Assembly (NCBI GenBank): GCA_016213775.1
Contig: JACQZR010000259.1
Location: 1-59,822 of the forward strand
Direction: 5' to 3'
DNA from: Acidobacteriota bacterium
GTDB taxonomy: Bacteria > Acidobacteriota > Terriglobia > Bryobacterales > Bryobacteraceae
Length of the DNA stretch: 59,822 nucleotides
Position 1 is the stretch's first letter, and each line of letters starts with the position of its first letter. The notes under the pieces are model-generated. The model was not told where the DNA came from and made no database searches. It worked only from the letters and a program-made list of their open reading frames with translations. This document shows, one piece after another, positions 1-59,822 of the stretch. The position numbers and the translations under genes are program-made.

Positions 1-936
1 CATTCCCACCTGGGCGTCGAGGAACTTGAAGAGCTGGCCCAGCAAGCGGTCGGTTCGGATGGAAATGTCCTGAACCTGCGGATCCTCAGGGCCGACGGCG
101 TGGCCGATGTAATCATTGGAAGAGAAGCTGATGGCGAGAACATCGGTGGTATCGCGCTTGCCAAGCTTCTCATTTGTGACGGCGAGTTCGGCGAACTTTT
201 CGACAAGCTCGTTGCCGTAGGGCGTCGATTCGAGCGAGGTGAAATAGGCTTTGTCCGGCTTGGCTGCCATGGTCTTGAAGGTGGCGCCGCCTGTGACGGG
301 TTTCCATTCCGCTCCGGTGAATTTGTCGGCGGCACGCGAGGCATTGAACTCGCTCACCCAGGCGGGGAGTTCCTTGAAGTAGTAAGTGGAAGAGACGAAG
401 TTGCCGCTGGTGGCATCGAACCAGTAAGCTCCGTCGGCCAAGTGCCCCGCGGGCAGGATCGCGCTACGGTCCTTGATGGAGACGCCAATCACTTTGGAGC
501 CGCGTCCAGCCATTTTGAGCTCGTCACCAACCGTGGATACGAGCATGCGGCGGGGTGATGCAGCCGCGCCGGTACCGCGGCTGGCGCCACCGAGCATCTT
601 CTCGTTGTTTTCAGTAACGCTGGTGACCTGCTTGCGGGTGGCGCGGTCGTACCACTCGTTGCCGACAATGCCGCTGATGGAAGGAGTGGCGCCGGTGAGG
701 AACGTCGAGTGGCCGATGGCGGTGACGGTTGGGGCGTGGTCGTAGAAGGCGTTGGTGAAGACGGCGCCCTGATCGAGCAATCGGGCGAGACCGGAGTTGT
801 ACTGCGTGCGGAATCTCGTCAAATAGTCGTAGCGGAACTGATCGACGACGATCCCCACCACCAGCTTCGGGCGGCGCACGGTCTGAGCAGGGACTGCCAG
901 CGGCAGCGTCAGGAGAAGAGCTGTTGCGAGTCTCAT
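1..936 (-). CDS. PafA-like alkaline phosphatase family protein (3' end outside window)
   Basis: The first 312 codons are present and the C-terminus lies beyond the left edge. The protein starts with a signal peptide (about residues 1-18, ending AVPAQ), so it should act outside the cytoplasm. It then shows the alkaline-phosphatase/phosphodiesterase superfamily pattern: VVDQFRYDYL (residues 30-39), the APTVTAIGH segment (68-76) holding the nucleophilic threonine, a following STFLTG, and GNEWYD. Later an FSSNDYIGH segment supplies expected metal-binding Asp and His. The arrangement matches PafA-type phosphate-irrepressible phosphomonoesterases; substrate cannot be read from sequence. It lies 18 bp downstream of a small exported-protein gene on the same strand, probably co-transcribed. 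Confidence 0.85.
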   Translation of the reverse strand, partial: MRLATALLLTLPLAVPAQTVRRPKLVVGIVVDQFRYDYLTRFRTQYNSGLARLLDQGAVFTNAFYDHAPTVTAIGHSTFLTGATPSISGIVGNEWYDRATRKQVTSVTENNEKMLGGASRGTGAAASPRRMLVSTVGDELKMAGRGSKVIGVSIKDRSAILPAGHLADGAYWFDATSGNFVSSTYYFKELPAWVSEFNASRAADKFTGAEWKPVTGGATFKTMAAKPDKAYFTSLESTPYGNELVEKFAELAVTNEKLGKRDTTDVLAISFSSNDYIGHAVGPEDPQVQDISIRTDRLLGQLFKFLDAQVGM

Positions 937-954
937 GGATGGCTTTGGACCATT

Positions 955-1407
955 CTATTCAAGAACGACAGCGCCTGTCCCGGCGATCTGGTAGATGGTG
1001 GTACCGGATTTGATGGTGGCGGGGTCGAATTTGCGGCCTTGCTCTTCGGCTTCATGTTTGGCGCGGTCGATGGCCTGCTCTTTGGTGAGGGCGAATTTCT
1101 TAAATGTGCCTTCCGCGATTGCGGTCTTACCGACGGCTTCCTTAGGGAACACAATCTCGCCGTCGTTGACCTTCACTTTGATCATCTTGTTGTCGGCGTC
1201 GACGAGGTTGGTCCAGCAGCCGGCTTTCTCGCAGACCTCGGTGATGCGGCCTTTCACCTGGACAGTCTTGTCGACGTACTGGTCAGGCGATTTGACGATA
1301 TCGGCAATCGGGGTTTGGGACCGTAGAGCGAGGGGCTTGCCCAACTTCTTTTCGGCGGCAAGACACGGCAGGGCGCAAAGTAACAGGGCGGTAATGAATA
1401 TTTTCAT
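955..1407 (-). CDS. Small exported DUF4920-like protein
   Basis: A 150-residue protein. I chose the ATG at 1407 because it begins a clean signal peptide (MKIFITALLLCALPCLA); the frame stays open further upstream but that part looks non-coding and would run into miaE. The mature part has an OB-fold-like stretch (residues about 35-90: VDKTVQVKGRITEVCEKAGC followed by hydrophobic strands), the pattern of DUF4920-type proteins, with two cysteines in CEKAGC that could form a disulfide or bind a metal. The C-terminal third is a charged helix. The role is unknown. It is divergent from miaE (48 bp between starts) and directly upstream of the PafA-like gene. Confidence 0.7.
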   Translation of the reverse strand: MKIFITALLLCALPCLAAEKKLGKPLALRSQTPIADIVKSPDQYVDKTVQVKGRITEVCEKAGCWTNLVDADNKMIKVKVNDGEIVFPKEAVGKTAIAEGTFKKFALTKEQAIDRAKHEAEEQGRKFDPATIKSGTTIYQIAGTGAVVLE

Positions 1408-1416
1408 ACTACTGAG

Positions 1417-1447
1417 GGTAGCAATGTCGAATGGCTTCTGCGCTACC
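1417..1447. promoter_or_regulatory. Inverted repeat between divergent starts
   Basis: GGTAGC (1417-1422) and GCTACC (1442-1447) form a perfect 6-bp inverted repeat with a 19-bp spacer, lying entirely in the 48-bp gap between the start of the minus-strand exported protein (1407) and the plus-strand miaE start (1456). It could be a shared operator; a six-base match can also arise by chance. Confidence 0.25.
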
Positions 1448-1455
1448 TTAAAATT

Positions 1456-2070
1456 GTGCCCGCCGTTCCTGAAGCAGTTGATTCGTTGCCGTTGCATTCC
1501 CGTACGCCGCTTGCCTGGGCGGAGGCGGTTCTTGCGGATCCGATAGCCCTGCTGGTGGACCATGTGTTTCTGGAGAAAAAAGCGGCCAACAACGCGATGG
1601 ATCTCTTGACGCACTGGCCGAACGAGTGGCTACCGGGATGGGTGGAGACCATGACTAGCGTGGCTCGTGATGAGGCAGCGCATCTTGCGCAGGCAACGCG
1701 GCTGCTGATGAAGCGCGGTGGGCGGTTGACGCGCATTCACAAGAATCCTTATGCCAATGCGCTACGGCTGCTGGTGCGGAAGGGAACGGAGGGCGAAACA
1801 ATTGATCGGCTTTTTGTTTCGGCGCTGATTGAAGCGCGGTCGTGCGAACGTTTTGCGGCGCTCGCAACCGCGTCCAGCGATCCGGAGCTGGCCGCGTTCT
1901 ATAAGGCGCTGTTTTCCTCTGAATTCGGGCACTACAAAGTGTTTCTGCGGCTGGCAAACAAGATTGCCTCGAAGGCGCAGGTAGAAGTGCGGTGGCAGGA
2001 GATGTTGGCGGCTGAGGCGCGGATTCTCGCGGAGCAGCCGCCAGGCTCTCGGATTCATTCGGGGTATTGA
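1456..2070 (+). CDS. miaE: tRNA-(ms2io6A)-hydroxylase-like protein MiaE
   Basis: A 204-residue ferritin-like diiron protein. MiaE hydroxylates the isopentenyl group of 2-methylthio-N6-isopentenyladenosine at tRNA position 37. Visible family features are DHVFLEKKAANNAM (about residues 36-49), the second Glu/His set DEAAHLAQA (about 72-80), the IEARSCERF helix, SSEFGHYKVF, and the C-terminal RIHSG segment. The start is a GTG at 1456; no in-frame ATG fits upstream. It is a single-gene unit, followed by a short gap with a dispersed-repeat fragment and then a convergent lipoprotein gene. Confidence 0.88.
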   Translation: MPAVPEAVDSLPLHSRTPLAWAEAVLADPIALLVDHVFLEKKAANNAMDLLTHWPNEWLPGWVETMTSVARDEAAHLAQATRLLMKRGGRLTRIHKNPYANALRLLVRKGTEGETIDRLFVSALIEARSCERFAALATASSDPELAAFYKALFSSEFGHYKVFLRLANKIASKAQVEVRWQEMLAAEARILAEQPPGSRIHSGY

Positions 2071-2101
2071 GGCGCGAAGATGACTGGTGGTCACGGCATG
2101 G

Positions 2102-2132
2102 ATTCTCGCGGAGGCGCTGAAGGCGCGGAGAA
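2102..2132. repeat. Fragment resembling a dispersed GGCGC(A/T)GA-type repeat
   Basis: The stretch carries two near-copies of CGCGGAGGCGC / GGCGCGGAGAA in tandem. Very similar short sequences are scattered between genes in many acidobacterial, planctomycete and cyanobacterial genomes. It lies in the 88-bp gap between miaE and a convergent lipoprotein gene. The family assignment is from recall of the pattern only. Confidence 0.35.
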
Positions 2133-2158
2133 CACGCGTGACTATCGGTCACGATCAG

Positions 2159-2443
2159 TTAGCGCCAATGGCCGTGCACCCAGCGGCGATGGTGGCCGTG
2201 GTTGTCAAAGCGGCCTGGTACCCAGACGGAGTGCCGATGCGGTGGGCGCACCCAGGCACCACGCCCTTGGTAATATCCATCGACCCAGACGTAGCCCACT
2301 CCGGGAGAGCGGCCCACATAGCCGTATGGAGGCGGAGGACCACCATAGGCCACGTATCCACGGGTTGCGCATCCAGTAGCGCCAATCGACAATGCGCCTG
2401 CGAGTATCGTCAATAGCCCATATTTCTTGAATTGCTGTTTCAT
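2159..2443 (-). CDS. Small WXXGXW-type lipoprotein
   Basis: A 94-residue protein with a lipoprotein signal: charged MKQQFKK, hydrophobic core, and a lipobox-like GATGC placing the lipidated cysteine near residue 25. The mature part is rich in Gly, Tyr, Trp, Pro and Arg/His, with repeated W-x-x-G/P-x-W-like units (VWVDGYYQGRGAWV, VWVPGRF, HRRWVHGHW), typical of WXXGXW/YXWQ-repeat outer-membrane lipoproteins found in many Gram-negatives. No enzymatic role is expected. GGAGC sits upstream of the ATG. Confidence 0.75.
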   Translation of the reverse strand: MKQQFKKYGLLTILAGALSIGATGCATRGYVAYGGPPPPYGYVGRSPGVGYVWVDGYYQGRGAWVRPPHRHSVWVPGRFDNHGHHRRWVHGHWR

Positions 2444-2537
2444 GGCTCATATGCTCCTGCACAGATGTACGCAGCGCGGGGAGGCGAAGTTGCCAGGATG
2501 AACGTGTCGTAATGTTAATGGACGTTCACGATTCTCG

Positions 2538-3947
2538 CTATAGGCTCAGGCGATTAATGCCGTCGAAAGCGGCAGTCTTGTAGCATTCGGCGAGGGTCGG
2601 GTAGTTGAAAACGGTTTCAATGAAGTAGTCGATTTTGCCGCCGAAGGCAAGCACCGCCTGCCCGATGTGGACGAGTTCGCTGGCGCCTTCGCCAATGATG
2701 TGGACCGCGAGCAGCTTGCGATCCTGCGAATTGAAGATCAACTTGAGCAGGCCGGTACAGTCACCGATGATCTGGCCGCGGGCGATTTCTTTATAGCTTG
2801 CTCTGCCCACTTCGTAGGGGACACCGAGCTTGGTGAGCTCCTCTTCGTTGCGGCCCACCATCGAGATCTCGGGGATAGTGTAGATGCCGTAAGGGAACAG
2901 CTCCGGCACGGATTTCGCATCGAGCATGAAGGCGTGCGAAGCGGCGATGCGGCCCTGTTCCATGGAAGTGGAGGCGAGGCTGGGGAAGCCGATCACATCG
3001 CCGACAGCGTAGATGTGGCCGACGGCAGTCTGATAGTGCTCGTTGACCGCGAGACGGCCGCGATCGTCGGGGGTGAGTCCGGCTGCATCCAGTCCGAGGC
3101 GGCTGGTGTTGCCGGTGCGGCCGATGCTGTAGAGAGCCTTGTCTGCGACAATCTGTTTACCACTGGCGAGATGGATACGAACCTTGTGCGCGTTGTCGTC
3201 CTCAAAGATTTCTACACCGCTCACTTCTTCGCCGAGCCGCATGGTGACGCGGTTCTCGCGCAGATGGTAGGTGAGGGCGTCGGCGATCTCTTCATCAACG
3301 AACGGCAGCAGACGGTTGCGTTTGTCGATGAGGGTGACGCGCACGCCGAGAGTCGAGAACATACTGGCGTACTCACAACCGATCACTCCGGCCCCGGCCA
3401 CCACGAGCGTGCGCGGTAGTTTGTCGAGCTTGAGAATGTCGTCGCTGATGAAGACACTCTTGCCATCGAAGGGGATGTGGGCATCGAGAGTGGATTCCGT
3501 GCCCACGGCGATGATGATGTTCCCCGCGGTGACCGTGCGCGTAGTGTGGGTGTCCACTGAATCGAGGCGGACGGTGTGCGGATCGACAAAGCATCCGGTA
3601 GCGGGAATGACTTCGACGCGATTGCGGAGCAACTGGTGGCGGGTAACGTCTACTTCGTGGCGGATGACCTGATCGGCGCGGAGCAGCAGATCTTCCATGG
3701 TGATGTTCTGCTTGACGGAGTACGACGCGCCATAGAAGCTGCGTTCGCGGAAACCGGACAGATAGAGCACGGCCTCGCGCAAAGTCTTGCTGGGGATGGT
3801 TCCGGTGTTGATACAGACACCGCCGACAACGGCTTTCTTCTCCACCACCGCGACGCGTTTGTCGAGCTTGGCGGCTTGTATCGCCGCGCGTTGGCCGGCA
3901 GGACCGGAGCCCAGAACCAACATGTCGTAGTCGTATGCAGCAGTCAC
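2538..3947 (-). CDS. sthA: Si-specific (soluble) NAD(P)+ transhydrogenase SthA
   Basis: A 469-residue flavoprotein of the pyridine-nucleotide disulfide oxidoreductase family, cytosolic, moving hydride between NADPH and NAD+. The FAD-binding GSGPAG is at residues 13-18. The redox-motif region reads GGVCINTGTIPSK: Cys45 is kept but the second redox cysteine is Thr50, which is normal for SthA and separates it from lipoamide dehydrogenase. The NAD-binding GAGVIGCEYAS, the second FAD motif YAVGDVIG and the C-terminal dimerisation domain (HIIGEGASELVHIGQ) are all present. It stands alone, divergent from the zinc-ribbon protein gene at 3991. Confidence 0.92.
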   Translation of the reverse strand: MTAAYDYDMLVLGSGPAGQRAAIQAAKLDKRVAVVEKKAVVGGVCINTGTIPSKTLREAVLYLSGFRERSFYGASYSVKQNITMEDLLLRADQVIRHEVDVTRHQLLRNRVEVIPATGCFVDPHTVRLDSVDTHTTRTVTAGNIIIAVGTESTLDAHIPFDGKSVFISDDILKLDKLPRTLVVAGAGVIGCEYASMFSTLGVRVTLIDKRNRLLPFVDEEIADALTYHLRENRVTMRLGEEVSGVEIFEDDNAHKVRIHLASGKQIVADKALYSIGRTGNTSRLGLDAAGLTPDDRGRLAVNEHYQTAVGHIYAVGDVIGFPSLASTSMEQGRIAASHAFMLDAKSVPELFPYGIYTIPEISMVGRNEEELTKLGVPYEVGRASYKEIARGQIIGDCTGLLKLIFNSQDRKLLAVHIIGEGASELVHIGQAVLAFGGKIDYFIETVFNYPTLAECYKTAAFDGINRLSL

Positions 3948-3990
3948 TCGTCGTCCGCTCCTACTCTACTGTACCCTTGAAGACTGGGCC

Positions 3991-5130
3991 ATGATGGGGC
4001 TAGGAATGAATCGAAGAAAGGCGCTGGGCGCGCTTCTGGCGGGCTGCGGCGGGGCGTCATTCTCCTGTTCCCAGCCGGTGCGCGCGATGCGCGGATATCG
4101 TATGGCCGAGCGGATGGAGGCCATTCATCGTGGGATGAGTTTTCTGTACACGTGCTCCGGAGTGGAAGAAAATTTCCTCCGGCACGGGGAGGATCTTCTG
4201 TGGTGTTTCTATTCCATCGCGGAGTGCATCACCGATCCTGAGATCAAGCGCAAAACACTCGAAATCGGAAGGCAACGGGCGCTGGAATGGCGGCGGCTGC
4301 ACCCGAAGGTTCCAGCGGACGCCGGTGTGGGCGACGTCACTGAGTACGCGTATGGATCGTACTGTTCGGACCTGCTGGGACTGCGTGATGAGCGGATCAA
4401 AGAGGAAGTGCGGAGCGCGGCGGCGAAGGTTCCACGAGAGGAGTTTTTTGGCTTTGATCCGACGAAGGAGGGGCCTCCGGGAGATATTCCCAGGCGGTGC
4501 AAGACCTGCAGGAAGAAGAGCGTGCGCGGCGTTCAGATGTGCCCGAAGTGCGGGAATCCGCTGCGTATGGAGGACCGCTACGACATCCTTTGCGATGCCG
4601 TGATTTGCAGCTATTCCGGGGACAGGTATGGTGTGCGGCTCGGCGGCAGCTTCGCGGAAGTGGCGCAGTGGATCCCCACGATGCGGCCCTACAGAGTAAA
4701 AACGCGCGTGCTGGACGACGACTTCTATGGGATTGCCTACGCCGTCACCCACATCATCTACGCCTTCAACGACTACTCGCTGTGGCGCTTGAAGCGCGAC
4801 TGGCTGCCGCAGGAGTACGCATTTCTGCGCGAGCATCTCGATATGGTGATCGACGGCGGCGATTTCGAAACGGTGGGCGAGTTCATTGATTCGCTTGGTG
4901 CGTTTGGCGTGACGGATGAGGACCCGGGGATTCGCCGCGCGCTTGACCTGATCCTGTCCAAACAAAACAAAGATGGAAGCTGGGGCGATCCGAAGACGAG
5001 CATCATCTACGACTACTACCATTCGACGTGGACGGCGGTCGGCGGCATGATGGAGATCGGATGGCGGGGCGAAGGCGTCATCGACCCGGCGGCGTTGCAG
5101 GCGATGCAGCAGGCGGAGGCGGGCGCTTAG
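3991..5130 (+). CDS. Exported protein with zinc ribbon and alpha-toroid-like C-terminus, unknown function
   Basis: A 379-residue protein I cannot assign to a named family. The N-terminus has a twin-arginine-like RRKALGALLAGC, in which LAGC also fits a lipobox, so a Tat-exported lipoprotein is possible. The ATG at 4006 (MNRRKAL) is an alternative start that suits the signal better. The centre has a zinc-ribbon pattern, CKTC (from about residue 170), ten residues, then CPKCG. The C-terminal third carries QNKDGSWG (about 324-331), a QW-like motif of squalene-cyclase/prenyltransferase alpha/alpha toroids, followed by YHSTWTAVGGM. The middle is Tyr/Trp rich. The stop overlaps the convergent mutarotase-like gene by 4 bp. 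Confidence 0.8.
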   Translation: MMGLGMNRRKALGALLAGCGGASFSCSQPVRAMRGYRMAERMEAIHRGMSFLYTCSGVEENFLRHGEDLLWCFYSIAECITDPEIKRKTLEIGRQRALEWRRLHPKVPADAGVGDVTEYAYGSYCSDLLGLRDERIKEEVRSAAAKVPREEFFGFDPTKEGPPGDIPRRCKTCRKKSVRGVQMCPKCGNPLRMEDRYDILCDAVICSYSGDRYGVRLGGSFAEVAQWIPTMRPYRVKTRVLDDDFYGIAYAVTHIIYAFNDYSLWRLKRDWLPQEYAFLREHLDMVIDGGDFETVGEFIDSLGAFGVTDEDPGIRRALDLILSKQNKDGSWGDPKTSIIYDYYHSTWTAVGGMMEIGWRGEGVIDPAALQAMQQAEAGA

Positions 5131-6182
5131 GGCAGTACGGCGCCGGAGTTGAGCACGATGTCCTTGCCGCCGCGCGGTTTGATGACGATGCGCGAGCCGT
5201 CGTAGGAGACCTTTTCTACTCCAGTGAAGCCGCTCGGGATTTTGCAGAGGAACGACACGTAGGAGCGTGTGTGGGTTTCTCCGGGTTCGAGCCATGCCAC
5301 GATCCGCCGCCCGAAAATGCCGCCTTTCTTGAGAAGAACGCCGAAGGGTTGATGCAGGCCGGTGGTTCCGAATTCGAGGCCGCGAGCAAGCGGCGCGCCG
5401 TTGTTATCGACGTGGCGCCAGATGTTGAGCCAGGGATACTCGGACGTGCGCCACAAGTAGCCGATGAGCAGCCCCTTGGATGCGTTGGCGGCGGTCACCC
5501 AGCCGATCTCGTCCTCCACGACGAACGAAACCACATTCGGCATCGGATCGTTGGTGAGGTGGCGGAGGTTCACCGGTTGGCCGTCCTTCAACGCCTGCGG
5601 CCAGAACACCGAGGGCTCTTCCGGATTGGGGAGCGGCGACGATTGCATGAAGCCGCGGCGGGCATTGGAATCGACCACGACCGAGGCGTCGAGGAACGGT
5701 GGCCCGATGGTGGGGTGCTGCACCATGTTGTACGGGCGGCCGAGTTTGTTCTGATTGGTGACGCGCTCGGTCACCATCAGCAGTGCCTCGCGTTCGTGCA
5801 CACGCGCGGTGCGCGAGACGGCGAACCCGGCCATGGGGAGTGCGGCGGAAAGCGTAGCTAGGCCGCCCGCGGCGCGATCCTCCTTCCACATGACGCGCGT
5901 TGCCTCGCCGTGGAAGGGCATCCCATTTTTCAGCTCGGCTTCGGAGGGTTGGCCCCAGCGGTCGAGACAGAGGAAATGCGCCATGGATCGCGGGCTGGTG
6001 CCGGCGCCGTCGCTGTTCCACCGAAGCGGGTTGAGTGCCTGGTCTTTGAATTCGAAGCGAACGATGGAGCCGCCGGCACGGTCGATGGTGACGCGGGCGA
6101 CGGAGCCTTCTATGTTGGTGACGGGGCGCTGGGCGAAAGCTGCACTCGCCAGCGCCAGCGCGAGTACGAAAAGGGATCGCAT
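5127..6182 (-). CDS. Exported mutarotase-like (aldose 1-epimerase fold) protein
   Basis: A 351-residue protein with a signal peptide (residues 1-17, ending SAAFA). The mature part is beta-rich and begins with a strand pattern typical of galactose-mutarotase-fold carbohydrate proteins (RVTIDRAGGSIVRFEFKDQ). His and aromatic residues occur in HPTIGPPF and around GWVTAANASKG, but I cannot place the catalytic pair of classical GalM with confidence, so carbohydrate binding or modification is only inferred. It starts 2 bp after the stop of the alpha/beta-hydrolase gene and is probably translated from the same mRNA. Confidence 0.75.
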   Translation of the reverse strand: MRSLFVLALALASAAFAQRPVTNIEGSVARVTIDRAGGSIVRFEFKDQALNPLRWNSDGAGTSPRSMAHFLCLDRWGQPSEAELKNGMPFHGEATRVMWKEDRAAGGLATLSAALPMAGFAVSRTARVHEREALLMVTERVTNQNKLGRPYNMVQHPTIGPPFLDASVVVDSNARRGFMQSSPLPNPEEPSVFWPQALKDGQPVNLRHLTNDPMPNVVSFVVEDEIGWVTAANASKGLLIGYLWRTSEYPWLNIWRHVDNNGAPLARGLEFGTTGLHQPFGVLLKKGGIFGRRIVAWLEPGETHTRSYVSFLCKIPSGFTGVEKVSYDGSRIVIKPRGGKDIVLNSGAVLP

Positions 6183-6184
6183 GG

Positions 6185-8146
6185 TTATTGTTCCTTGAGC
6201 TGCCAGCGTTCATTGAAGAATCCGGCGTCGGCGATACGGCCGGGCCAGCGTCCATCGGCGGCGGTGGTTGCGTCGATCATCGCCCAATCCGGCAGCTTCG
6301 GGATCTGGCGCGCGTTGTTCAGATAGTCGTACTCGCGATAGGTGAAGCCGCTGTTGATCACCACGTAGCGCTCCTGGTTGAGCGGATTCGGATAGAGGAA
6401 CGCCGGGTAGTGGGTGGAGGGATCGAAGCTCTTACCGCCGAATTTGATGGAGCGCTCGGTCCAGACCACGGGGATGCGATCGGCGATGCGCGCGATCATC
6501 TTGTTGCTGAAGTTGTCGCCCCAGAGGATGAGGTTGGAAGAAGCGATGTCGGCATCGGTGATTTCGGAATCCTTCTTCACGATGGCGTCACCGCGGAACT
6601 GACGGCGCCATTCCCTGATGGCGCGTGCCTGCTCTTCCGCGATACGCTGCACCGCGACGCCCTTCTGCAAGGGCTGACCGGTGGGCAACACGAAGATGAA
6701 GCGGCGGAGGAAGGCATCGTCGATGGGGCCTTGCAGATGATGGCGCTTGGCGAGGGCTTGCTCGCGCGGCGACTCGGCGCCTTTCCATTGCGAGCCCGAC
6801 TTGCGGAAGTGCACGCGCCAACTGCGGTCCGATTCAAGACCGGGTGCGGCGACACTCTGCCCGTCGATCTTGACGGTGGGTTTACCATCGGGATGAAGCG
6901 GGCAGCCGCCGGGGCCGAAGTCGAGCGTGAAGGCTGTGACGTTCTGCGTGTCCACCACCACCGTGCGCGGGTCGGAGACGTCCGCCTTCACGATGGCCTT
7001 CTCCCAGTGCTCGGCGAGCGAATCGACCGCCACCCACTTCATGCGGTTGTAGGCGAGCGTGTAGGTGGTGAACTTGACGGTGCGCGGATAGGGGTCGCGG
7101 CCTTTGGCGAGGATGACGTCCATGCGGCGGTCGATCTCCACTTTCGAATCGGGATGGTAGCGGTGCGGCGTCTGCGGCCCGATGATGTGGGTCATGCGCA
7201 TGCCTTCCTCTTCCAGGTACTTTGCCATTATGTCGGCTGCCTGCTTCTGGCGGTCGATTTCGCCGCTGTAGGCGACCAGCGGAAGGTTGAAGAAGTTGAG
7301 CGCGTATTCGGTGGCGTCGTACATACGCCACAGCTTTTGCTCAAACCAGGCTGGCTTGACGGTTTCCGATTGGAAGACTTTGAGGAAGTCGGCTGTTTCG
7401 CTGAAACCTGCGCCAGGAGCGGCTGCGGCCCACAATCCGGCGTAGTGGGCAGCGATGTGCCAAGCCGCGGCACCGCCCATGCTGAAGCCGCGGACGGCGA
7501 CACGGTTGTCGTCGATGGCGTAGTGCTTCGTCACGTCGGCGAGAGCTTCAAACAGATCCACCTCACCCGCGAATTTGTTGGCGTTGCAGTAGCGGCCGTA
7601 GAGGTGGAGGACGATGGTGTCGGTGGGTGTGAACTCGCCGGGGCGGGTTTGACGTTCGGTGAGGAAGTTCACTTCGCTGAGCGTTTCGTTGCGGCCGTGG
7701 AACCAGGCATCGAGACGCCAGCGGCGCTGCGCTTCGGCGGACCAGGTAGGTGGCACGACGAGTCCGTAGGGCTGAATGCTGTCGTCGATTCTGGAGCGGT
7801 AGCCGCGAACGACGAGTCCGGTGGCGCGGGTCCACGGCGCCTTGCCGCTGAGAAGGGCGTCGGCGCGTTCCTGCCCCTGCCGCAGCAGATCCTTGGCGCG
7901 CGCAATCTCCTCCACTTTGAAGAACTCATTGTAGGTGAGCGCGTAGCGGACGGCTTCGCAGAAGATCATCACATCGGGCGCGTAGACGTGATCCTTGATC
8001 TTGTCCACTGCGGCGGACAGGCGCTTGAGCCCGGCTTCGAGATCGGCGCGATCTTTGTCCGGAACGGGCACGCCCGAAGGCGGGACGGGTCGCTCTGCCG
8101 CCAGCGCACACACGGCCAGCAGCAGTGGAATGAGTAGTCGCATCAA
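6185..8146 (-). CDS. Exported prolyl-oligopeptidase/esterase-type alpha/beta hydrolase
   Basis: A 653-residue protein with a signal peptide (MMRLLIPLLLAVCALAA). The N-terminal 120 residues are helical, followed by an alpha/beta-hydrolase domain with the nucleophile elbow GFSMGGAAAWH (about residue 220), a later YSGEIDRQKQ (candidate acid) and HIIGPQTPHRYHPDS (candidate His). The rest, after about residue 350, is beta-rich with a region around WGDNFSNK and NSGFTYREYDY, as in large acidobacterial/planctomycete peptidase S9-like proteins. Its substrate (peptide or carbohydrate ester) is unknown. GGGAG precedes the ATG; mutL lies 21 bp upstream and the mutarotase-like gene follows directly. Confidence 0.8.
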   Translation of the reverse strand: MMRLLIPLLLAVCALAAERPVPPSGVPVPDKDRADLEAGLKRLSAAVDKIKDHVYAPDVMIFCEAVRYALTYNEFFKVEEIARAKDLLRQGQERADALLSGKAPWTRATGLVVRGYRSRIDDSIQPYGLVVPPTWSAEAQRRWRLDAWFHGRNETLSEVNFLTERQTRPGEFTPTDTIVLHLYGRYCNANKFAGEVDLFEALADVTKHYAIDDNRVAVRGFSMGGAAAWHIAAHYAGLWAAAAPGAGFSETADFLKVFQSETVKPAWFEQKLWRMYDATEYALNFFNLPLVAYSGEIDRQKQAADIMAKYLEEEGMRMTHIIGPQTPHRYHPDSKVEIDRRMDVILAKGRDPYPRTVKFTTYTLAYNRMKWVAVDSLAEHWEKAIVKADVSDPRTVVVDTQNVTAFTLDFGPGGCPLHPDGKPTVKIDGQSVAAPGLESDRSWRVHFRKSGSQWKGAESPREQALAKRHHLQGPIDDAFLRRFIFVLPTGQPLQKGVAVQRIAEEQARAIREWRRQFRGDAIVKKDSEITDADIASSNLILWGDNFSNKMIARIADRIPVVWTERSIKFGGKSFDPSTHYPAFLYPNPLNQERYVVINSGFTYREYDYLNNARQIPKLPDWAMIDATTAADGRWPGRIADAGFFNERWQLKEQ

Positions 8147-8167
8147 AATAGCTCCCTCAGCGAAGAA

Positions 8168-10117
8168 TCAGATCCTGTGAAAACCTTTTAGAATATCGCG
8201 AATGGCGTAGCGCAGGGCGACTGGGCGTCCGTGAGGACAGCTCATCGGATACTCGGTGGCGGCGAGTTCGGTGAGCAGGTAGTCGATCTTGGTTGCGTCG
8301 AGACGCATGTTGATCTTGATGGCCGCGCGGCAGGCGATGGATGCGGCCATTCCTCGACGCAAATCGTGGAGCGACGCTTTGCGCATTTCCGTTTCGGCGA
8401 TTTCGAGGATTTCGGTGAGGATGCGTTCGGCCTCATCGGAAGCCACCGCGGCGGGGACGCTTTTCACGGCCACGCTGCGATTGCCGAACGGCTCGGTTTC
8501 GAACCCGGCGGCGAGCAGTTCTTCTTGAATGCGCTCGTATTCGATCCACTGCCCGGCGGAGAGTTCGAGGATCAATGGGACAAGGAGATGTTGCACGGCG
8601 ACCTTGCCGGTGTTCCATTCGCGCAACACTTTCTCAAACAGGATGCGTTCGTGGGCGACGTGCTGGTCGATGATCCAGAGGCCGTCGCGCCCCGCGGCGA
8701 TGATGAATGAATCGTGGAGCTGGCCCATCGGACGGAGGTCACTCAGGGCTTCCATGGTGGCGGGGGCGTCGAGGATCGCGCCGGCCGGGAATGACCCGTG
8801 CGTGTCGGGGACGCGCAGTCTTACCGTCGCGACGGAGTCAGGCGGTGGTGTTGGTTCAGTGGAGTTGTCGATGGCGATGCCGGTTGCACCGAAATCGAAG
8901 CGCGGCGTCGTGCCGCCAGGAGTGATGGGGCGTAAGTGGAACTCCGGCAGCGCGGCTTCCTGTTCCGGGGTGAGCGGCCGCATGTAGCCGGTGAGGTCGA
9001 CGCTTTGCGGGACGTTCTCCATGCGCTGCGTGAATTCGGAATAGGGCAGTCCAGCAGCGGGCTGCGGCGTTTCGCGTATTGGCACGCTCGATGCCGGGCG
9101 GCTGCGGATCAAGGCTTCGCGAATGCCGTCGCGTACATAGTCGTGAATGAACGACCCTCGCTGAAACCGGACCTCGGTCTTGGATGGGTGGACGTTCACA
9201 TCCACCTCGGAGACGGGACAATCGAGAAACAGCAGAGCGAAAGGGAAGGCCGAGGGCGGAATCAGATTGTGATATCCGGAGGTGAGCGCGTGCAGCAGCA
9301 GTTTGTCGCGAATGAGGCGCCGGTTGACGAACAGGTAGATGGAATTGCGGTTGCCCTTCTGCACCTGTGGGCGCGAGATGAAACCGCTGAGCGCAATGCG
9401 CGCCGTGCCCTCTTCCTCGGATGGAATGTCGCGCGCGATCTCGCCAAGGTCGATCAGGTCTTCCAGCAGCTTGCTGCCAAACACCTGATAGACGCGCTCG
9501 CGAAGCGTGTCCACGGGCGTTACATTGAGTAGCTCCGCCGCGCCGTGGCGAAGCTCGAAGCTTTTGTCGGGATGCGCAAGGCTGTAGTGGGTGACAAGGG
9601 AGGCGATGTGCGCCAGCTCGGTTTGTTCGGATCGAAGGAACTTACGCCGCGCCGGGACGTTGAAGAACAGATCGCGCACGGTGATTGTGGTGCCTCGCGC
9701 GAGGGCGTGTTCTTCATAACGAATGATCTTGCCGCCGTTCACTTCAACGATGCTGCCGATGTTTTCCTCAGCCGACCGCGTTTCCAGTGTGAGGCGCGAC
9801 ACGGAGGCGATGGACGGCAGCGCCTCGCCCCGGAATCCCAATGTGGCGATGGAGAACAGATCGGCGGCCACGCGCAGCTTGCTGGTGGCGTGGCGCTCGA
9901 AGGCGAGCAGCGCATCGTCGCGCAGCATGCCACAGCCGTTGTCGGCAATGCGAATCAGGCGCCGGCCGCCGGAGTCAATGTCGAGCCGGAGGTCCGTCGA
10001 TCCCGCGTCGAGTGAGTTTTCCAGAAGCTCTTTCACCACCGATGCCGGCCGTTCCACTACTTCACCGGCGGCGATTTTATTTGCGAGATCGTCAGGCAGA
10101 ACCTGAATACGGCCCAT
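8168..10117 (-). CDS. mutL: DNA mismatch repair protein MutL
   Basis: A 649-residue protein. I set the start at 10117 (MGRIQVLPDDLANKIAAGEVVERP); the open frame continues upstream into the divergent sulfatase gene but lacks any MutL similarity. The GHKL ATPase is complete: ELLENSLDAG, DNGCGM, GFRGEALPSIASV, and the NVHPSKTEVRF segment. The C-terminal domain has the metal-binding motif as DQHVAHERILFE (consensus DQHAx2Ex4E, with Val for Ala), ACRAAI, and CPHGRP near residue 625, so this is the endonuclease-active MutL type, fitting a genome without MutH. mutS is in the same window about 40 kb away. It heads a likely operon with two exported-protein genes. Confidence 0.95.
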   Translation of the reverse strand: MGRIQVLPDDLANKIAAGEVVERPASVVKELLENSLDAGSTDLRLDIDSGGRRLIRIADNGCGMLRDDALLAFERHATSKLRVAADLFSIATLGFRGEALPSIASVSRLTLETRSAEENIGSIVEVNGGKIIRYEEHALARGTTITVRDLFFNVPARRKFLRSEQTELAHIASLVTHYSLAHPDKSFELRHGAAELLNVTPVDTLRERVYQVFGSKLLEDLIDLGEIARDIPSEEEGTARIALSGFISRPQVQKGNRNSIYLFVNRRLIRDKLLLHALTSGYHNLIPPSAFPFALLFLDCPVSEVDVNVHPSKTEVRFQRGSFIHDYVRDGIREALIRSRPASSVPIRETPQPAAGLPYSEFTQRMENVPQSVDLTGYMRPLTPEQEAALPEFHLRPITPGGTTPRFDFGATGIAIDNSTEPTPPPDSVATVRLRVPDTHGSFPAGAILDAPATMEALSDLRPMGQLHDSFIIAAGRDGLWIIDQHVAHERILFEKVLREWNTGKVAVQHLLVPLILELSAGQWIEYERIQEELLAAGFETEPFGNRSVAVKSVPAAVASDEAERILTEILEIAETEMRKASLHDLRRGMAASIACRAAIKINMRLDATKIDYLLTELAATEYPMSCPHGRPVALRYAIRDILKGFHRI

Positions 10118-10141
10118 TTCGCCTATTGTAGACTGAGGTCG

Positions 10142-11908
10142 ATGCAGAACGTCCCCATCTCCCGCCGCAAGTTGATGAGCGCAGCCGCGGCGCTGCCCTT
10201 GATTCCGAACGCGAATGCCGCCACGCAGCCGAACGTGATCATCGTGCTGGCCGATGATCAGGGATACGGCGACATGTCGTGTCACGGCAACAAGGTTCTG
10301 AAGACGCCGGCCATGGACAAGCTGCACGGCGAGTCCGTGCGCTTCACCGATTTCCACGCGGCGCCGATGTGCACGCCCATGCGTTCGCAGTTGATGACCG
10401 GCCGGAATTGCCTCTCCAACCGCGCGATGAACGTGAGCAGCGGACGAACGCTGTTGCGCCGCGACTTCCCGACAATGGCGGAGGTGTTTCGAGACAGCGG
10501 CTATCGCACGGGCATCTTCGGCAAGTGGCATCTCGGCGACAACTATCCGTACCGCCCGCATGATCGCGGGTTTGAAGAGGCGGTGTGGTTTCCGTCGTCA
10601 CATGTGGGGTCCGCGCCGGATGCCTGGAACAACGATTACTTCAACGACCGCTACCGTCACAACGAAAAGCTGGAGCAGTACTCCGGATACTGCACCGATG
10701 TCTTCTTTGGTGAGGCGAAGAAGTGGATCCGTCAGCGCGCGGCGGCCGGTGAGAGGTTCTTCGCTTACATCCCGCTGAATGCGCCGCACGGGCCGTTGTT
10801 TGTCGAGCCCAAGTACGCGGAACCTTACAAGCAGATGCCTCCGAATGTGGCGCGGTTCTATGGCATGCTCGCGAACCTGGACCAGAATCTCGGCGCGCTC
10901 GATGCCATGTTGGGTGAGTTGAAGCTTCGCGAGAACACTGTGCTGATCTACATGAGCGACAACGGCGGCACCGCGGGGGTGAGTCAATACAACGCCGGGC
11001 TGCGCGGCAACAAGACAACCTTGTATGACGGCGGTCATCGAGCGCCATGCTTTGCACGATGGCCGGGCGGCGGGATCGGAGGTGGCCGCGAAATCGCGGA
11101 TCTCACGCAGGCGCAGGATCTACTGCCCACGTTCATTGAGCTATGCGGGTTGAAGAAACCAAAGAATGCCTCGTTTGATGGGGCGAGTCTCGTGCCGCTG
11201 TTGAAGGGCGCCGCGAAGGAGTTGCCCGAACGGACTTTGATTGTGCAATTCTCGCGCATGAACGCGCCCATGCCGCAGAAAAATGATGCGACGCTGATGC
11301 GCCGCAAATGGCGTCTGGTGCAGAGCAAGGAGCTGTACGACGTCGCCGCCGATCCGGCTCAGGCGAAGAATGTGATCGACTCGCACCCCGATATCGTCAA
11401 GCGCATGCAGGCCGATTACGACAAGTGGTGGAAGACCGTGGAGCCGCATCTGGGTTCGTTTTTGCCGGTGCATATCGGATCGGACCAGGAGAACCCCACT
11501 GCATTGTCACCCTGCGAATGGGCAGACTCCTTTCTCGATCAAGGCGGTCAGATCAGGCGTGCTGAGAAACGGAACGGCATATGGCACCTGCATGCAGAGC
11601 GCGCGGGGAATTACGAGATCACGTTGCGGCGGTGGCAGCGCGGCATCGATCTGACAATGACCGAGGCGACTCCTCCGCACAAAGGCGAAGTCGGTGAATA
11701 CGCCGCGGGCGTTGCGCTGCCCGTGGCGGAAGCAAGGATGAATCTCGGGACGCAGGATTCGAAAAAAGCGGTCTCGGCCACGGATCGCGAGACGGTGTTT
11801 CGGGTGAAGCTCCCAAAGGGGCCCACGACTCTGCAGACGTGGTTTCTGGATAAGGACGGCAACGAGCTTTGCGGGGCGTACTACGTGTACGTGGAGTTCA
11901 AGCCCTAG
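10142..11908 (+). CDS. Tat-exported sulfatase (arylsulfatase-type)
   Basis: A 588-residue type I sulfatase. The N-terminus has SRRKLMSAAAALPL, a twin-arginine signal. Metal-binding Asp residues are in LADDQGYGD (about 37-45). The formylglycine motif is CTPMRSQLMTGR with the modifiable cysteine at residue 77; this is C-x-P-x-R with Met where Ser is commonest. HLG(D) after GKWH and MSDNGGT supply further active-site residues. A C-terminal domain of about 130 residues, beta-rich, follows the sulfatase domain and may bind carbohydrate. It would remove sulfate esters from polysaccharides or similar substrates; the exact one is not readable. No maturase gene is nearby. It is divergent from mutL with 24 bp between starts. 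Confidence 0.88.
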   Translation: MQNVPISRRKLMSAAAALPLIPNANAATQPNVIIVLADDQGYGDMSCHGNKVLKTPAMDKLHGESVRFTDFHAAPMCTPMRSQLMTGRNCLSNRAMNVSSGRTLLRRDFPTMAEVFRDSGYRTGIFGKWHLGDNYPYRPHDRGFEEAVWFPSSHVGSAPDAWNNDYFNDRYRHNEKLEQYSGYCTDVFFGEAKKWIRQRAAAGERFFAYIPLNAPHGPLFVEPKYAEPYKQMPPNVARFYGMLANLDQNLGALDAMLGELKLRENTVLIYMSDNGGTAGVSQYNAGLRGNKTTLYDGGHRAPCFARWPGGGIGGGREIADLTQAQDLLPTFIELCGLKKPKNASFDGASLVPLLKGAAKELPERTLIVQFSRMNAPMPQKNDATLMRRKWRLVQSKELYDVAADPAQAKNVIDSHPDIVKRMQADYDKWWKTVEPHLGSFLPVHIGSDQENPTALSPCEWADSFLDQGGQIRRAEKRNGIWHLHAERAGNYEITLRRWQRGIDLTMTEATPPHKGEVGEYAAGVALPVAEARMNLGTQDSKKAVSATDRETVFRVKLPKGPTTLQTWFLDKDGNELCGAYYVYVEFKP

Positions 11909-11984
11909 ACATCTCCACGCGATTGCCAGCACCAAACCTCCGGCACCGCCCGCATGGTAACCTGAAACTTATACCTTCGCCGGT

Positions 11985-12635
11985 ATGCCGGCGCGAATCA
12001 GCGAGTCATTCATTCTGAGAACGTACCCATTCGGGGAGGCCGACCTCGTTGTCAGCTACTTCACCCGTGATGTGGGGAAGTTGCGCGGAGTCGCCAAACG
12101 GGCTCGCCGTCCAAAAAGCAGTTTTGGAGCGGGTCTGGAAAGGCTGTCGCTGGTCCGTCTGCAGTACTTCCAAAAGGAGAATCGGGAGTTGACGACCCTC
12201 GATTCCTGCGAAATCGTCCGGAGCGTGTTTCCACTGATGGCGAGCTACGAAACGGGCATAGCGCTGGATTACCTGGCGGAGACGACCGATGAGTTGCTGC
12301 CTCCAGGCGAAGCCAACGAGCGGCAATTCCGGCTGCTGTCAGCCGTGTTGGAACATCTGCTGGCGTGGAAGAACGACCCGTCGGCGAGGTGGCCGGCGGT
12401 GCTGTACTACGCGCTGTGGTCGGTGAGGCTTCAGGGTTTTTTGCCGGCGCTGCGGGTGAGTCCCGAGTCGCAGGCGATTGCGCACGAGATGTTCGAGAAA
12501 CCTATACGCGATCTCACGCCACGCGAATGGTCGCGGCACACTGCCGCGGATCTGAGGCATTTTCTCAACCGCGCCATTGAGGATCAGATTGAGCGCCGCC
12601 TCATGACGGTCCCCATGCTGGAGACCGCCGACTGA
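11985..12635 (+). CDS. recO: DNA repair protein RecO
   Basis: A 216-residue protein matching RecO: N-terminal OB-fold (SESFILRTYPFGEADLVVSYFTRDVGKLRGVAKRARR, with the conserved G-x-x-x-x-V-A-K/R-G/A-A-R pattern) and an all-helical C-terminal half (ALDYLAETTDELLPPGE). RecO works with RecF and RecR in loading RecA at gaps. The C-terminal Cys4 zinc finger of some RecO proteins is absent. It is first in a run with glyQ, glyS and ppdK, separated from glyQ by 18 bp. Confidence 0.9.
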   Translation: MPARISESFILRTYPFGEADLVVSYFTRDVGKLRGVAKRARRPKSSFGAGLERLSLVRLQYFQKENRELTTLDSCEIVRSVFPLMASYETGIALDYLAETTDELLPPGEANERQFRLLSAVLEHLLAWKNDPSARWPAVLYYALWSVRLQGFLPALRVSPESQAIAHEMFEKPIRDLTPREWSRHTAADLRHFLNRAIEDQIERRLMTVPMLETAD

Positions 12636-12653
12636 TTCTCAACCTCCTCACGG

Positions 12654-13562
12654 ATGAGCAACCACATGGACACATTCCAAGAAACCATATTCAAGCTGAA
12701 GAAATACTGGTCCGACCGCGGCTGCATTATCCAGGAGCCCTACGACGTGGAAGTGGGCGCAGGCACCATGTGCCCCGAGACGTTCCTGCGCGTGCTCGGC
12801 CCGCAGCCCTACCGCGTGGCGTATGTACAGCCCAGCCGCCGCCCCGCCGATGGCCGTTACGGAGACAATCCGAACCGGCTCTACAAGCACCAGCAGTTGC
12901 AGGTGATCCTGAAGCCTTCGCCGTCGGACATTCTCGATCAGTACCTCGGCAGCCTCGAAGCCATCGGCATTGATCTGAGGAAGCACGATCTGAAGTTTGA
13001 AGAAGACAACTGGCAGTCGCCGACACTGGGTGCGTGGGGCATCGGATGGCAGGTGATGATGGATGGTCTCGAGATCACGCAGTTCACTTACTTCCAGCAG
13101 TGCGGCGGCGTGGACCTGGATCTGGTTCCGGCCGAAATCACATATGGGTTGGAGCGGTTGGTGGCGTTCCTGCAAGGGCAGTCGAGCGTGTACGACATCG
13201 ATTGGACGCGTGACACCAAGTACGCGGCGGTGCGGCACGCAGAGGAATTGCAGCACTCGGTGTACAACTTCGAGATGGCCGACATTGGCACCCTCTGGCA
13301 GCTTTTCGATTTGCACGAGAAGGAGTGCCAGCGGCTGATTGATGCGTTCAAGGCCTATGAGCCGAAGACCCGGTTTCCGGTGTTGCCTGCCTATGACCAG
13401 GTACTGAAATGTTCCAATCTGTTTAACTTGCTTGACGCGCGCGGGGCCATCAGCGTCACCGAACGCGTAGGTGTCATCGGACGCGTGAGAAAACTGGCAG
13501 TGGGTGTGGCGAATTTGTGGCTTGCATTGCAGCAGCCGGAAGCGGCGGAGGTGGCCCAATGA
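12654..13562 (+). CDS. glyQ: Glycine--tRNA ligase alpha subunit
   Basis: A 302-residue protein with the full-length signature of the catalytic subunit of the bacterial alpha2beta2 glycyl-tRNA synthetase: [65 protein letters not shown], and [12 protein letters not shown]. It charges tRNA-Gly together with GlyS. The start could be 12654 or the ATG at 12666 (MDTFQET), which matches most homologues better. The stop overlaps the start of glyS by 4 bp (ATGA), giving translational coupling of the two subunits. Confidence 0.96.
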
Positions 13563-15577
13563 GTACCCTGCCGCTGCTGATTGAGATTGGAACGGAAGAG
13601 ATTCCCGATTGGATGATCGTCTCGGCGGTGACGCAGTTCCGCGAAGCTGTGGAGAAGGCGCTGGCCGAGAATGCGCTTGGCGGCAAGGTGCGGATGGCCG
13701 ACGCCACCCCGCGCCGGATCGCGCTGATCATCGACGATGTGCTGGAGCGGCAGCCGGACCGTGAGGACCTGGTAATGGGCCCGCCAAAAGCGGCGGCGTT
13801 CAAGGACGGAAAGCCCACGGGCGCGGCGATGGGGTTCGCAAGGAAGAACGATGTCGATGTCAATGCGCTGCACATCGAATCGACCGCCAAGGGCGAGTAC
13901 GTGGCCGTCCGCAAGAGCGTCGCGGGCAAGCCGGCGTCCGAGATTCTAGGCGCGCTGATCCCTGAGGCCATTCTCAAAATCTACTTCCCCAAAACCATGT
14001 ATTGGACCGGGAAGAATGGTCCGCGGTTCATCCGTCCGATTCGCTGGATAGTGGCGGTGCAAGGCAGGGCCGTGATCCCGTTTGAGTTGGCCGGCGTGGC
14101 GAGCGGAAGCACCACCTTCGGGCATCGCCGCATGAGCTCCGGCGAGCTGGCCGTTACGGCGGACAACTACGTCGAAACGCTTGCGGGCGCGGGTGTGATC
14201 GTCAATTCCGCCGCGCGGCGGCAGCGCATGGTGGATGGCATCGCCGCCTTGACCGCTCCGGCTGGGTTGCAGGCCAAAGTGGACGAAGCACTGCTCGACA
14301 CGCTCGTCTACATCACCGAATATCCGACGCCGATCCTCGGCGGGTTCGATCCTGAGTATCTGACCCTGCCCGCCGAAGTGCTGATCACCGTGATGCGGCA
14401 CCACCAGAAGTATTTCTCGGTGAATGATGCGCAAGGCAAACTGGCGCCGAACTTCATCGCAGTGATGAACATCTCCGGCGATCCCGATGGTATCGTGCGG
14501 CATGGTAATGAACGCGTGCTCAAAGCGCGCTTCAACGACGCGCGGTTCTTCTGGGATTTCGATCAGCGGCGTAAGCTGGCCGATCGCGTGGCGGATCTGG
14601 CGAACGTCACGTTCCAGGAGAAGTTGGGCTCGTACCTCGACAAAACCACGCGCATGATGGCGCTTGTGAAGGAGCTCGGCGGCAACGCTGCTGCGGCGCG
14701 GGCGGTGGAGCTTTCCAAGTGCGACCTCACCACCGAAATGGTGAAGGAGTTCACCGAACTGCAAGGGCAAGTCGGTGGCCTCTATGCGCGCGCGCAAGGC
14801 GAACCCGAAGCTGTTGCGCAGGCCATCTACGATCACTACAAGCCGGTGAGCATGGAGGATTCTATCCCATCAACGCCGGAAGGCTGTGCCGCCGCTCTCG
14901 CTGATAAGGTGGATACGCTGCGAGGCTGCTTCGGCATCGGACTCATCCCTACCGGATCAAAAGATCCGTTTGCCTTAAGGCGTGCCGCGCAAGGCGTGGT
15001 GAAGATTCTCACGGAAGCGCAACTGCCGCTGGCGCTCTCTTCACTCGCTGGCGGCAATGCCGCGTTGAACGAGTTCCTCCTCGACCGCGTTCGCTACTAC
15101 TTCAAGGATGTGCGCGGCTTCGCATATGACGAGGTGAACGCCGTGCTGGCCGCGGGCAGCGACAATCTGCCCGATGTGGATCAGCGCGTGCAGGCTATCA
15201 AGGAAGTTCGTCCGAGCGCCGATTTCGAGCCACTGGCCGCGAGCTTCAAGCGCATCAAGAATATTCTCAAACAGGCGGAGTTTACGGCAACAGGCACAGT
15301 GAATGCCGCCCTGCTGGAACAGGGTCCGGAAGCGGAACTGCACGCCGCATTTGACCGCCTCCGTGCCGACGTGGCTGGGAAACGCGCCGCCAAGGACTAT
15401 CGTGGGGCTCTGGCCGCCATCGCCTCGTTGCGACCGGCCGTGGATCTGTTTTTCGACAAGGTTCTGGTGAATGCACCGGACGAAGCAGTTCGGCGCAACC
15501 GCCTCACGCTTCTGGCCACGGTGTTGACCGAGTTTTCCTCGATCGCCGATTTTTCGGAGATCGTCACTGGTTCATAA
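13559..15577 (+). CDS. glyS: Glycine--tRNA ligase beta subunit
   Basis: A 672-residue beta subunit starting at the ATG within the ATGA overlap with glyQ ([19 protein letters not shown]). Conserved parts include [53 protein letters not shown], and the HD-like region [21 protein letters not shown], ending in a helical anticodon-binding domain. It binds tRNA for the alpha subunit. ppdK follows after 24 bp. Confidence 0.96.
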
Positions 15578-15601
15578 GTAAGGAGAAGAGAAGGACTCAA
15601 A

Positions 15602-18337
15602 ATGAGCAAACATGTCTACAGCTTTGGTGGAGATTACACCGAAGGCGACGGCAAGATGAAGAACATCCTCGGCGGAAAGGGTGCCAACCTCGCCGAGATG
15701 TGCCGCACTGGAGTGCCCGTGCCGCCGGGTTTCACAATTACGTGCCAGGTCTGCAACCTGTATTTCGAAAACGGCAACAAGACGCCGAAAGAAGTCAACG
15801 AGCAGATGTATGCCGCGCTCGACAAGTTGGAAGAGACGATGGGAAAGAAGCTGGGCGATGCGGCCAATCCGCTGCTCGTCAGCGTCCGTAGCGGCGCTCC
15901 GTTCTCCATGCCCGGCATGATGGACACCATTCTCAACCTCGGCCTCAACGATAAGACCGTCGAGGGCATGGTGAAGAAGACCAGCAATCCGCGTTTTTCC
16001 TATGACAGCTATCGCCGCTTCATCCAGATGTTCGGCAACGTCGTGTTGGACATTGAGAAGGATGAATTCGAGCACCTGCTGGATGCCCAGAAAAAGAAGG
16101 CAAAGGCGAAGGTGGATACCGACCTCACCGCAGATGATCTGAAGGCCATCATTGTTGAGTACAAGAAGCTGGTGAAGAAGAAGACCGGCAAGGATTTTCC
16201 GCAGGAAGTGAAGGCGCAGTTGGAAGGCGCGCGCGATGCCGTGTTCCGCTCCTGGTTCAATGACCGCGCAAAGTTCTACCGCAAGCAGAACAAGATCGCC
16301 GATGATCTGGGCACCGCGGTGAACGTGCAGTCGATGGTGTTCGGCAACATGGGCGATACGTCGGCCACAGGTGTGGGCTTCACGCGCAATCCCGCCACCG
16401 GCGACAACGAGTTCTACGGCGAATTCCTCGTCAACGCGCAGGGCGAAGACGTGGTGGCCGGTATCCGCACACCGCGAGCGATTGTGCAGTTGGGCGATGT
16501 GATGCCGGAAGCGTATCAACAGCTCCGCGACATCACGGCGAAGCTGGAAAAGCACTACCGCGACATTCAGGATTTCGAGTTCACCATCGAAGACACCAAG
16601 CTGTGGATGCTGCAGACGCGCAACGGAAAACGCACCGGCAAGGCCGCGGTGAAGATCGCCGTGGACCACTGCAACGAAGGCCTGATCAGCAAGAAGGAAG
16701 CGGTGCTGCGCGTCGATCCGAATCAGTTGGATCAACTGCTGCACCCGATGTTGGATCCCAAGGCTCTGAAGTCGCTGGTGAAGTTGGGCAAGGGTCTGCC
16801 GGCATCGCCGGGTGCTGCTGTCGGCAAGATCGTGTTCACGGCGGATGCGGCGGTGGAGCAGGCAACCAAGGCTCCTGTTCTTCTCGTCCGCAAGGAAACC
16901 GCGCCGGACGATATCCATGGGATGGAAGCCGCCAAGGGCATTCTCACCTCGCGCGGCGGCATGACGTCGCACGCGGCGGTAGTGGCTCGCGGCATGGGTA
17001 CGCCCTGCGTGGCCGGCGCCGAAATGGTAGGCGTGGATGAGCGCAGCAAGACCCTCACGGCAACCGTGGATGGAAAGAAGGTCGTGTTGAAGGAGGGCGA
17101 CTGGCTGTCGCTCGATGGCTCGACGGGCGAGATCTTTGCCGGTCAGGCGCAGACGACCGAAGCTGATCCTTCCAGCGGCGAACTGGCTCAGTTCATGAGT
17201 TGGGCCGATGAATTCCGCGGCAACTTCGGCGTTCGCGCGAATGCCGATATTCCGCGCGATGCCAAGACCGCACGCAAGTTCGGAGCTCAGGGCATTGGCC
17301 TCTGCCGCACCGAGCACATGTTCTTCGGCGAAGACCGTCTGCCGTTCGTTCAGGCGATGATTCTCTCCGAGAACGAGAAGGATCGCCGCAAGGCCCTGCT
17401 GAAGCTGTTACCGATGCAGCGCGCCGATTTCGCCGGCCTCTTCAAAGCCATGGACGGTTTTCCCGTGGTCATCCGGACCCTCGACCCCCCGTTGCATGAG
17501 TTCGTTCCCAAGCGCGAAGAGCTGATGGTGGATCTCGCTAAGCTGCCGCACGCGGATGCGAAGTTGAAGAAAGAGATGGCGGGCCGGTACAAGATGCCGG
17601 TGGGTGAGTTGAAGAAGGCCCTGCCTGCGTTGCTGAAGCGCGTGGAAGAGTTGCACGAGTTCAATCCGATGCTCGGCCATCGCGGCTGCCGTCTTGGGAT
17701 CACCTATCCCGAGATCACTGAGATGCAGGCGCGCGCCATCTTCGAAGCTGCCGTTCAGGTGGCCAAGAAGGGTGTGAAGGTGATTCCCGAAGTCATGATT
17801 CCGCTCATCGGTAGTGTCGCTGAGCTGGAGAATCAGAAGGCGATCGTGAAGCGCGTTGCGGAAGAAGTGCTCGAAAAGGCCGGCATGAAGAAGATGCACT
17901 ACCTGATCGGCACCATGATCGAGATTCCGCGCGCCGCCCTCACGGCTGATAAGGTAGCCCAGGAAGCCGAGTTCTTCAGCTTCGGTACAAACGATCTGAC
18001 GCAGACCACGATGGGTCTGTCGCGCGATGACTATACGAAGTTCTCCAAGGACTATGAAAACCGCAAGATCTTCAAGGCCGATCCGTTCGCCGTTCTTGAT
18101 CAGGAAGGCGTCGGCAAGCTGGTGAAACTGGCGGTGGATTTGGGCCGGAGCACGCGTCCGGACCTGGAAGTGGGAATCTGCGGCGAGCACGGCGGCGAAC
18201 CGAGTTCGGTGGAGTTCTGCTACAACGTCGGGATGAACTACGTGAGCTGCTCGCCGTTCCGAGTGCCGATCGCACGGTTGGCGGCGGCGCAGGCTGCCCT
18301 GAGCGATGGCGGTGGCGAGAAGATGCGCACGGCGTAG
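15602..18337 (+). CDS. ppdK: Pyruvate, phosphate dikinase
   Basis: A 911-residue protein that interconverts pyruvate, ATP and phosphate with PEP, AMP and PPi. The ATP-grasp nucleotide-binding part opens with LGGKGANLAEM and SVRSGAPFSMPGMMDTILN. The swivelling phosphohistidine domain carries GGMTSHAAVVARGMG with the catalytic His near residue 455. The C-terminal PEP/pyruvate barrel has GICGEHGGEPSSVEF with the catalytic Cys near residue 860. The length fits bacterial PPDK with a modest insertion. A purine-rich Shine-Dalgarno run (AAGGAGAAG) precedes the ATG, and an intrinsic terminator follows at 18365. It probably serves gluconeogenesis or PPi-dependent glycolysis. Confidence 0.96.
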   Translation: MSKHVYSFGGDYTEGDGKMKNILGGKGANLAEMCRTGVPVPPGFTITCQVCNLYFENGNKTPKEVNEQMYAALDKLEETMGKKLGDAANPLLVSVRSGAPFSMPGMMDTILNLGLNDKTVEGMVKKTSNPRFSYDSYRRFIQMFGNVVLDIEKDEFEHLLDAQKKKAKAKVDTDLTADDLKAIIVEYKKLVKKKTGKDFPQEVKAQLEGARDAVFRSWFNDRAKFYRKQNKIADDLGTAVNVQSMVFGNMGDTSATGVGFTRNPATGDNEFYGEFLVNAQGEDVVAGIRTPRAIVQLGDVMPEAYQQLRDITAKLEKHYRDIQDFEFTIEDTKLWMLQTRNGKRTGKAAVKIAVDHCNEGLISKKEAVLRVDPNQLDQLLHPMLDPKALKSLVKLGKGLPASPGAAVGKIVFTADAAVEQATKAPVLLVRKETAPDDIHGMEAAKGILTSRGGMTSHAAVVARGMGTPCVAGAEMVGVDERSKTLTATVDGKKVVLKEGDWLSLDGSTGEIFAGQAQTTEADPSSGELAQFMSWADEFRGNFGVRANADIPRDAKTARKFGAQGIGLCRTEHMFFGEDRLPFVQAMILSENEKDRRKALLKLLPMQRADFAGLFKAMDGFPVVIRTLDPPLHEFVPKREELMVDLAKLPHADAKLKKEMAGRYKMPVGELKKALPALLKRVEELHEFNPMLGHRGCRLGITYPEITEMQARAIFEAAVQVAKKGVKVIPEVMIPLIGSVAELENQKAIVKRVAEEVLEKAGMKKMHYLIGTMIEIPRAALTADKVAQEAEFFSFGTNDLTQTTMGLSRDDYTKFSKDYENRKIFKADPFAVLDQEGVGKLVKLAVDLGRSTRPDLEVGICGEHGGEPSSVEFCYNVGMNYVSCSPFRVPIARLAAAQAALSDGGGEKMRTA

Positions 18338-18364
18338 TTTCTGATAGACCGGGTTTGACACATC

Positions 18365-18397
18365 GGGCCGACTCCTTCCTGGGGATCGGCCCTTTGC
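18365..18397 (+). terminator. Intrinsic terminator after ppdK
   Basis: GGGCCGACTCC (18365-18375) pairs with GGGGATCGGCCC (18381-18392) around a TTCCT loop, followed by TTTGCTT. It lies 28 bp past the ppdK stop and closes the recO-glyQ-glyS-ppdK run. Confidence 0.65.
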
Positions 18398-18617
18398 TTA
18401 TCGGCCATGCATCGAAATCAACGTTCGATGAGCTTGTAGGCAAACAACATCGTCTCGAGATCACCGAGTCTGAAAGTCGCTCGATCCCGAATGCTCTTTC
18501 GACAAGGTGCATCAATGCTCTCGCTGAGATGAGGCAGATGCTTATCACTCGCGCATCAGCCATAGCTTTGCGCGGGCACTGGTCCTGAAGCCATCACTTC
18601 GTAACGTGGCAAAATGA

Positions 18618-19769
18618 ATGGAGATGAGGATTGGATTCCTATTGGGCGCAGGAGTTTCACTTCCAGCAGGAATGGAGTCCACACAAGACCTTACTAGCGC
18701 GGTGCTGCGTGTAGATGACTACACTCGCCATACAGACGGATCATTTGTCAGGGCAGCCCCGCATCTTGGTGCTTGCGGCTGGAGCGAGACCAAACCTCTC
18801 TTGAGATCGCTGCTCCAGACGGTCAAGGATCAGTGCCAACATTATTTCGACGCTCAACGGAATCGTCGCGAGGTAAACTATGAGGATCTCTTCTTCGCCA
18901 TGAGCCAACTTGAGGAACACTTGTCGGAGGAGTACGAGAACCCAGCGATCCAGCCCTTCACGGAAGTGGTGATGAAAGGTATCCGCACAGTTCATGAGCG
19001 GATGAAGTTGGCCCAACTCGTGGACGACGCAGGCAACTACATCCGCGACGTGGTTGCGCTGCAGTTGTGCAGGTCTCCGAAATCCCGGGACCACCTGACA
19101 TGCCTTGTGGAGGCCATGAGTGACCAGGCATTCGAAGGCTGCGACATCTTCACGCTCAATCACGACTTGCTGATCGAATCGGTCCTCAACAGCAAGGAGT
19201 TATGCTTTGTTGATGGTTTCGGAGTGCCCGACGGAGATGTTGCATGGTGGGAGCCAGAAGTCTTCGCGCGACCTTCGCGTCACTATTTCCTCAAGCTGCA
19301 CGGCTCCATCAACTGGGTACAATACGATGGTCGTCTCGCCAAGGCCCTCAGCATTGATCGCGCACATTCCCGCACTGCTGGGGGGAGAATGCTAGGCCTT
19401 CCAGATCACGCGGTGCTTCTAATCGGAACATTCAATAAGATCAGGGATTACTTCAAAACCCCGTACTTCGATCTCCAGGCAACGTTCCGGCGGCAGATGT
19501 CCAAAATCGACTGTCTAATGGTAAGTGGGTATAGTTTCGGCGACAAGGGCGTTAACGCGGTGCTAAGCGAATGGATGCACGAGAGCGCTGAATCGAAGCT
19601 GATAGTGCTTCACGCTGATGGTGATCGATGTCTTGAACGCGGCCGAGGCGCTATTTGGAAACTATGGGAGCGCTATGCAAGGACGCGGCGTATGCTTACT
19701 TTCCCGTCCTACTTAAACAACACTAGTTGGGGCATCTTACGCCGTGATCACAAGATTGGAGTGGAGTAG
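18618..19769 (+). CDS. SIR2-like domain protein, possible NADase defence effector
   Basis: A 383-residue stand-alone SIR2-fold protein. The Rossmann motif GAGVSLPAG is at residues 10-18, the TLNHDLLIES segment places the Asn/His/Asp site at residues 181-183, and LKLHGSINW puts the expected catalytic His at 228. These are hallmarks of the SIR2-like family used as NAD+-degrading effectors in several anti-phage systems. No zinc-binding cysteine cluster of deacetylase sirtuins is seen. No partner gene sits within the same unit. By eye the base composition is less GC-rich than the neighbouring housekeeping genes, which fits transfer. Function as NADase is inferred from fold only. Confidence 0.8.
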   Translation: MEMRIGFLLGAGVSLPAGMESTQDLTSAVLRVDDYTRHTDGSFVRAAPHLGACGWSETKPLLRSLLQTVKDQCQHYFDAQRNRREVNYEDLFFAMSQLEEHLSEEYENPAIQPFTEVVMKGIRTVHERMKLAQLVDDAGNYIRDVVALQLCRSPKSRDHLTCLVEAMSDQAFEGCDIFTLNHDLLIESVLNSKELCFVDGFGVPDGDVAWWEPEVFARPSRHYFLKLHGSINWVQYDGRLAKALSIDRAHSRTAGGRMLGLPDHAVLLIGTFNKIRDYFKTPYFDLQATFRRQMSKIDCLMVSGYSFGDKGVNAVLSEWMHESAESKLIVLHADGDRCLERGRGAIWKLWERYARTRRMLTFPSYLNNTSWGILRRDHKIGVE

Positions 19770-19865
19770 TTTCAGCAAATTCGCCGCCTTGAAAGAGGGC
19801 AATCATCACAAAGTACCTTTGCGCCAGAGATCAGCACCGTGGCTGCGGGATACTTCAGGAACTTC

Positions 19866-20097
19866 CTATCCTATGTTCCCAATTGGTGATCGGCCCGATC
19901 GCGCTTTGGAATCAATGACGACGGCGATTTCTCTCATGTCGGGCAAAGGCCACAGTATCAGCGTTCCTTCCGGATCCTCGGTACGGAGCAAGCGTGATTC
20001 CACGGCCGGCGCAAGATCGATGCTGGTTTCCATCTCGCGGATTGCCCTTACGATATCAGCGTTCAGGTCGGCGTCAGGCTGAAAAGCGAATGCTCAC
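19866..20097 (-). pseudogene. Decayed DUF5615 PIN-like toxin partner of the DUF433 gene
   Basis: Directly after the DUF433 stop, the minus strand encodes FQPDADLNADIVRAI and then TSIDLAPAVES, which match the start of DUF5615 PIN-like proteins (usual form FQADADLN, with the catalytic Asp). A GTG at 20097, overlapping the DUF433 stop as GTGA, would be the start: GTG AGC ATT CGC TTT, after which one extra T in the TTTT run shifts the frame and gives a stop within three codons. The region after SID does not match the family well, and the frame ends at 19866 after about 75 codons instead of roughly 110. I infer a broken toxin; the alternative is a sequencing error plus divergence. Confidence 0.5.
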
Positions 20098-20414
20098 GCG
20101 CTATTCTCAGCGATACGGGCTTTGGCTCGTTGGATTCGCTGCCAGAGGGCCGGATTGTCAATCTCCAGCGGAACACGCTGCGCTTCAAGCTCGCGCGAGG
20201 ATATCTCCAAGTATTGGTCAATTTCGGCCTTGTGATCCAGGTAGAAGGCGATAGCGCCGTAGATGCGTGACAGCATCTCGATCAGTGGAAAATTCTCCAG
20301 GATACGTTCCGGGGACTCTCCGCGGTTGAAGGCGTACACCACCGAATCCAGCGAGACACGAGTGGTGGCGACGTAATAGTGGCCCTCGCGCTGTTCTACG
20401 TACTCGCTGTGCAT
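20094..20414 (-). CDS. DUF433 antitoxin-like protein
   Basis: A 106-residue protein with a DUF433 core: TTRVSLDSVVYAFNRGESPERILENFP and then LIEMLSRIYGAIAFYLDHKAEIDQYL, a short beta-strand plus helix-turn-helix arrangement used by antitoxins paired with DUF5615 PIN-like RNases. It is longer than the other two DUF433 proteins in the window because of a C-terminal helix. AAGG precedes the ATG. Its partner appears frameshifted (19866-20097), so this may be an orphan antitoxin. A near-palindrome lies just upstream. Confidence 0.8.
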   Translation of the reverse strand: MHSEYVEQREGHYYVATTRVSLDSVVYAFNRGESPERILENFPLIEMLSRIYGAIAFYLDHKAEIDQYLEISSRELEAQRVPLEIDNPALWQRIQRAKARIAENSA

Positions 20415-20431
20415 GGCTGACCTTCAGTTCC

Positions 20432-20445
20432 ATTGTAATTGCAAT
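20432..20445. promoter_or_regulatory. Near-palindrome upstream of the DUF433 gene
   Basis: The 14-mer ATTGTAATTGCAAT reads almost the same on both strands and ends 18 bp before the DUF433 start; its minus-strand form includes a -10-like TACAAT. Toxin-antitoxin genes are commonly repressed by their own antitoxin at such sites, so an operator over the promoter is plausible. No good -35 box was found. Confidence 0.3.
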
Positions 20446-20494
20446 CGCGCTGGCAAAGGGGCATCATGAGGCAATGGCCCAGAAACCTCGCAAG

Positions 20495-20511
20495 CAGCCA
20501 AGAGTTGGCTG
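20495..20511. other. Short perfect hairpin between the DUF433 and AbiE units
   Basis: CAGCCAA and TTGGCTG pair perfectly around a 3-base GAG loop. No T-tract follows on either strand, so it is not a standard terminator; it could be a protein-binding palindrome. Apart from this and the promoter described next, the 261-bp gap 20415-20675 shows nothing I recognise. Confidence 0.3.
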
Positions 20512-20627
20512 GATGTCCTCAAGTCCTGCCCAGTGAGCGCGGATGACGTGCCGCCGCGCCGGCTTGCTCCACCGAGGCGCGAACGGGTTCCGTCACCCCG
20601 TCCGAAGAGGGACAGGCACGACCCCGG

Positions 20628-20675
20628 TTGACGTTGCGAGTTGTCTGGATTAGACTGTTGTCCATAGTGGGCAAC
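20628..20675 (+). promoter_or_regulatory. Promoter and overlapping operator-like repeat for the AbiE-like pair
   Basis: TTGACG (20628-20633) and TAGACT (20651-20656) are spaced by 17 bp, a good sigma-70-type promoter. Immediately after the -10, GTTGTCC (20657-20663) and GGGCAAC (20669-20675) form an inverted repeat with one mismatch and a 5-bp spacer that covers the expected start of transcription and ends at the ATG. AbiEi antitoxins are known to repress their own operons through inverted repeats. Confidence 0.5.
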
Positions 20676-21695
20676 ATGTCAAATTCAGGCAACATATTAG
20701 TGCGCCAGTCCATCACGCAACTCTCGGAGAAACTGCCGCCGGGCTGGCGAGTGAGTACCTCCGCTCCCGGCCGCCTGCGGCTCCGCGGACCAGGCTCACA
20801 ATCCGCCTCCATTGTAGTGGAGCCCAAAACGCGGCTCGATCCCAAGGAGGTGGACTACTTGGCGGCTGTCCACCCAGCCACCTCCACGGCACGACTGATC
20901 GTGAGCCCCTTTCTCAGTCCGCGAACAAGGGAACGGTTGAAATCAGGCGGTTTCAATTTCCTGGATATGGCCGGCAACGCGCGAATCGTTCTGGCGACAC
21001 CTGGACTATTCGTGGAAACGCACGGGGCCGAGCGGAACCCACAAGCATCTCAACGCGACAGAAGGTCACTCAAGGGGGCCAAGGCGGGCCGGTTGATCCG
21101 CGCGTTGACGGATTACATCCCGCCATTCGGGCTTCGCGAACTGGCCAAGCGAACCGGTTTGGATCCGGGCTACGCTTCGCGGATCGTTGACTACCTGGAT
21201 GGAGAGGCACTCCTCACGCGGGAGGTGCGTGGACCGATCACGGGAGTTGACTGGCCGGCGTTGCTCCGTCGCTGGTCCCAGGAATCCTCTCCGTTCAAAC
21301 GCGGACGCGTGCAGTGGTTTCTTGCGGCAAGAGGCGTTGCAGCGGTCGTGTCCAAGCTGAGAACCACCGCCGAGAGGTACGCGGTGACGGGCTCATGGGC
21401 AGCCGCACAGCTTGCGCCGATAGCACCACCGCAGTTGTTGCTTGTCTATGCCGAGGATGTTGCCAGTGCCGCTGCGTCTCTGGATTTGCTGCCCACCGAT
21501 TCCGGCGCGAACGTGGCCCTGGTTGCTCCACTTGATCCGGTGGTGTTTGACCGCTGCCAGGAACATAAGGGCATCCGGATAGTGGCTCCCAGCCAGATTG
21601 CGGTTGACCTGCTGACGAGCCCAGGACGCGGCCCTAATGAAGCCGAAGCACTCATAGAATGGATGCGCGAGAACGAGCATGTCTGGCGAAGTTGA
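20676..21695 (+). CDS. AbiEi-type antitoxin/regulator (AbiEi_2-like)
   Basis: A 339-residue protein. I chose the ATG at 20676 because an upstream in-frame start would place the promoter inside the gene. The N-terminal domain contains ARLIVSPFLSPRTRERL followed by FNFLDMAGNARI, the pattern of AbiEi_2 antitoxins (RE-like fold). The centre has a winged-helix motif, LRELAKRTGLDPGYASRIVDYL (about residues 150-173). The C-terminal part contains further alpha/beta segments. It should neutralise the downstream nucleotidyltransferase toxin and repress the operon in the type IV manner. Its 3' end overlaps the toxin gene by 17 bp. Confidence 0.7.
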   Translation: MSNSGNILVRQSITQLSEKLPPGWRVSTSAPGRLRLRGPGSQSASIVVEPKTRLDPKEVDYLAAVHPATSTARLIVSPFLSPRTRERLKSGGFNFLDMAGNARIVLATPGLFVETHGAERNPQASQRDRRSLKGAKAGRLIRALTDYIPPFGLRELAKRTGLDPGYASRIVDYLDGEALLTREVRGPITGVDWPALLRRWSQESSPFKRGRVQWFLAARGVAAVVSKLRTTAERYAVTGSWAAAQLAPIAPPQLLLVYAEDVASAAASLDLLPTDSGANVALVAPLDPVVFDRCQEHKGIRIVAPSQIAVDLLTSPGRGPNEAEALIEWMRENEHVWRS

Positions 21696-22458
21696 TCCGC
21701 TCTACGCCGCCGCCAGGACTGTCTTGTTGGATGCGCTGGAAGCGCTCGGCCCCCAACGCGAAGCTCTGATCCTGGTCGGGGCACAGGCAATCTACATGCA
21801 TACGGGGGCCTATGAATTAGCGGTCGCCGAGTACACGACGGATGCCGACATCACTATTGATCCGGGTCTGTTGAAGCGAATTCCTGAAATCGAAGCGGCA
21901 TTGACCAGCGCCGGCTTCTTCCGCTGGAAACGGGTCGGTGCCTGGGCTAAGATGATGTCCGTCGGCGGCGTTCCAGCCGCAGGCCACGGAAAAGAGGTGG
22001 CTCGCAAGGCGAGAGGCTTTGAAGCGGCACTTGTTGACAAGAGCGTCATGAGTATCCAGTCTCTTGATGTGTCCGACACTCGGGTGTTCTCGCTCGCTGT
22101 GTCAGGCCCCGCCGCCCTGCTGGTATCGAAGCTGCACAAAATCGCGGAACGGCTGGAAGAATCCAAACAGAGTCGCTTGGACGATAAAGACGCGTTGGAC
22201 ATTCTGCGCATCCTGCAGGCAGTGGGAACTGCGGATCTCGTCGATCGCTTCTTAACACTGCTCGCGAAAAACGAAACAGTGCAGGTGACACACGAAGCCC
22301 TGCAAGCTCTCAACAGGTTGTTCTCGACCGCAGTTAGTGCTGGCTCGGTGATGGCAGCCCGAGCCGTTGGGCCCCTGGCTGTAGTTGGGCAAATCGAGCA
22401 ATCCTGTGCTGTCCTTGCTACTCAAGTTCTGCGCGCAATCCGCTCAGAATGGGCTTGA
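21679..22458 (+). CDS. AbiEii-like nucleotidyltransferase toxin
   Basis: A 259-residue nucleotidyltransferase-fold protein. Expected features are the LVGAQAIYMHTG loop (about residues 33-44, equivalent to the G-[G/S] motif), TTDADI with acidic residues D55 and D57 as metal ligands, and the later KLHKIAERLEESKQSRLDDKDALDI helix with conserved Lys and Asp. Members of this superfamily transfer nucleotides to tRNA or other targets in AbiE/MenT-type systems. The gene overlaps the antitoxin by 17 bp, so translation is coupled. Assignment to AbiEii rests on motif order and partner, not on close similarity. Confidence 0.65.
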   Translation: MSGEVDPLYAAARTVLLDALEALGPQREALILVGAQAIYMHTGAYELAVAEYTTDADITIDPGLLKRIPEIEAALTSAGFFRWKRVGAWAKMMSVGGVPAAGHGKEVARKARGFEAALVDKSVMSIQSLDVSDTRVFSLAVSGPAALLVSKLHKIAERLEESKQSRLDDKDALDILRILQAVGTADLVDRFLTLLAKNETVQVTHEALQALNRLFSTAVSAGSVMAARAVGPLAVVGQIEQSCAVLATQVLRAIRSEWA

Positions 22459-22469
22459 AACGACCGCCG

Positions 22470-23081
22470 TCACTGCCGCAACGCGGTTTCCCGTGCCCGG
22501 AACTTCTCGATCATCCCCGCGGCCGACTTGCCGTGCAGCTCCATCGCCTCCTGGATGAGGGCCCGCTTACTGGCCCGGTCCACCACTTCCGGCATCGAGC
22601 GATTGCGCTTGTTCTCCAGGAAGGGGGCAGCCTCCAGCAGGGCTTTGAGATTCGCAGGCTGCGCGAGGATCTCCCGAATGGTGGCGAGCAGCATCGCGCG
22701 GCGCGAACGCAGTTGCGCCACCTTGTCGTCCGGTCCGGATGACGAGCCATCGGCATAGAGCGCGGCCCGCATTTTCACGTAATCCGGCGCAGCGCCGACG
22801 GTCATGTTGGCGATCGGAAGGCGACGCAGCTTGCCGGCGGGGAGCGGGTCGCCGCCCTGAGCGAGCTCATCCTGCGAGAAAGCGAACGAACTGCCAGGGT
22901 AGTCCACCAGTTCCACCAGATAGGCCGTCAGCGCCGCCGAAGGGTGGATGTTGCGAATCACGAGCGCCGAGCCGCCATCCGTTGCTTCCACCACCATTTC
23001 CGGAAGCGGTGTCTGTGCGACGGCAACTATCGTCGGCAGCAACAGACAAGCGATGGTATTAAGATGAATTCGGAGTTCCAC
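22470..23081 (-). CDS. Exported protein of unknown function
   Basis: About 203 residues from the GTG at 23081, which starts a signal peptide (hydrophobic LNTIACLLLPTIVAVAQ). The frame is open further upstream but that would invade the divergent PmoA-like gene. The mature N-terminal half is beta-rich (MVVEATDGGSALVIRNIHPSAALTAYLVELVDYPG), and the C-terminal half is a long charged helical region (about 120-200) with many Arg, Glu and Ala. No known domain was recognised. The start lies only 7 bp from the divergent gene's start, so promoter elements must overlap coding sequence on one side. Confidence 0.6.
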   Translation of the reverse strand: MELRIHLNTIACLLLPTIVAVAQTPLPEMVVEATDGGSALVIRNIHPSAALTAYLVELVDYPGSSFAFSQDELAQGGDPLPAGKLRRLPIANMTVGAAPDYVKMRAALYADGSSSGPDDKVAQLRSRRAMLLATIREILAQPANLKALLEAAPFLENKRNRSMPEVVDRASKRALIQEAMELHGKSAAGMIEKFRARETALRQ

Positions 23082-23088
23082 AATTCCG

Positions 23089-24024
23089 ATGATACGCTTT
23101 GCCGCAATCCTTCTTCTTGCACCTCCCACCCTCGCCCAAGTCAAGATAGCCCCCGGCTCGATCAACATCGATGTCGACGGGAAACCCTTCACCACGTTTC
23201 AGTACGGAGTCGATGCATGGAAGCCGTTCTTCGCCCCGCTGCGGAGCGCTTCCGGCAAGATCGTCACCCGACGGTTCCCGATGGAGATGATCCAGGGCGA
23301 AAGCCGCGACCACCTGCATCATCGCGGCCTCTGGTTCACCTACGACGATATCAACACGGTGAAGTATTGGGAGAACGATCCGTCGTATGCAAACAAGCCC
23401 AACAAAGGCCGCGTTGTGGTGAAGAAGGCGGATTGGAAGGAAGGGCCAAAATCGGGGACACTGGACGCGGTAATGGAATGGCAGGATGGCGCGGGGAAGG
23501 TGCAACTGGTTGAGAACCGCCGCACCGTGGTTTACTCCGACCCCAAGCTGCGCATCATGGATTTTCACATCACGCTCACGGCGGCCATCGACGTCACTAT
23601 CGGCGACACGAAGGAAGGAGCGTTCGCGATCCGGCTCGCCGAGGAGTTCACCGAGAGGCGCGGCGGCAAGATCACCAACGCCGATGGCCTGGAGACGATG
23701 AAGCAGATATGGGGCAAACGGTCGAATTGGGTGAACTACTCGGCCGAGTTGCAGGGGGAGAAACTAGGTGTGGCGATCTTCGATCACCCCTCCAATCCGG
23801 GGTATCCGACTCGCTGGCACGCGCGCGATTACGGCCTCTTCTCACTGAATCCTTTCGGGCAGCAGTCCTTCGATCCGGCGCAAACGGAGAATATCACTCG
23901 CCTCGCCGCTGGGCGCAAGTTGAACTTCGTATGGCGCGTGGTGATTCATCCGGACGAGATTCCAGCGGCCGATCTCTACAAGGCTTTCCTGGCATCACAC
24001 CATCAGCGGATTGACAACAGATAG
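23089..24024 (+). CDS. PmoA-like family protein (DUF6807), exported
   Basis: A 311-residue protein with signal peptide MIRFAAILLLAPPTLAQ. The mature part shows the family pattern: FTTFQYG, KPFFAPLRSASGKIVTRRFPM, and DHLHHRGLWFTYDDIN with its His-rich centre, then the C-terminal HARDYGLFSLNPFGQQ. The family name derives from a PmoA annotation but these proteins are not methane monooxygenase subunits; in acidobacteria and planctomycetes they sit among secreted carbohydrate-related genes. The catalytic role is unknown. Its 3' end overlaps the convergent OmpA-family gene by 22 bp. Confidence 0.82.
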   Translation: MIRFAAILLLAPPTLAQVKIAPGSINIDVDGKPFTTFQYGVDAWKPFFAPLRSASGKIVTRRFPMEMIQGESRDHLHHRGLWFTYDDINTVKYWENDPSYANKPNKGRVVVKKADWKEGPKSGTLDAVMEWQDGAGKVQLVENRRTVVYSDPKLRIMDFHITLTAAIDVTIGDTKEGAFAIRLAEEFTERRGGKITNADGLETMKQIWGKRSNWVNYSAELQGEKLGVAIFDHPSNPGYPTRWHARDYGLFSLNPFGQQSFDPAQTENITRLAAGRKLNFVWRVVIHPDEIPAADLYKAFLASHHQRIDNR

Positions 24025-25571
24025 GAGCGGTCCCACAAAGGCGACTGACCAATCGGATCACCAGTGATTACGATTTCCACTCTGCGGTTCTGCAGACGCC
24101 CGGCTGTGGAGGTGTTGGCGACCACGGGTGTGGAATCCCCGTAGCTCCGGGCGACTACCGCGTTCAGAGGGAAGTTCTCGCGAATGAGAATTCTGCGAAC
24201 CGACTCCGCCCGCTCACGCGACATACGTTCAAACTGAGCAGTATCGCTGTGCCCTTGCACCTCAATGCTCAGGCCAGTGTGCGCAGCCAACAGACGCGCT
24301 ATCCGGGACAATTCGGCATATGCGTTCCCGCGCGGAACGTTTCTCTGAAAGGCCACGTCCGGCAGAGTGACGACGAGACCGCGGGCCGTGTCGAGCACGG
24401 GCCATGCTCCCCCTAATTGGGCGAGCAGTGAGGCACGCAAAGCGGACCGCTGGGCGGCAATGCTCTCCCGTTCTTTCCGCTCCCGCATGGCCGCATTCGC
24501 CCGGCTCACCTCAGCTTCCATTTGCTGGCGAGCGATACGTTCGGACTCGGCGCGCGATTGCGCGGCCGCGGCCTCGGCGCGTGCCCGGTTGGCGTCATCC
24601 TGGGCACGGGCCGCAATCTGGCGCGCCGAATCGGCTTCGTTGCGGGCGTTCTGCATCTCGCGCTCGGCCTGCCGCTTCGATTGCGACACCGTCGTCTGCG
24701 CCTCCCGCCGTGTTTCGGCTAATAGCTCCGCTTGGGCCCGCTGCTCGGCAATGAGACGAGCATCCTCGGCCGTTTGAATGGCCTCGCGCGCAATCTGCAC
24801 GGAACGTTTTTCGCTGGCTTGCGATGCCGTCAATCGTTGCGCCTCATCCATCAACCGTTGCGCCTTGGCAAGTGTATCCGGGGCGTACCGTTGCGCGTCC
24901 GCCTGCTGCGCGATGCCAATGGCATTCTGGGCTTCGTACAGTTGCAGCATCGTTTCGTACCTTCCCATTGGCACCTTCTCGGTATAGGGGGTAGCAGGCC
25001 CCCTGCGGTCGGGAGCGTCCCACACATACTGGCCACGGGGAAGCAGCTCGTACTTCGCTTGGATCGGCTTCACGATACCCACGGTCCCCGGCCGCACCTT
25101 ATTTTCCAGGACCACTACGTCGCTCGGCTTGCGGACCGCGGAATAGGGCTCCGCGGTAACAATCATTCCGAACGCCTGTAAGTCTGTAGTTACGCGAACG
25201 TGGGCCTTGTCTGAAGCGCCCGCGACAAGTTCTCCTAAGTTATGCGGACGGCCTTCCGGCGTAACGGCCCAGAGCACATAAGTAAGATATTCCCGCCCGA
25301 AACGCTGAGCTGCCGGGAGTTTCTCGAACCTCACATCGATCTCGGTTCCTCCGCGTCTGGACTTCACAATTGCCTCGCCCTTCGAAGCGGGAAGCAGCAC
25401 TGTGCCAATGAAACCAATACTGGTTGGTTCCGCGCGATAGGAATAATTTACCGCCTCGATGCTGCGCTCGATGACCGTTACATGATAGATGGGCGCCCCG
25501 TTGCCTTGCGCCAGCGCACCAACTACCATCACCAACGCTATCATCAATAGCATGAAGGTTGACTTGGTCAT
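24003..25571 (-). CDS. OmpA-family outer-membrane/periplasmic protein with coiled coil
   Basis: 522 residues from the ATG at 25571 (signal peptide MTKSTFMLLMIALVMVVGALA). The N-terminal 180 residues are beta-rich (FIGTVLLPASKGEAIVKSRRG, LTYVLWAVTPEGRPHNLGEL). Residues about 200-380 form a long Ala/Gln/Arg/Glu-rich coiled coil. The C-terminal OmpA domain contains the peptidoglycan-binding pattern LSIEVQGHSDTAQF, RERAESVRRILI and NRRVEIVITG. It likely bridges the outer membrane and the cell wall. It precedes the sortase region on the opposite strand. Confidence 0.82.
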   Translation of the reverse strand: MTKSTFMLLMIALVMVVGALAQGNGAPIYHVTVIERSIEAVNYSYRAEPTSIGFIGTVLLPASKGEAIVKSRRGGTEIDVRFEKLPAAQRFGREYLTYVLWAVTPEGRPHNLGELVAGASDKAHVRVTTDLQAFGMIVTAEPYSAVRKPSDVVVLENKVRPGTVGIVKPIQAKYELLPRGQYVWDAPDRRGPATPYTEKVPMGRYETMLQLYEAQNAIGIAQQADAQRYAPDTLAKAQRLMDEAQRLTASQASEKRSVQIAREAIQTAEDARLIAEQRAQAELLAETRREAQTTVSQSKRQAEREMQNARNEADSARQIAARAQDDANRARAEAAAAQSRAESERIARQQMEAEVSRANAAMRERKERESIAAQRSALRASLLAQLGGAWPVLDTARGLVVTLPDVAFQRNVPRGNAYAELSRIARLLAAHTGLSIEVQGHSDTAQFERMSRERAESVRRILIRENFPLNAVVARSYGDSTPVVANTSTAGRLQNRRVEIVITGDPIGQSPLWDRSYLLSIR

Positions 25572-25783
25572 ATGTAAGAAACTCCTTCCTGGCTGATTCA
25601 GTCGCAATTTCCTTGCCATCCGAGCGGCGCCGTGAGCAAAGTGATGCTGCAATTTTTACAGTATGCGCGCGTTATCAAGACTTCGCCTCTGCCAAGTGAT
25701 TGGTGTTGTAAGAGTGGTGATAGGGTTGCTTCCAGGTGGATGCACGAGTGAATGCATTATTGCCCGATTGCAAGGAGATTCCA

Positions 25784-26128
25784 ATGAAAGACCATCCCAT
25801 GAGGAAACCGGTGCTGATTTCCTGCCTCACTGTCGTCCTGCTACTGATCGGCGCCGTCGTCCTCCACGCGGAAGAAATGACCGGCTGGGTAACCGACCTG
25901 CAATGCGCCAAGGCCGGCCAATTCACCGGAGCCGATCACAAACAGCACATTATCCAAGGGAAACCGCCGGTGTTTGTGAATGAGTCCGACAAAAAGATTC
26001 TTGCCATCACGAATCCGGACAAAGTGATGAGCAGGATTGGGGAGAAGGTGAAGCTCACCGGCACCATGAAGAACAATGAGGCGATCGAAGTCCAGTCGAT
26101 CACATCAGCACGTCCCATCGGCAACTAG
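25784..26128 (+). CDS. Small exported OB-fold-like protein (DUF5818-like)
   Basis: A 114-residue protein starting at 25784, 7 bp after an AAGGAG Shine-Dalgarno. Signal peptide: MKDHPMRKPVLISCLTVV and a following hydrophobic run to VVLHA. The mature part has GWVTDLQCAKAG, then KILAITNPDKVMSRIGEKVKLTGTM and a final IEVQSIT strand, the layout of small acidobacterial DUF5818-like proteins, with one Cys kept. Function unknown. It is the last gene before the structured leader of the sortase locus. Confidence 0.65.
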   Translation: MKDHPMRKPVLISCLTVVLLLIGAVVLHAEEMTGWVTDLQCAKAGQFTGADHKQHIIQGKPPVFVNESDKKILAITNPDKVMSRIGEKVKLTGTMKNNEAIEVQSITSARPIGN

Positions 26129-26146
26129 GCGCCATCCCCTCCCACT

Positions 26147-26216
26147 GTGGCGTGTGCGACTCCCCGCCGGCTCCCACCGTGCACTCTTCCGGCCCGCGGC
26201 GGGTCGTGCACGCCAC
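26147..26216 (+). terminator. Long hairpin downstream of the small exported-protein gene (possible terminator)
   Basis: The left arm (26147-26168) and right arm (26198-26216) pair over 8 bp, two G-U wobbles, 4 bp, a 3-base bulge and 5 bp. As RNA this would be very stable. It starts 19 bp after the stop codon. There is no T-tract, so it may be a Rho-independent-like 3' stabiliser or part of a regulatory leader rather than a classical terminator. Confidence 0.4.
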
Positions 26217-26246
26217 ATAAGCTCTCTCCAGTAATCCTATCCTATA

Positions 26247-26264
26247 CCCCTCCCACCCCTCCCC
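26247..26264 (-). other. Tight G-quadruplex motif
   Basis: The minus strand reads GGGGAGGGGTGGGAGGGG, four G-runs of 3-4 separated by single-base loops, the arrangement expected to give the most stable quadruplexes. It lies 221 bp before the LPKTA protein gene, on its template strand. Confidence 0.6.
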
Positions 26265-26275
26265 TACGTTCCACC

Positions 26276-26308
26276 AGTTATTTCCGCGATCGCTTGCTTG
26301 TAATAACT
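26276..26308. promoter_or_regulatory. Inverted repeat in the sortase-locus leader
   Basis: AGTTATT (26276-26282) and AATAACT (26302-26308) are perfect inverted copies with a 19-bp spacer that contains CGCGATCGC. This could be an operator; the right half with flanking TTG also resembles a weak -10 region. Confidence 0.3.
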
Positions 26309-26484
26309 ACCATGTGTGGGTGTCTTAGTTCGTTCGCGTCATTGATTCTGAACGCAGTTGGCTGGATGGCAAGCGAGGTGCACTATCAATCGCGTGGGCG
26401 GATTGCTTCGGACGCCGTGGCGAATCCGCAGAGCACAGAGAGTATCTGTGCCGTGCTCCCCGAAAAGAGAAAGGATGTAACTCC

Positions 26485-27225
26485 ATGATTTCGCAGTCAC
26501 GTGCACGACTATTCACACTACCCGCCCTGGCTTTGGCCGGCGTTGTTTGCCTTTGTTTGACTGGAACGCGCGCCAGAGCAGATGCGTGGGATAAAAAGAC
26601 AATCCTGACTGTCGATCAACCAATACAGGTAAGAAACACTTATCTGGAACCGGGCACTTACGTGTTCCGGCTTCTCGATTCCCCCTCAAACCGGCACGTC
26701 GTTCAGATCTTCAACAGCGACCAGAGCCGGATTATCGACACGGTGTTGGCTATTCCCAATTATAGGTTGCAGCCGACGGGCGACTCGCGCTTTGCCTTCT
26801 GGGAAACGCCGCCGGGAACAGCCAAGGCTCTGCGCGCCTGGTTCTATCCGGGAGACAACTTCGGGCAGGAATTCCCCTACCCGAAGCAACTGAGGCAACT
26901 CGAAGTGGCGGCTTTGATAACAAGGACTGAACCCGCACCGGCAGAAGTGAATATGGAAGAACCAACGCCAGCGCCTGAGCCGGCGCCAGCCCCGGTAGCA
27001 GTGGAGCCTTCCACTGAGGAGACGCCTGTGCCGGAACAGAAGTCTGAGCCCGTGGAGATAGCTCAGAACACGCCGGCGCCAAAACCGGCACAACAACCTG
27101 CCGAGCCAGAGCAACCGCAAGCGACCCCACAGCCAACTGAGCTGCCAAAGACAGCCAGTCCCTACCCAGCCTTGGCGCTGATTGGGCTGCTGTCGCTGGC
27201 GTCGTACGCCCGGCTCCGCAAGTAG
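26485..27225 (+). CDS. LPXTG-type surface protein, probable sortase substrate
   Basis: A 246-residue protein. A signal peptide (about residues 1-33, ending ARADA) is followed by a folded domain of about 105 residues (TVDQPIQVRNTYLEPGTYVF through FWETPPGTAKALRAWFYPG). Residues about 146-219 are a Pro/Glu/Ala-rich linker that could extend through the envelope. The C-terminus is a sorting signal: LPKTA from residue 220, a hydrophobic stretch, and the tail YARLRK. The sortase two genes downstream should cleave between Thr and Ala. AAAGGA precedes the ATG. Proteins of this type are known from acidobacteria, but the anchoring site in a diderm envelope is not established. Confidence 0.78.
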   Translation: MISQSRARLFTLPALALAGVVCLCLTGTRARADAWDKKTILTVDQPIQVRNTYLEPGTYVFRLLDSPSNRHVVQIFNSDQSRIIDTVLAIPNYRLQPTGDSRFAFWETPPGTAKALRAWFYPGDNFGQEFPYPKQLRQLEVAALITRTEPAPAEVNMEEPTPAPEPAPAPVAVEPSTEETPVPEQKSEPVEIAQNTPAPKPAQQPAEPEQPQATPQPTELPKTASPYPALALIGLLSLASYARLRK

Positions 27226-27267
27226 CTACGCAAGCTGTGGGTGTATACCAGGAGAGAGAGGGATTCT

Positions 27268-28224
27268 ATGACCAGGCGCCAACTCATCTACAAGCTCGGT
27301 ACCGCCGGGGCGTTGACCCTCTCTCGCCCCGGCTGGACCTACCTGCAAGACAATTCACGAGATCTCGTCCTCCGCAGTGAAACCCGGTTGGTGCTGCTCG
27401 ACGTGAGCGTCAAGGATCGCACCGGGGCACTCGTGTCAGGGCTGTCCAGGAGCAATTTTGAGGTGCGCGAAAACAACGTCCAGCAGCCGATCACCGTCTT
27501 CTCCAATGCGGATGTCCCGGTGACAGTGGGCATCCTCGTGGATGAAAGCCGCAGCATGACGCCCAAGCGCGCCGAAGTGCTGGCCGCTGCAGAGGAATTC
27601 ATCAAGGAGAGCAATCCGCAGGATCAGGTTTTTGTTTTAAGCTTCAGCGAGACAGTCAAGCGCGGGCTCCCGGACGATGTCTCATTTTCGAGCGATCTGG
27701 AACAGTTGCGCAGGGCGCTTCATCGTGCGGCTCCCGAGGGACGAACTGCCCTTTACGATGCCGTCGTCGAAGGGTTGAAGCACTTGCAGACGGGCCGCCG
27801 CGAGAAGAAGGCCCTGGTTGTGATTAGCGACGGTGGCGATACGGCAAGCACGCATACCCGCCGGGAGGCGATGCATGCTGTGGAGAGCACCAGCGCGACG
27901 GTGTATTCCGTCGGCCTGTTCACTCCACAGGATCCTGACCGGGATCCGGGGACCCTCAAACAGATGTCCAGGATCAGCGGTGGGGAAGCGTATTTTCCAG
28001 AGAGTCCTTCGGGAATGACTGCCGCCTGCCGTGCGATCGCCACTGATATCCGCACGCGCTACACGGTCGGCTACATTCCCAAGGCCGATGACGGCAAGGG
28101 AGCCTGGAGGCGTATCCATGTCGAGGTGAAGGTCGCCGGACGACCGCACCTCAGCGCGCGCACTCGCCTCGGCTATCGTTATGAGCCAGAGCCAACCGGC
28201 GCGGCGACCGCGGGGAGGGTGTAA
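27268..28224 (+). CDS. Acidobacterial VWFA-related domain protein, Tat-exported
   Basis: A 318-residue protein starting at 27268 behind an AGGAGAGAG Shine-Dalgarno. The N-terminus MTRRQLIYKLGTAGALTL is a twin-arginine signal. The domain matches the acidobacterial VWFA-related family: LVLLDVSVKDRTGALVSGL and NFEVRENNVQQPITVF lead into the A-domain with MIDAS motif DESRS (D92), ISDGGD and the closing YTVGYIP strand. It carries no sorting signal of its own. The stop is 1 bp before the sortase ATG, so the two are translationally linked. A role in adhesion or in presenting the LPKTA protein is inferred from context. Confidence 0.82.
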   Translation: MTRRQLIYKLGTAGALTLSRPGWTYLQDNSRDLVLRSETRLVLLDVSVKDRTGALVSGLSRSNFEVRENNVQQPITVFSNADVPVTVGILVDESRSMTPKRAEVLAAAEEFIKESNPQDQVFVLSFSETVKRGLPDDVSFSSDLEQLRRALHRAAPEGRTALYDAVVEGLKHLQTGRREKKALVVISDGGDTASTHTRREAMHAVESTSATVYSVGLFTPQDPDRDPGTLKQMSRISGGEAYFPESPSGMTAACRAIATDIRTRYTVGYIPKADDGKGAWRRIHVEVKVAGRPHLSARTRLGYRYEPEPTGAATAGRV

Positions 28225-28225
28225 G

Positions 28226-29008
28226 ATGCGGCGTTGGCTGGAACGGCTTCTCCTGGTTACCGCCATCGTCTGCCTCGGCCTATGGGGCTGGTCGACGATT
28301 GGCGGCGCGCTATATCAGCACTATCAAAACTACGCATTTGAGCAATCGTTGCGAGGCGCCGCTGCAACTCCTACCAGTTACCTTGGCGAACGATGGAGCG
28401 GTCTGGTGGATACCGCGCGGGATTGGGTGGGGCTGAGACAATCGCCTCGACGCGCAACGGCGCGGCGCGGCACCGCACTAGTTCCCCACGACGGACTCGT
28501 GGGCCGCCTGGAGATACCGCGTCTGCGGCTACGTGCCATGGTGAGGGAAGGCCTCGGCGAGACCACCCTCGGCGTGGCGCTGGGCCACATTCCCGGCACG
28601 GCATTTCCCGGCGAACCGGGGAATGTAGGCGTTGCCGGACATCGCGACACACTCTTCCGCTCGCTTCAGGACATCGATCGCGAGGACCTGATTGTTTTCC
28701 ATACTCTCACGGGCCGCTATCACTATCGCGTGGTGTCCACCGCCGTGGTCCCTCCTTCGACGGTGAGCGTGCTGAGGAACGGCGCCGGCGCGGACCTGAC
28801 CCTGGTTACCTGCTTCCCGTTTGGCTACGTCGGCTCAGCCCCCAAGCGATTCGTGGTGAAAGCCAAGCTCGTGGGAGGGCGTGACGTGGCCACTAATGCG
28901 TCGGCTTTGACTGCGGGGGCAGCACGGCCCAGAAGTCCTGCCGGAAGCGATCCTTATACCGCTGCATCAACTCGACAACCCGCGCATGCACGGGCGACCT
29001 CACGATGA
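28226..29008 (+). CDS. Class D-like sortase
   Basis: A 260-residue membrane-anchored cysteine transpeptidase. One N-terminal transmembrane segment (LLLVTAIVCLGLWGWSTIGG) precedes the sortase domain, which starts at GLVGRLEIPRLRL. The catalytic residues are visible as His139 in AGHRDT, Cys196 in LVTCFPF and Arg208 in PKRFVV. The order and the TCFPF context resemble class D sortases and the marine proteobacterial type. About 45 Ser/Ala/Arg-rich residues follow the catalytic core; this tail is encoded in the 116 bp that overlap the convergent ATP-grasp gene. It should cleave the LPKTA protein encoded at 26485. The acceptor is unknown. Confidence 0.85.
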   Translation: MRRWLERLLLVTAIVCLGLWGWSTIGGALYQHYQNYAFEQSLRGAAATPTSYLGERWSGLVDTARDWVGLRQSPRRATARRGTALVPHDGLVGRLEIPRLRLRAMVREGLGETTLGVALGHIPGTAFPGEPGNVGVAGHRDTLFRSLQDIDREDLIVFHTLTGRYHYRVVSTAVVPPSTVSVLRNGAGADLTLVTCFPFGYVGSAPKRFVVKAKLVGGRDVATNASALTAGAARPRSPAGSDPYTAASTRQPAHARATSR

Positions 29009-30113
29009 GACCGGCATGATGCTCCCGCTGCATGCGCCAGACAATCTCCGGATCGTCGTAAGCGGAAAGGTCCGGCCATTGCTGTTTCGCCAACGATACC
29101 AGCAGCCCGGCGTAATCGTTGCGTGCCGGCGGAGCCTGATACGCCGTTTTGCCGCCGGCGAGTTCCACCTTCGCCCATTCGCGCCACATGTTGACGCCCG
29201 TGGCAGCTTCGATCAGATCCGCGATATGCGCTCCACCGACGCGTGCGGAAGTCTCCAGAAAGTACACCTTACCGTCCTCGTGGGCGATGATGAACTCCGT
29301 ATGCGAAACGCCGCGCAGCAATCCGAGCCCGGCGAGAACACGGGAGTTCTTGGCCAGCAACAGCTTCTCCCGCTCTGAACCGCGCAGGCAAAGGCTCGCC
29401 GTGAAGATGTCGCCGCTATGGGAGACGTCCAACGGCGGCCGCCCGTACTCCGATGCCACGGCGAACATCAACTCGTTCTCGTACACGATAGAGTCCACGT
29501 GGCAGATGTCGCCGGCGACAAAGCGCTCCAGCAGGTGGAAGGACTGTTGATCGCCAAGGGCGTGGATCAGTTCCCAGGCGCGCTCTCGCGTATGGACTTT
29601 TTGGATCCCGATAGCCCCGGCCAGCAGCCGCGGCTTCAGCACCCAGGGTGGAGGCACGCGGTGGAGGAATTCATTCACGCGCTGATGGTTGAGGATGGGG
29701 ACGAAATCGGGGATACTGAGCCCCACTTCTTCGGCCTGGATGCGCATTGCGAGTTTGTCTCGAAAGTGGCGCGTGGTGGACTCGCCCATGCCGCCGATAC
29801 GCAGATGCGCGCGCAGAAACGCGGCCATTTCCAGATCAAAATCATCCAACGGCACGATCAGGTCGATCACGTTGTCGCGGCAGAGATGCGCCACGGCGTA
29901 GAGCGTGTGGTCGCGGTTCCACACGTGATTGTCGTCGGGCATGTAGAAGATGTTGTCGATGGCCTCAACGGGCCATGCCGCTTTGTGCTGCAGTGAGAGC
30001 GAGGTGAGCAGAAAGACGCGGGCGCCGGACTCCTTGCACTGGCGCAGGAAATCGTGCCCTTTCTCGTAGCTGGCGATGCAGAGTATAGCCGGCGGTGTAG
30101 CCATATGCGCCAA
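28893..30113 (-). CDS. ATP-grasp domain protein
   Basis: A 406-residue ATP-grasp enzyme of the carboxylate-amine ligase type, cytosolic. The N-terminal Rossmann-like part (AILCIASYEKGHDFLRQC) is followed by the ATP-grasp fold: FRDKLAMRIQAEEVGLSIPDF, PWVLKPRLLAGAIGI with the nucleotide-binding Lys, LLERFVAGDICHVD, and HTEFIIAHEDGKVYFLETSARVGG with the Mg-binding Glu and Asn-equivalent. The substrate is unknown; relatives form amide bonds in cofactor or natural-product pathways. The 3' end overlaps the sortase gene on the other strand by 116 bp. Confidence 0.82.
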   Translation of the reverse strand: MAHMATPPAILCIASYEKGHDFLRQCKESGARVFLLTSLSLQHKAAWPVEAIDNIFYMPDDNHVWNRDHTLYAVAHLCRDNVIDLIVPLDDFDLEMAAFLRAHLRIGGMGESTTRHFRDKLAMRIQAEEVGLSIPDFVPILNHQRVNEFLHRVPPPWVLKPRLLAGAIGIQKVHTRERAWELIHALGDQQSFHLLERFVAGDICHVDSIVYENELMFAVASEYGRPPLDVSHSGDIFTASLCLRGSEREKLLLAKNSRVLAGLGLLRGVSHTEFIIAHEDGKVYFLETSARVGGAHIADLIEAATGVNMWREWAKVELAGGKTAYQAPPARNDYAGLLVSLAKQQWPDLSAYDDPEIVWRMQREHHAGLIVRSPVHARVVELMQRYKDRFRQDFWAVLPPQSKPTH

Positions 30114-30229
30114 GGTTATCCACGGTAGCGGGTCGGGCCGCGGAATTCAAGCGAGCCGCGAATGATATGCTAGAAGTCGCCTTCGACTTAGTCTCCTGTC
30201 ACCCGTTTCGCGGGCAAACAGAGAACCAC

Positions 30230-32365
30230 ATGGCAGCACGAAAATCCAAAGCCTCCGGAGCAGCGAAGCAGGCTCCCGAGACAAAAGTTCCGTCTCCCAA
30301 ACCGATATCTTTGGAAGACCAATCTCTGTACGTCAATCGCGAACAGAGCCTGCTCGAATTTCAGCAACGTGTCCTGGAGGAGGCAGAAGACGAATCGAAC
30401 CCATTGCTCGAACGGGTCAAGTTCCTTTCGATCCTCGGGTCCAATCTCGACGAGTTTTTTATGGTGCGCGTGGCCGGTCTCAAGAACCAGGTTGACGCAG
30501 GCATCCACGACCCCGGTCCGGACGGCATGTCGCCGGCCAAGGCCCTGGACGCAATCCGTGAGCGAGTCAAGCGGCTGATCATCGACGGGCACACCTGCCG
30601 GCGCAAGCTGTTCGCCTCTTTGGATCGCCAGGGGATTCGCGTGCTCAACTACGCTGAGCTGACGCAAGCGCAGCGCGAATACGCGGAACGCTATTTTCGC
30701 GAGACGATCTACCCTGTACTCACGCCGCTTGCTTACGATCCCGGCAGACCGTTTCCGCACATCTCCAATCTCAGTCTGAACCTTTCCGCGCTCATTCGAG
30801 ACCACAAGAACGAAGACCATTTCGCACGCCTGAAGGTGCCCGATTCGCTGCCGCAGTTGCTGCCCCTGCAGCCTGTTACCCGGCCAAACGGAAGGCCGCT
30901 TTCGTTCGTTTGGCTGGAGCAGGTCATACAGGCGAATCTGCATCATCTGTTTCCAGGAATGCAGGTAGCGGAGTCGCACCCGTTCCACGTCACACGCGAT
31001 GCCGATACTGCGATTCAGGAACTGGAAGCAGGTGATCTTCTGGAAACGGTGGAGGAGGGCGTGCGCCAGCGGCGGTTCGGGGCGGTGGTGCGCCTGACCG
31101 TGAGCAGCGAAATGCCGGACAGCCTGCTCGACATATTGCGGCAGAATCTGGAACTGGAAGACGCGGACATCTACCGCGTTGACGGGCCGCTTGCTCTGGC
31201 GCGACTGCGCAGTCTCGGCTCGCTCGATCGCCCGGACCTGAAGGACGCGCCGTTCGTCACCGCAAATCCAGCGAAACCAATCGAGGATGAGGATATCTTT
31301 GCGCTCATTCGCCGCGGCGACGTGATGCTGCACCATCCTTTCGATTCCTTTCAGCCCGTCATTGATTTCCTGAAGATCGCTGCCCGCGACCCGAACGTAC
31401 TGGCCATCAAGATGACCCTCTACCGCGTAGGGAAGAACGCGCCTGTTGTCGAGGCTTTGCTCGATGCGATGGAGCGTGGCAAGCAGGTGGCGGTGCTGGT
31501 GGAACTCAAGGCGCGCTTTGACGAAGAATCGAACATTGAATGGGCGCGCGCGCTGGAGCGTGAGGGCGTTCACGTTGTTTATGGCCTCGTCGGATTGAAG
31601 ATTCACGGGAAGGTGGCACTGGTGGTCCGGCGCGAGGGCGATATAATCCGCCGTTACGTGCACATGTCCACCGGCAACTACAACGCCGTGACCGCTAATC
31701 TTTACACCGATCTCGGACTGTTCACTTCTGACCCGGACATCGGTGCGGACGCTTCGGACCTGTTCAATTACCTCACCGGATACAGCGCCAAATCGGATTA
31801 CAAGAAACTGCTGGTAGCGCCGATCAATTTGCGGAAGCGGTTGGTGAGTCTGATTCAGCGCGAGATTGCGAACGCGCAGGCGGGCAAACCTGCTCGCATC
31901 ATCCTAAAGGTGAATGCGTTCGTGGATGCGCCGTTGATCAAGCTGCTCTATCAGGCCTCGCAGGCGGGCGTTCAGATCGATCTCATTGCCCGCGGCATCT
32001 GTTGTTTGCGGCCCGGAATTCCTGGCGTCAGCGACAATATCCGGGTTCGCAGCATCGTCGGGCGCTTCCTGGAGCACACACGCATCTTCTACTTTGAAAA
32101 CGGCGGTGACGAGGAGCTCTATCTGGGCTCCGCGGATATGATGCCCCGCAATATCAACCGGCGCGTCGAGGTGCTGTTCCCTATTGAGAAGCCGTCTTTT
32201 GTGCGGCATCTTCGGGAGAAGGTTTTGTCGGTCTACCTGGCCGATAATGTGAAGGCGCGTGTCATGAATGCCGACGGTTCGTACACGCGAGTGGTGAGGG
32301 CGAAGAGCGAGAAGCCTATCAACAGCCAGGCGATCCTTCTCGATCGCCGCAAAGGACGCCATTAA
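30230..32365 (+). CDS. ppk1: Polyphosphate kinase 1
   Basis: 711 residues from the ATG at 30230. PPK1 makes long-chain polyphosphate from ATP. Family landmarks are YVNREQSLLEFQQRVL (N-domain), FLSILGSNLDEFFMVRVAGLK, PFDSFQPVIDFL, MTLYRVGKNAPVVEAL, LKIHGKVALVVRRE with the phospho-accepting His, and HTRIFYFENGGDEELYLGSADMMPRN with the second His. The first 30 residues are a Lys/Ala/Pro-rich extension typical of cytosolic tails. An AAGGAGG Shine-Dalgarno right after its stop leads into the DUF1080 gene. Confidence 0.95.
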   Translation: MAARKSKASGAAKQAPETKVPSPKPISLEDQSLYVNREQSLLEFQQRVLEEAEDESNPLLERVKFLSILGSNLDEFFMVRVAGLKNQVDAGIHDPGPDGMSPAKALDAIRERVKRLIIDGHTCRRKLFASLDRQGIRVLNYAELTQAQREYAERYFRETIYPVLTPLAYDPGRPFPHISNLSLNLSALIRDHKNEDHFARLKVPDSLPQLLPLQPVTRPNGRPLSFVWLEQVIQANLHHLFPGMQVAESHPFHVTRDADTAIQELEAGDLLETVEEGVRQRRFGAVVRLTVSSEMPDSLLDILRQNLELEDADIYRVDGPLALARLRSLGSLDRPDLKDAPFVTANPAKPIEDEDIFALIRRGDVMLHHPFDSFQPVIDFLKIAARDPNVLAIKMTLYRVGKNAPVVEALLDAMERGKQVAVLVELKARFDEESNIEWARALEREGVHVVYGLVGLKIHGKVALVVRREGDIIRRYVHMSTGNYNAVTANLYTDLGLFTSDPDIGADASDLFNYLTGYSAKSDYKKLLVAPINLRKRLVSLIQREIANAQAGKPARIILKVNAFVDAPLIKLLYQASQAGVQIDLIARGICCLRPGIPGVSDNIRVRSIVGRFLEHTRIFYFENGGDEELYLGSADMMPRNINRRVEVLFPIEKPSFVRHLREKVLSVYLADNVKARVMNADGSYTRVVRAKSEKPINSQAILLDRRKGRH

Positions 32366-32375
32366 GGAGGAACCG

Positions 32376-32996
32376 ATGCTCCGCTGCGCATTCGCATTGA
32401 TTGTGTTCACCGCGCCCGCCCTCGGCGCCGATTGGGTGAAGCTGATTCAGGGCAAGACGCTCGAGGGCTGGGAATCCATCGGCGATGGCATCTGGAGCGT
32501 GATGCGCGACGGCACCATTCTGGGGCAGCGTCCGGCCAAGGGCTCTCACCAGGCGTGGCTTTATACGAAAAAGGAATACACGGAGTTTGATCTGAAGTTC
32601 GAATACTGGTCCCGGGACCGTGGGAACAGCGGCATCTCCATTCGCGACACCTCGCGCGGCGCGCACTCGGTGGGCGAGGCGCACGTGGCCGACCGCACTC
32701 CTTCGCACATCGGCTACGAGATCCAGATCTGGATGGGGTCAGAGAACACCGCCTACCCCAGCGGCAGCATCTATCTGTTCGCCAAGGCCAAGACGGGCGT
32801 CCAGATTCCCAACGATTGGAACCTCATGGAGGTGGAGTCGCGCCGCGACAGCATTCGTGTGAAGCTGAACGGCACGCTCGTTTCTGAACATGCCGGTGAT
32901 CCGAAGCGCGGCAAGACCGGTCCGATCGGCCTGCAACTGCACGACCCGAACTCTGTCGTGATGTTCCGCAATATCGAGATTCGCGAGCTGCCCTGA
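32376..32996 (+). CDS. DUF1080 (3-keto-disaccharide hydrolase-type) exported protein
   Basis: A 206-residue protein with signal peptide MLRCAFALIVFTAPALGA. The jelly-roll DUF1080 domain is complete: WVKLIQGKTLEGWES, DGTILGQRP, YTEFDLKFEYWSRDRGNSGISIRD, GYEIQIWMG, WNLMEVESRRDSIRVKLNG and the final PIGLQLHDPNSVVMFRNIEI strand. Relatives cleave 3-keto-glycosides or bind glycans. A strong AAGGAGG ribosome-binding site overlaps the end of ppk1, so it is probably on the ppk1 transcript. Confidence 0.85.
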   Translation: MLRCAFALIVFTAPALGADWVKLIQGKTLEGWESIGDGIWSVMRDGTILGQRPAKGSHQAWLYTKKEYTEFDLKFEYWSRDRGNSGISIRDTSRGAHSVGEAHVADRTPSHIGYEIQIWMGSENTAYPSGSIYLFAKAKTGVQIPNDWNLMEVESRRDSIRVKLNGTLVSEHAGDPKRGKTGPIGLQLHDPNSVVMFRNIEIRELP

Positions 32997-33023
32997 GAGC
33001 GAACAACGACAAGATTTGTCCAC

Positions 33024-33042
33024 TTTGTGACTAAAGTCATAT
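33024..33042 (+). promoter_or_regulatory. FNR/DNR-like box upstream of the NO reductase
   Basis: TGAC-TAAA-GTCA (33028-33039) is a perfect dyad in the 4-4-4 spacing of CRP/FNR-family sites (consensus TTGAY-N4-RTCAA), set in TTTGTGACTAAAGTCATAT. Its centre is about 60 bp before the qNOR start codon. NO-responsive DNR/NNR-type regulators of this family control norB in other bacteria; which regulator acts here is inference. Confidence 0.5.
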
Positions 33043-33093
33043 CGGACTGTTTGTGCCTCCCTTAGTCTTGGACTTGGAGTCATTAACATTCTC

Positions 33094-35439
33094 ATGAACA
33101 ACGCTTACGTATCTACTCCCGGAAGCAGCGGGCTTTGGAAGCACGGCCTGCTCATAACATTGCTGTTCGGCTTCACGGTCATGCTGGTCGGCGGCTTCTT
33201 TATGTATCAGACGCGCGCGCCGATCCCGGCCCAGGTAGTGGCCTCCAGCGGGCGCGTCCTTTTCACAGCCGCCGATGTACAGGCGGGACAGGAACTGTTT
33301 CGCAAACGCGATTTGATGAACTACGGATCGGTGCTCGGGCACGGAGCTTATCTTGGTCCGGACTACACAGCCGAAGCGCTGCACTGGATGACGGAAGCTC
33401 TCCAGGAAAACTACACCAACGGTAACTACGCCTCGCTCGACGTGGCCCAGCGCGCGGCGGTGGACGCTCAGGTAGCAACGGAACTGCACACCAACCGCTA
33501 CGAGGCTTCCACTCAGAAATTGCTGTTCACGGATAACCAGGTGAAGGGGTTCGATCGCATCACGGAGCGGTATGCGAAACAGTTCCGCGCCGGCGACGAT
33601 GCACGGGCGCTGCCCAAGGGCGCGCTGCTGCCGCCGGAGGAGGGAGGGTCCGACCCCGCAAAGCACATGGAGGCGTCGCGCCAGTTCGCGGCCTTCATCA
33701 CCTGGACCGCGTGGCTCTCCGCGGCCAAACGGCCTGAGGCGGATCACAGCTACACGAACAACTGGCCCTTCGACCGGCAGGCCGGGAATGGGCCGACGGC
33801 CGGCGCAATGATGTGGTCCGCCGTGTCAGTGGCGGGGCTGATCTTCTTCCTCGCTGTGATCCTCTACTTCCAGCATCGTTACCGTTTGCAGACAGACGAT
33901 GTGCCGGGCGCAAAACTGGCCTTCGACATCCCGGCGATGGCGCTCACCGATTCGCAGAAGGCCACCGCCAAGTACTTCGTCGTGGCGTTGCTGCTGTTCC
34001 TGTTTCAGTCAGTGTTGGGCGGCAAGATGGCGCATGACTATGCCGACGGCGCGACCTTCTACGGCTTCCCGTTGAACGACATTCTTCCCTTCAACGTGGC
34101 TCGCACATGGCATCTGCAACTCGCGGTCTTCTGGATCGCAACAGCGTGGCTGGGAATGGGCATCTTCACGGCGCCGCTGGTGAGCCCTCGCGAACCAAAG
34201 CATCAGAAACTGCTCGTGAACATTCTGTTCGGCGCTCTGGTGGTGGTGGTAGTGGGCAGCCTGGCCGGCGAATACCTTTCGGTGAAAGGCCTGCTCGGCG
34301 AGAACTGGTATTGGCTTGGCACGCAGGGTTGGGAGTATCTGGAACTCGGACGGCTGTGGATGTACCTGCTGATCTCGGGAATGGGCATCTGGCTCTTCAT
34401 CGTCTACCGCGGCTTGCGCGATGCGCTCAAAGCCGAGAAGGATAAGGGCGGCCTCACGCACCTGCTTCTCTACTCCGCGGCGGCGATTCCGGTGTTCTAC
34501 TGCTTCGCGTTGTTCATCGGCAAGGACAGTCACATCACGATGGCCGACTACTGGCGCTGGTGGCTGATTCACCTCTGGGTGGAAGGCATGTTCGAAGTGT
34601 TCGCGGTGGTGGTGATCGGATTCCTGATGGTGCGGCTGGGACTGGTAACGGCCCGCTCGACGCTGCGCGCGTTGTACTTCCAGTTGATCATCCTGCTGGG
34701 CAGCGGCATCATCGGCACCGGCCATCACTACTACTGGATCGGCGCGCCGGAATTCTGGATGGCGCTCGGCGCGGTGTTCTCGGCACTGGAAGTGATCCCA
34801 CTGTCGCTGCTGATGGTGGAAGCCTACGGCCAATACAAGATCATCAAGCAGGGCGGCATCGACTTCCCGTACAAGGCGGCATTCTGGTTCCTGGTGGCAA
34901 CCGCGTTCTGGAATCTGTTTGGCGCAGGCGTGCTCGGCTTCCTGATCAACCTGCCCTTCGTGAGCTACTTCCAACACGGCAGCTTCCTGACAGCGGCGCA
35001 TGGACACGGCGCTCTGATGGGTGTCTACGGGATGCTCGCATTGGCGCTAGCGACGTTCTCGCTGCGCAACATGATCCGTCCCGACCGCTGGAAAGAAAGG
35101 TGGGTCATGACCGGCTTTTGGGGTGTGAACCTCGGACTGATGGGCATGATCGTTATTACGCTGTTGCCAGTGGGCGTGATGCAGCTCTACGCCAGCTTTG
35201 AGAAGGGCTTCTGGTGGGCGCGCTCGTTTGACTTCTACGCGCAGCCGGTAATCAACAAGCTGCTGTGGCTGCGCATGATCCCTGATACAGTGTTCATCGT
35301 GGTGGGCGTGCTACCGCTGGTCGCAGCAGGAGTCTACGGTCTCGTGAACCTGCGCGACCGTCGCCTGGCTCCGCGAAACACACCCGTGTGGGTAGCGGAT
35401 ACAAATGACGACTGGCAGCCGTCCGTTGCCGGTGATTAA
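33094..35439 (+). CDS. norZ: Quinol-dependent nitric-oxide reductase (qNOR)
   Basis: A 781-residue membrane enzyme that reduces 2 NO to N2O with electrons from quinol. The N-terminal helix (LLITLLFGFTVMLVGGFFMY) and a periplasmic domain of about 200 residues, the fused cytochrome-c-like region lacking CXXCH, distinguish qNOR from cNOR. The heme-copper-oxidase-like core follows: WHLQLAVFWIATAWLGMG, HLWVEGMFEVFAVVVIG, GTGHHYYWIGAPEFW and HGHGALMGVYGMLAL supply the His ligands of the hemes and non-heme iron. It stands alone. Its stop overlaps the convergent PEP-CTERM gene by 4 bp. Function may be NO detoxification. Confidence 0.95.
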   Translation: MNNAYVSTPGSSGLWKHGLLITLLFGFTVMLVGGFFMYQTRAPIPAQVVASSGRVLFTAADVQAGQELFRKRDLMNYGSVLGHGAYLGPDYTAEALHWMTEALQENYTNGNYASLDVAQRAAVDAQVATELHTNRYEASTQKLLFTDNQVKGFDRITERYAKQFRAGDDARALPKGALLPPEEGGSDPAKHMEASRQFAAFITWTAWLSAAKRPEADHSYTNNWPFDRQAGNGPTAGAMMWSAVSVAGLIFFLAVILYFQHRYRLQTDDVPGAKLAFDIPAMALTDSQKATAKYFVVALLLFLFQSVLGGKMAHDYADGATFYGFPLNDILPFNVARTWHLQLAVFWIATAWLGMGIFTAPLVSPREPKHQKLLVNILFGALVVVVVGSLAGEYLSVKGLLGENWYWLGTQGWEYLELGRLWMYLLISGMGIWLFIVYRGLRDALKAEKDKGGLTHLLLYSAAAIPVFYCFALFIGKDSHITMADYWRWWLIHLWVEGMFEVFAVVVIGFLMVRLGLVTARSTLRALYFQLIILLGSGIIGTGHHYYWIGAPEFWMALGAVFSALEVIPLSLLMVEAYGQYKIIKQGGIDFPYKAAFWFLVATAFWNLFGAGVLGFLINLPFVSYFQHGSFLTAAHGHGALMGVYGMLALALATFSLRNMIRPDRWKERWVMTGFWGVNLGLMGMIVITLLPVGVMQLYASFEKGFWWARSFDFYAQPVINKLLWLRMIPDTVFIVVGVLPLVAAGVYGLVNLRDRRLAPRNTPVWVADTNDDWQPSVAGD

Positions 35440-36086
35440 GGAACTGGGCGTCGGTTACGAGATACAAGCCCCATCACCGCCAGCACGGCCCCTACCAACA
35501 CCGCGGGCCCGGGTTCGGGCACCGGGTCCGCGACGTTGCCGCTGATGGTGAGCGCAGCCCCCAACGTGTAGTAGACCGCGTCAGGGTTGGGTATGCGCGA
35601 CATGATGAAACTGAACGGAAGCCCGAAGGCGGCACCCTTGTTCCCCAGGTAGCTGGGGGGTGCATTGGCCACCACTGCTACCTGCGAGCCGAGCGTGTTG
35701 CTGCTCACCTCCATCCCGTTGGCGCCAACCGCGATGTTCTGCGCCGAGTTCCACCCGCTGCCCACAACAAAGTGGTCCGACCAAAGGCCGGCGAAATTCG
35801 GATCCTGAAGGACCAGCCCGCAAGGCGTGGTGTTCGGGAAGCAAGTCTCGTAAATGTACACTGCCGTGACGTCCACCAGGACCGCCTGCAAATCGGCGTT
35901 CGTCGCCGGGCGATTTCCCTGGTTTGACACTACCCACCCGGCGGCCTCCTCCAGCGGGATGGAAAACCCCGTGGGCGTGTCCGACGTGGTGAAGTGATGC
36001 TGGAGGAAGATCGATGTGCCCTGGCACAAGCTTGGGCCGGCGACGCTGGCAGCTAGTACGGCCGCCACAACCACACGTGAGAGCAT
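35436..36086 (-). CDS. PEP-CTERM sorted exported protein
   Basis: A 216-residue protein with a signal peptide (VVVAAVLAASVAGPSLCQ). The mature part is rich in Asn, Gly, Thr and Val with no recognised domain and two cysteines in ETCFPNTTPC that may pair. The C-terminus has VPEPGPAVL, a hydrophobic segment and RNRRPVP, the PEP-CTERM signal handled by an EpsH-type exosortase. That exosortase is not in this window. The genome therefore seems to use exosortase as well as the sortase at 28226. Confidence 0.8.
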   Translation of the reverse strand: MLSRVVVAAVLAASVAGPSLCQGTSIFLQHHFTTSDTPTGFSIPLEEAAGWVVSNQGNRPATNADLQAVLVDVTAVYIYETCFPNTTPCGLVLQDPNFAGLWSDHFVVGSGWNSAQNIAVGANGMEVSSNTLGSQVAVVANAPPSYLGNKGAAFGLPFSFIMSRIPNPDAVYYTLGAALTISGNVADPVPEPGPAVLVGAVLAVMGLVSRNRRPVP

Positions 36087-36220
36087 AGTACATTGTCACA
36101 CGCGCGCTACCTCCCCAACCCTTCAATATGGCCGCGGCAATCGCAGCAGGCTCATCATCCACCGCGCGCGCCGGCTACTGCGACGGGAAAGAAATGGAAT
36201 GGGGCAGCCGCAGGAGATGT

Positions 36221-36246
36221 TTCTGTCGCGACCCCGCGACAAGAAA
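36221..36246. promoter_or_regulatory. Hairpin in the divergent PEP-CTERM/phosphoesterase gap
   Basis: TGTCGCG (36224-36230) and CGCGACA (36235-36241) pair perfectly around ACCC, and TTC/GAA extend the stem with one bulged base. It lies just before a weak promoter-like pair, TTGAGA (36247) and TATCTT (36269) with 16-bp spacing, whose start would fall at the phosphoesterase ATG (leaderless). An operator is possible. Confidence 0.3.
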
Positions 36247-36279
36247 TTGAGAGCCGATCGCCGCTTGCTATCTTGAATC

Positions 36280-36876
36280 ATGCGTTTGTTGGTGTTCTCG
36301 GATATTCATAACGATGCGAAAGCGTTGGAAAGGTTGCTGGCGGTGGAAGCAGATTACTACTTCGCCGCCGGCGACCTTGTTACTTGGGCCAAGGGATTCG
36401 ACCGTATGGGGGGCATGTTGGCGCAGCGCGCCGGGAGGGTTTATGTGATTCCGGGGAATCACGAATCCGAAAGCGACATTGCGCGGTTGTGCGAACAGCA
36501 CGGGTTGCACAACTTTCACGGGCGGTCGCTGCAGACGGGTGGTTTTCAAGTGGCGGGACTCGGGTACTCCAACATCACACCATTCCACACTCCGGGCGAG
36601 TACGGCGAGCCGGAAATGGCAAGCCGGTTGGAACCCTTCGCCGCGCTGCATCCTCTGATTCTGGTGTGCCATTGCCCACCTAAGGGAACACCGCTCGACC
36701 GCGCGGGCGAAGGCCAACACTTCGGCTCTCAGGCGGTGCGCGAGTTCATTGACCGTGTCCAGCCGGAATACTTCTTCTGCGGCCACATCCACGAAGCCGA
36801 AGGCACACAGACGCAAATCGGCAAGACAAAGTGCGTCAATGTTGGCAAGCGCGGCTTCCTGCTTGAGATAGAATAA
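36280..36876 (+). CDS. Metallophosphoesterase
   Basis: A 198-residue calcineurin-like phosphoesterase with all blocks in order: FSDIHND (D-x-H), AAGDLVT (GD), IPGNHES (GNHE), VCHCPPKGT (H) and FCGHIHEAEG (GHxH). These bind two metal ions. Cytosolic, substrate unknown. It lies 8 bp before the DapA-family aldolase gene, in a likely two-gene unit. Confidence 0.9.
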   Translation: MRLLVFSDIHNDAKALERLLAVEADYYFAAGDLVTWAKGFDRMGGMLAQRAGRVYVIPGNHESESDIARLCEQHGLHNFHGRSLQTGGFQVAGLGYSNITPFHTPGEYGEPEMASRLEPFAALHPLILVCHCPPKGTPLDRAGEGQHFGSQAVREFIDRVQPEYFFCGHIHEAEGTQTQIGKTKCVNVGKRGFLLEIE

Positions 36877-36884
36877 CGTTTTCC

Positions 36885-37793
36885 ATGAGTTCGACAGTCC
36901 TGTTTACGGGCGCCCATGCCGCAATCATTACACCCTCGCGTCCGGAATCCTATCAGATGGACCTCGCCGCCACTCTCGAGGTCATCGACTTTCTGTGCGA
37001 CTGCAAGGTCAGAGGAATCGCGATGTTCGGCGCCACCGGTGAGTTTCCACATTTCGCGGTGGAGGACCGCATTCGCCTGACGCACATGGCAATCAAAAGG
37101 AGCCGTGTGCCGGTTCTGGTGAACGCCACTCATTCGTGTCTCGCCGAGGCTTCGGCGATTGCTGAACACGCGGCGTCGAATGGCGCGGCCGCCGTGATGA
37201 TCCAACCGCCGGCTTACTTTCGTTACGACGGACCGGAGGTTCGCGAGTATTTCCTGCGCTTCATCGACGATGTGGACGGGACGATTCCGGTGCTGCTCTA
37301 CAACCTGCCGGCGTTTAACAACGCGATCCCGATTGCTGTGGCGCAGGAGTTGTTGGAGAACGGAACCGCGGCGGGCATCAAGGATTCGAGCGGCGATTGG
37401 GACTACTTTTGCGGGCTCATGGAATCGCGCCGCAAGCGGGATTTTCCTCTGCTGATGGGCAACGACAGTATCACTGCGCGGGGCCGGGCCGCGGGCGCCG
37501 ATGGCTGCATTTCGGGGTGCGCCTGCGCGATCCCGGAGCTGTTGGTTGCTCTGGATGAGGCCACCCTCGCTGGGGAACGTGAGCGTGCGGACCGGCTCGC
37601 CGCGCTTCTGGCGGAGTTTGTGGATTGGGTTGTGAAGTTCCCCGGGCCTGCGGCAGTGAAGGAAGCGACGGCGGAACGCGGCTTCAAGATAGGCGCGCGG
37701 GCTGTACCGTTCTCGCCGGAGACCAACCGCCGCGCGGGGGAATTTCGCGAGTGGTTCCGTGGCTGGCTGCCGGCGATGTTGAAATCCTGCTGA
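36885..37793 (+). CDS. Dihydrodipicolinate synthase-family aldolase/lyase
   Basis: A 302-residue class I aldolase of the DapA/NanA family. FGATGEFPHF corresponds to the carboxylate-binding GTTGE motif, VLLYNLPAFN carries the catalytic Tyr, and AAGIKDSSGDW carries the Schiff-base Lys. The differences from DapA (GATGEF, NLPAF) suggest a sugar-acid aldolase or other keto-acid lyase rather than lysine biosynthesis. The stop is 30 bp from a convergent DUF5615 gene. Confidence 0.85.
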   Translation: MSSTVLFTGAHAAIITPSRPESYQMDLAATLEVIDFLCDCKVRGIAMFGATGEFPHFAVEDRIRLTHMAIKRSRVPVLVNATHSCLAEASAIAEHAASNGAAAVMIQPPAYFRYDGPEVREYFLRFIDDVDGTIPVLLYNLPAFNNAIPIAVAQELLENGTAAGIKDSSGDWDYFCGLMESRRKRDFPLLMGNDSITARGRAAGADGCISGCACAIPELLVALDEATLAGERERADRLAALLAEFVDWVVKFPGPAAVKEATAERGFKIGARAVPFSPETNRRAGEFREWFRGWLPAMLKSC

Positions 37794-37822
37794 GCTAATG
37801 CCACCGCCGCGTTCGCAGAGTG

Positions 37823-38152
37823 TCAGCGGACTTCGATGACGCGCTCTCCGGAGAGTAGAGCTGCCATGATTCCCAGCCACGCTGATCCGACAACCGACAG
37901 CAGCATTCTGGTGCGGCAGTTGCCGAGGCGGATCCAAACGAGACGGGCAGCAGGGTTCGGCGCGTTCGCCATGTGAAGGAAGTCGCCGTCTTTGCTGATC
38001 AGGATGGCGCCCGTCTGTCCAGCGTAGGCCCAAATCACACGATCATCGGCGTCCTGCAGATTGACATCCAACACGTGCTCACAGTCTACTCCGCGGGAGG
38101 CCAGGAACCGAGCGAGCGCCGTGGGCAGTTGATTGTCGACGAGGAATTTCAC
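37823..38152 (-). CDS. DUF5615 PIN-like toxin
   Basis: A 109-residue PIN-like protein. The N-terminal FLVDNQLPTALARFL holds the first catalytic Asp, ADDRVIWAYA a second acidic patch, and ILISKDGDFLHM the third. This set binds metal in Mut7-C/DUF5615 RNase-like toxins. Its start overlaps the DUF433 stop by 4 bp, the usual coupling in this class of toxin-antitoxin pair. RNase action is inferred from family. Confidence 0.8.
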   Translation of the reverse strand: MKFLVDNQLPTALARFLASRGVDCEHVLDVNLQDADDRVIWAYAGQTGAILISKDGDFLHMANAPNPAARLVWIRLGNCRTRMLLSVVGSAWLGIMAALLSGERVIEVR

Positions 38153-38379
38153 GAGGTCTGGAGGACGCTGTGGTCGGCCTGATGCGCGGCGTACTCGATC
38201 GCGGCGTAGATGTCTTCGCGTTCCAGGTAGGAGTAGTCGGTTAGGATCTCCTCGAAGCTAGCTCCGCTGGCTAGGAGTTCGAGGATGTCAGTGACGCGAA
38301 TACGAAAACCGCGAATGCAGGGGCGCCCGCCGCATTTGCCGGCTTCGATGGTGATGCGATTGCGTCTGTCTGGGGTCAT
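38149..38379 (-). CDS. DUF433 antitoxin
   Basis: A 76-residue DUF433 protein: ITIEAGKCGGRPCIRGFRIRVTDILELLASGASFEEILTDYS-type core (seen as IRGFRIRV, LLASGASFEEIL, LEREDIYAAIEYA), a strand plus helix-turn-helix. It is upstream of and overlaps the DUF5615 gene. GAAGG lies before the ATG. It belongs to a different DUF433 subtype than the protein at 20094. Confidence 0.85.
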   Translation of the reverse strand: MTPDRRNRITIEAGKCGGRPCIRGFRIRVTDILELLASGASFEEILTDYSYLEREDIYAAIEYAAHQADHSVLQTS

Positions 38380-38437
38380 GCGCCTACCTTCAGTCTACAT
38401 CGGGAGTCTTTAGGAAACCGTCTCCCTAACTAAACGG

Positions 38438-38489
38438 TCGCGGCTCGGAATCGCTCGTGCTGATTTGGCAAGAGTTTCTGAAGCCGCGA
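38438..38489. other. Inverted repeat between htpX and the DUF433 gene
   Basis: TCGCGGCT (38438-38445) and AGCCGCGA (38482-38489) are perfect inverted copies, 36 bp apart, in the 156-bp gap. A smaller hairpin, CCCCG (38513-38517) with CGGGG (38525-38529), lies next to the htpX stop without a T-tract. These may end htpX transcription or bind a regulator of the toxin-antitoxin pair. Confidence 0.3.
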
Positions 38490-38535
38490 GCGTTAAGCAA
38501 GTCGGACGCATTCCCCGCTGCTGACGGGGCGAACT

Positions 38536-39381
38536 TTACGCGCGGGCCTGACGCAGGCGCGCGATACGCTCCTCAGTGGACGGATGGGTGGAGAACAACC
38601 GCATCATCGACTGGCCGTTGAACGGCTTGATGATGTACATGTGCGCCGCGGCTGGCGACACATCCATCGGGATGCGCTTGGACCACATTTCGAGTTTCTG
38701 CAACGCGGCCACCATCGCCCCGGAATCGCCAGTGTACTTCGCGGAAGCACCATCGGCGCCGTATTCGCGAGTCCTCGAAATGGCCATCTGGATCAGCATG
38801 GCGGCGATGGGAGCGACAATCATCATCACCAGGCCACCGAGGAGACCTCCGCCTTCCTCTTCGTCATCGTGACGGCCGCCAAAGAAGAACGCCATCCGGC
38901 CAACGAAAGTGATGGCCGTTGCCATTGTGGCGGCGATCGAGCTGATGAGGATGTCGCGGTTGAGGATATGCCCCAACTCGTGGCCGATGACGGCTTCGAG
39001 TTCGCGGTCATCCATTAATTCCAGCAGGCCGCCAGTCACCGCCACTGAAGAATGGCTGGGGTTGCGGCCGGTGGCGAAGGCATTGGGCGCGTCTTCCGGA
39101 ATCACCCACAGTCGAGGCATCGGGAGACCCATCTTCTCGCAAAGGGCTTTGGTCATTGGCGCGATCCGCGCATGGACGTTGGCGTTTTCCGACTCGGTGA
39201 CGGGCAGGGCGCCGCTCGACATGAGTGCCATCTTCTCGGAGAAGAAGTAACTAAAAAAGTTCATAGCGAGGGCAAGACCAAGACCGATCCAGAGTCCGCC
39301 GCGGCCGCCAACGGCCTGGCCTCCGGCAAGAAACAGTCCGCTCAGTAAGCCCAGCAACAAGACAGTTTTGACGCTATTCAT
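38536..39381 (-). CDS. htpX: Zinc metalloprotease HtpX
   Basis: A 281-residue M48B membrane protease for quality control of inner-membrane proteins. Two N-terminal transmembrane segments (VLLLGLLSGLFLAGG and a second to about residue 45), the catalytic HELGHILNRD with downstream Glu in SRTREYGADGASA, and a hydrophobic hairpin near residues 150-200 are present. The C-terminal LFSTHPSTEERIARL is typical. A -10-like TATAAT (39397-39402 on the minus strand) lies 15 bp before the ATG with GGGAG between; no clear -35. Confidence 0.93.
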   Translation of the reverse strand: MNSVKTVLLLGLLSGLFLAGGQAVGGRGGLWIGLGLALAMNFFSYFFSEKMALMSSGALPVTESENANVHARIAPMTKALCEKMGLPMPRLWVIPEDAPNAFATGRNPSHSSVAVTGGLLELMDDRELEAVIGHELGHILNRDILISSIAATMATAITFVGRMAFFFGGRHDDEEEGGGLLGGLVMMIVAPIAAMLIQMAISRTREYGADGASAKYTGDSGAMVAALQKLEMWSKRIPMDVSPAAAHMYIIKPFNGQSMMRLFSTHPSTEERIARLRQARA

Positions 39382-39430
39382 ACCACTCCCTCTCTTATTA
39401 TAGGATGCAGCCGGTGGGAGGAGGTTTCAT

Positions 39431-39814
39431 TTACCGGATGCGCCGGGACCGGCGGCGGCGCTCCACGTCGCGGCGACGTTCGGCGCGCAGCACTTCCTCC
39501 TCATTGAGCCCGAAATAGTGGGCCACTTCATGCCATACGGTGTCTTCAACGATTTTCCGTAAATGGTCCTCATCATGTGCCATGCGCTCGTGCGGACCCT
39601 GATAAATGGTAATAGTGTCAGGCAGACTGGCCGGCTCTGAAACGCTTCGTTCGGTAAGTGGACGCCCTTGATACAGGCCCAGCAACCCCGGTTCTGGCGG
39701 CTCGCTCTCCACCAGAAAGGCGATATTTCGCAGCCGCCCGAGAAACGGCGGCGGGATACGGCGGATGGCGCTATCCACTATCGCATCGAATTCGCGGGAA
39801 GGAATCTGCATCAT
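39431..39814 (-). CDS. Small minigluzincin-type metallopeptidase
   Basis: A 127-residue protein of the zincin family formerly DUF1025. The single zinc motif is in VEDTVWHEVAHYFGLNEEEV (HExxH). LGLYQGRPLTERS and TITIYQGPHERM are family features. The last 20 residues are almost all Arg/Glu (ERRRDVERRRRSRR). It lacks a signal peptide. It starts 15 bp after the malQ stop, likely co-transcribed. Confidence 0.82.
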   Translation of the reverse strand: MMQIPSREFDAIVDSAIRRIPPPFLGRLRNIAFLVESEPPEPGLLGLYQGRPLTERSVSEPASLPDTITIYQGPHERMAHDEDHLRKIVEDTVWHEVAHYFGLNEEEVLRAERRRDVERRRRSRRIR

Positions 39815-39829
39815 GGTGAACGGCGTGGC

Positions 39830-42061
39830 TCACAAAGCCCGGCCCGTCTCGCTCAAACGGTGGCGGAACATAGCGGCGAAGTCCCGCGGCAGTCGCGCGG
39901 TGCGCAACTCCTCCACCGTATATTTCATCTTGCGCCGCCAGTTGGGATATTGCCAGGTGCTCGCCGGAAGATTCTGCTGGTCGGGCTCCTTGGTGAGATC
40001 TTCCTGGTTGAGCACCAACAACATCGATGGCGTACGCACAAGGAATCCGATAATGGCGCTGTGCAACTCGCCAGTCAGTTCCGGCACGTCGGCGGCGCTG
40101 CGAGGGAACCACGGCGGAAGCAGCTTACTCTCGTGGAGCATGTCGAGCATCCGCTGTTTGTCGGTGGCACGCTCGCTCAACTGGCGCTGATAGCTGGCTT
40201 CATCGGGAAGCAGCCCGGCGGCCTTGCGCGCCTCAATGTCGCGGTTGATCCAGAAGCCGGCGAGCGTCGGCAGATCATGAGTGGTGGAGGACACAAGCGC
40301 CTGACGCGCGTACTCCTCCGGCTTGCGATAGCGAGTACCGTCCTTCTCAAAGTAGAAGACCTTGTATCCGAGCACACCGAATGCATCAAGCGAAAAGCGC
40401 ACAAGGTCGGACACAGTGCCGAGGTCCTCGCCCACCAGAAAGAAACGGCCGCGATGACTCTCCAGAGCGAGAATCCGCAACAGGTCCTCATAGAAGTCCT
40501 GCACGTATGCGCCGTCCTTGGCCTCCCATCCGTCGGGGATCCAATAGAGGCGGAAGAGCCGCATCACGTGATCCATGCGCAGAGCACCGCCGTGACGGCT
40601 GTTGGCGCGGATGGAATCAATGAAGAGCTGGTAGCCGTCCTCACGAAGCCGCAGTGTGTTTGGAGGAGGGAACGCCCAGTCCTGGCCGTTGGGCGCGAAG
40701 CCGTCAGGCGGAGAGCCGACGCGGCACCCGGAGACGTAGTACTCGCGATAGGCCCAGAGGTCGGCGCCGCACTTGTCGATGGCGAGGGCCAAGTCGTGAT
40801 ATAGGCCTACAGGCAGTCCGAGCTCGTGGGCGTATTCCTGCACGCCGGCGAGCTGCTGATCCACGACCCATTGCACGTAGCAATAGAAAGTGATTTGGCG
40901 CTGATGCGTCCGGATGAACTCGGCCACCTGCGCAGACTCCGGGTCCTGCCAGTAGGCCGGCCAATCGGGCCAAATCCAGAGATCGGGGTCGCGCCGGTGG
41001 ATATGGTCCCAGAGCGCGCAGTATGTGGCGAAGCGCTGGAGCCTCTCGCCCTGCCCGGCGGCGTAGGCCTGGAACTGCTGCTGGCGTTCGGTATCGCCAC
41101 CGCGCAGAAACTCGCGAAAGGCCAGTTTGAGAAAGTACTTTTTCGCGCGCCAAACGGGCTCGTATTCCACGAACTCCGAATCGCGCCACTTCTTAAGATT
41201 GCGTTGCACACGCTCGCCGGCGAAGATGCGCCGTGCCGCATCGGATGCCCTGAACTCGGGCACACTCTCGATGTCGATGTAAATGGGATTGCGGAAGAAG
41301 GCCGAATTCGGCAGGTACGGGCTGATGTTGTACGGCTGGCGGTTGTCGATGGCGTGTAGCGGATTAAGAGCGACGAACGCACATTGCACGTCCATCTTCA
41401 GCCACGGGAGCAGATAGGCAAGATCGGTGAAATCGCCACAGCCCCAATTGCGATGCGACCGCATCCCATATAGGCTCACTGCAACCCCGGCAAGATGACC
41501 ACCGTGCTCCAGGACATCGGGGAACCAGGCGCGATCGGGGGTAACGATCAGCCGGCAATGGGCCGTGTGGCCGGCAAGGGTAGTGGAGACGTCATGGTAA
41601 CCGCGCGGGATCTTGGGGCAGTGGAGTTCGATCTCCACCATGTCGATGCCGCCGACGTTTTCGTGTTTGGTCCGTTGCAGCCTCGTGGTCTCGATGGAGA
41701 GCCGGGTGGGCTGGCTACCCTCCAACGTCAGCGTCAGAGTGACGGCGCCCGGGAGGCTCCCGGCGGCAGCGCGCAACGGCAGCACGATCTGTTGATTCTC
41801 GGAAACCACGAGGGTGGGAGGGAGCAGATGCTGCCATTCCGTCACGCGGCGCATGCGTAGCGATTGGTCGAGGTCGTCAGGCGTATCGCAGGCAACGCCG
41901 AGCGCGCGCAGTAGCGCCTGCTTCACCTCAGGGGCGGGAATATGCTTCCGGCCCCAGATATCCCAGTATTCCGGCTCAATACCCCAGAGCCGGGCGGCCG
42001 CGTCCAGTTGCTCCAGGAAGGCGGGCGAAGGGGTTCCGTCGGGAGGGAGGTTCATTCGCAA
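39830..42061 (-). CDS. malQ: 4-alpha-glucanotransferase (amylomaltase)
   Basis: A 743-residue GH77 enzyme that transfers alpha-1,4-glucan segments between maltooligosaccharides. The first 150 residues are an extra beta domain like that of the larger MalQ subtype. The barrel has YNISPYLPNSAFFRNPIYIDIE, the nucleophile region ALRMDHVMRLFRLYWIP, the acid/base FFLVGEDLGTVSD, and SSTTHDLPTLAGFW. It works in glycogen or maltose metabolism in the cytosol. Divergent from nuoB with 51 bp between starts. Confidence 0.93.
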   Translation of the reverse strand: MRMNLPPDGTPSPAFLEQLDAAARLWGIEPEYWDIWGRKHIPAPEVKQALLRALGVACDTPDDLDQSLRMRRVTEWQHLLPPTLVVSENQQIVLPLRAAAGSLPGAVTLTLTLEGSQPTRLSIETTRLQRTKHENVGGIDMVEIELHCPKIPRGYHDVSTTLAGHTAHCRLIVTPDRAWFPDVLEHGGHLAGVAVSLYGMRSHRNWGCGDFTDLAYLLPWLKMDVQCAFVALNPLHAIDNRQPYNISPYLPNSAFFRNPIYIDIESVPEFRASDAARRIFAGERVQRNLKKWRDSEFVEYEPVWRAKKYFLKLAFREFLRGGDTERQQQFQAYAAGQGERLQRFATYCALWDHIHRRDPDLWIWPDWPAYWQDPESAQVAEFIRTHQRQITFYCYVQWVVDQQLAGVQEYAHELGLPVGLYHDLALAIDKCGADLWAYREYYVSGCRVGSPPDGFAPNGQDWAFPPPNTLRLREDGYQLFIDSIRANSRHGGALRMDHVMRLFRLYWIPDGWEAKDGAYVQDFYEDLLRILALESHRGRFFLVGEDLGTVSDLVRFSLDAFGVLGYKVFYFEKDGTRYRKPEEYARQALVSSTTHDLPTLAGFWINRDIEARKAAGLLPDEASYQRQLSERATDKQRMLDMLHESKLLPPWFPRSAADVPELTGELHSAIIGFLVRTPSMLLVLNQEDLTKEPDQQNLPASTWQYPNWRRKMKYTVEELRTARLPRDFAAMFRHRLSETGRAL

Positions 42062-42112
42062 GGGGAACTCTTATTCTAGCGGTTTCGTGGGATAATCTGG
42101 AATTAGACCCAT

Positions 42113-42673
42113 ATGCAAACCAGCCTGGGAGAGAACAAGCTCAATCTGACAGGTCCCGAGGATCTGTTCGCGCGGCTCGACAGCGAGGATTTTTCTCACG
42201 TGGCCCAAGGCGTTGTCACCACCACGATTGACAACGTGATCAATTGGGGCCGCAAGAACTCCATCTGGCCGATGACGTTCGGGTTGGCCTGCTGCGCCAT
42301 CGAAATGATGGCGATGAGCGCCTCCCGGTACGACATTTCGCGCTTCGGCGCCGAAGTGTTTCGCGGCTCCCCACGGCAGAGCGATTGCATGATCATTGCC
42401 GGCCGCGTCTCCAACAAGATGGCGCCGGTGATCCGACAGCTCTACCAACAGATGCCGGAGCCGATGTGGGTAATTTCGATGGGCGCCTGTGCGACATCAA
42501 CGGGTGTGTTCAGCAACTACGCGCTGGTTCCGGTGAACCAGATCATCCCGGTGGATGTGTACGTGCCCGGCTGCCCGCCGCGGCCGGAGCAGTTGATCTA
42601 CGGGATCATGCTGCTGCAGAAGAAGATTCAGGCCGAGCGCGGCAGTTTGATGAAGACCCTGAATCTGGCCTAG
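42113..42673 (+). CDS. nuoB: NADH-quinone oxidoreductase subunit B, isolated copy
   Basis: A 186-residue NuoB, the subunit that holds iron-sulfur cluster N2 of complex I. The four cysteine ligands are visible in [19 protein letters not shown] and [12 protein letters not shown]. No other nuo gene is next to it, so it is either a split part of the complex I genes or a second copy. It has a 30-residue N-terminal extension before the conserved core. Confidence 0.93.
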
Positions 42674-42674
42674 G

Positions 42675-42693
42675 TCAGGCTCCCGGCGCCTGA
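42675..42693 (+). terminator. Weak hairpin after nuoB
   Basis: TCAGGC (42675-42680) pairs with GCCTGA (42688-42693) directly after the nuoB stop. There is no T-tract; the Shine-Dalgarno of the next gene (AAAGGAG) follows at once. It may be a weak terminator or only chance. Confidence 0.25.
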
Positions 42694-42717
42694 ACGGCGG
42701 AAAGGAGTGCAGAGCCG

Positions 42718-42969
42718 ATGGGTGGTTCCGTTACGCAGAAGGCGGTGGTGGACTGGTCGGAGTGCGGCATTGTTGAGCACAATGCGCGAATCCAGGGGGG
42801 ACGTCCGGTTCTGCGAGGGACGCGGATGCCTGTCGATGATATCGTCGATAACTATCAAGCTGGCGTCGAGGAAGAGGAGATTGCCGAGATCTTCGAAATC
42901 CCCCTCGAACAGGTTCACCAGGTTTTGATGTACGCCGCCCAGCATAATGTCGCTCCGCGTCCTGTCTGA
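42718..42969 (+). CDS. DUF433 antitoxin
   Basis: An 83-residue DUF433 protein: IVEHNARIQGGRPVLRGTRMPVDDIVDNY followed by EEEEIAEIFEIPLEQVHQVLMYA. AAAGGAG lies 10 bp before the ATG. It overlaps the DUF5615 gene by 23 bp. This is the third DUF433 unit in the window. Confidence 0.85.
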   Translation: MGGSVTQKAVVDWSECGIVEHNARIQGGRPVLRGTRMPVDDIVDNYQAGVEEEEIAEIFEIPLEQVHQVLMYAAQHNVAPRPV

Positions 42970-43303
42970 CAAGAACGTTCCTGTGCCGCTGCGGCGTCTA
43001 CTAAAGGGCTGCCAGATCAGAACTGCGGCTCAAGAGAGTTGGGACACGTTGGAGAACAGGGAACTCCTGGCAACGGCTGAATCTTCGGGCTATGAGATCC
43101 TCGTCACCTGCGATCAGAATCTGCACTACCAGCAGAATCTGAAACACCGGAGAATCGCGCTTGTCGTACTCGGTTCAAACATCTGGCCCGCCGTGCAAAC
43201 CAGGTTATCGGAGATTCAAAAGGCGCTGGATAAAGCTCGCCATGGCTCTTTCGAGTTCATTGAGATTCGCGCGCCAGTCCGGCGTCGCCCGCTGCCTAAG
43301 TGA
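42947..43303 (+). CDS. DUF5615 PIN-like toxin
   Basis: A 118-residue PIN-like protein: MSLRVLSDKNVPVPLRRLL holds the first Asp, ENRELLATAES the acidic central patch, and ILVTCDQNLHYQQN the third Asp. The start overlaps the DUF433 gene by 23 bp, so translation should be coupled. Family-based inference: RNase toxin neutralised by the DUF433 partner. Confidence 0.8.
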   Translation: MSLRVLSDKNVPVPLRRLLKGCQIRTAAQESWDTLENRELLATAESSGYEILVTCDQNLHYQQNLKHRRIALVVLGSNIWPAVQTRLSEIQKALDKARHGSFEFIEIRAPVRRRPLPK

Positions 43304-43330
43304 ATCTCATGAGTCCGCTTGCTTCCGCGT

Positions 43331-43900
43331 TCAGCCCAACTCGTCGTGCGTGCAGGCCGTGATCAGCAGCATGCATCCATTGCGTGTGAACACCCTGCCA
43401 TGGCGGCTGCCCTCCGCGGCGCGACTGTAGTCACCCGTACGCAGTTCCACAGTGCCGAGCACAATATCGCCACTGATGACGTAGCATTGCTCTTCCTGTG
43501 TGTGCGTGTGGTTGGGGTATTCGGCACCGGGCTCCATGCGAATGAGGCTGGTGGCAACGGACCGCTCCGGATCGAATGCCATCTGCTTGACGAACACGCC
43601 GGCAAACGGTGTCGCGGTCCAATGCTGATCGGATGCGCGATGCACGAAAATTCCCGGCTCCGCCTCTACAAGCAGTGGACGGGGCGGCCGGGCGCATTCC
43701 AGACGCGAGCGCAGCGCGGCGGGCGGAGAAATCGCCGGCGCTGCCAGCGCGAGCAGACCAGCCACTTCACAAAACTCGTCGAATTCGCGGGCAACCGCGG
43801 CATCGGCGGAGACCTCCGATTCCACCAACCGCCGTTCCTCCTCGTTCAACAAACCGAGTGGATAGAGCGGAAGCCATTCGTTCCGGAGACGGGACGTCAT
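43331..43900 (-). CDS. Anti-sigma factor with RskA-like N-terminus and cupin C-terminus
   Basis: A 189-residue protein. Residues about 8-50 (WLPLYPLGLLNEEERRLVESEVSADAAVAREFDEF) resemble the anti-sigma head of RskA-type proteins, without the H-x3-C-x2-C zinc motif of ChrR. The C-terminal half is a ChrR-like cupin with HTHTQEEQCYVISGD (metal-binding His, His, Glu) and a later HGRVFTRNGC. It should hold the sigma factor encoded just upstream and release it on sensing a metal- or oxidation-related signal. Its start overlaps the sigma stop by 4 bp. Confidence 0.8.
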   Translation of the reverse strand: MTSRLRNEWLPLYPLGLLNEEERRLVESEVSADAAVAREFDEFCEVAGLLALAAPAISPPAALRSRLECARPPRPLLVEAEPGIFVHRASDQHWTATPFAGVFVKQMAFDPERSVATSLIRMEPGAEYPNHTHTQEEQCYVISGDIVLGTVELRTGDYSRAAEGSRHGRVFTRNGCMLLITACTHDELG

Positions 43901-44526
43901 GAGACTGCTCCTTGTCCGGCGGGCACAGCCGCCTGCACCAGCAGTTCACGGAGTTTCATCATACCCAGACGGATGCGCGTCTTGATAGTCCCCAGCGGTT
44001 CTCCCAGAGATTCGGCAAGCTCGGAATGCGACATCCCCTGAAAATATGCCAGCTCCAGCGCCCGCCGCTGATCGGCGGGCAGTTGGCCAAGAGCCGCGAG
44101 AACGAGTGTGCGTTGCTGTGCGGCCGCAGTCTGATCTTCCGGCGTTTGCGTGGGAGAGGGCAGATCGAATTGTTCGGGGAGCGGGTCGACATTCTTGGAG
44201 CGCGAGGCTCGCGCCCGGATCTTGTCCAACGACCGGGTCCGCGTCAACGTCATTAACCAGGCCGTCACGCTACCTCGTTGAGCATCAAAGCTCTTGGCGA
44301 TTCGCCAGACCTGGTTATACACGTCCAAAGTTACCTCCTCGGCGTCTTCCGCGTTACCGAGCATCCGCATCGCAAGCCCGTAGACAAGCGCGTTGGTCTC
44401 GTCGTAGAGAGACGCGAAAGCGCCTTCGTCCCCGAAGGAGGCCTGCTGCAGATATCCCAGCCAGGCTCCTTCGCGAGGCAGTCTCTTAAAGGCTACGCCT
44501 ATTGGATTGCCGCCGGATTCATCCAT
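43897..44526 (-). CDS. ECF RNA polymerase sigma factor (SigK/RpoE-like)
   Basis: About 209 residues from the ATG at 44526. Region 2 is FASLYDETNALVYGLAMRMLGNAEDAEEVTLDVYNQVWRIAKSFD with the core-binding DAEEVTLDVY part, followed by SVTAWLMTLTRTRSLDKIRAR. Region 4 is LPADQRRALELAYFQGMSHSELAESLGEPLGTIKTRIRLGMMKLRELL, a helix-turn-helix for -35 recognition. The pairing with the downstream anti-sigma cupin resembles SigK-RskA and RpoE-ChrR units. Confidence 0.9.
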   Translation of the reverse strand: MDESGGNPIGVAFKRLPREGAWLGYLQQASFGDEGAFASLYDETNALVYGLAMRMLGNAEDAEEVTLDVYNQVWRIAKSFDAQRGSVTAWLMTLTRTRSLDKIRARASRSKNVDPLPEQFDLPSPTQTPEDQTAAAQQRTLVLAALGQLPADQRRALELAYFQGMSHSELAESLGEPLGTIKTRIRLGMMKLRELLVQAAVPAGQGAVS

Positions 44527-44539
44527 GAGGTAGATCCAC

Positions 44540-44545
44540 ATTATA
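44540..44545 (-). promoter_or_regulatory. -10-like TATAAT before the sigma-factor gene
   Basis: A perfect TATAAT on the minus strand ends 13 bp before the ATG at 44526. No matching -35 was found at the usual spacing, and the leader would be very short. Confidence 0.3.
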
Positions 44546-44657
44546 CCTTTACAAATCAAGCCGGAGACGGCAGGATTGGGTACCATAGGAGTATCCGCGC
44601 GCCTGCCGGACGCCGTAGCGTGCGCGTTCGCCTGGACCCCTTACATACGGAGACCCC

Positions 44658-45134
44658 ATGAAGATCTCGATTGGCGCCGACCATGCAGGATACGCCCTGA
44701 AGGAAGCGGTACGCCGCGGCCTGGAAGCTGCCGGTCACGAGGTGACCGACCATGGCACCTCGTCGCCGGATTCCACCGATTACCCCGACTATGCAGTCCA
44801 GGTAGGCGAAGACGTCCAACAGGGAAAAGCAGAACGCGGCATTTTGGTCTGCTCTACCGGAGTCGGAATGTCGATTGCCGCAAACAAGTTACACGGCATT
44901 CGCGCCGCCAATGTCTGGAACGCGGATGAAGCCACACTTTCGCGGCAACATAATAACGCGAATGTTCTCGCGTTGGGCGCGCGATACACCAATGCCGAAC
45001 AGGCCGCGGAACTGGTGGACATTTTTCTAAATACCCCATTCGAGGGTGGCCGTCACGCACGTCGTGTGGCCAAGATCGCGGCGGCGGAGCAGCGCGACAA
45101 ACCGAAGGAATCCATAGAAGGAGAAGCGAAGTAG
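44658..45134 (+). CDS. rpiB: Ribose-5-phosphate isomerase B
   Basis: A 158-residue enzyme interconverting ribose 5-phosphate and ribulose 5-phosphate. Signature: ISIGADHAGYALKE, DYPDYAVQVGEDV, LVCSTGVGMSIAANK with the catalytic Cys, and NVWNADEATLSRQHNNANVLALG. The stop codon directly abuts the glyA ATG, so the two are co-translated. Confidence 0.95.
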   Translation: MKISIGADHAGYALKEAVRRGLEAAGHEVTDHGTSSPDSTDYPDYAVQVGEDVQQGKAERGILVCSTGVGMSIAANKLHGIRAANVWNADEATLSRQHNNANVLALGARYTNAEQAAELVDIFLNTPFEGGRHARRVAKIAAAEQRDKPKESIEGEAK

Positions 45135-46421
45135 ATGAACGAACAGGACCGGATGGCGCGGCCGCTGGCCGAAGTTGATCCCGATGTCTTTGAGGCGATC
45201 CGCAACGAAGTGGAACGCCAACATTCGGGGCTGGAACTGATTGCCAGTGAGAACTTCACTTCGGAGGCGGTGCTGGAGGCAACAGCCAGCGTCTTCACCA
45301 ACAAGTACGCCGAAGGCTATCCGGGCAGGCGCTACTACGGCGGCTGCGAGTTCACCGATGTGGTGGAGAACCTGGCTCGCGATCGTGCAAAGAAGCTGTT
45401 TGGCGCCGAATACGCCAACGTTCAGCCGCACTCGGGTTCGCAAGCCAATCAGGCCGCCTACGCCGCCGTGCTGGAACCGGGCGACACCATCCTGGGTATG
45501 AATCTGGCCCACGGCGGTCACCTCACCCACGGGCATCATCTCAACTTCTCCGGCAAGACATACAAGGTTATCCCCTACGGCGTGCGCCAGGGCGACGAGA
45601 TTATTGACTACGAAGAGCTGGCAAGGCTTGCGGCGGAGCACAAGCCCAAGATGATCATCGCGGGCGGCAGCGCCTATCCGCGCATCATCGACTTTGCGAA
45701 ATTTCGCCAAGCCGCCGATTCCGTTGGTGCGCTGCTGCTTGTCGATATGGCGCATTTCTCCGGACTTGTGGCCGGCGGCGTTCATCCGAACCCCTGCAAG
45801 TGGGCCGATATCGTGACGTCGACAACGCACAAAACTTTGCGCGGGCCACGGTCGGGTATGATCCTGGCGCGCGAGCAATATGGGCCGTCCATTGATAAGA
45901 ATCTGTTCCCCGGCATTCAGGGTGGACCGCTGGTGCATGTGATGGCCGCCAAGGCGGTGGCGCTGCTGGAAGCTATGTCTCCCGAATTCGCCGCGTATTC
46001 CGGGCGCGTGGTTCGTAATGCGCAGGCGCTCGCCGGTTCGCTGGCTGAGGAGGGTTTCCGCATTGTCTCGGGGGGCACCGACACGCACCTGTTACTGGTG
46101 GACGTGTTCGCGAAGGGTGTGAGAGGCAAGGAAGCGGAGAAGGCGCTCGATCGGGCGCACATCACCGTGAACAAGAACGCGATTCCGTTCGACGTGAATC
46201 CACCGCTCAACCCAAGCGGCGTCCGGCTGGGTTCGCCCGCTGTCACCACTCGCGGCTTTTCTGAGATTGAGATGCGCCAGGTAGGTAAGCTGATCGCGGA
46301 GGTGCTCTCCAACGTGAGCTCTGAAGAGACCATCGCTTCGGTAGGCCGGCGCGTTCACGCGCTCACTGAACAGTTCCCGCTCTATCGCTGGAAGCTCGCC
46401 CCTCTGGCCTCAGCGCGATAG
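45135..46421 (+). CDS. glyA: Serine hydroxymethyltransferase
   Basis: A 428-residue PLP enzyme converting serine and tetrahydrofolate to glycine and 5,10-methylene-THF. Conserved parts: [63 protein letters not shown], and the PLP-lysine segment [15 protein letters not shown]. Sits between rpiB (0-bp gap) and a glycosyltransferase (9-bp gap). Confidence 0.96.
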
Positions 46422-46430
46422 AATCAGCGC

Positions 46431-47594
46431 ATGCCGCTGCGGATCGCATTCGATGCCCGGCACCTGCGGGACTTCGGTGTAGGCACCTACATCCGGAACC
46501 TGCTGCAGGGCTTGGCGAAGCTGGATACCGAAAACCAGTACACGCTGATAACGGCGAAGGCTGATGCCGCGGCGTTTCCCAATCTCACCCCTAATTTCAC
46601 CCTCGCCCATTATGAAGGACGCGATACGGAATTGGCCGAGCACGTGCGATTCCCGATGTTCGTGCGGCGGCTCCGCGCCGACCTGTGCCACATTCCGCTG
46701 AGCATGGTCCCTCTTTCAATGCCGCGGCCCTATGTGGTGACGGTGCATGACGTGAGCCGCCTCCTCTACGAACAGCCTCCGGGGTGGCGCTATGATTTGC
46801 GCCGCTTCCGCTTCCGGCGCGGGCTGCTGCGCGCGAACAAAGTGATCACGGTCTCGGGGGCCACCAAAGGCGATCTCGAGGGTCTGCTCACCATCCCCGC
46901 GGATCGCATCAGCCTCATCTACAATGCGCCCGATCCGCGCTTCTTTGAACACGCGCCGCCCTCCGATGCCCGCTCGGCTGGACCCGATGCCGCAGGCTAC
47001 GAACAGCGGCGCATCCTGGAACGCTATCAGATCAACTACCCGTTCCTGTTGTATGCCGGAACCATTCGTCCGCAAAAAAACATTCCGCGTCTGGTGGAAG
47101 CGTTTGCGGTGTTGCGAGGGGAGCTGGAAAACCATCCGGATTTCAAGGATCTCCGGCTAGTGATCATTGGAGATGAGATCAGCCGCTATCCGAGCGTCCG
47201 GCGCGCCGTTGCCCAAACACGCACGGGCAGCGCGGTGCGATTCCTTGGCTTCGTTCCCTTCGACACGCTGCGCGTGTTTTATGAATCGGCCGAGGCGTTC
47301 GTGTTTCCGTCGCTGTATGAAGGCTTCGGATTGCCGCCTTTGGAAGCGATGGCCTCGGGGACGCCGGTGGTGGCTTCCAATGTCAGCTCGCTACCGGAAG
47401 TGGTGGGCGAGGCTGCAGTCACTGTCAATCCGGAGAACGTGTTCGACATCAGCCGCGGAATGAAAGAAGTGCTGCTCGACCGCAACTTGCGCAAGCGACT
47501 GGTGGCTGCCGGACTCGAACAGGCGAAGCGATTCAGTTGGGAGCGAACGGCACGCGAGGTCCTGGAGACGTACAAGGAAGTGGTGGCGTCGTGA
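46431..47594 (+). CDS. Glycosyltransferase family 4
   Basis: A 387-residue GT-B enzyme. RHLRDFGVGTYIRNLLQGL (N-terminal donor/acceptor loop), LLYAGTIRPQKNIPRLVEAF, VRFLGFVPFDTLRVFYESAEAFVFPSLYEGFGLPPLEAMASG (the E-x7-E motif) and VVASNVSSLPEVVGEAA are clear. It would transfer a sugar from a nucleotide donor in envelope or exopolysaccharide synthesis. Acceptor unknown. Confidence 0.9.
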   Translation: MPLRIAFDARHLRDFGVGTYIRNLLQGLAKLDTENQYTLITAKADAAAFPNLTPNFTLAHYEGRDTELAEHVRFPMFVRRLRADLCHIPLSMVPLSMPRPYVVTVHDVSRLLYEQPPGWRYDLRRFRFRRGLLRANKVITVSGATKGDLEGLLTIPADRISLIYNAPDPRFFEHAPPSDARSAGPDAAGYEQRRILERYQINYPFLLYAGTIRPQKNIPRLVEAFAVLRGELENHPDFKDLRLVIIGDEISRYPSVRRAVAQTRTGSAVRFLGFVPFDTLRVFYESAEAFVFPSLYEGFGLPPLEAMASGTPVVASNVSSLPEVVGEAAVTVNPENVFDISRGMKEVLLDRNLRKRLVAAGLEQAKRFSWERTAREVLETYKEVVAS

Positions 47595-47598
47595 CTGC

Positions 47599-48351
47599 CT
47601 ATCGTCCGCCGGAAACGTCAATGATCGTACCGGTGACATAGGAAGCCTCTTGAGACAACAGCCATAGAATGGCGTTGGCGACCTCCTCCGGTCGCCCGCC
47701 ACGTTGCATCGGAACCAGGCTCTTCACTCTCTCCACCCGTTCTGGCTCGCCGCCTTTGGCGTGCAGTTCCGTATAGATGAACCCCGGCCGGACGGCATTC
47801 ACGCGGATGCCTTCCTGCGCTACCTCGCTTGCCAAACCTACGGTGAAGGTCTCAATGGCTCCTTTGCTCGCCGCGTAGTCGACGTATTCGCCAGGCGAGC
47901 CGAACGTCGCGGCGCCTGAGGAGACATTCACGATCGCGCCGCCTTCACCGCCAAACCGCGTAGACATGCGGCGCACCGCTTCCCGCGCACAGATCATGGC
48001 GCCGAACACGTTTACCGCAAACACTCTCTGGATGCGCGCGGCGTCAATGGAATCCAACCGCGCCTGAAGCTCCAAAGTGGCGGCGTTGTTGACGAGAGCG
48101 GAAACGCGACCCATCTCGGAATCTACTCGATCAAACAACGATTCGATTTCCGTCTCGGAGCTGATGTCCGCTTGCATGGCAATGGCGGGGCCGTTTCCTT
48201 CATTGATCCGCGCAACCACGTGCCCGGCAGCTTCCTTGTTATGAAGATAATTCACGCAAACGGCGTAGCCGCGTTGAGCCGCAAGCAAGGCGGTCGCCGC
48301 ACCGATTCCGCGACCGCCGCCCGTGACAATCATGACTGGTTGCTGAGCCAT
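47599..48351 (-). CDS. Short-chain dehydrogenase/reductase
   Basis: A 250-residue classical SDR. TGGGRGIGAATALLAA is the NAD(P) loop, LVNNAATLE the NNAG-like motif, NVSSGAATFGSPGEYVDYAASKGAI holds Ser-Tyr-x3-Lys. The substrate is unknown; it resembles YgfF-type glucose/3-oxoacyl reductases. Convergent with the glycosyltransferase, 4 bp apart. Confidence 0.9.
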   Translation of the reverse strand: MAQQPVMIVTGGGRGIGAATALLAAQRGYAVCVNYLHNKEAAGHVVARINEGNGPAIAMQADISSETEIESLFDRVDSEMGRVSALVNNAATLELQARLDSIDAARIQRVFAVNVFGAMICAREAVRRMSTRFGGEGGAIVNVSSGAATFGSPGEYVDYAASKGAIETFTVGLASEVAQEGIRVNAVRPGFIYTELHAKGGEPERVERVKSLVPMQRGGRPEEVANAILWLLSQEASYVTGTIIDVSGGR

Positions 48352-48432
48352 TCCTCATACACTGTAACGATATTTCGCATCTGACCTGTGGCCTTGCACC
48401 GCGCAATAATGGAGGCGGAGGTACCCTTCCAT

Positions 48433-49707
<1,275 letters not shown>

Positions 49708-52302
49708 GTGGCCGGCATGAGCTGTGACGCTTCGACGCCGCTCATGCGGCAGTATTTTGCTCTCAAACAACAGGTCCCTCAGGCGTTACTGATGTTCCGC
49801 CTGGGGGATTTCTATGAGCTGTTTTTCGATGATGCTGTGACGGCCGCGCGTGAGCTGGAGATCACGCTCACCTCGCGCAACAAAGAAAAGGGCCAGGCGA
49901 TTCCGATGTGCGGCGTGCCGCATCATTCCTCGGAATCCTATCTCGCCAAACTGATTCAGAAGGGCTACCGGGTAGCCATCTGCGAGCAGATGGAAGACCC
50001 GAGGTTCGCCAAGAAGATCGTCAAGCGCGAGATCACTCGCGTGGTGACACCCGGCACCACAACGGAGTCCGGTGTGCTCAAGACGAAGGAGAACAACTAC
50101 CTCGCTGCGGTGTTGCACGATGGCGATCGCGCGGGGCTGGCGTACGTGGACGTGTCCACCGGTGAGTTCCGCGCCACCGAGATGTCGACGCCGGAAGTAG
50201 CGAGCGTATTGGAGTCGCTGGCTCCGCGCGAGTTGCTCTATCCGGATGTGGCGACAGCACCCGATGTGGGTCCAAAGGTGTGCCTGTCGCCGGTGGAATC
50301 GTGGGTCTTTGCCGATGACTATTCCGAGCGGGCGCTGAAGGATCACTTCAGGCTGCTGAGTCTGGAAGGCTGCGGGCTCGGCGGGCGCAAACTGGCCATC
50401 GGTGCGGCCGGCGCGATTCTCCACTATGCGCGTGAAACCCAGCGCTCTGCGCTCGATCACCTGGAGCGGCCGACGTGGTTTGATCGCGCCGATGCGTTGA
50501 TCCTCGATGCCGCCACGGTCCGCAATCTCGAATTGACCGAGCCGCTGTTTGCCGATGGCTGGAAAGAGGGCACGCTGCTCCATGTGCTGGATGAAACCAG
50601 CACCGGTATGGGTGCGCGTCTGCTGCGACGGCGCCTGCTGCGGCCGGCGTTGGAACGCGCCGAGGTTGAATCGCGGTTGGATGCCGTGGAGATGCTTCGT
50701 GCCTCCAGCATCCAGCGCGGCGAATTGCGTAAGGTGCTCGGCGAGATCCTCGACATCGAACGGCTGCTGTCCAAGGTGACGCTCGGTACCGCCAATCCGC
50801 GCGAGATGCGGGCGCTGGGCGTGTCGATGGCAAAGGTCCCCCAGGTAAAGCGTATTTGCGCCGCGTTTGGAGGGCGATTGGCGGAGATTGCTTCGCGCAT
50901 GGACGAAGTGAGTGAGGTGCGCGAGGCGATTCTTAGTGCCATCGCCGATGAGCCTCCCCCGACACTGGCTGATGGCGGTGTCATTCGCGACGGCTTCCAT
51001 CAAGGGCTCGATGAGCTGCGCGACATCTCGCGCAACAGCAAACAGTATCTCGCGCAGATTGAAATTCGCGAGCGCGGCCGCACCGGCATCGGGTCTTTGA
51101 AGGTCCGGTTCAACAACGTCTTCGGTTATTACATCGAAATCTCCAAGGCGAACATGCACCTCGTTCCGCCAGACTATGACCGCAAGCAGACCCTGGTGAA
51201 CGCCGAACGCTTCACCACTCCCGAGTTAAAGGAATTGGAAGTCAAGATCCTGGAAGCCGAAGAGCGGATGCTAGCCATCGAGAAGGACCTCTTCACAGAA
51301 CTGCGAAGCAAAGCCGCGGCGGAGGCGGCGCGCATTCGAGCTACGGCGTCGGCCATCGCGGAAGCGGATGTGACGGCATCGCTCGCCGAAGTGGCCGCGC
51401 AGAACCGTTACGTGCGGCCGAAGTTCTCAGAAGAGGGTGTGCTGCATGTGATGGGCAGCCGGCACCCGGTGATCGAGAAACTCACCGAACGCGAAGCCGT
51501 GCGGTTCATTCCGAACGATATCTTTCTCGATCCCGCGAAGAAGTTCGCGGCGGTGATCACGGGGCCGAACATGGGCGGCAAATCCACCTACCTGCGCCAG
51601 GCGGCGCTACTGATTGTGATGGCGCAGATGGGTTCGTTCGTACCGGCCGAATCAGCCCTGCTGCCGTTAACGGACCGTGTCTTCACGCGCGTGGGCGCCA
51701 GTGATAACCTGGCTCGCGGCCGATCCACGTTCATGGTGGAGATGACCGAGACGGCTGCCATTCTCAATACCGCCACCGCGCGAAGTTTCATCGTGCTGGA
51801 TGAGGTGGGCCGCGGAACATCCACATATGACGGGATGGCGCTGGCGTGGGCAGTGATTGAATACATCCACGAGCGGATCAAAGCGAAGACGTTGTTTGCG
51901 ACGCACTACCACGAGTTGACCGAACTTGCCGATCAGTTGGAAGGCGTCGTGAATTTGCAGGTGGCGGTGAAGGAGTCCGGCGATCAGATCATCTTCCTGC
52001 GTAAGGTTCAGCCAGGGAGTGCGGACAAGAGCTACGGTATCGAAGTCGCTCGCCTTGCCGCTCTGCCTGGTGCGGTGATCGAACGGGCACGCGAGATCCT
52101 CTCGCTGCACGAACGAACCGAACACGAAATGTCGGATGAACTGAGCCACAAGCCCAAACCCGCCCCTATGCAGATTTCCTTGTTCGAGCCAGTGGGTTAT
52201 CAGATCGCCGACCGTATCCGCGCGCTGAAAGTCGACGAGCTGCGCCCCATTGAGGCACTGCAACTGCTGGCAGAATTGCAGAAGGAACTGAAGCGTTCAT
52301 GA
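49708..52302 (+). CDS. mutS: DNA mismatch repair protein MutS
   Basis: An 864-residue MutS1. The mismatch-binding domain has LMFRLGDFYELFFDDA (F-x-E), the connector and lever helices follow, and the ATPase has GPNMGGKSTYLRQ (Walker A), the Walker B VLDEVGRGTSTYDGMA and ATHYHELTEL. The gene begins with GTG at 49708, with ATG at 49717 as alternative. The stop overlaps the anmK start as ATGA. Its partner MutL is at 8168. Confidence 0.96.
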   Translation: MAGMSCDASTPLMRQYFALKQQVPQALLMFRLGDFYELFFDDAVTAARELEITLTSRNKEKGQAIPMCGVPHHSSESYLAKLIQKGYRVAICEQMEDPRFAKKIVKREITRVVTPGTTTESGVLKTKENNYLAAVLHDGDRAGLAYVDVSTGEFRATEMSTPEVASVLESLAPRELLYPDVATAPDVGPKVCLSPVESWVFADDYSERALKDHFRLLSLEGCGLGGRKLAIGAAGAILHYARETQRSALDHLERPTWFDRADALILDAATVRNLELTEPLFADGWKEGTLLHVLDETSTGMGARLLRRRLLRPALERAEVESRLDAVEMLRASSIQRGELRKVLGEILDIERLLSKVTLGTANPREMRALGVSMAKVPQVKRICAAFGGRLAEIASRMDEVSEVREAILSAIADEPPPTLADGGVIRDGFHQGLDELRDISRNSKQYLAQIEIRERGRTGIGSLKVRFNNVFGYYIEISKANMHLVPPDYDRKQTLVNAERFTTPELKELEVKILEAEERMLAIEKDLFTELRSKAAAEAARIRATASAIAEADVTASLAEVAAQNRYVRPKFSEEGVLHVMGSRHPVIEKLTEREAVRFIPNDIFLDPAKKFAAVITGPNMGGKSTYLRQAALLIVMAQMGSFVPAESALLPLTDRVFTRVGASDNLARGRSTFMVEMTETAAILNTATARSFIVLDEVGRGTSTYDGMALAWAVIEYIHERIKAKTLFATHYHELTELADQLEGVVNLQVAVKESGDQIIFLRKVQPGSADKSYGIEVARLAALPGAVIERAREILSLHERTEHEMSDELSHKPKPAPMQISLFEPVGYQIADRIRALKVDELRPIEALQLLAELQKELKRS

Positions 52303-53417
52303 TTGTCGCCGGCCTCATGAGTGGGACTTCGCTCGATGGCATCGATGTCGCCATCGTAGAGATTACTGGCACTGGTTGGAACAAGCGTGTGCAGACCATC
52401 GCGCATTCCACCACTCCGTATCCGGAAGAAGTGCGCAAAGCGCTGCTGGGTGTGTCCAACACCAGCACGCACACTGCCCAGATCGCCTGGCTCAACTTCC
52501 TGCTGCCCGAGTTGTACGCGAAGTGCGTCCAGCGATTATGGCGCAAGTCCGGCGCGCCGAAGCTGGATCTGGTGGGGTCGCATGGACAGACCATTTATCA
52601 CAGCGGCGCGGGCAAACGCTGCACGTTGCAGATCGGCGACGGCAGCGTGTTGGCGGAGCTGGTGGGCGCCCCCGTGGTTTCCGACTTCCGCCCGCGCGAC
52701 ATGGCCGCCGGTGGGCAAGGCGCCCCGCTGGTGCCGTACGTCGATTACCTTCTGCTGCGCGATTGGAAACGTGGGCGCGTGGCGCTCAACATTGGCGGCA
52801 TCGCGAACATCACAATCATTCCAGCGGGGGCGCTCGCTGAGGAGGTGTACGCCTTTGACACCGGCCCGGGAAACATGGTGATCGACGCCCTCATCACCGA
52901 ACACACACAGGGCCACAAACGGTTCGACCGCGGTGGCGTCATCGGACGCAGGGGGCACATCAACGACGCTCTGCTGGCCGGATTGCTGCGCGATCCCTTC
53001 TACGGGAAGAAGCCACCCAAAAGCGCCGGCCGCGAACAATACGGCACGGAATTCATCGCCCGGCTGCATGCCAGCGGGCTGCCCGCGGAGGATCTCATCG
53101 CCACTGCGACCGCCCTTACCGCGCGCACCATTGCCGATGCCGTGCGCCGCGTCGCCGTTCCGGTGCACGACGTAGTGGCGGCGGGTGGCGGTGTCCACAA
53201 CGCTTTCCTGATGCACCTGCTGCAAGCAGAATTGCCGGATCTTGAAGTGCAATCGAGCGCCACCTTCGGCATTGACCCTGACGCCAAGGAAGCCATCGCC
53301 TTTGCGATCCTCGCGCACGAGACATTCCACGGACGGCCCTCGAATATGCCTCGTGCGACTGGAGCGCGGCACCGTGTGATCCTCGGCAAGATCAGCCCGG
53401 GTCCACTTACGGTCTGA
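52299..53417 (+). CDS. anmK: Anhydro-N-acetylmuramic acid kinase
   Basis: A 372-residue cytosolic kinase that opens and phosphorylates 1,6-anhydro-MurNAc from cell-wall recycling. Signature: GLMSGTSLDGIDVAIV, VGSHGQTIYHSG, FRPRDMAAGGQGAPLVPYVD, LNIGGIANIT, FDTGPGNMVID and the C-terminal VAAGGGVHNAFLM. ATGA overlap with mutS. The 3' end overlaps the convergent lactonase gene by 11 bp. Confidence 0.94.
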   Translation: MIVAGLMSGTSLDGIDVAIVEITGTGWNKRVQTIAHSTTPYPEEVRKALLGVSNTSTHTAQIAWLNFLLPELYAKCVQRLWRKSGAPKLDLVGSHGQTIYHSGAGKRCTLQIGDGSVLAELVGAPVVSDFRPRDMAAGGQGAPLVPYVDYLLLRDWKRGRVALNIGGIANITIIPAGALAEEVYAFDTGPGNMVIDALITEHTQGHKRFDRGGVIGRRGHINDALLAGLLRDPFYGKKPPKSAGREQYGTEFIARLHASGLPAEDLIATATALTARTIADAVRRVAVPVHDVVAAGGGVHNAFLMHLLQAELPDLEVQSSATFGIDPDAKEAIAFAILAHETFHGRPSNMPRATGARHRVILGKISPGPLTV

Positions 53418-55035
53418 CACCTTCCACATTCAACCTCATGCGATACAACCCGCCTCGGGCGCACAGGTAGAGCGTCTTGCTATCCGCATCGCCCCATGCG
53501 AAGTTGTGCGGATGCATCGGCGAAAGGATGGTCCCGAGGTGCTTGCCCTCCGCCGACAGGATCCACAATCCGCGCGGTCCTGACACATGGAGGTTGCCTT
53601 CGCGATCCACCTTGATTCCATCGAGCGCATTCTCGTCCGGCGTCGACGTCATATCGAAGAACAGCGACCCGTTGCGCAGCGTGGCATCGGGCTGCACTTC
53701 ATAGCGCATGATGACCTTCTTGTGATCGTCCCAATTGGCGACGTACAGGTACTTCTCATCCGGCGAGAAGGCGATTCCGTTGGGTCCGGAGAAGTCCTTG
53801 CTTACCACCTGCAGCTTGCCGTTGCGCAGGCTGAACACGCCGCTGAACGGTAGCTCCCTCCGCGGATCGTCATGGAACTTCGGCAATCCAAATGGCGGGT
53901 CAGTGAAGAACAACGCGCCATCAGAACGGTACACCAGATCATTCGGGCTGTTGAGACGCTTGCCCTCAAACCGGTCCGCCAGCACCGTCACCGTGCCGTC
54001 CTTCTCCAATCGCACCACGCGGCGATTCCCGTGTTCGTTGATCGTCAGCCTGCCCCGCGAATCGAGGGTCAGCCCGTTCGATCCCGGCTGGCCGTACTGC
54101 GCGATGTCCGCGCCCGCATATCCACTGGGAGTGCGAAAGACACTCAGCTCCGCATCCGGCACGTATTTGTAGATGGTGTTCGCGTTGGGATCGCTGAACA
54201 GTAGGTAGCCACCGTCGCGCACCCATACAGGACCTTCAGTGAACTGAAAGCCCTCTGCCAGCTTGTGAATCTTGGCGTTCAGAGGCACGATGCGGTTGAT
54301 GGCCGGATCGTTGCGCTCCACCGTGACGTTCACCTCGCGCGGCGTCACCATCACCGGACCTTGCGCGCCATCGAAGAACTCCAGCCGCGCATACCGCATC
54401 CAGACGTAATTCGTTGGCGGATTCGACAGCGGCCCGTTAGCGCCGAACACCGCCAGTTGGATCTTCTGGCCCGGCTTCACATTGCGTCCGATCACCAGCC
54501 GGTTGCCTGCGTTCCACCCGCTAATGACAGATCCGCCGCTTTGACCGGGAGCGCGCGAAAGCTCGCCGTCCACCCAGATCTCCGCATAGTCGTCGATCGA
54601 AGTCTCAAACACCACTGTTGAACCTTTCGGATCGAACGCGCCGATTCGCTCCGGAACGGTCACAGCGATTCGATACCAGTTGAAGCTCAACCGGCCATTG
54701 CCGCGCCGCTTATCCAGAGTCGATGGGCCGATCTTTTCCCACGCGGCGTCATCGAAGTCCGCGCCGCCGGCATGCGGCGTGAAGTCGTAGGTCTTGTTGC
54801 GCGCGAGGCTGGGTTGGCCGTCCTCACCCGCCGCCAGGAAATCCGTTTCAATGATGCGCGTATCGCTGTAGCGCCACTGCCCTTTCACCATTCGCACGCC
54901 ATCTTCACTAGCCAGATCAATCGACGCCCGCGGTTTGCCGGAGGGGGTCTCCGGCGATACGCGCATGTTGGCGAATGCGGCCAGCCCCACCACGGCCGCA
55001 CTCACCGCAAGTACAAAGATTCGTGCTCGCATCAC
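53407..55035 (-). CDS. Exported SMP-30/gluconolactonase-like protein with extra N-terminal domain
   Basis: A 542-residue protein with a signal peptide (IFVLAVSAAVVGLAAFA). Residues about 40-240 form a beta-rich jelly-roll-like domain (IYNWYRIAVTVPE-type strands, ASIDDYAEIWVDGELSR). Residues 255-540 are a six-bladed SMP-30/gluconolactonase propeller: FTEGPVWVRDGGYLLFSDP, GSNGLTLDSRGRLTINEHGNRR, RLNSPNDLVYRSDGALFFTDPPFGLP, GPNGIAFSPDEKYLYVANW and DGIKVDREGNLHVSG with the metal-binding Glu, Asn and Asp. A lactone-hydrolysing role is likely. The start overlaps the GlcG-cupin stop by 4 bp (ATGA). Confidence 0.88.
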   Translation of the reverse strand: MMRARIFVLAVSAAVVGLAAFANMRVSPETPSGKPRASIDLASEDGVRMVKGQWRYSDTRIIETDFLAAGEDGQPSLARNKTYDFTPHAGGADFDDAAWEKIGPSTLDKRRGNGRLSFNWYRIAVTVPERIGAFDPKGSTVVFETSIDDYAEIWVDGELSRAPGQSGGSVISGWNAGNRLVIGRNVKPGQKIQLAVFGANGPLSNPPTNYVWMRYARLEFFDGAQGPVMVTPREVNVTVERNDPAINRIVPLNAKIHKLAEGFQFTEGPVWVRDGGYLLFSDPNANTIYKYVPDAELSVFRTPSGYAGADIAQYGQPGSNGLTLDSRGRLTINEHGNRRVVRLEKDGTVTVLADRFEGKRLNSPNDLVYRSDGALFFTDPPFGLPKFHDDPRRELPFSGVFSLRNGKLQVVSKDFSGPNGIAFSPDEKYLYVANWDDHKKVIMRYEVQPDATLRNGSLFFDMTSTPDENALDGIKVDREGNLHVSGPRGLWILSAEGKHLGTILSPMHPHNFAWGDADSKTLYLCARGGLYRMRLNVEGVRP

Positions 55036-55871
55036 CGCACCTTCACTACGTAGTATTGGAACGGTTCGGAAACCTCCTTGAACCAGTGCGGGACGTTGGC
55101 GGGAATGATGATCGCATCGCCTGGTTTCAATTGCCGCTCTTCTCCGCCCTCGAGTTGCGTACCCCGAACCTCACCAGGCGCGGTGGTCTTGCCATCGCGC
55201 AGCTCGCCGCCTGTCACCAGCTTCGCGGTGCCGTTCAACACGTACACGATGTCGGCGTCACGGTGGTGCACCTCCACCTCGCCGGGCTTTTCGCGGCGGC
55301 TGGCATGCACCATATACTTGTCCGATCCATCGAACAACACGGCGCCTTTGTCGAACCCGGCCTTTACGGTCTCAGCTTCGAAGAAGGTGACCTTGGCCTG
55401 GAGCTTGTTCATCACAGCCGCCACGCCTGACCGCGCGAACTCTTCATCCTGCGCCGCGCTGTTGGCTCCGCTCACACCCACTGCGCCGACGATCTGTCCG
55501 TCAATCAGAATCGGCACACCGCCCTGGAGCGGAGTGAAATCGTTCAGCGCCACCATCGATGTCCGTCCCTTGCCGATCACCTCTTCAAAGAATTTGGTGG
55601 GCTTCTGGAACAATGCCGCCGTACGGGCCTTGCCGATGGCCACGTTGGCGCCGGCGGCGAACGTACCGTCGATACGGTTCAAGGCCATCAGATTGCCGCC
55701 ATCATCCACCACCGCCACCACGCCGCCCGCGTTGTTCTTCTTCGCTTCGGCGATCACGGCGTCCATCGCCATGCGAGCGCCTTCCAGTGTTAACGTCCGT
55801 TTCGACATCACGGTCATCTCAGCGCCAAGAGCCGCAACCGCCGCCAGAAAGAATGTTGTGATTGTTTTCAT
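55032..55871 (-). CDS. GlcG/HbpS-like protein fused to a cupin, exported
   Basis: 279 residues from the ATG at 55871 (signal peptide MKTITTFFLAAVAALGA). Residues about 25-170 are a GlcG/HbpS domain: ARMAMDAVIAEAKKN, VAVVDDGGNLMALNRIDG, KARTAALFQKPTKFF, GGVPILIDGQIVGAVGVSG. After a linker, residues 190-279 form a cupin: EVEVHHRDADIVYVLNG and GDAIIIPANVPHWFKEV carry the metal-binding His/Glu set. GlcG-type proteins bind heme or related ligands. The fusion and its ATGA overlap with the lactonase gene imply a joint pathway role. Confidence 0.85.
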   Translation of the reverse strand: MKTITTFFLAAVAALGAEMTVMSKRTLTLEGARMAMDAVIAEAKKNNAGGVVAVVDDGGNLMALNRIDGTFAAGANVAIGKARTAALFQKPTKFFEEVIGKGRTSMVALNDFTPLQGGVPILIDGQIVGAVGVSGANSAAQDEEFARSGVAAVMNKLQAKVTFFEAETVKAGFDKGAVLFDGSDKYMVHASRREKPGEVEVHHRDADIVYVLNGTAKLVTGGELRDGKTTAPGEVRGTQLEGGEERQLKPGDAIIIPANVPHWFKEVSEPFQYYVVKVR

Positions 55872-55893
55872 ATTGGTTCTCCTCGTGCTTCTC

Positions 55894-55945
55894 AAAAAAA
55901 GAAGGACGCAGCCGCTCGCGAACGAATCCGGATTGGCCGCGTCCT
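55894..55945 (-). terminator. Intrinsic terminator between the DM13-like and GlcG-cupin genes
   Basis: On the minus strand AGGACGCGGCC (55945-55935) pairs with GGCTGCGTCCT (55913-55903) and is followed by TCTTTTTTT (to 55894). It lies just before the GlcG-cupin gene, splitting the cluster into two transcription units or attenuating read-through. Confidence 0.75.
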
Positions 55946-55970
55946 GGTCTTCAGGGAAGAAGATTGTTGT

Positions 55971-56369
55971 TTACTTTACGGCGCTGGAGAAGCTCGCTTC
56001 CCCAAGCAGCACTTCCGCGAAGGCGCAATACACCTGAACCTTGGCGATGTTGTGCACATACGACGGCACCTGGATCATGCGCTTCTCGCCGCCCTTGATC
56101 TTGAAAGCGTCGAGCGTGTAGATGTTGCCCTTGCTGTCCACGATGCGCCACGTCGGAGCCGGCGTGTCGGGGACCTTGAAATCGTTGGACACCTTCAGCA
56201 TGCTCTTGCTGCCGTCATAGTAGTGGACCGCGGTGCCGGTGTTTGCCTTGGGTCCCTGGAAGCCATTGGTCATGTGCTCCCCTTTGTCCACAGCCGAAGC
56301 GGTGCCGATGCCGAGCGCGAGCGCCATGAAGGTAGCCGCGAATACACGAATCATGTTCGAACGAAGCAT
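55971..56369 (-). CDS. Small exported DM13-like protein
   Basis: A 132-residue protein with signal peptide (MIRVFAATFMALALGIGTASA). The pattern SMLKVSNDFKVPDTPAPTWRIVD, then IPSYVHNIAKVQVYC-like (seen as VPSYVHNIAKVQVYCAFAEVLLGEASF) resembles the DM13 domain, a predicted electron-transfer module with a single conserved Cys. AAGGAGAAC precedes the ATG. It lies between the double VOC gene and a terminator. Confidence 0.6.
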   Translation of the reverse strand: MLRSNMIRVFAATFMALALGIGTASAVDKGEHMTNGFQGPKANTGTAVHYYDGSKSMLKVSNDFKVPDTPAPTWRIVDSKGNIYTLDAFKIKGGEKRMIQVPSYVHNIAKVQVYCAFAEVLLGEASFSSAVK

Positions 56370-56412
56370 AGTTTGTTCTCCTTGTTTGAAACGGTCAATT
56401 GTTGTTCTGTTT

Positions 56413-57408
56413 TTATTCCGCGATCTGGACAGCGTGTCCGTCGGGATCGCGAACGATACAGGATTTACGGAAGCCGGGCTTCGAATCCGGGAACTCCACA
56501 GTCCCGCTGGAAACGAACCGCGCCCCGCTATTCCTCAGGTGCGAGCAGCTTTCTTCCGCGCTCGCTGCCGAGAATCTGGTTTGCCAGTGCCACAGGTCGT
56601 TGGCTTGTGATCCGGCCGGATAGGGCCGTCCATCCGCCGGAGCCAGGTATTCGAGAAACTCGACGCCGGGTCCACTGGCCGCGCGCAGGGCGGTGATCCG
56701 CAGCCGCGCGCCGAAAACATTGTTCAGGCGTTCCTGCTCGACGCCGTAGTTTTCACTGGCGCCCGCCACCTGCATGCCGAGCGTGTCGCGATAGAACCGC
56801 AGACTGCGATCGGTGTCCTCCACCACGATGGCGGTATGGTCAATGCCCAGGAAGAGCGCGTCCGGTGCCCGGTGCCACTTCGCGGCGCCCTTATTGGGAG
56901 GAAACGCGAGGATCTCGAGCGCATGCCCATCCGGATCACGGAAATAGAAGGCTTGAATACCGCCCGCGTTCTTGTTCCAATCGGGCAATCGCTGCGGGCC
57001 GGTGGAGGCGTGCTTCACTTTGAACTGCCGCAACCGCGCGTAGGCTTTATCCATGTCGCTCACGATGATGGCGATGTGTTGAAAGCCGCGGTCGTTGCTA
57101 CGGGCATCCAGCGGGTTCGGCCGTCCCTGCGGAGCAAGGTACTCGGTGAGCTCTATCGTTTCCTCACCCAACCTCATCCGCGCCGTTCGCACCCGCGCTC
57201 CGAAAACGCCTTCCAAGTGTTCTAATTCCGCCCCGTGTGTCTCGTATTCCCCGATCTTGCGGAAAGTGAGAACGCCCGAGTAGAACTCCACCGCGCGGTC
57301 CAAATCGGAGACGGTGATGCGGACGGAGTCGAGTGCGCGCACGGCGGAGCGAGGCTCCACGGCGAACGCGCACGATGCAATGATGAGAAGCAGGCTGCGG
57401 CGCAACAT
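56413..57408 (-). CDS. Exported double VOC (glyoxalase-like) domain protein
   Basis: A 331-residue protein with a signal peptide (LRRSLLLIIASCAFA). It has two VOC domains: residues about 25-160 (LDSVRITVSDLDRAVEFYSGVLTFRKIGEYE, IAIIVSDMDKAYARLRQFKVKH, YFRDPDGHALEILAF) and about 185-330 (LGIDHTAIVVEDTDRSLRFYRDTLGM, IVRDPDGHAVQIAE). Together these make one metal-binding unit. The enzymatic role (dioxygenase, isomerase or lyase) cannot be read. It starts 1 bp after the GMC oxidoreductase stop. Confidence 0.85.
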   Translation of the reverse strand: MLRRSLLLIIASCAFAVEPRSAVRALDSVRITVSDLDRAVEFYSGVLTFRKIGEYETHGAELEHLEGVFGARVRTARMRLGEETIELTEYLAPQGRPNPLDARSNDRGFQHIAIIVSDMDKAYARLRQFKVKHASTGPQRLPDWNKNAGGIQAFYFRDPDGHALEILAFPPNKGAAKWHRAPDALFLGIDHTAIVVEDTDRSLRFYRDTLGMQVAGASENYGVEQERLNNVFGARLRITALRAASGPGVEFLEYLAPADGRPYPAGSQANDLWHWQTRFSAASAEESCSHLRNSGARFVSSGTVEFPDSKPGFRKSCIVRDPDGHAVQIAE

Positions 57409-57409
57409 G

Positions 57410-58960
57410 TTATTTCATCCTTTCGATCAGGTGGTCACCGACGCGCAATGCGTTCGCCATGATGGTGAGCCCCGGGTTCACCGCCGCGCTGGACACAAAG
57501 AACCCGCCATCCACCGCGTACAGGTTGTCCAGATCGTGCGCCTTGCAGTTAGTGTCTAACACCGACGTCTTGGCGTCCGTTCCGAACCGCAGCGTGCCGC
57601 ACTGATGAGCGACTTTCTCGATGGGGATCTTCTTGCCGATGTAATAGTTGCAGGGCAGCAGCGTGTTCTTGCAGCCGATCTCCGCGAGCATCTCTTTCAA
57701 CTTCCCCGCCAGTCGTTTGTGGCCCTCTACATTGTTGTCGCTGTAGTGAAGCTGGATGCGGCCATCCTTGTCAACCATGACGCGATTGTTGGGATCGGGC
57801 AGATCCTCCGAGGTCAGCCAGAAGTCGAGAGCATGCTTCGCCATCTCATCGAACGTCACGCCGGGCGCGGGCACCGGCGCGCCTGACTTCAGCGCATCGC
57901 CATCCGACTTGTTCACCATCGAAATGTGCCCCAGCGGGAACTCGAAATCCGGGGCGCCGAAGTAGTAATCATTGATGGCGATGGTTTTTTGAAATCTCGT
58001 CGGGTTGGGCTCAAAGGACAGCGCCAGAAGAACCGAATTGTTGTGGCACATGTAATTGCGCCCCACCTGATCGGAGGAATTGGCCAGGCCGCGCGGATGT
58101 TGATCGCTGGCCGAACGCAGCAGCAGCGCCGCGGAATTGATTGCGCCAGCCGACGTCACCACGATGTCCGCCGTGAAGGCCAGCTTCTCGCCGTTACGCT
58201 CCACATGCACGGTCTTCACCCTCCGGCCCGAGGAATCGGTCTCCAGCCGCGATACGTAGGCATGCGTCAGCAATTCCAGATTCGGATTCATCTCCAGCGC
58301 CGGATCCACGCACGTCACCTGCGCGTCCGACTTCGCATTCAACGGGCAAGGAAACCCGTCACAGTTCGCGCAGCGGATGCACTTGCTGCGGTGCAGCCGT
58401 TGCTCGTCTAGTTGCACACCCACCGGCAAATGGAACGGCCGGTGACCACTACGCTCCAAATCGTCATGCAGCTTCTGAATGCGCGGCTCATGCGATAAGG
58501 CCGGATGCAAATACGCTGCGCTCGCCGGCGGATCAATCGGGTCCTCCCCGCGGTTGCCATGCACATGGTAGAGGTGTTCGGCCTGCGTGTAATACGGCTC
58601 GTAATCGTCGTAGCCGACAGGCCATGCCGGCGAGCAACCGTCGTGGTGGCGAAGCGCCCCGAAATCCTGTTTGCGAAAGCGCAGCAGCGCCGCCCCATAG
58701 ACCTTGGTGTTCCCCCCGACAAAGTACTGCGTGCCTGGGTGGAATGGATGGCCGTCCTTGTCCTTCCAGGTTTCATTGGCGCGATACTTCGAATCAATAA
58801 AGACAGCCTTCGTGCTCCAGTTGTCCTGTTCGCGCGGCAGGTAGCCGCCGCGCTCCAATACGAGGATTCGTTTTCCGGTTGGCGCCAGCTTCCAGGCAAG
58901 CGTTCCGCCGCCCGCGCCGGAGCCGATGATGATGAGGTCGTAGTGTGTTGCGCTTGGCAT
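57410..58960 (-). CDS. GMC-family flavin oxidoreductase
   Basis: A 516-residue FAD enzyme. DLIIIGSGAGGGTLAWKLA is the FAD motif, VLERGGY follows, and the cysteine-rich segment CIRCANCDGFPCPLNA is typical of large sugar/alcohol dehydrogenases of this group. The C-terminal domain has HQCGTLRFGTD and NLYAVDGGFFVSSAAVNPGLTIMANALR. No signal peptide is seen. It would oxidise an alcohol or sugar carbon, fitting the lactonase-like enzyme encoded nearby. Confidence 0.92.
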   Translation of the reverse strand: MPSATHYDLIIIGSGAGGGTLAWKLAPTGKRILVLERGGYLPREQDNWSTKAVFIDSKYRANETWKDKDGHPFHPGTQYFVGGNTKVYGAALLRFRKQDFGALRHHDGCSPAWPVGYDDYEPYYTQAEHLYHVHGNRGEDPIDPPASAAYLHPALSHEPRIQKLHDDLERSGHRPFHLPVGVQLDEQRLHRSKCIRCANCDGFPCPLNAKSDAQVTCVDPALEMNPNLELLTHAYVSRLETDSSGRRVKTVHVERNGEKLAFTADIVVTSAGAINSAALLLRSASDQHPRGLANSSDQVGRNYMCHNNSVLLALSFEPNPTRFQKTIAINDYYFGAPDFEFPLGHISMVNKSDGDALKSGAPVPAPGVTFDEMAKHALDFWLTSEDLPDPNNRVMVDKDGRIQLHYSDNNVEGHKRLAGKLKEMLAEIGCKNTLLPCNYYIGKKIPIEKVAHQCGTLRFGTDAKTSVLDTNCKAHDLDNLYAVDGGFFVSSAAVNPGLTIMANALRVGDHLIERMK

Positions 58961-59059
58961 TTTTTCTGCTCGTTGCGGAAATGCCGACTGCCGCTGCCTC
59001 TATTCCGAAAGCCGCACAAAATTGTTTTCACGCCGGGCGGGAATAAAGGACTGCGCCCT

Positions 59060-59617
59060 ATGGATTTAGCGGCCAGGGAAGAAGACATGGCGGAACGGAA
59101 TCATCATCTGGTTGAGGCGAACAAGACGCTTCTGGAGCAGGGCCTGGAACTCTGCCGGCGGCTCTCCGCCAGCGCATACACAGCACGAATGGCGGAACTC
59201 GGGGGCAGCATCGGCGGCCACATGCGGCACGTACTGGAATTCTACGAGTGTTTCTTCAGAGGTCTGCAGGGCGGCTGCGTGGACTACGATTCCCGGCGCC
59301 GCGACGAAGCCTTGGAAGCGAATCCCGAAGCTGCCACGCAGTCGATGCTCGGCTTCCTGAAGAAGCTCGACGAGGAGCCGCTTCTCTATGAATATGGAAT
59401 CCTGCGTGTGCGAATGGAAGATGCCCCATCACAATTAGGAGGCGACGTCTTTCTCGCTTCGTCCGTTGCCAGGGAATTGCAGGTGCTACTCAGCCACACC
59501 ACCCATCACTATGCATTGATTGCGGTGGCGCTGCGTCTGCAAGGCATCGCTGTTCCTCCGCAATTCGGCGTGGCCTCTTCCACGCTCCGTTTCTGGGAAC
59601 GAAAGGCGGTCGCCTGA
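59060..59617 (+). CDS. DinB-like metal-binding four-helix protein
   Basis: About 185 residues from the ATG at 59060; the ATG at 59087 (MAERNHHL) is an alternative. The His triad of DinB-like proteins is seen in SIGGHMRHVLEFYECFF and QVLLSHTTHHYALIAVAL. Such proteins bind a metal and act in thiol or stress metabolism; the particular role is unknown. The stop overlaps the next gene's ATG by one base. Confidence 0.8.
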   Translation: MDLAAREEDMAERNHHLVEANKTLLEQGLELCRRLSASAYTARMAELGGSIGGHMRHVLEFYECFFRGLQGGCVDYDSRRRDEALEANPEAATQSMLGFLKKLDEEPLLYEYGILRVRMEDAPSQLGGDVFLASSVARELQVLLSHTTHHYALIAVALRLQGIAVPPQFGVASSTLRFWERKAVA

Positions 59618-59822
59618 TGTGTACCGTGAGCTGGCTCCACGACACCGACGGATACCAGGTGCTCTGTAATCGCGACGAGAAGAAGACGCGCCGCAAGGCA
59701 CTGCCTCCGGTGGTGAACACTCGCCAGGGTGTGCGCTACATTGCCCCGGCGGATGGCGACCACGGCGGCACCTGGATCGCCGTCAACGATCGCGGCCTCA
59801 CGCTTTGCCTGTTGAACGGCGC
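59617..59822 (+). CDS. NRDE/TANGO2-family protein (3' end outside window)
   Basis: The first 68 residues are present: MCTVSWLHDTDGYQVLCNRDE with the NRDE motif at about residues 18-21, then GGTWIAVNDRGL typical of the family. The rest lies beyond the right edge. The start overlaps the DinB-like stop by one base, suggesting a shared transcript. Confidence 0.85.
   Translation, partial: MCTVSWLHDTDGYQVLCNRDEKKTRRKALPPVVNTRQGVRYIAPADGDHGGTWIAVNDRGLTLCLLNG

Follow-up and report, generated by a model that had tools for sequence, protein, structure and literature searches.

I describe an acidobacterial sortase gene that lies in a compact block with the gene of a small protein, P1, ending in a complete LPKTA sorting tail. 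Sortase and tailed P1 occur together across acidobacterial genomes, frequently with a gene for a tail-less, adhesion-like von Willebrand factor A (VWA) protein in the same block. The sortase probably cleaves P1 at LPKT/A and anchors it, peptidoglycan being the likeliest acceptor, with the VWA protein as a frequent yet dispensable partner.

Organisation of the locus

The window, i.e. the whole stretch of DNA analysed, is 59,822 nucleotides long (contig JACQZR010000259.1 of assembly GCA_016213775.1) and comes from an Acidobacteriota bacterium of the Bryobacteraceae. The block at positions 26485-29008 consists of three co-directional open reading frames (ORFs) with intergenic gaps of 42 and 1 bp and a purine-rich stretch ahead of each ATG. 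A first-pass annotation had proposed a three-gene sortase locus here, and the ORFs bear out its coordinates, gene order and 1-42 bp gaps. The features are as follows.

26485..27225, forward strand: P1, the substrate gene (246 aa; signal, beta domain, linker, sorting tail)
26587..26886, forward strand: P1 domain, residues 35-134, mostly strands, ending in YPK (132-134)
26887..27141, forward strand: Pro/Glu/Ala-rich linker of P1, residues 135-219 (85 aa)
27142..27156, forward strand: LPKTA sorting motif, residues 220-224, predicted cut T223/A224
27157..27222, forward strand: hydrophobic stretch and basic RLRK end of P1
27268..28224, forward strand: VWA protein of the TIGR03436 family (318 aa), without a sorting tail, MIDAS residues present
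28226..29008, forward strand: sortase (260 aa), long N-terminal helix 2-42, sortase domain about 90-216
28640..28642, forward strand: codon of catalytic His139, from the alignment
28811..28813, forward strand: codon of catalytic Cys196, from the alignment
28847..28849, forward strand: codon of catalytic Arg208, from the alignment

A larger operon was considered and rejected, the five flanking genes of the window having relatives in 0, 7, 0, 1 and 0 of 180 loci from other acidobacterial genomes (100 phylum loci and 80 family loci, see below). The host assembly (10,956,185 bases in 314 contigs, 98.5% complete, 4.6% contaminated) contains LptD, and the host is therefore regarded as diderm.

The sortase

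Sortases are best known from Gram-positive bacteria. The window protein matches PF04203 (E 2.9e-26; 92.1 bits against a cut-off of 26.6) and passes TIGR01076 (67.4 bits, cut-off 39.35). His139, Cys196 and Arg208, which had been named as its catalytic residues, were rightly placed: all 181 acidobacterial sortases in the alignment have H, C and R at these positions, and they align with the H, C and R of 2ln7, presumably a B. anthracis enzyme. A Foldseek search with the AlphaFold2 model (pLDDT 85.1) retrieved 4d70 at E 3.4e-13, among 136 matches at E <=0.001. By profile, triad and fold the protein is a true PF04203 sortase, with predicted transpeptidase activity.

Were the enzyme instead a releasing protease, P1 would be cut from the membrane, water would take the acyl group, and P1 would end up free in the periplasm. 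The locus shows no acceptor gene, as this would have it, but the full H/C/R triad and the fold match transpeptidases and the long linker of P1 would better suit a tethered protein, so that release appears very unlikely.

The description of the enzyme as class D-like stands in part. Class D is the nearest class, both among NCBIfam models and among structures, yet the window sortase misses the class D cut-offs of NF058671 (116.6 bits against 140) and NF033746 (112.1 against 165), as well as those of class GN (TIGR03784, 82.9 against 158.25) and class C (NF033745, 62.7 against 160). One relative, L034, passes NF058671 (148.5 against 140) and reaches no other class D cut-off.

The tailed substrate

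From an N-terminus that resembles a signal, P1 runs through a domain and an 85-residue linker, rich in P, E and A, to the tail LPKTASPYPALALIGLLSLASYARLRK. As the first-pass annotation had it, the tail is complete and sits behind a Pro/Glu/Ala linker: LPKTA at residues 220-224 is followed by a hydrophobic stretch and the RLRK end, so that the motif, hydrophobic stretch and basic C-terminal end of an LPXTG-type sorting signal are all present. Among the 515 open frames of at least 60 codons in the window, P1 alone carries a strict LPxTA/G/S tail, and in the sorting-tail profile, built from 54 tails, P and T are invariant.

The domain of P1 is predicted mostly at pLDDT 85-96 over residues ~40-130. 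A structure search of the PDB found nothing at E 0.001 (best 0.11), the sequence gave no PDB match at E 1, and the window protein is unmatched in Pfam and NCBIfam, including PF00746, which matches 9 of 70 relatives at E <=0.01, and DUF2911, which matches 12 of 70 relatives weakly (best E 2.7e-4).

Several family genomes also hold tail-less P1 paralogues. K134, the lysine of the YPK end, is present in 83 of 106 tailed and in 4 of 21 tail-less P1 domains (p 4e-7), and Y132 in 94 of 106 and 7 of 21, in a comparison where the relatives are not independent and where, among the 21 tail-less rows, one is cut by a contig end and five adjoin a sortase, their tail unseen or odd. G57, G127 and F130 show no such difference in conservation. 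This pattern would be expected if the sortase polymerised P1, the Thr carboxyl of one molecule being joined to Lys134 of the next to give a thin fibre. Such polymerisation is nonetheless unlikely: some tailed P1 proteins have no Lys at the site (LPP, LPD, LPN and others in its place), Y121 and E129 are likewise rarer in tail-less domains, and the flaws of the tail-less rows just mentioned weaken the comparison. Moreover, the DPF/DPW lid is a feature of class C sortases; the sequence of the window sortase has none upstream of its sortase domain, and the class C cut-off is missed. A bolder version, for which the association of Y132 and K134 with tailed P1 is a basis and not a proof, would be a diderm fibre of P1 joined head to tail through K134 of YPK, spanning or leaving the envelope, and would include the VWA protein as a subunit for adhesion or organisation; it strikes me as highly speculative and still less probable.

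Linkage of tail, P1 and sortase

Within 3.6 kb of the sortase and on its strand, 142 of 180 loci carry a strict tail (70 of 100 in the phylum, 72 of 80 in the family); on the opposite strand 1 of 180 does (1 of 100 and 0 of 80). A looser tail pattern gave 82 phylum and 72 family loci on the same strand against 7 and 7 on the opposite one, and 1250 background genes contained two strict tails, both of P1 proteins. Of the family genomes, 69 have a sortase and 32 do not: P1 is present in 68 of the former and in none of the latter (Fisher p 1.6e-25), the tail in 58 and none (p 2.7e-17), although these p values overstate independence, family members having gone into both trained profiles and the genomes being related to one another. 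A chance neighbourhood is rejected on the strength of the two controls (opposite strand and background genes) and the co-occurrence test. In G436, a genome of the same genus as the host, sortase, tail and P1 are all missing.

Concerning the 11 sortase-positive family genomes without a tail match, a tail-like end was seen at eight fetched loci, often MPxTS or a variant; one further locus has no tail-like end, and two lie outside the fetched set.

That this is a dedicated one-substrate system, as had been suggested, fits the gene counts of the host: its one PF04203 sortase is that of the block, the tail profile has one match in the genome (E 7e-13, the next at E 0.42, with 150 of 263 first-look candidates scored), and one P1-family gene is clear (E 1e-89), the next, at E 0.0036, being a tail-less pair. 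It does not hold throughout the family. One sortase row and one tail were found in 36 of the 58 tailed family genomes; the other 22 are not one-to-one, ten having fewer tails than sortases and four more, in counts that give G443 two rows for a single split sortase. Dedicated pairing is therefore common, not universal. F-183, for instance, has a single sortase match and at least two tailed P1 genes: the tail of the P1 beside the sortase reads MPATA, and a further tailed P1 lies elsewhere.

Conservation across Acidobacteriota

PF04203 is present in 81 of 396 Acidobacteriota genomes, and relatives of the window sortase in 69 of 101 family genomes. Loci of up to 15 kb were fetched for 100 of 106 non-window phylum matches and 80 of 92 family rows. 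Six phylum matches are thus outside the counts, two of which (L371, L372) were obtained later and left uncounted; the 12 unfetched family rows include the window, two loci that the phylum set had already supplied and one that falls within a fetched locus.

The three-gene order, which the first-pass annotation proposed to seek in relatives, recurs widely (locus classes were assigned by a crude ORF caller and fixed distances). The 80 family loci comprise 51 with P1, VWA and sortase, 23 with P1 and sortase, three with a VWA and no P1 seen, two with another tailed neighbour and one with nothing. The 100 phylum loci comprise 14, 22, 3, 31 and 11 in the same classes, and 19 with a long VWA beside the sortase (type C). 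The patterns used found no tailed, P1 or VWA neighbour at 12 of 181 loci. At the 33 loci with another tailed neighbour, a hidden P1 was considered and rejected, hhalign having matched just 14 columns near the start.

A search with the P1 profile found 146 relatives in the contig database. Among the best 80 of these 146, 79 are labelled acidobacterial, and L283 carries the label of a Betaproteobacteria metagenome-assembled genome (MAG), which is probably a mislabel. A strict tail ends 78 of the best 80, the exceptions being one cut by a contig end and one of VPNTA form. Their loci are three-gene in 53 cases and two-gene in 13, six have a sortase on the opposite strand, and in eight no sortase was seen. 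In six of these eight the contig ends within 1.2 kb; the others are L303, with no sortase found and 4.2 kb of downstream sequence present, and L322, where P1 and VWA are present and no sortase was found in 9.7 kb downstream.

P1 and sortase occur without a VWA at 45 of 181 loci, and the VWA is thus dispensable. Along the same line, in the sortase tree (181 short domains, 133 columns only) 19 changes of the three-gene label are counted, six or more of them forced, so that the three-gene sortases are not one clade; the nearest starred set of the window sortase has five rows, one from a locus without a VWA. The VWA has been lost or gained repeatedly, by these labels, which argues against an obligate three-part machine. 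The long-VWA label changes twice.

Where all three genes are present, the VWA ORF runs 4 bp into the sortase ORF at 41 of 66 loci. As a side observation, an insert of at least 1.5 kb separates P1 from VWA in 15 of these 66 loci, and in at least 12 a malic-enzyme gene lies there (full-length ORFs; two Pfam-checked), which is read as a passenger.

The VWA protein

The block's VWA protein matches PF13519 and PF00092 in Pfam and passes TIGR03436 (187.1 bits, cut-off 81.25). It is, as first described, an acidobacterial VWFA protein without a sorting tail, and the division between a tailed substrate and a tail-less VWA is real: the tail ends P1, and there is none on the VWA. Across 70 operon VWAs the metal-site columns D92, S94, S96, T160 and D188 show conservation of 100, 100, 89, 100 and 100%. 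The open-access literature searched yielded no published function for the TIGR03436 family.

Its proposed Tat export fared less well. To the eye its N-terminus, MTRRQLI, resembles a Tat signal, but the Pfam search of this protein showed none at E 0.1, and a crude twin-Arg pattern occurs in 15 of 71 operon VWAs, so that Tat export is not a conserved feature of the system. A lipobox-like pattern occurs in 5 of 71, and most operon VWAs therefore use other signals.

In a tree of 90 rows (71 operon VWAs and 19 paralogues of the window genome, some duplicated, with the paralogues of other genomes left out), 70 of 71 operon VWAs form a single group (support 98/95), L076 being outside it and two identical window-genome paralogue rows inside. 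The operon label changes twice, against a shuffled mean of 17.4, and none of 500 shuffles was as low. Operon VWAs thus cluster, set apart from most window-genome paralogues, and the operon VWA is orthologous across loci.

That the VWA gene is a chance neighbour without a role might be argued from the 22 TIGR03436 genes over the cut-off in the host genome, the operon VWA included, and from the many loci without a VWA; given the same position in 51 of 80 family loci and the clustering just described, it is extremely improbable. Nor is a covalent link between P1 and the VWA protein, made by the sortase, at all likely. The adjoining, orthologous gene would fit such a conjugate, as would two lysines seen more often in operon VWAs than in paralogues (K100, 77% against 20%; K180, 81% against 13%), yet these columns vary, and at 45 of 181 loci P1 and sortase occur with no VWA.

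Proposed mechanism

From the conserved block and tail I infer the following course. After export, P1 would stay in the inner membrane through its C-terminal helix; the sortase would be membrane-bound, its active site facing the periplasm. The sortase would cut between T223 and A224 of LPKTA, form an acyl-enzyme at Cys196 and pass P1 to an amine, most likely of peptidoglycan or lipid II. These steps follow the established sortase chemistry given in PMC1569441 and PMC3208642, i.e. a cut after Thr, an acyl-enzyme and transfer to an amine. The P1 domain would then stand off the cell wall on its flexible linker of ~85 residues and reach through the periplasm, which a Pro-rich linker of this length could span. 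The exported VWA protein would be a co-operonic partner that may bind P1 or aid its assembly through its intact metal-binding site.

Fixation to peptidoglycan is suggested by analogy with B. anthracis, whose sorted proteins are bound to wall m-DAP according to PMC3208642. Thin but real support from within the phylum comes from PG_binding_1, present in 2 of 10 tailed non-P1 substrates scanned. The acceptor might instead be an envelope lipid, a sugar or an outer-membrane component, which would place P1 on the outer membrane or cell surface. The host is diderm, and PEP-CTERM proteins have been proposed to reach or cross the outer membrane (PMC1569441); against this, the flanking genes counted above include no conserved glycosylation or outer-membrane neighbour, and the peptidoglycan-binding domains point the other way. 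Such an acceptor is improbable, though the least so of the alternatives weighed here.

If the proposed anchoring is true, a phylum abundant in members and at home in soil attaches proteins covalently within its diderm envelope by means of an enzyme class distinct from L,D-transpeptidases. KBS 96 and F-183, named genomes that are not MAGs, carry the block and make the acceptor question open to experiment; KBS 96 has one sortase match and one tail.

Comparison with known systems

One source takes sortase as unknown in strictly negibacterial phyla (PMC7203096), whereas the Gram-negative class GN was described earlier (PMC3237569) and a table in PMC3174227 lists six for Ca. Solibacter usitatus. 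In the open-access literature searched, there was no account of P1, none of a sortase paired with it and none of the split three-gene form.

Class GN, as outlined in PMC3237569, is a dedicated Gram-negative sortase with a single LPXTG target in the adjoining gene, a VWA protein being involved. There the VWA protein bears the tail; here the tail is on the separate P1. Membership of the window sortase in class GN is ruled out by this difference and by its score. The contrast with marine-type systems, whose VWA protein is itself tailed, had been drawn in the first-pass annotation; it is real, and both types occur within acidobacteria. Many long VWAs of the type C loci end in an LPQTA- or LPQGGT-like tail of their own, and 3 of 3 type C sortases scanned pass TIGR03784. 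Type C thus corresponds to class GN with a tailed VWA, and acidobacteria therefore hold at least two kinds of sortase system.

With exosortase/PEP-CTERM and rhombosortase/GlyGly-CTERM the window system shares a common plan, namely a C-terminal motif, a helix, a basic end and a paired enzyme, and one-target pairs tend to adjoin (PMC3237569). Unlike in those systems, the enzyme belongs to the true sortases of PF04203, and its substrate carries an LPxTA motif. As to the VWA protein, TIGR03436 is a known VWFA family, in which the operon VWA differs as a subgroup tied to a sortase.

The closest likeness is to class D (B. anthracis SrtC/SrtD, C. perfringens SrtD), the best-scoring NCBIfam class, with 2ln7 and 4d70 as the nearest solved structures. 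The Ala after Thr in LPKTA resembles LPNTA, the signal of B. anthracis class D (PMC3208642, PMC4498605), and C. perfringens SrtD likewise adjoins one tailed protein, according to PMC4498605. Unlike class D, the window system resides in a diderm host, scores under both cut-offs and is paired with P1 and, often, with a VWA protein.

Variants of the three-gene locus

A malic-enzyme gene separates P1, the sortase substrate bearing a C-terminal sorting tail, from VWA, the tail-less TIGR03436-family protein, in at least 12 of the 66 loci that comprise P1, VWA and sortase (Pfam confirmation for two); examples from relatives are:

L208, 9145-10953: malic-enzyme gene between P1 and VWA
L180, 9051-10799: malic-enzyme gene between P1 and VWA

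Locus L261 has a pair of VWA genes around one tailed P1, together with a sortase that is placed divergently. The three-gene locus is also contained in a record entitled as a Betaproteobacteria MAG (L283), which is probably a mislabelled acidobacterium.

Secreted P1 paralogues without a tail (L354-L367) occur in genomes that carry tailed P1 too, and most of them lack the YPK motif, which in the window's P1 (residues 132-134) marks the end of the P1 domain.

Flanking genes in the window

Two minus-strand reading frames lie near the block:

24003-25652, minus strand: OmpA-family protein
28893-30113, minus strand: convergent ORF with weak ATP-grasp similarity

The former, a long region of which is likely a coiled coil, was found in only 7 of the relatives' 180 sortase loci; the latter shares 28893-29008 with the sortase gene, overlapping it at its 3' end.

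Sortases with other partners

At 33 acidobacterial loci (L048, L111 and 31 more) the sortase is adjoined by a tailed protein other than P1, and a peptidoglycan-binding domain is present in 2 of the 10 such neighbours scanned. Class GN ("marine") sortases are likewise present in Acidobacteria, all three that were scanned (L074, L079 and L123) exceeding the TIGR03784 cut-off; these adjoin long VWA proteins bearing their own tail.
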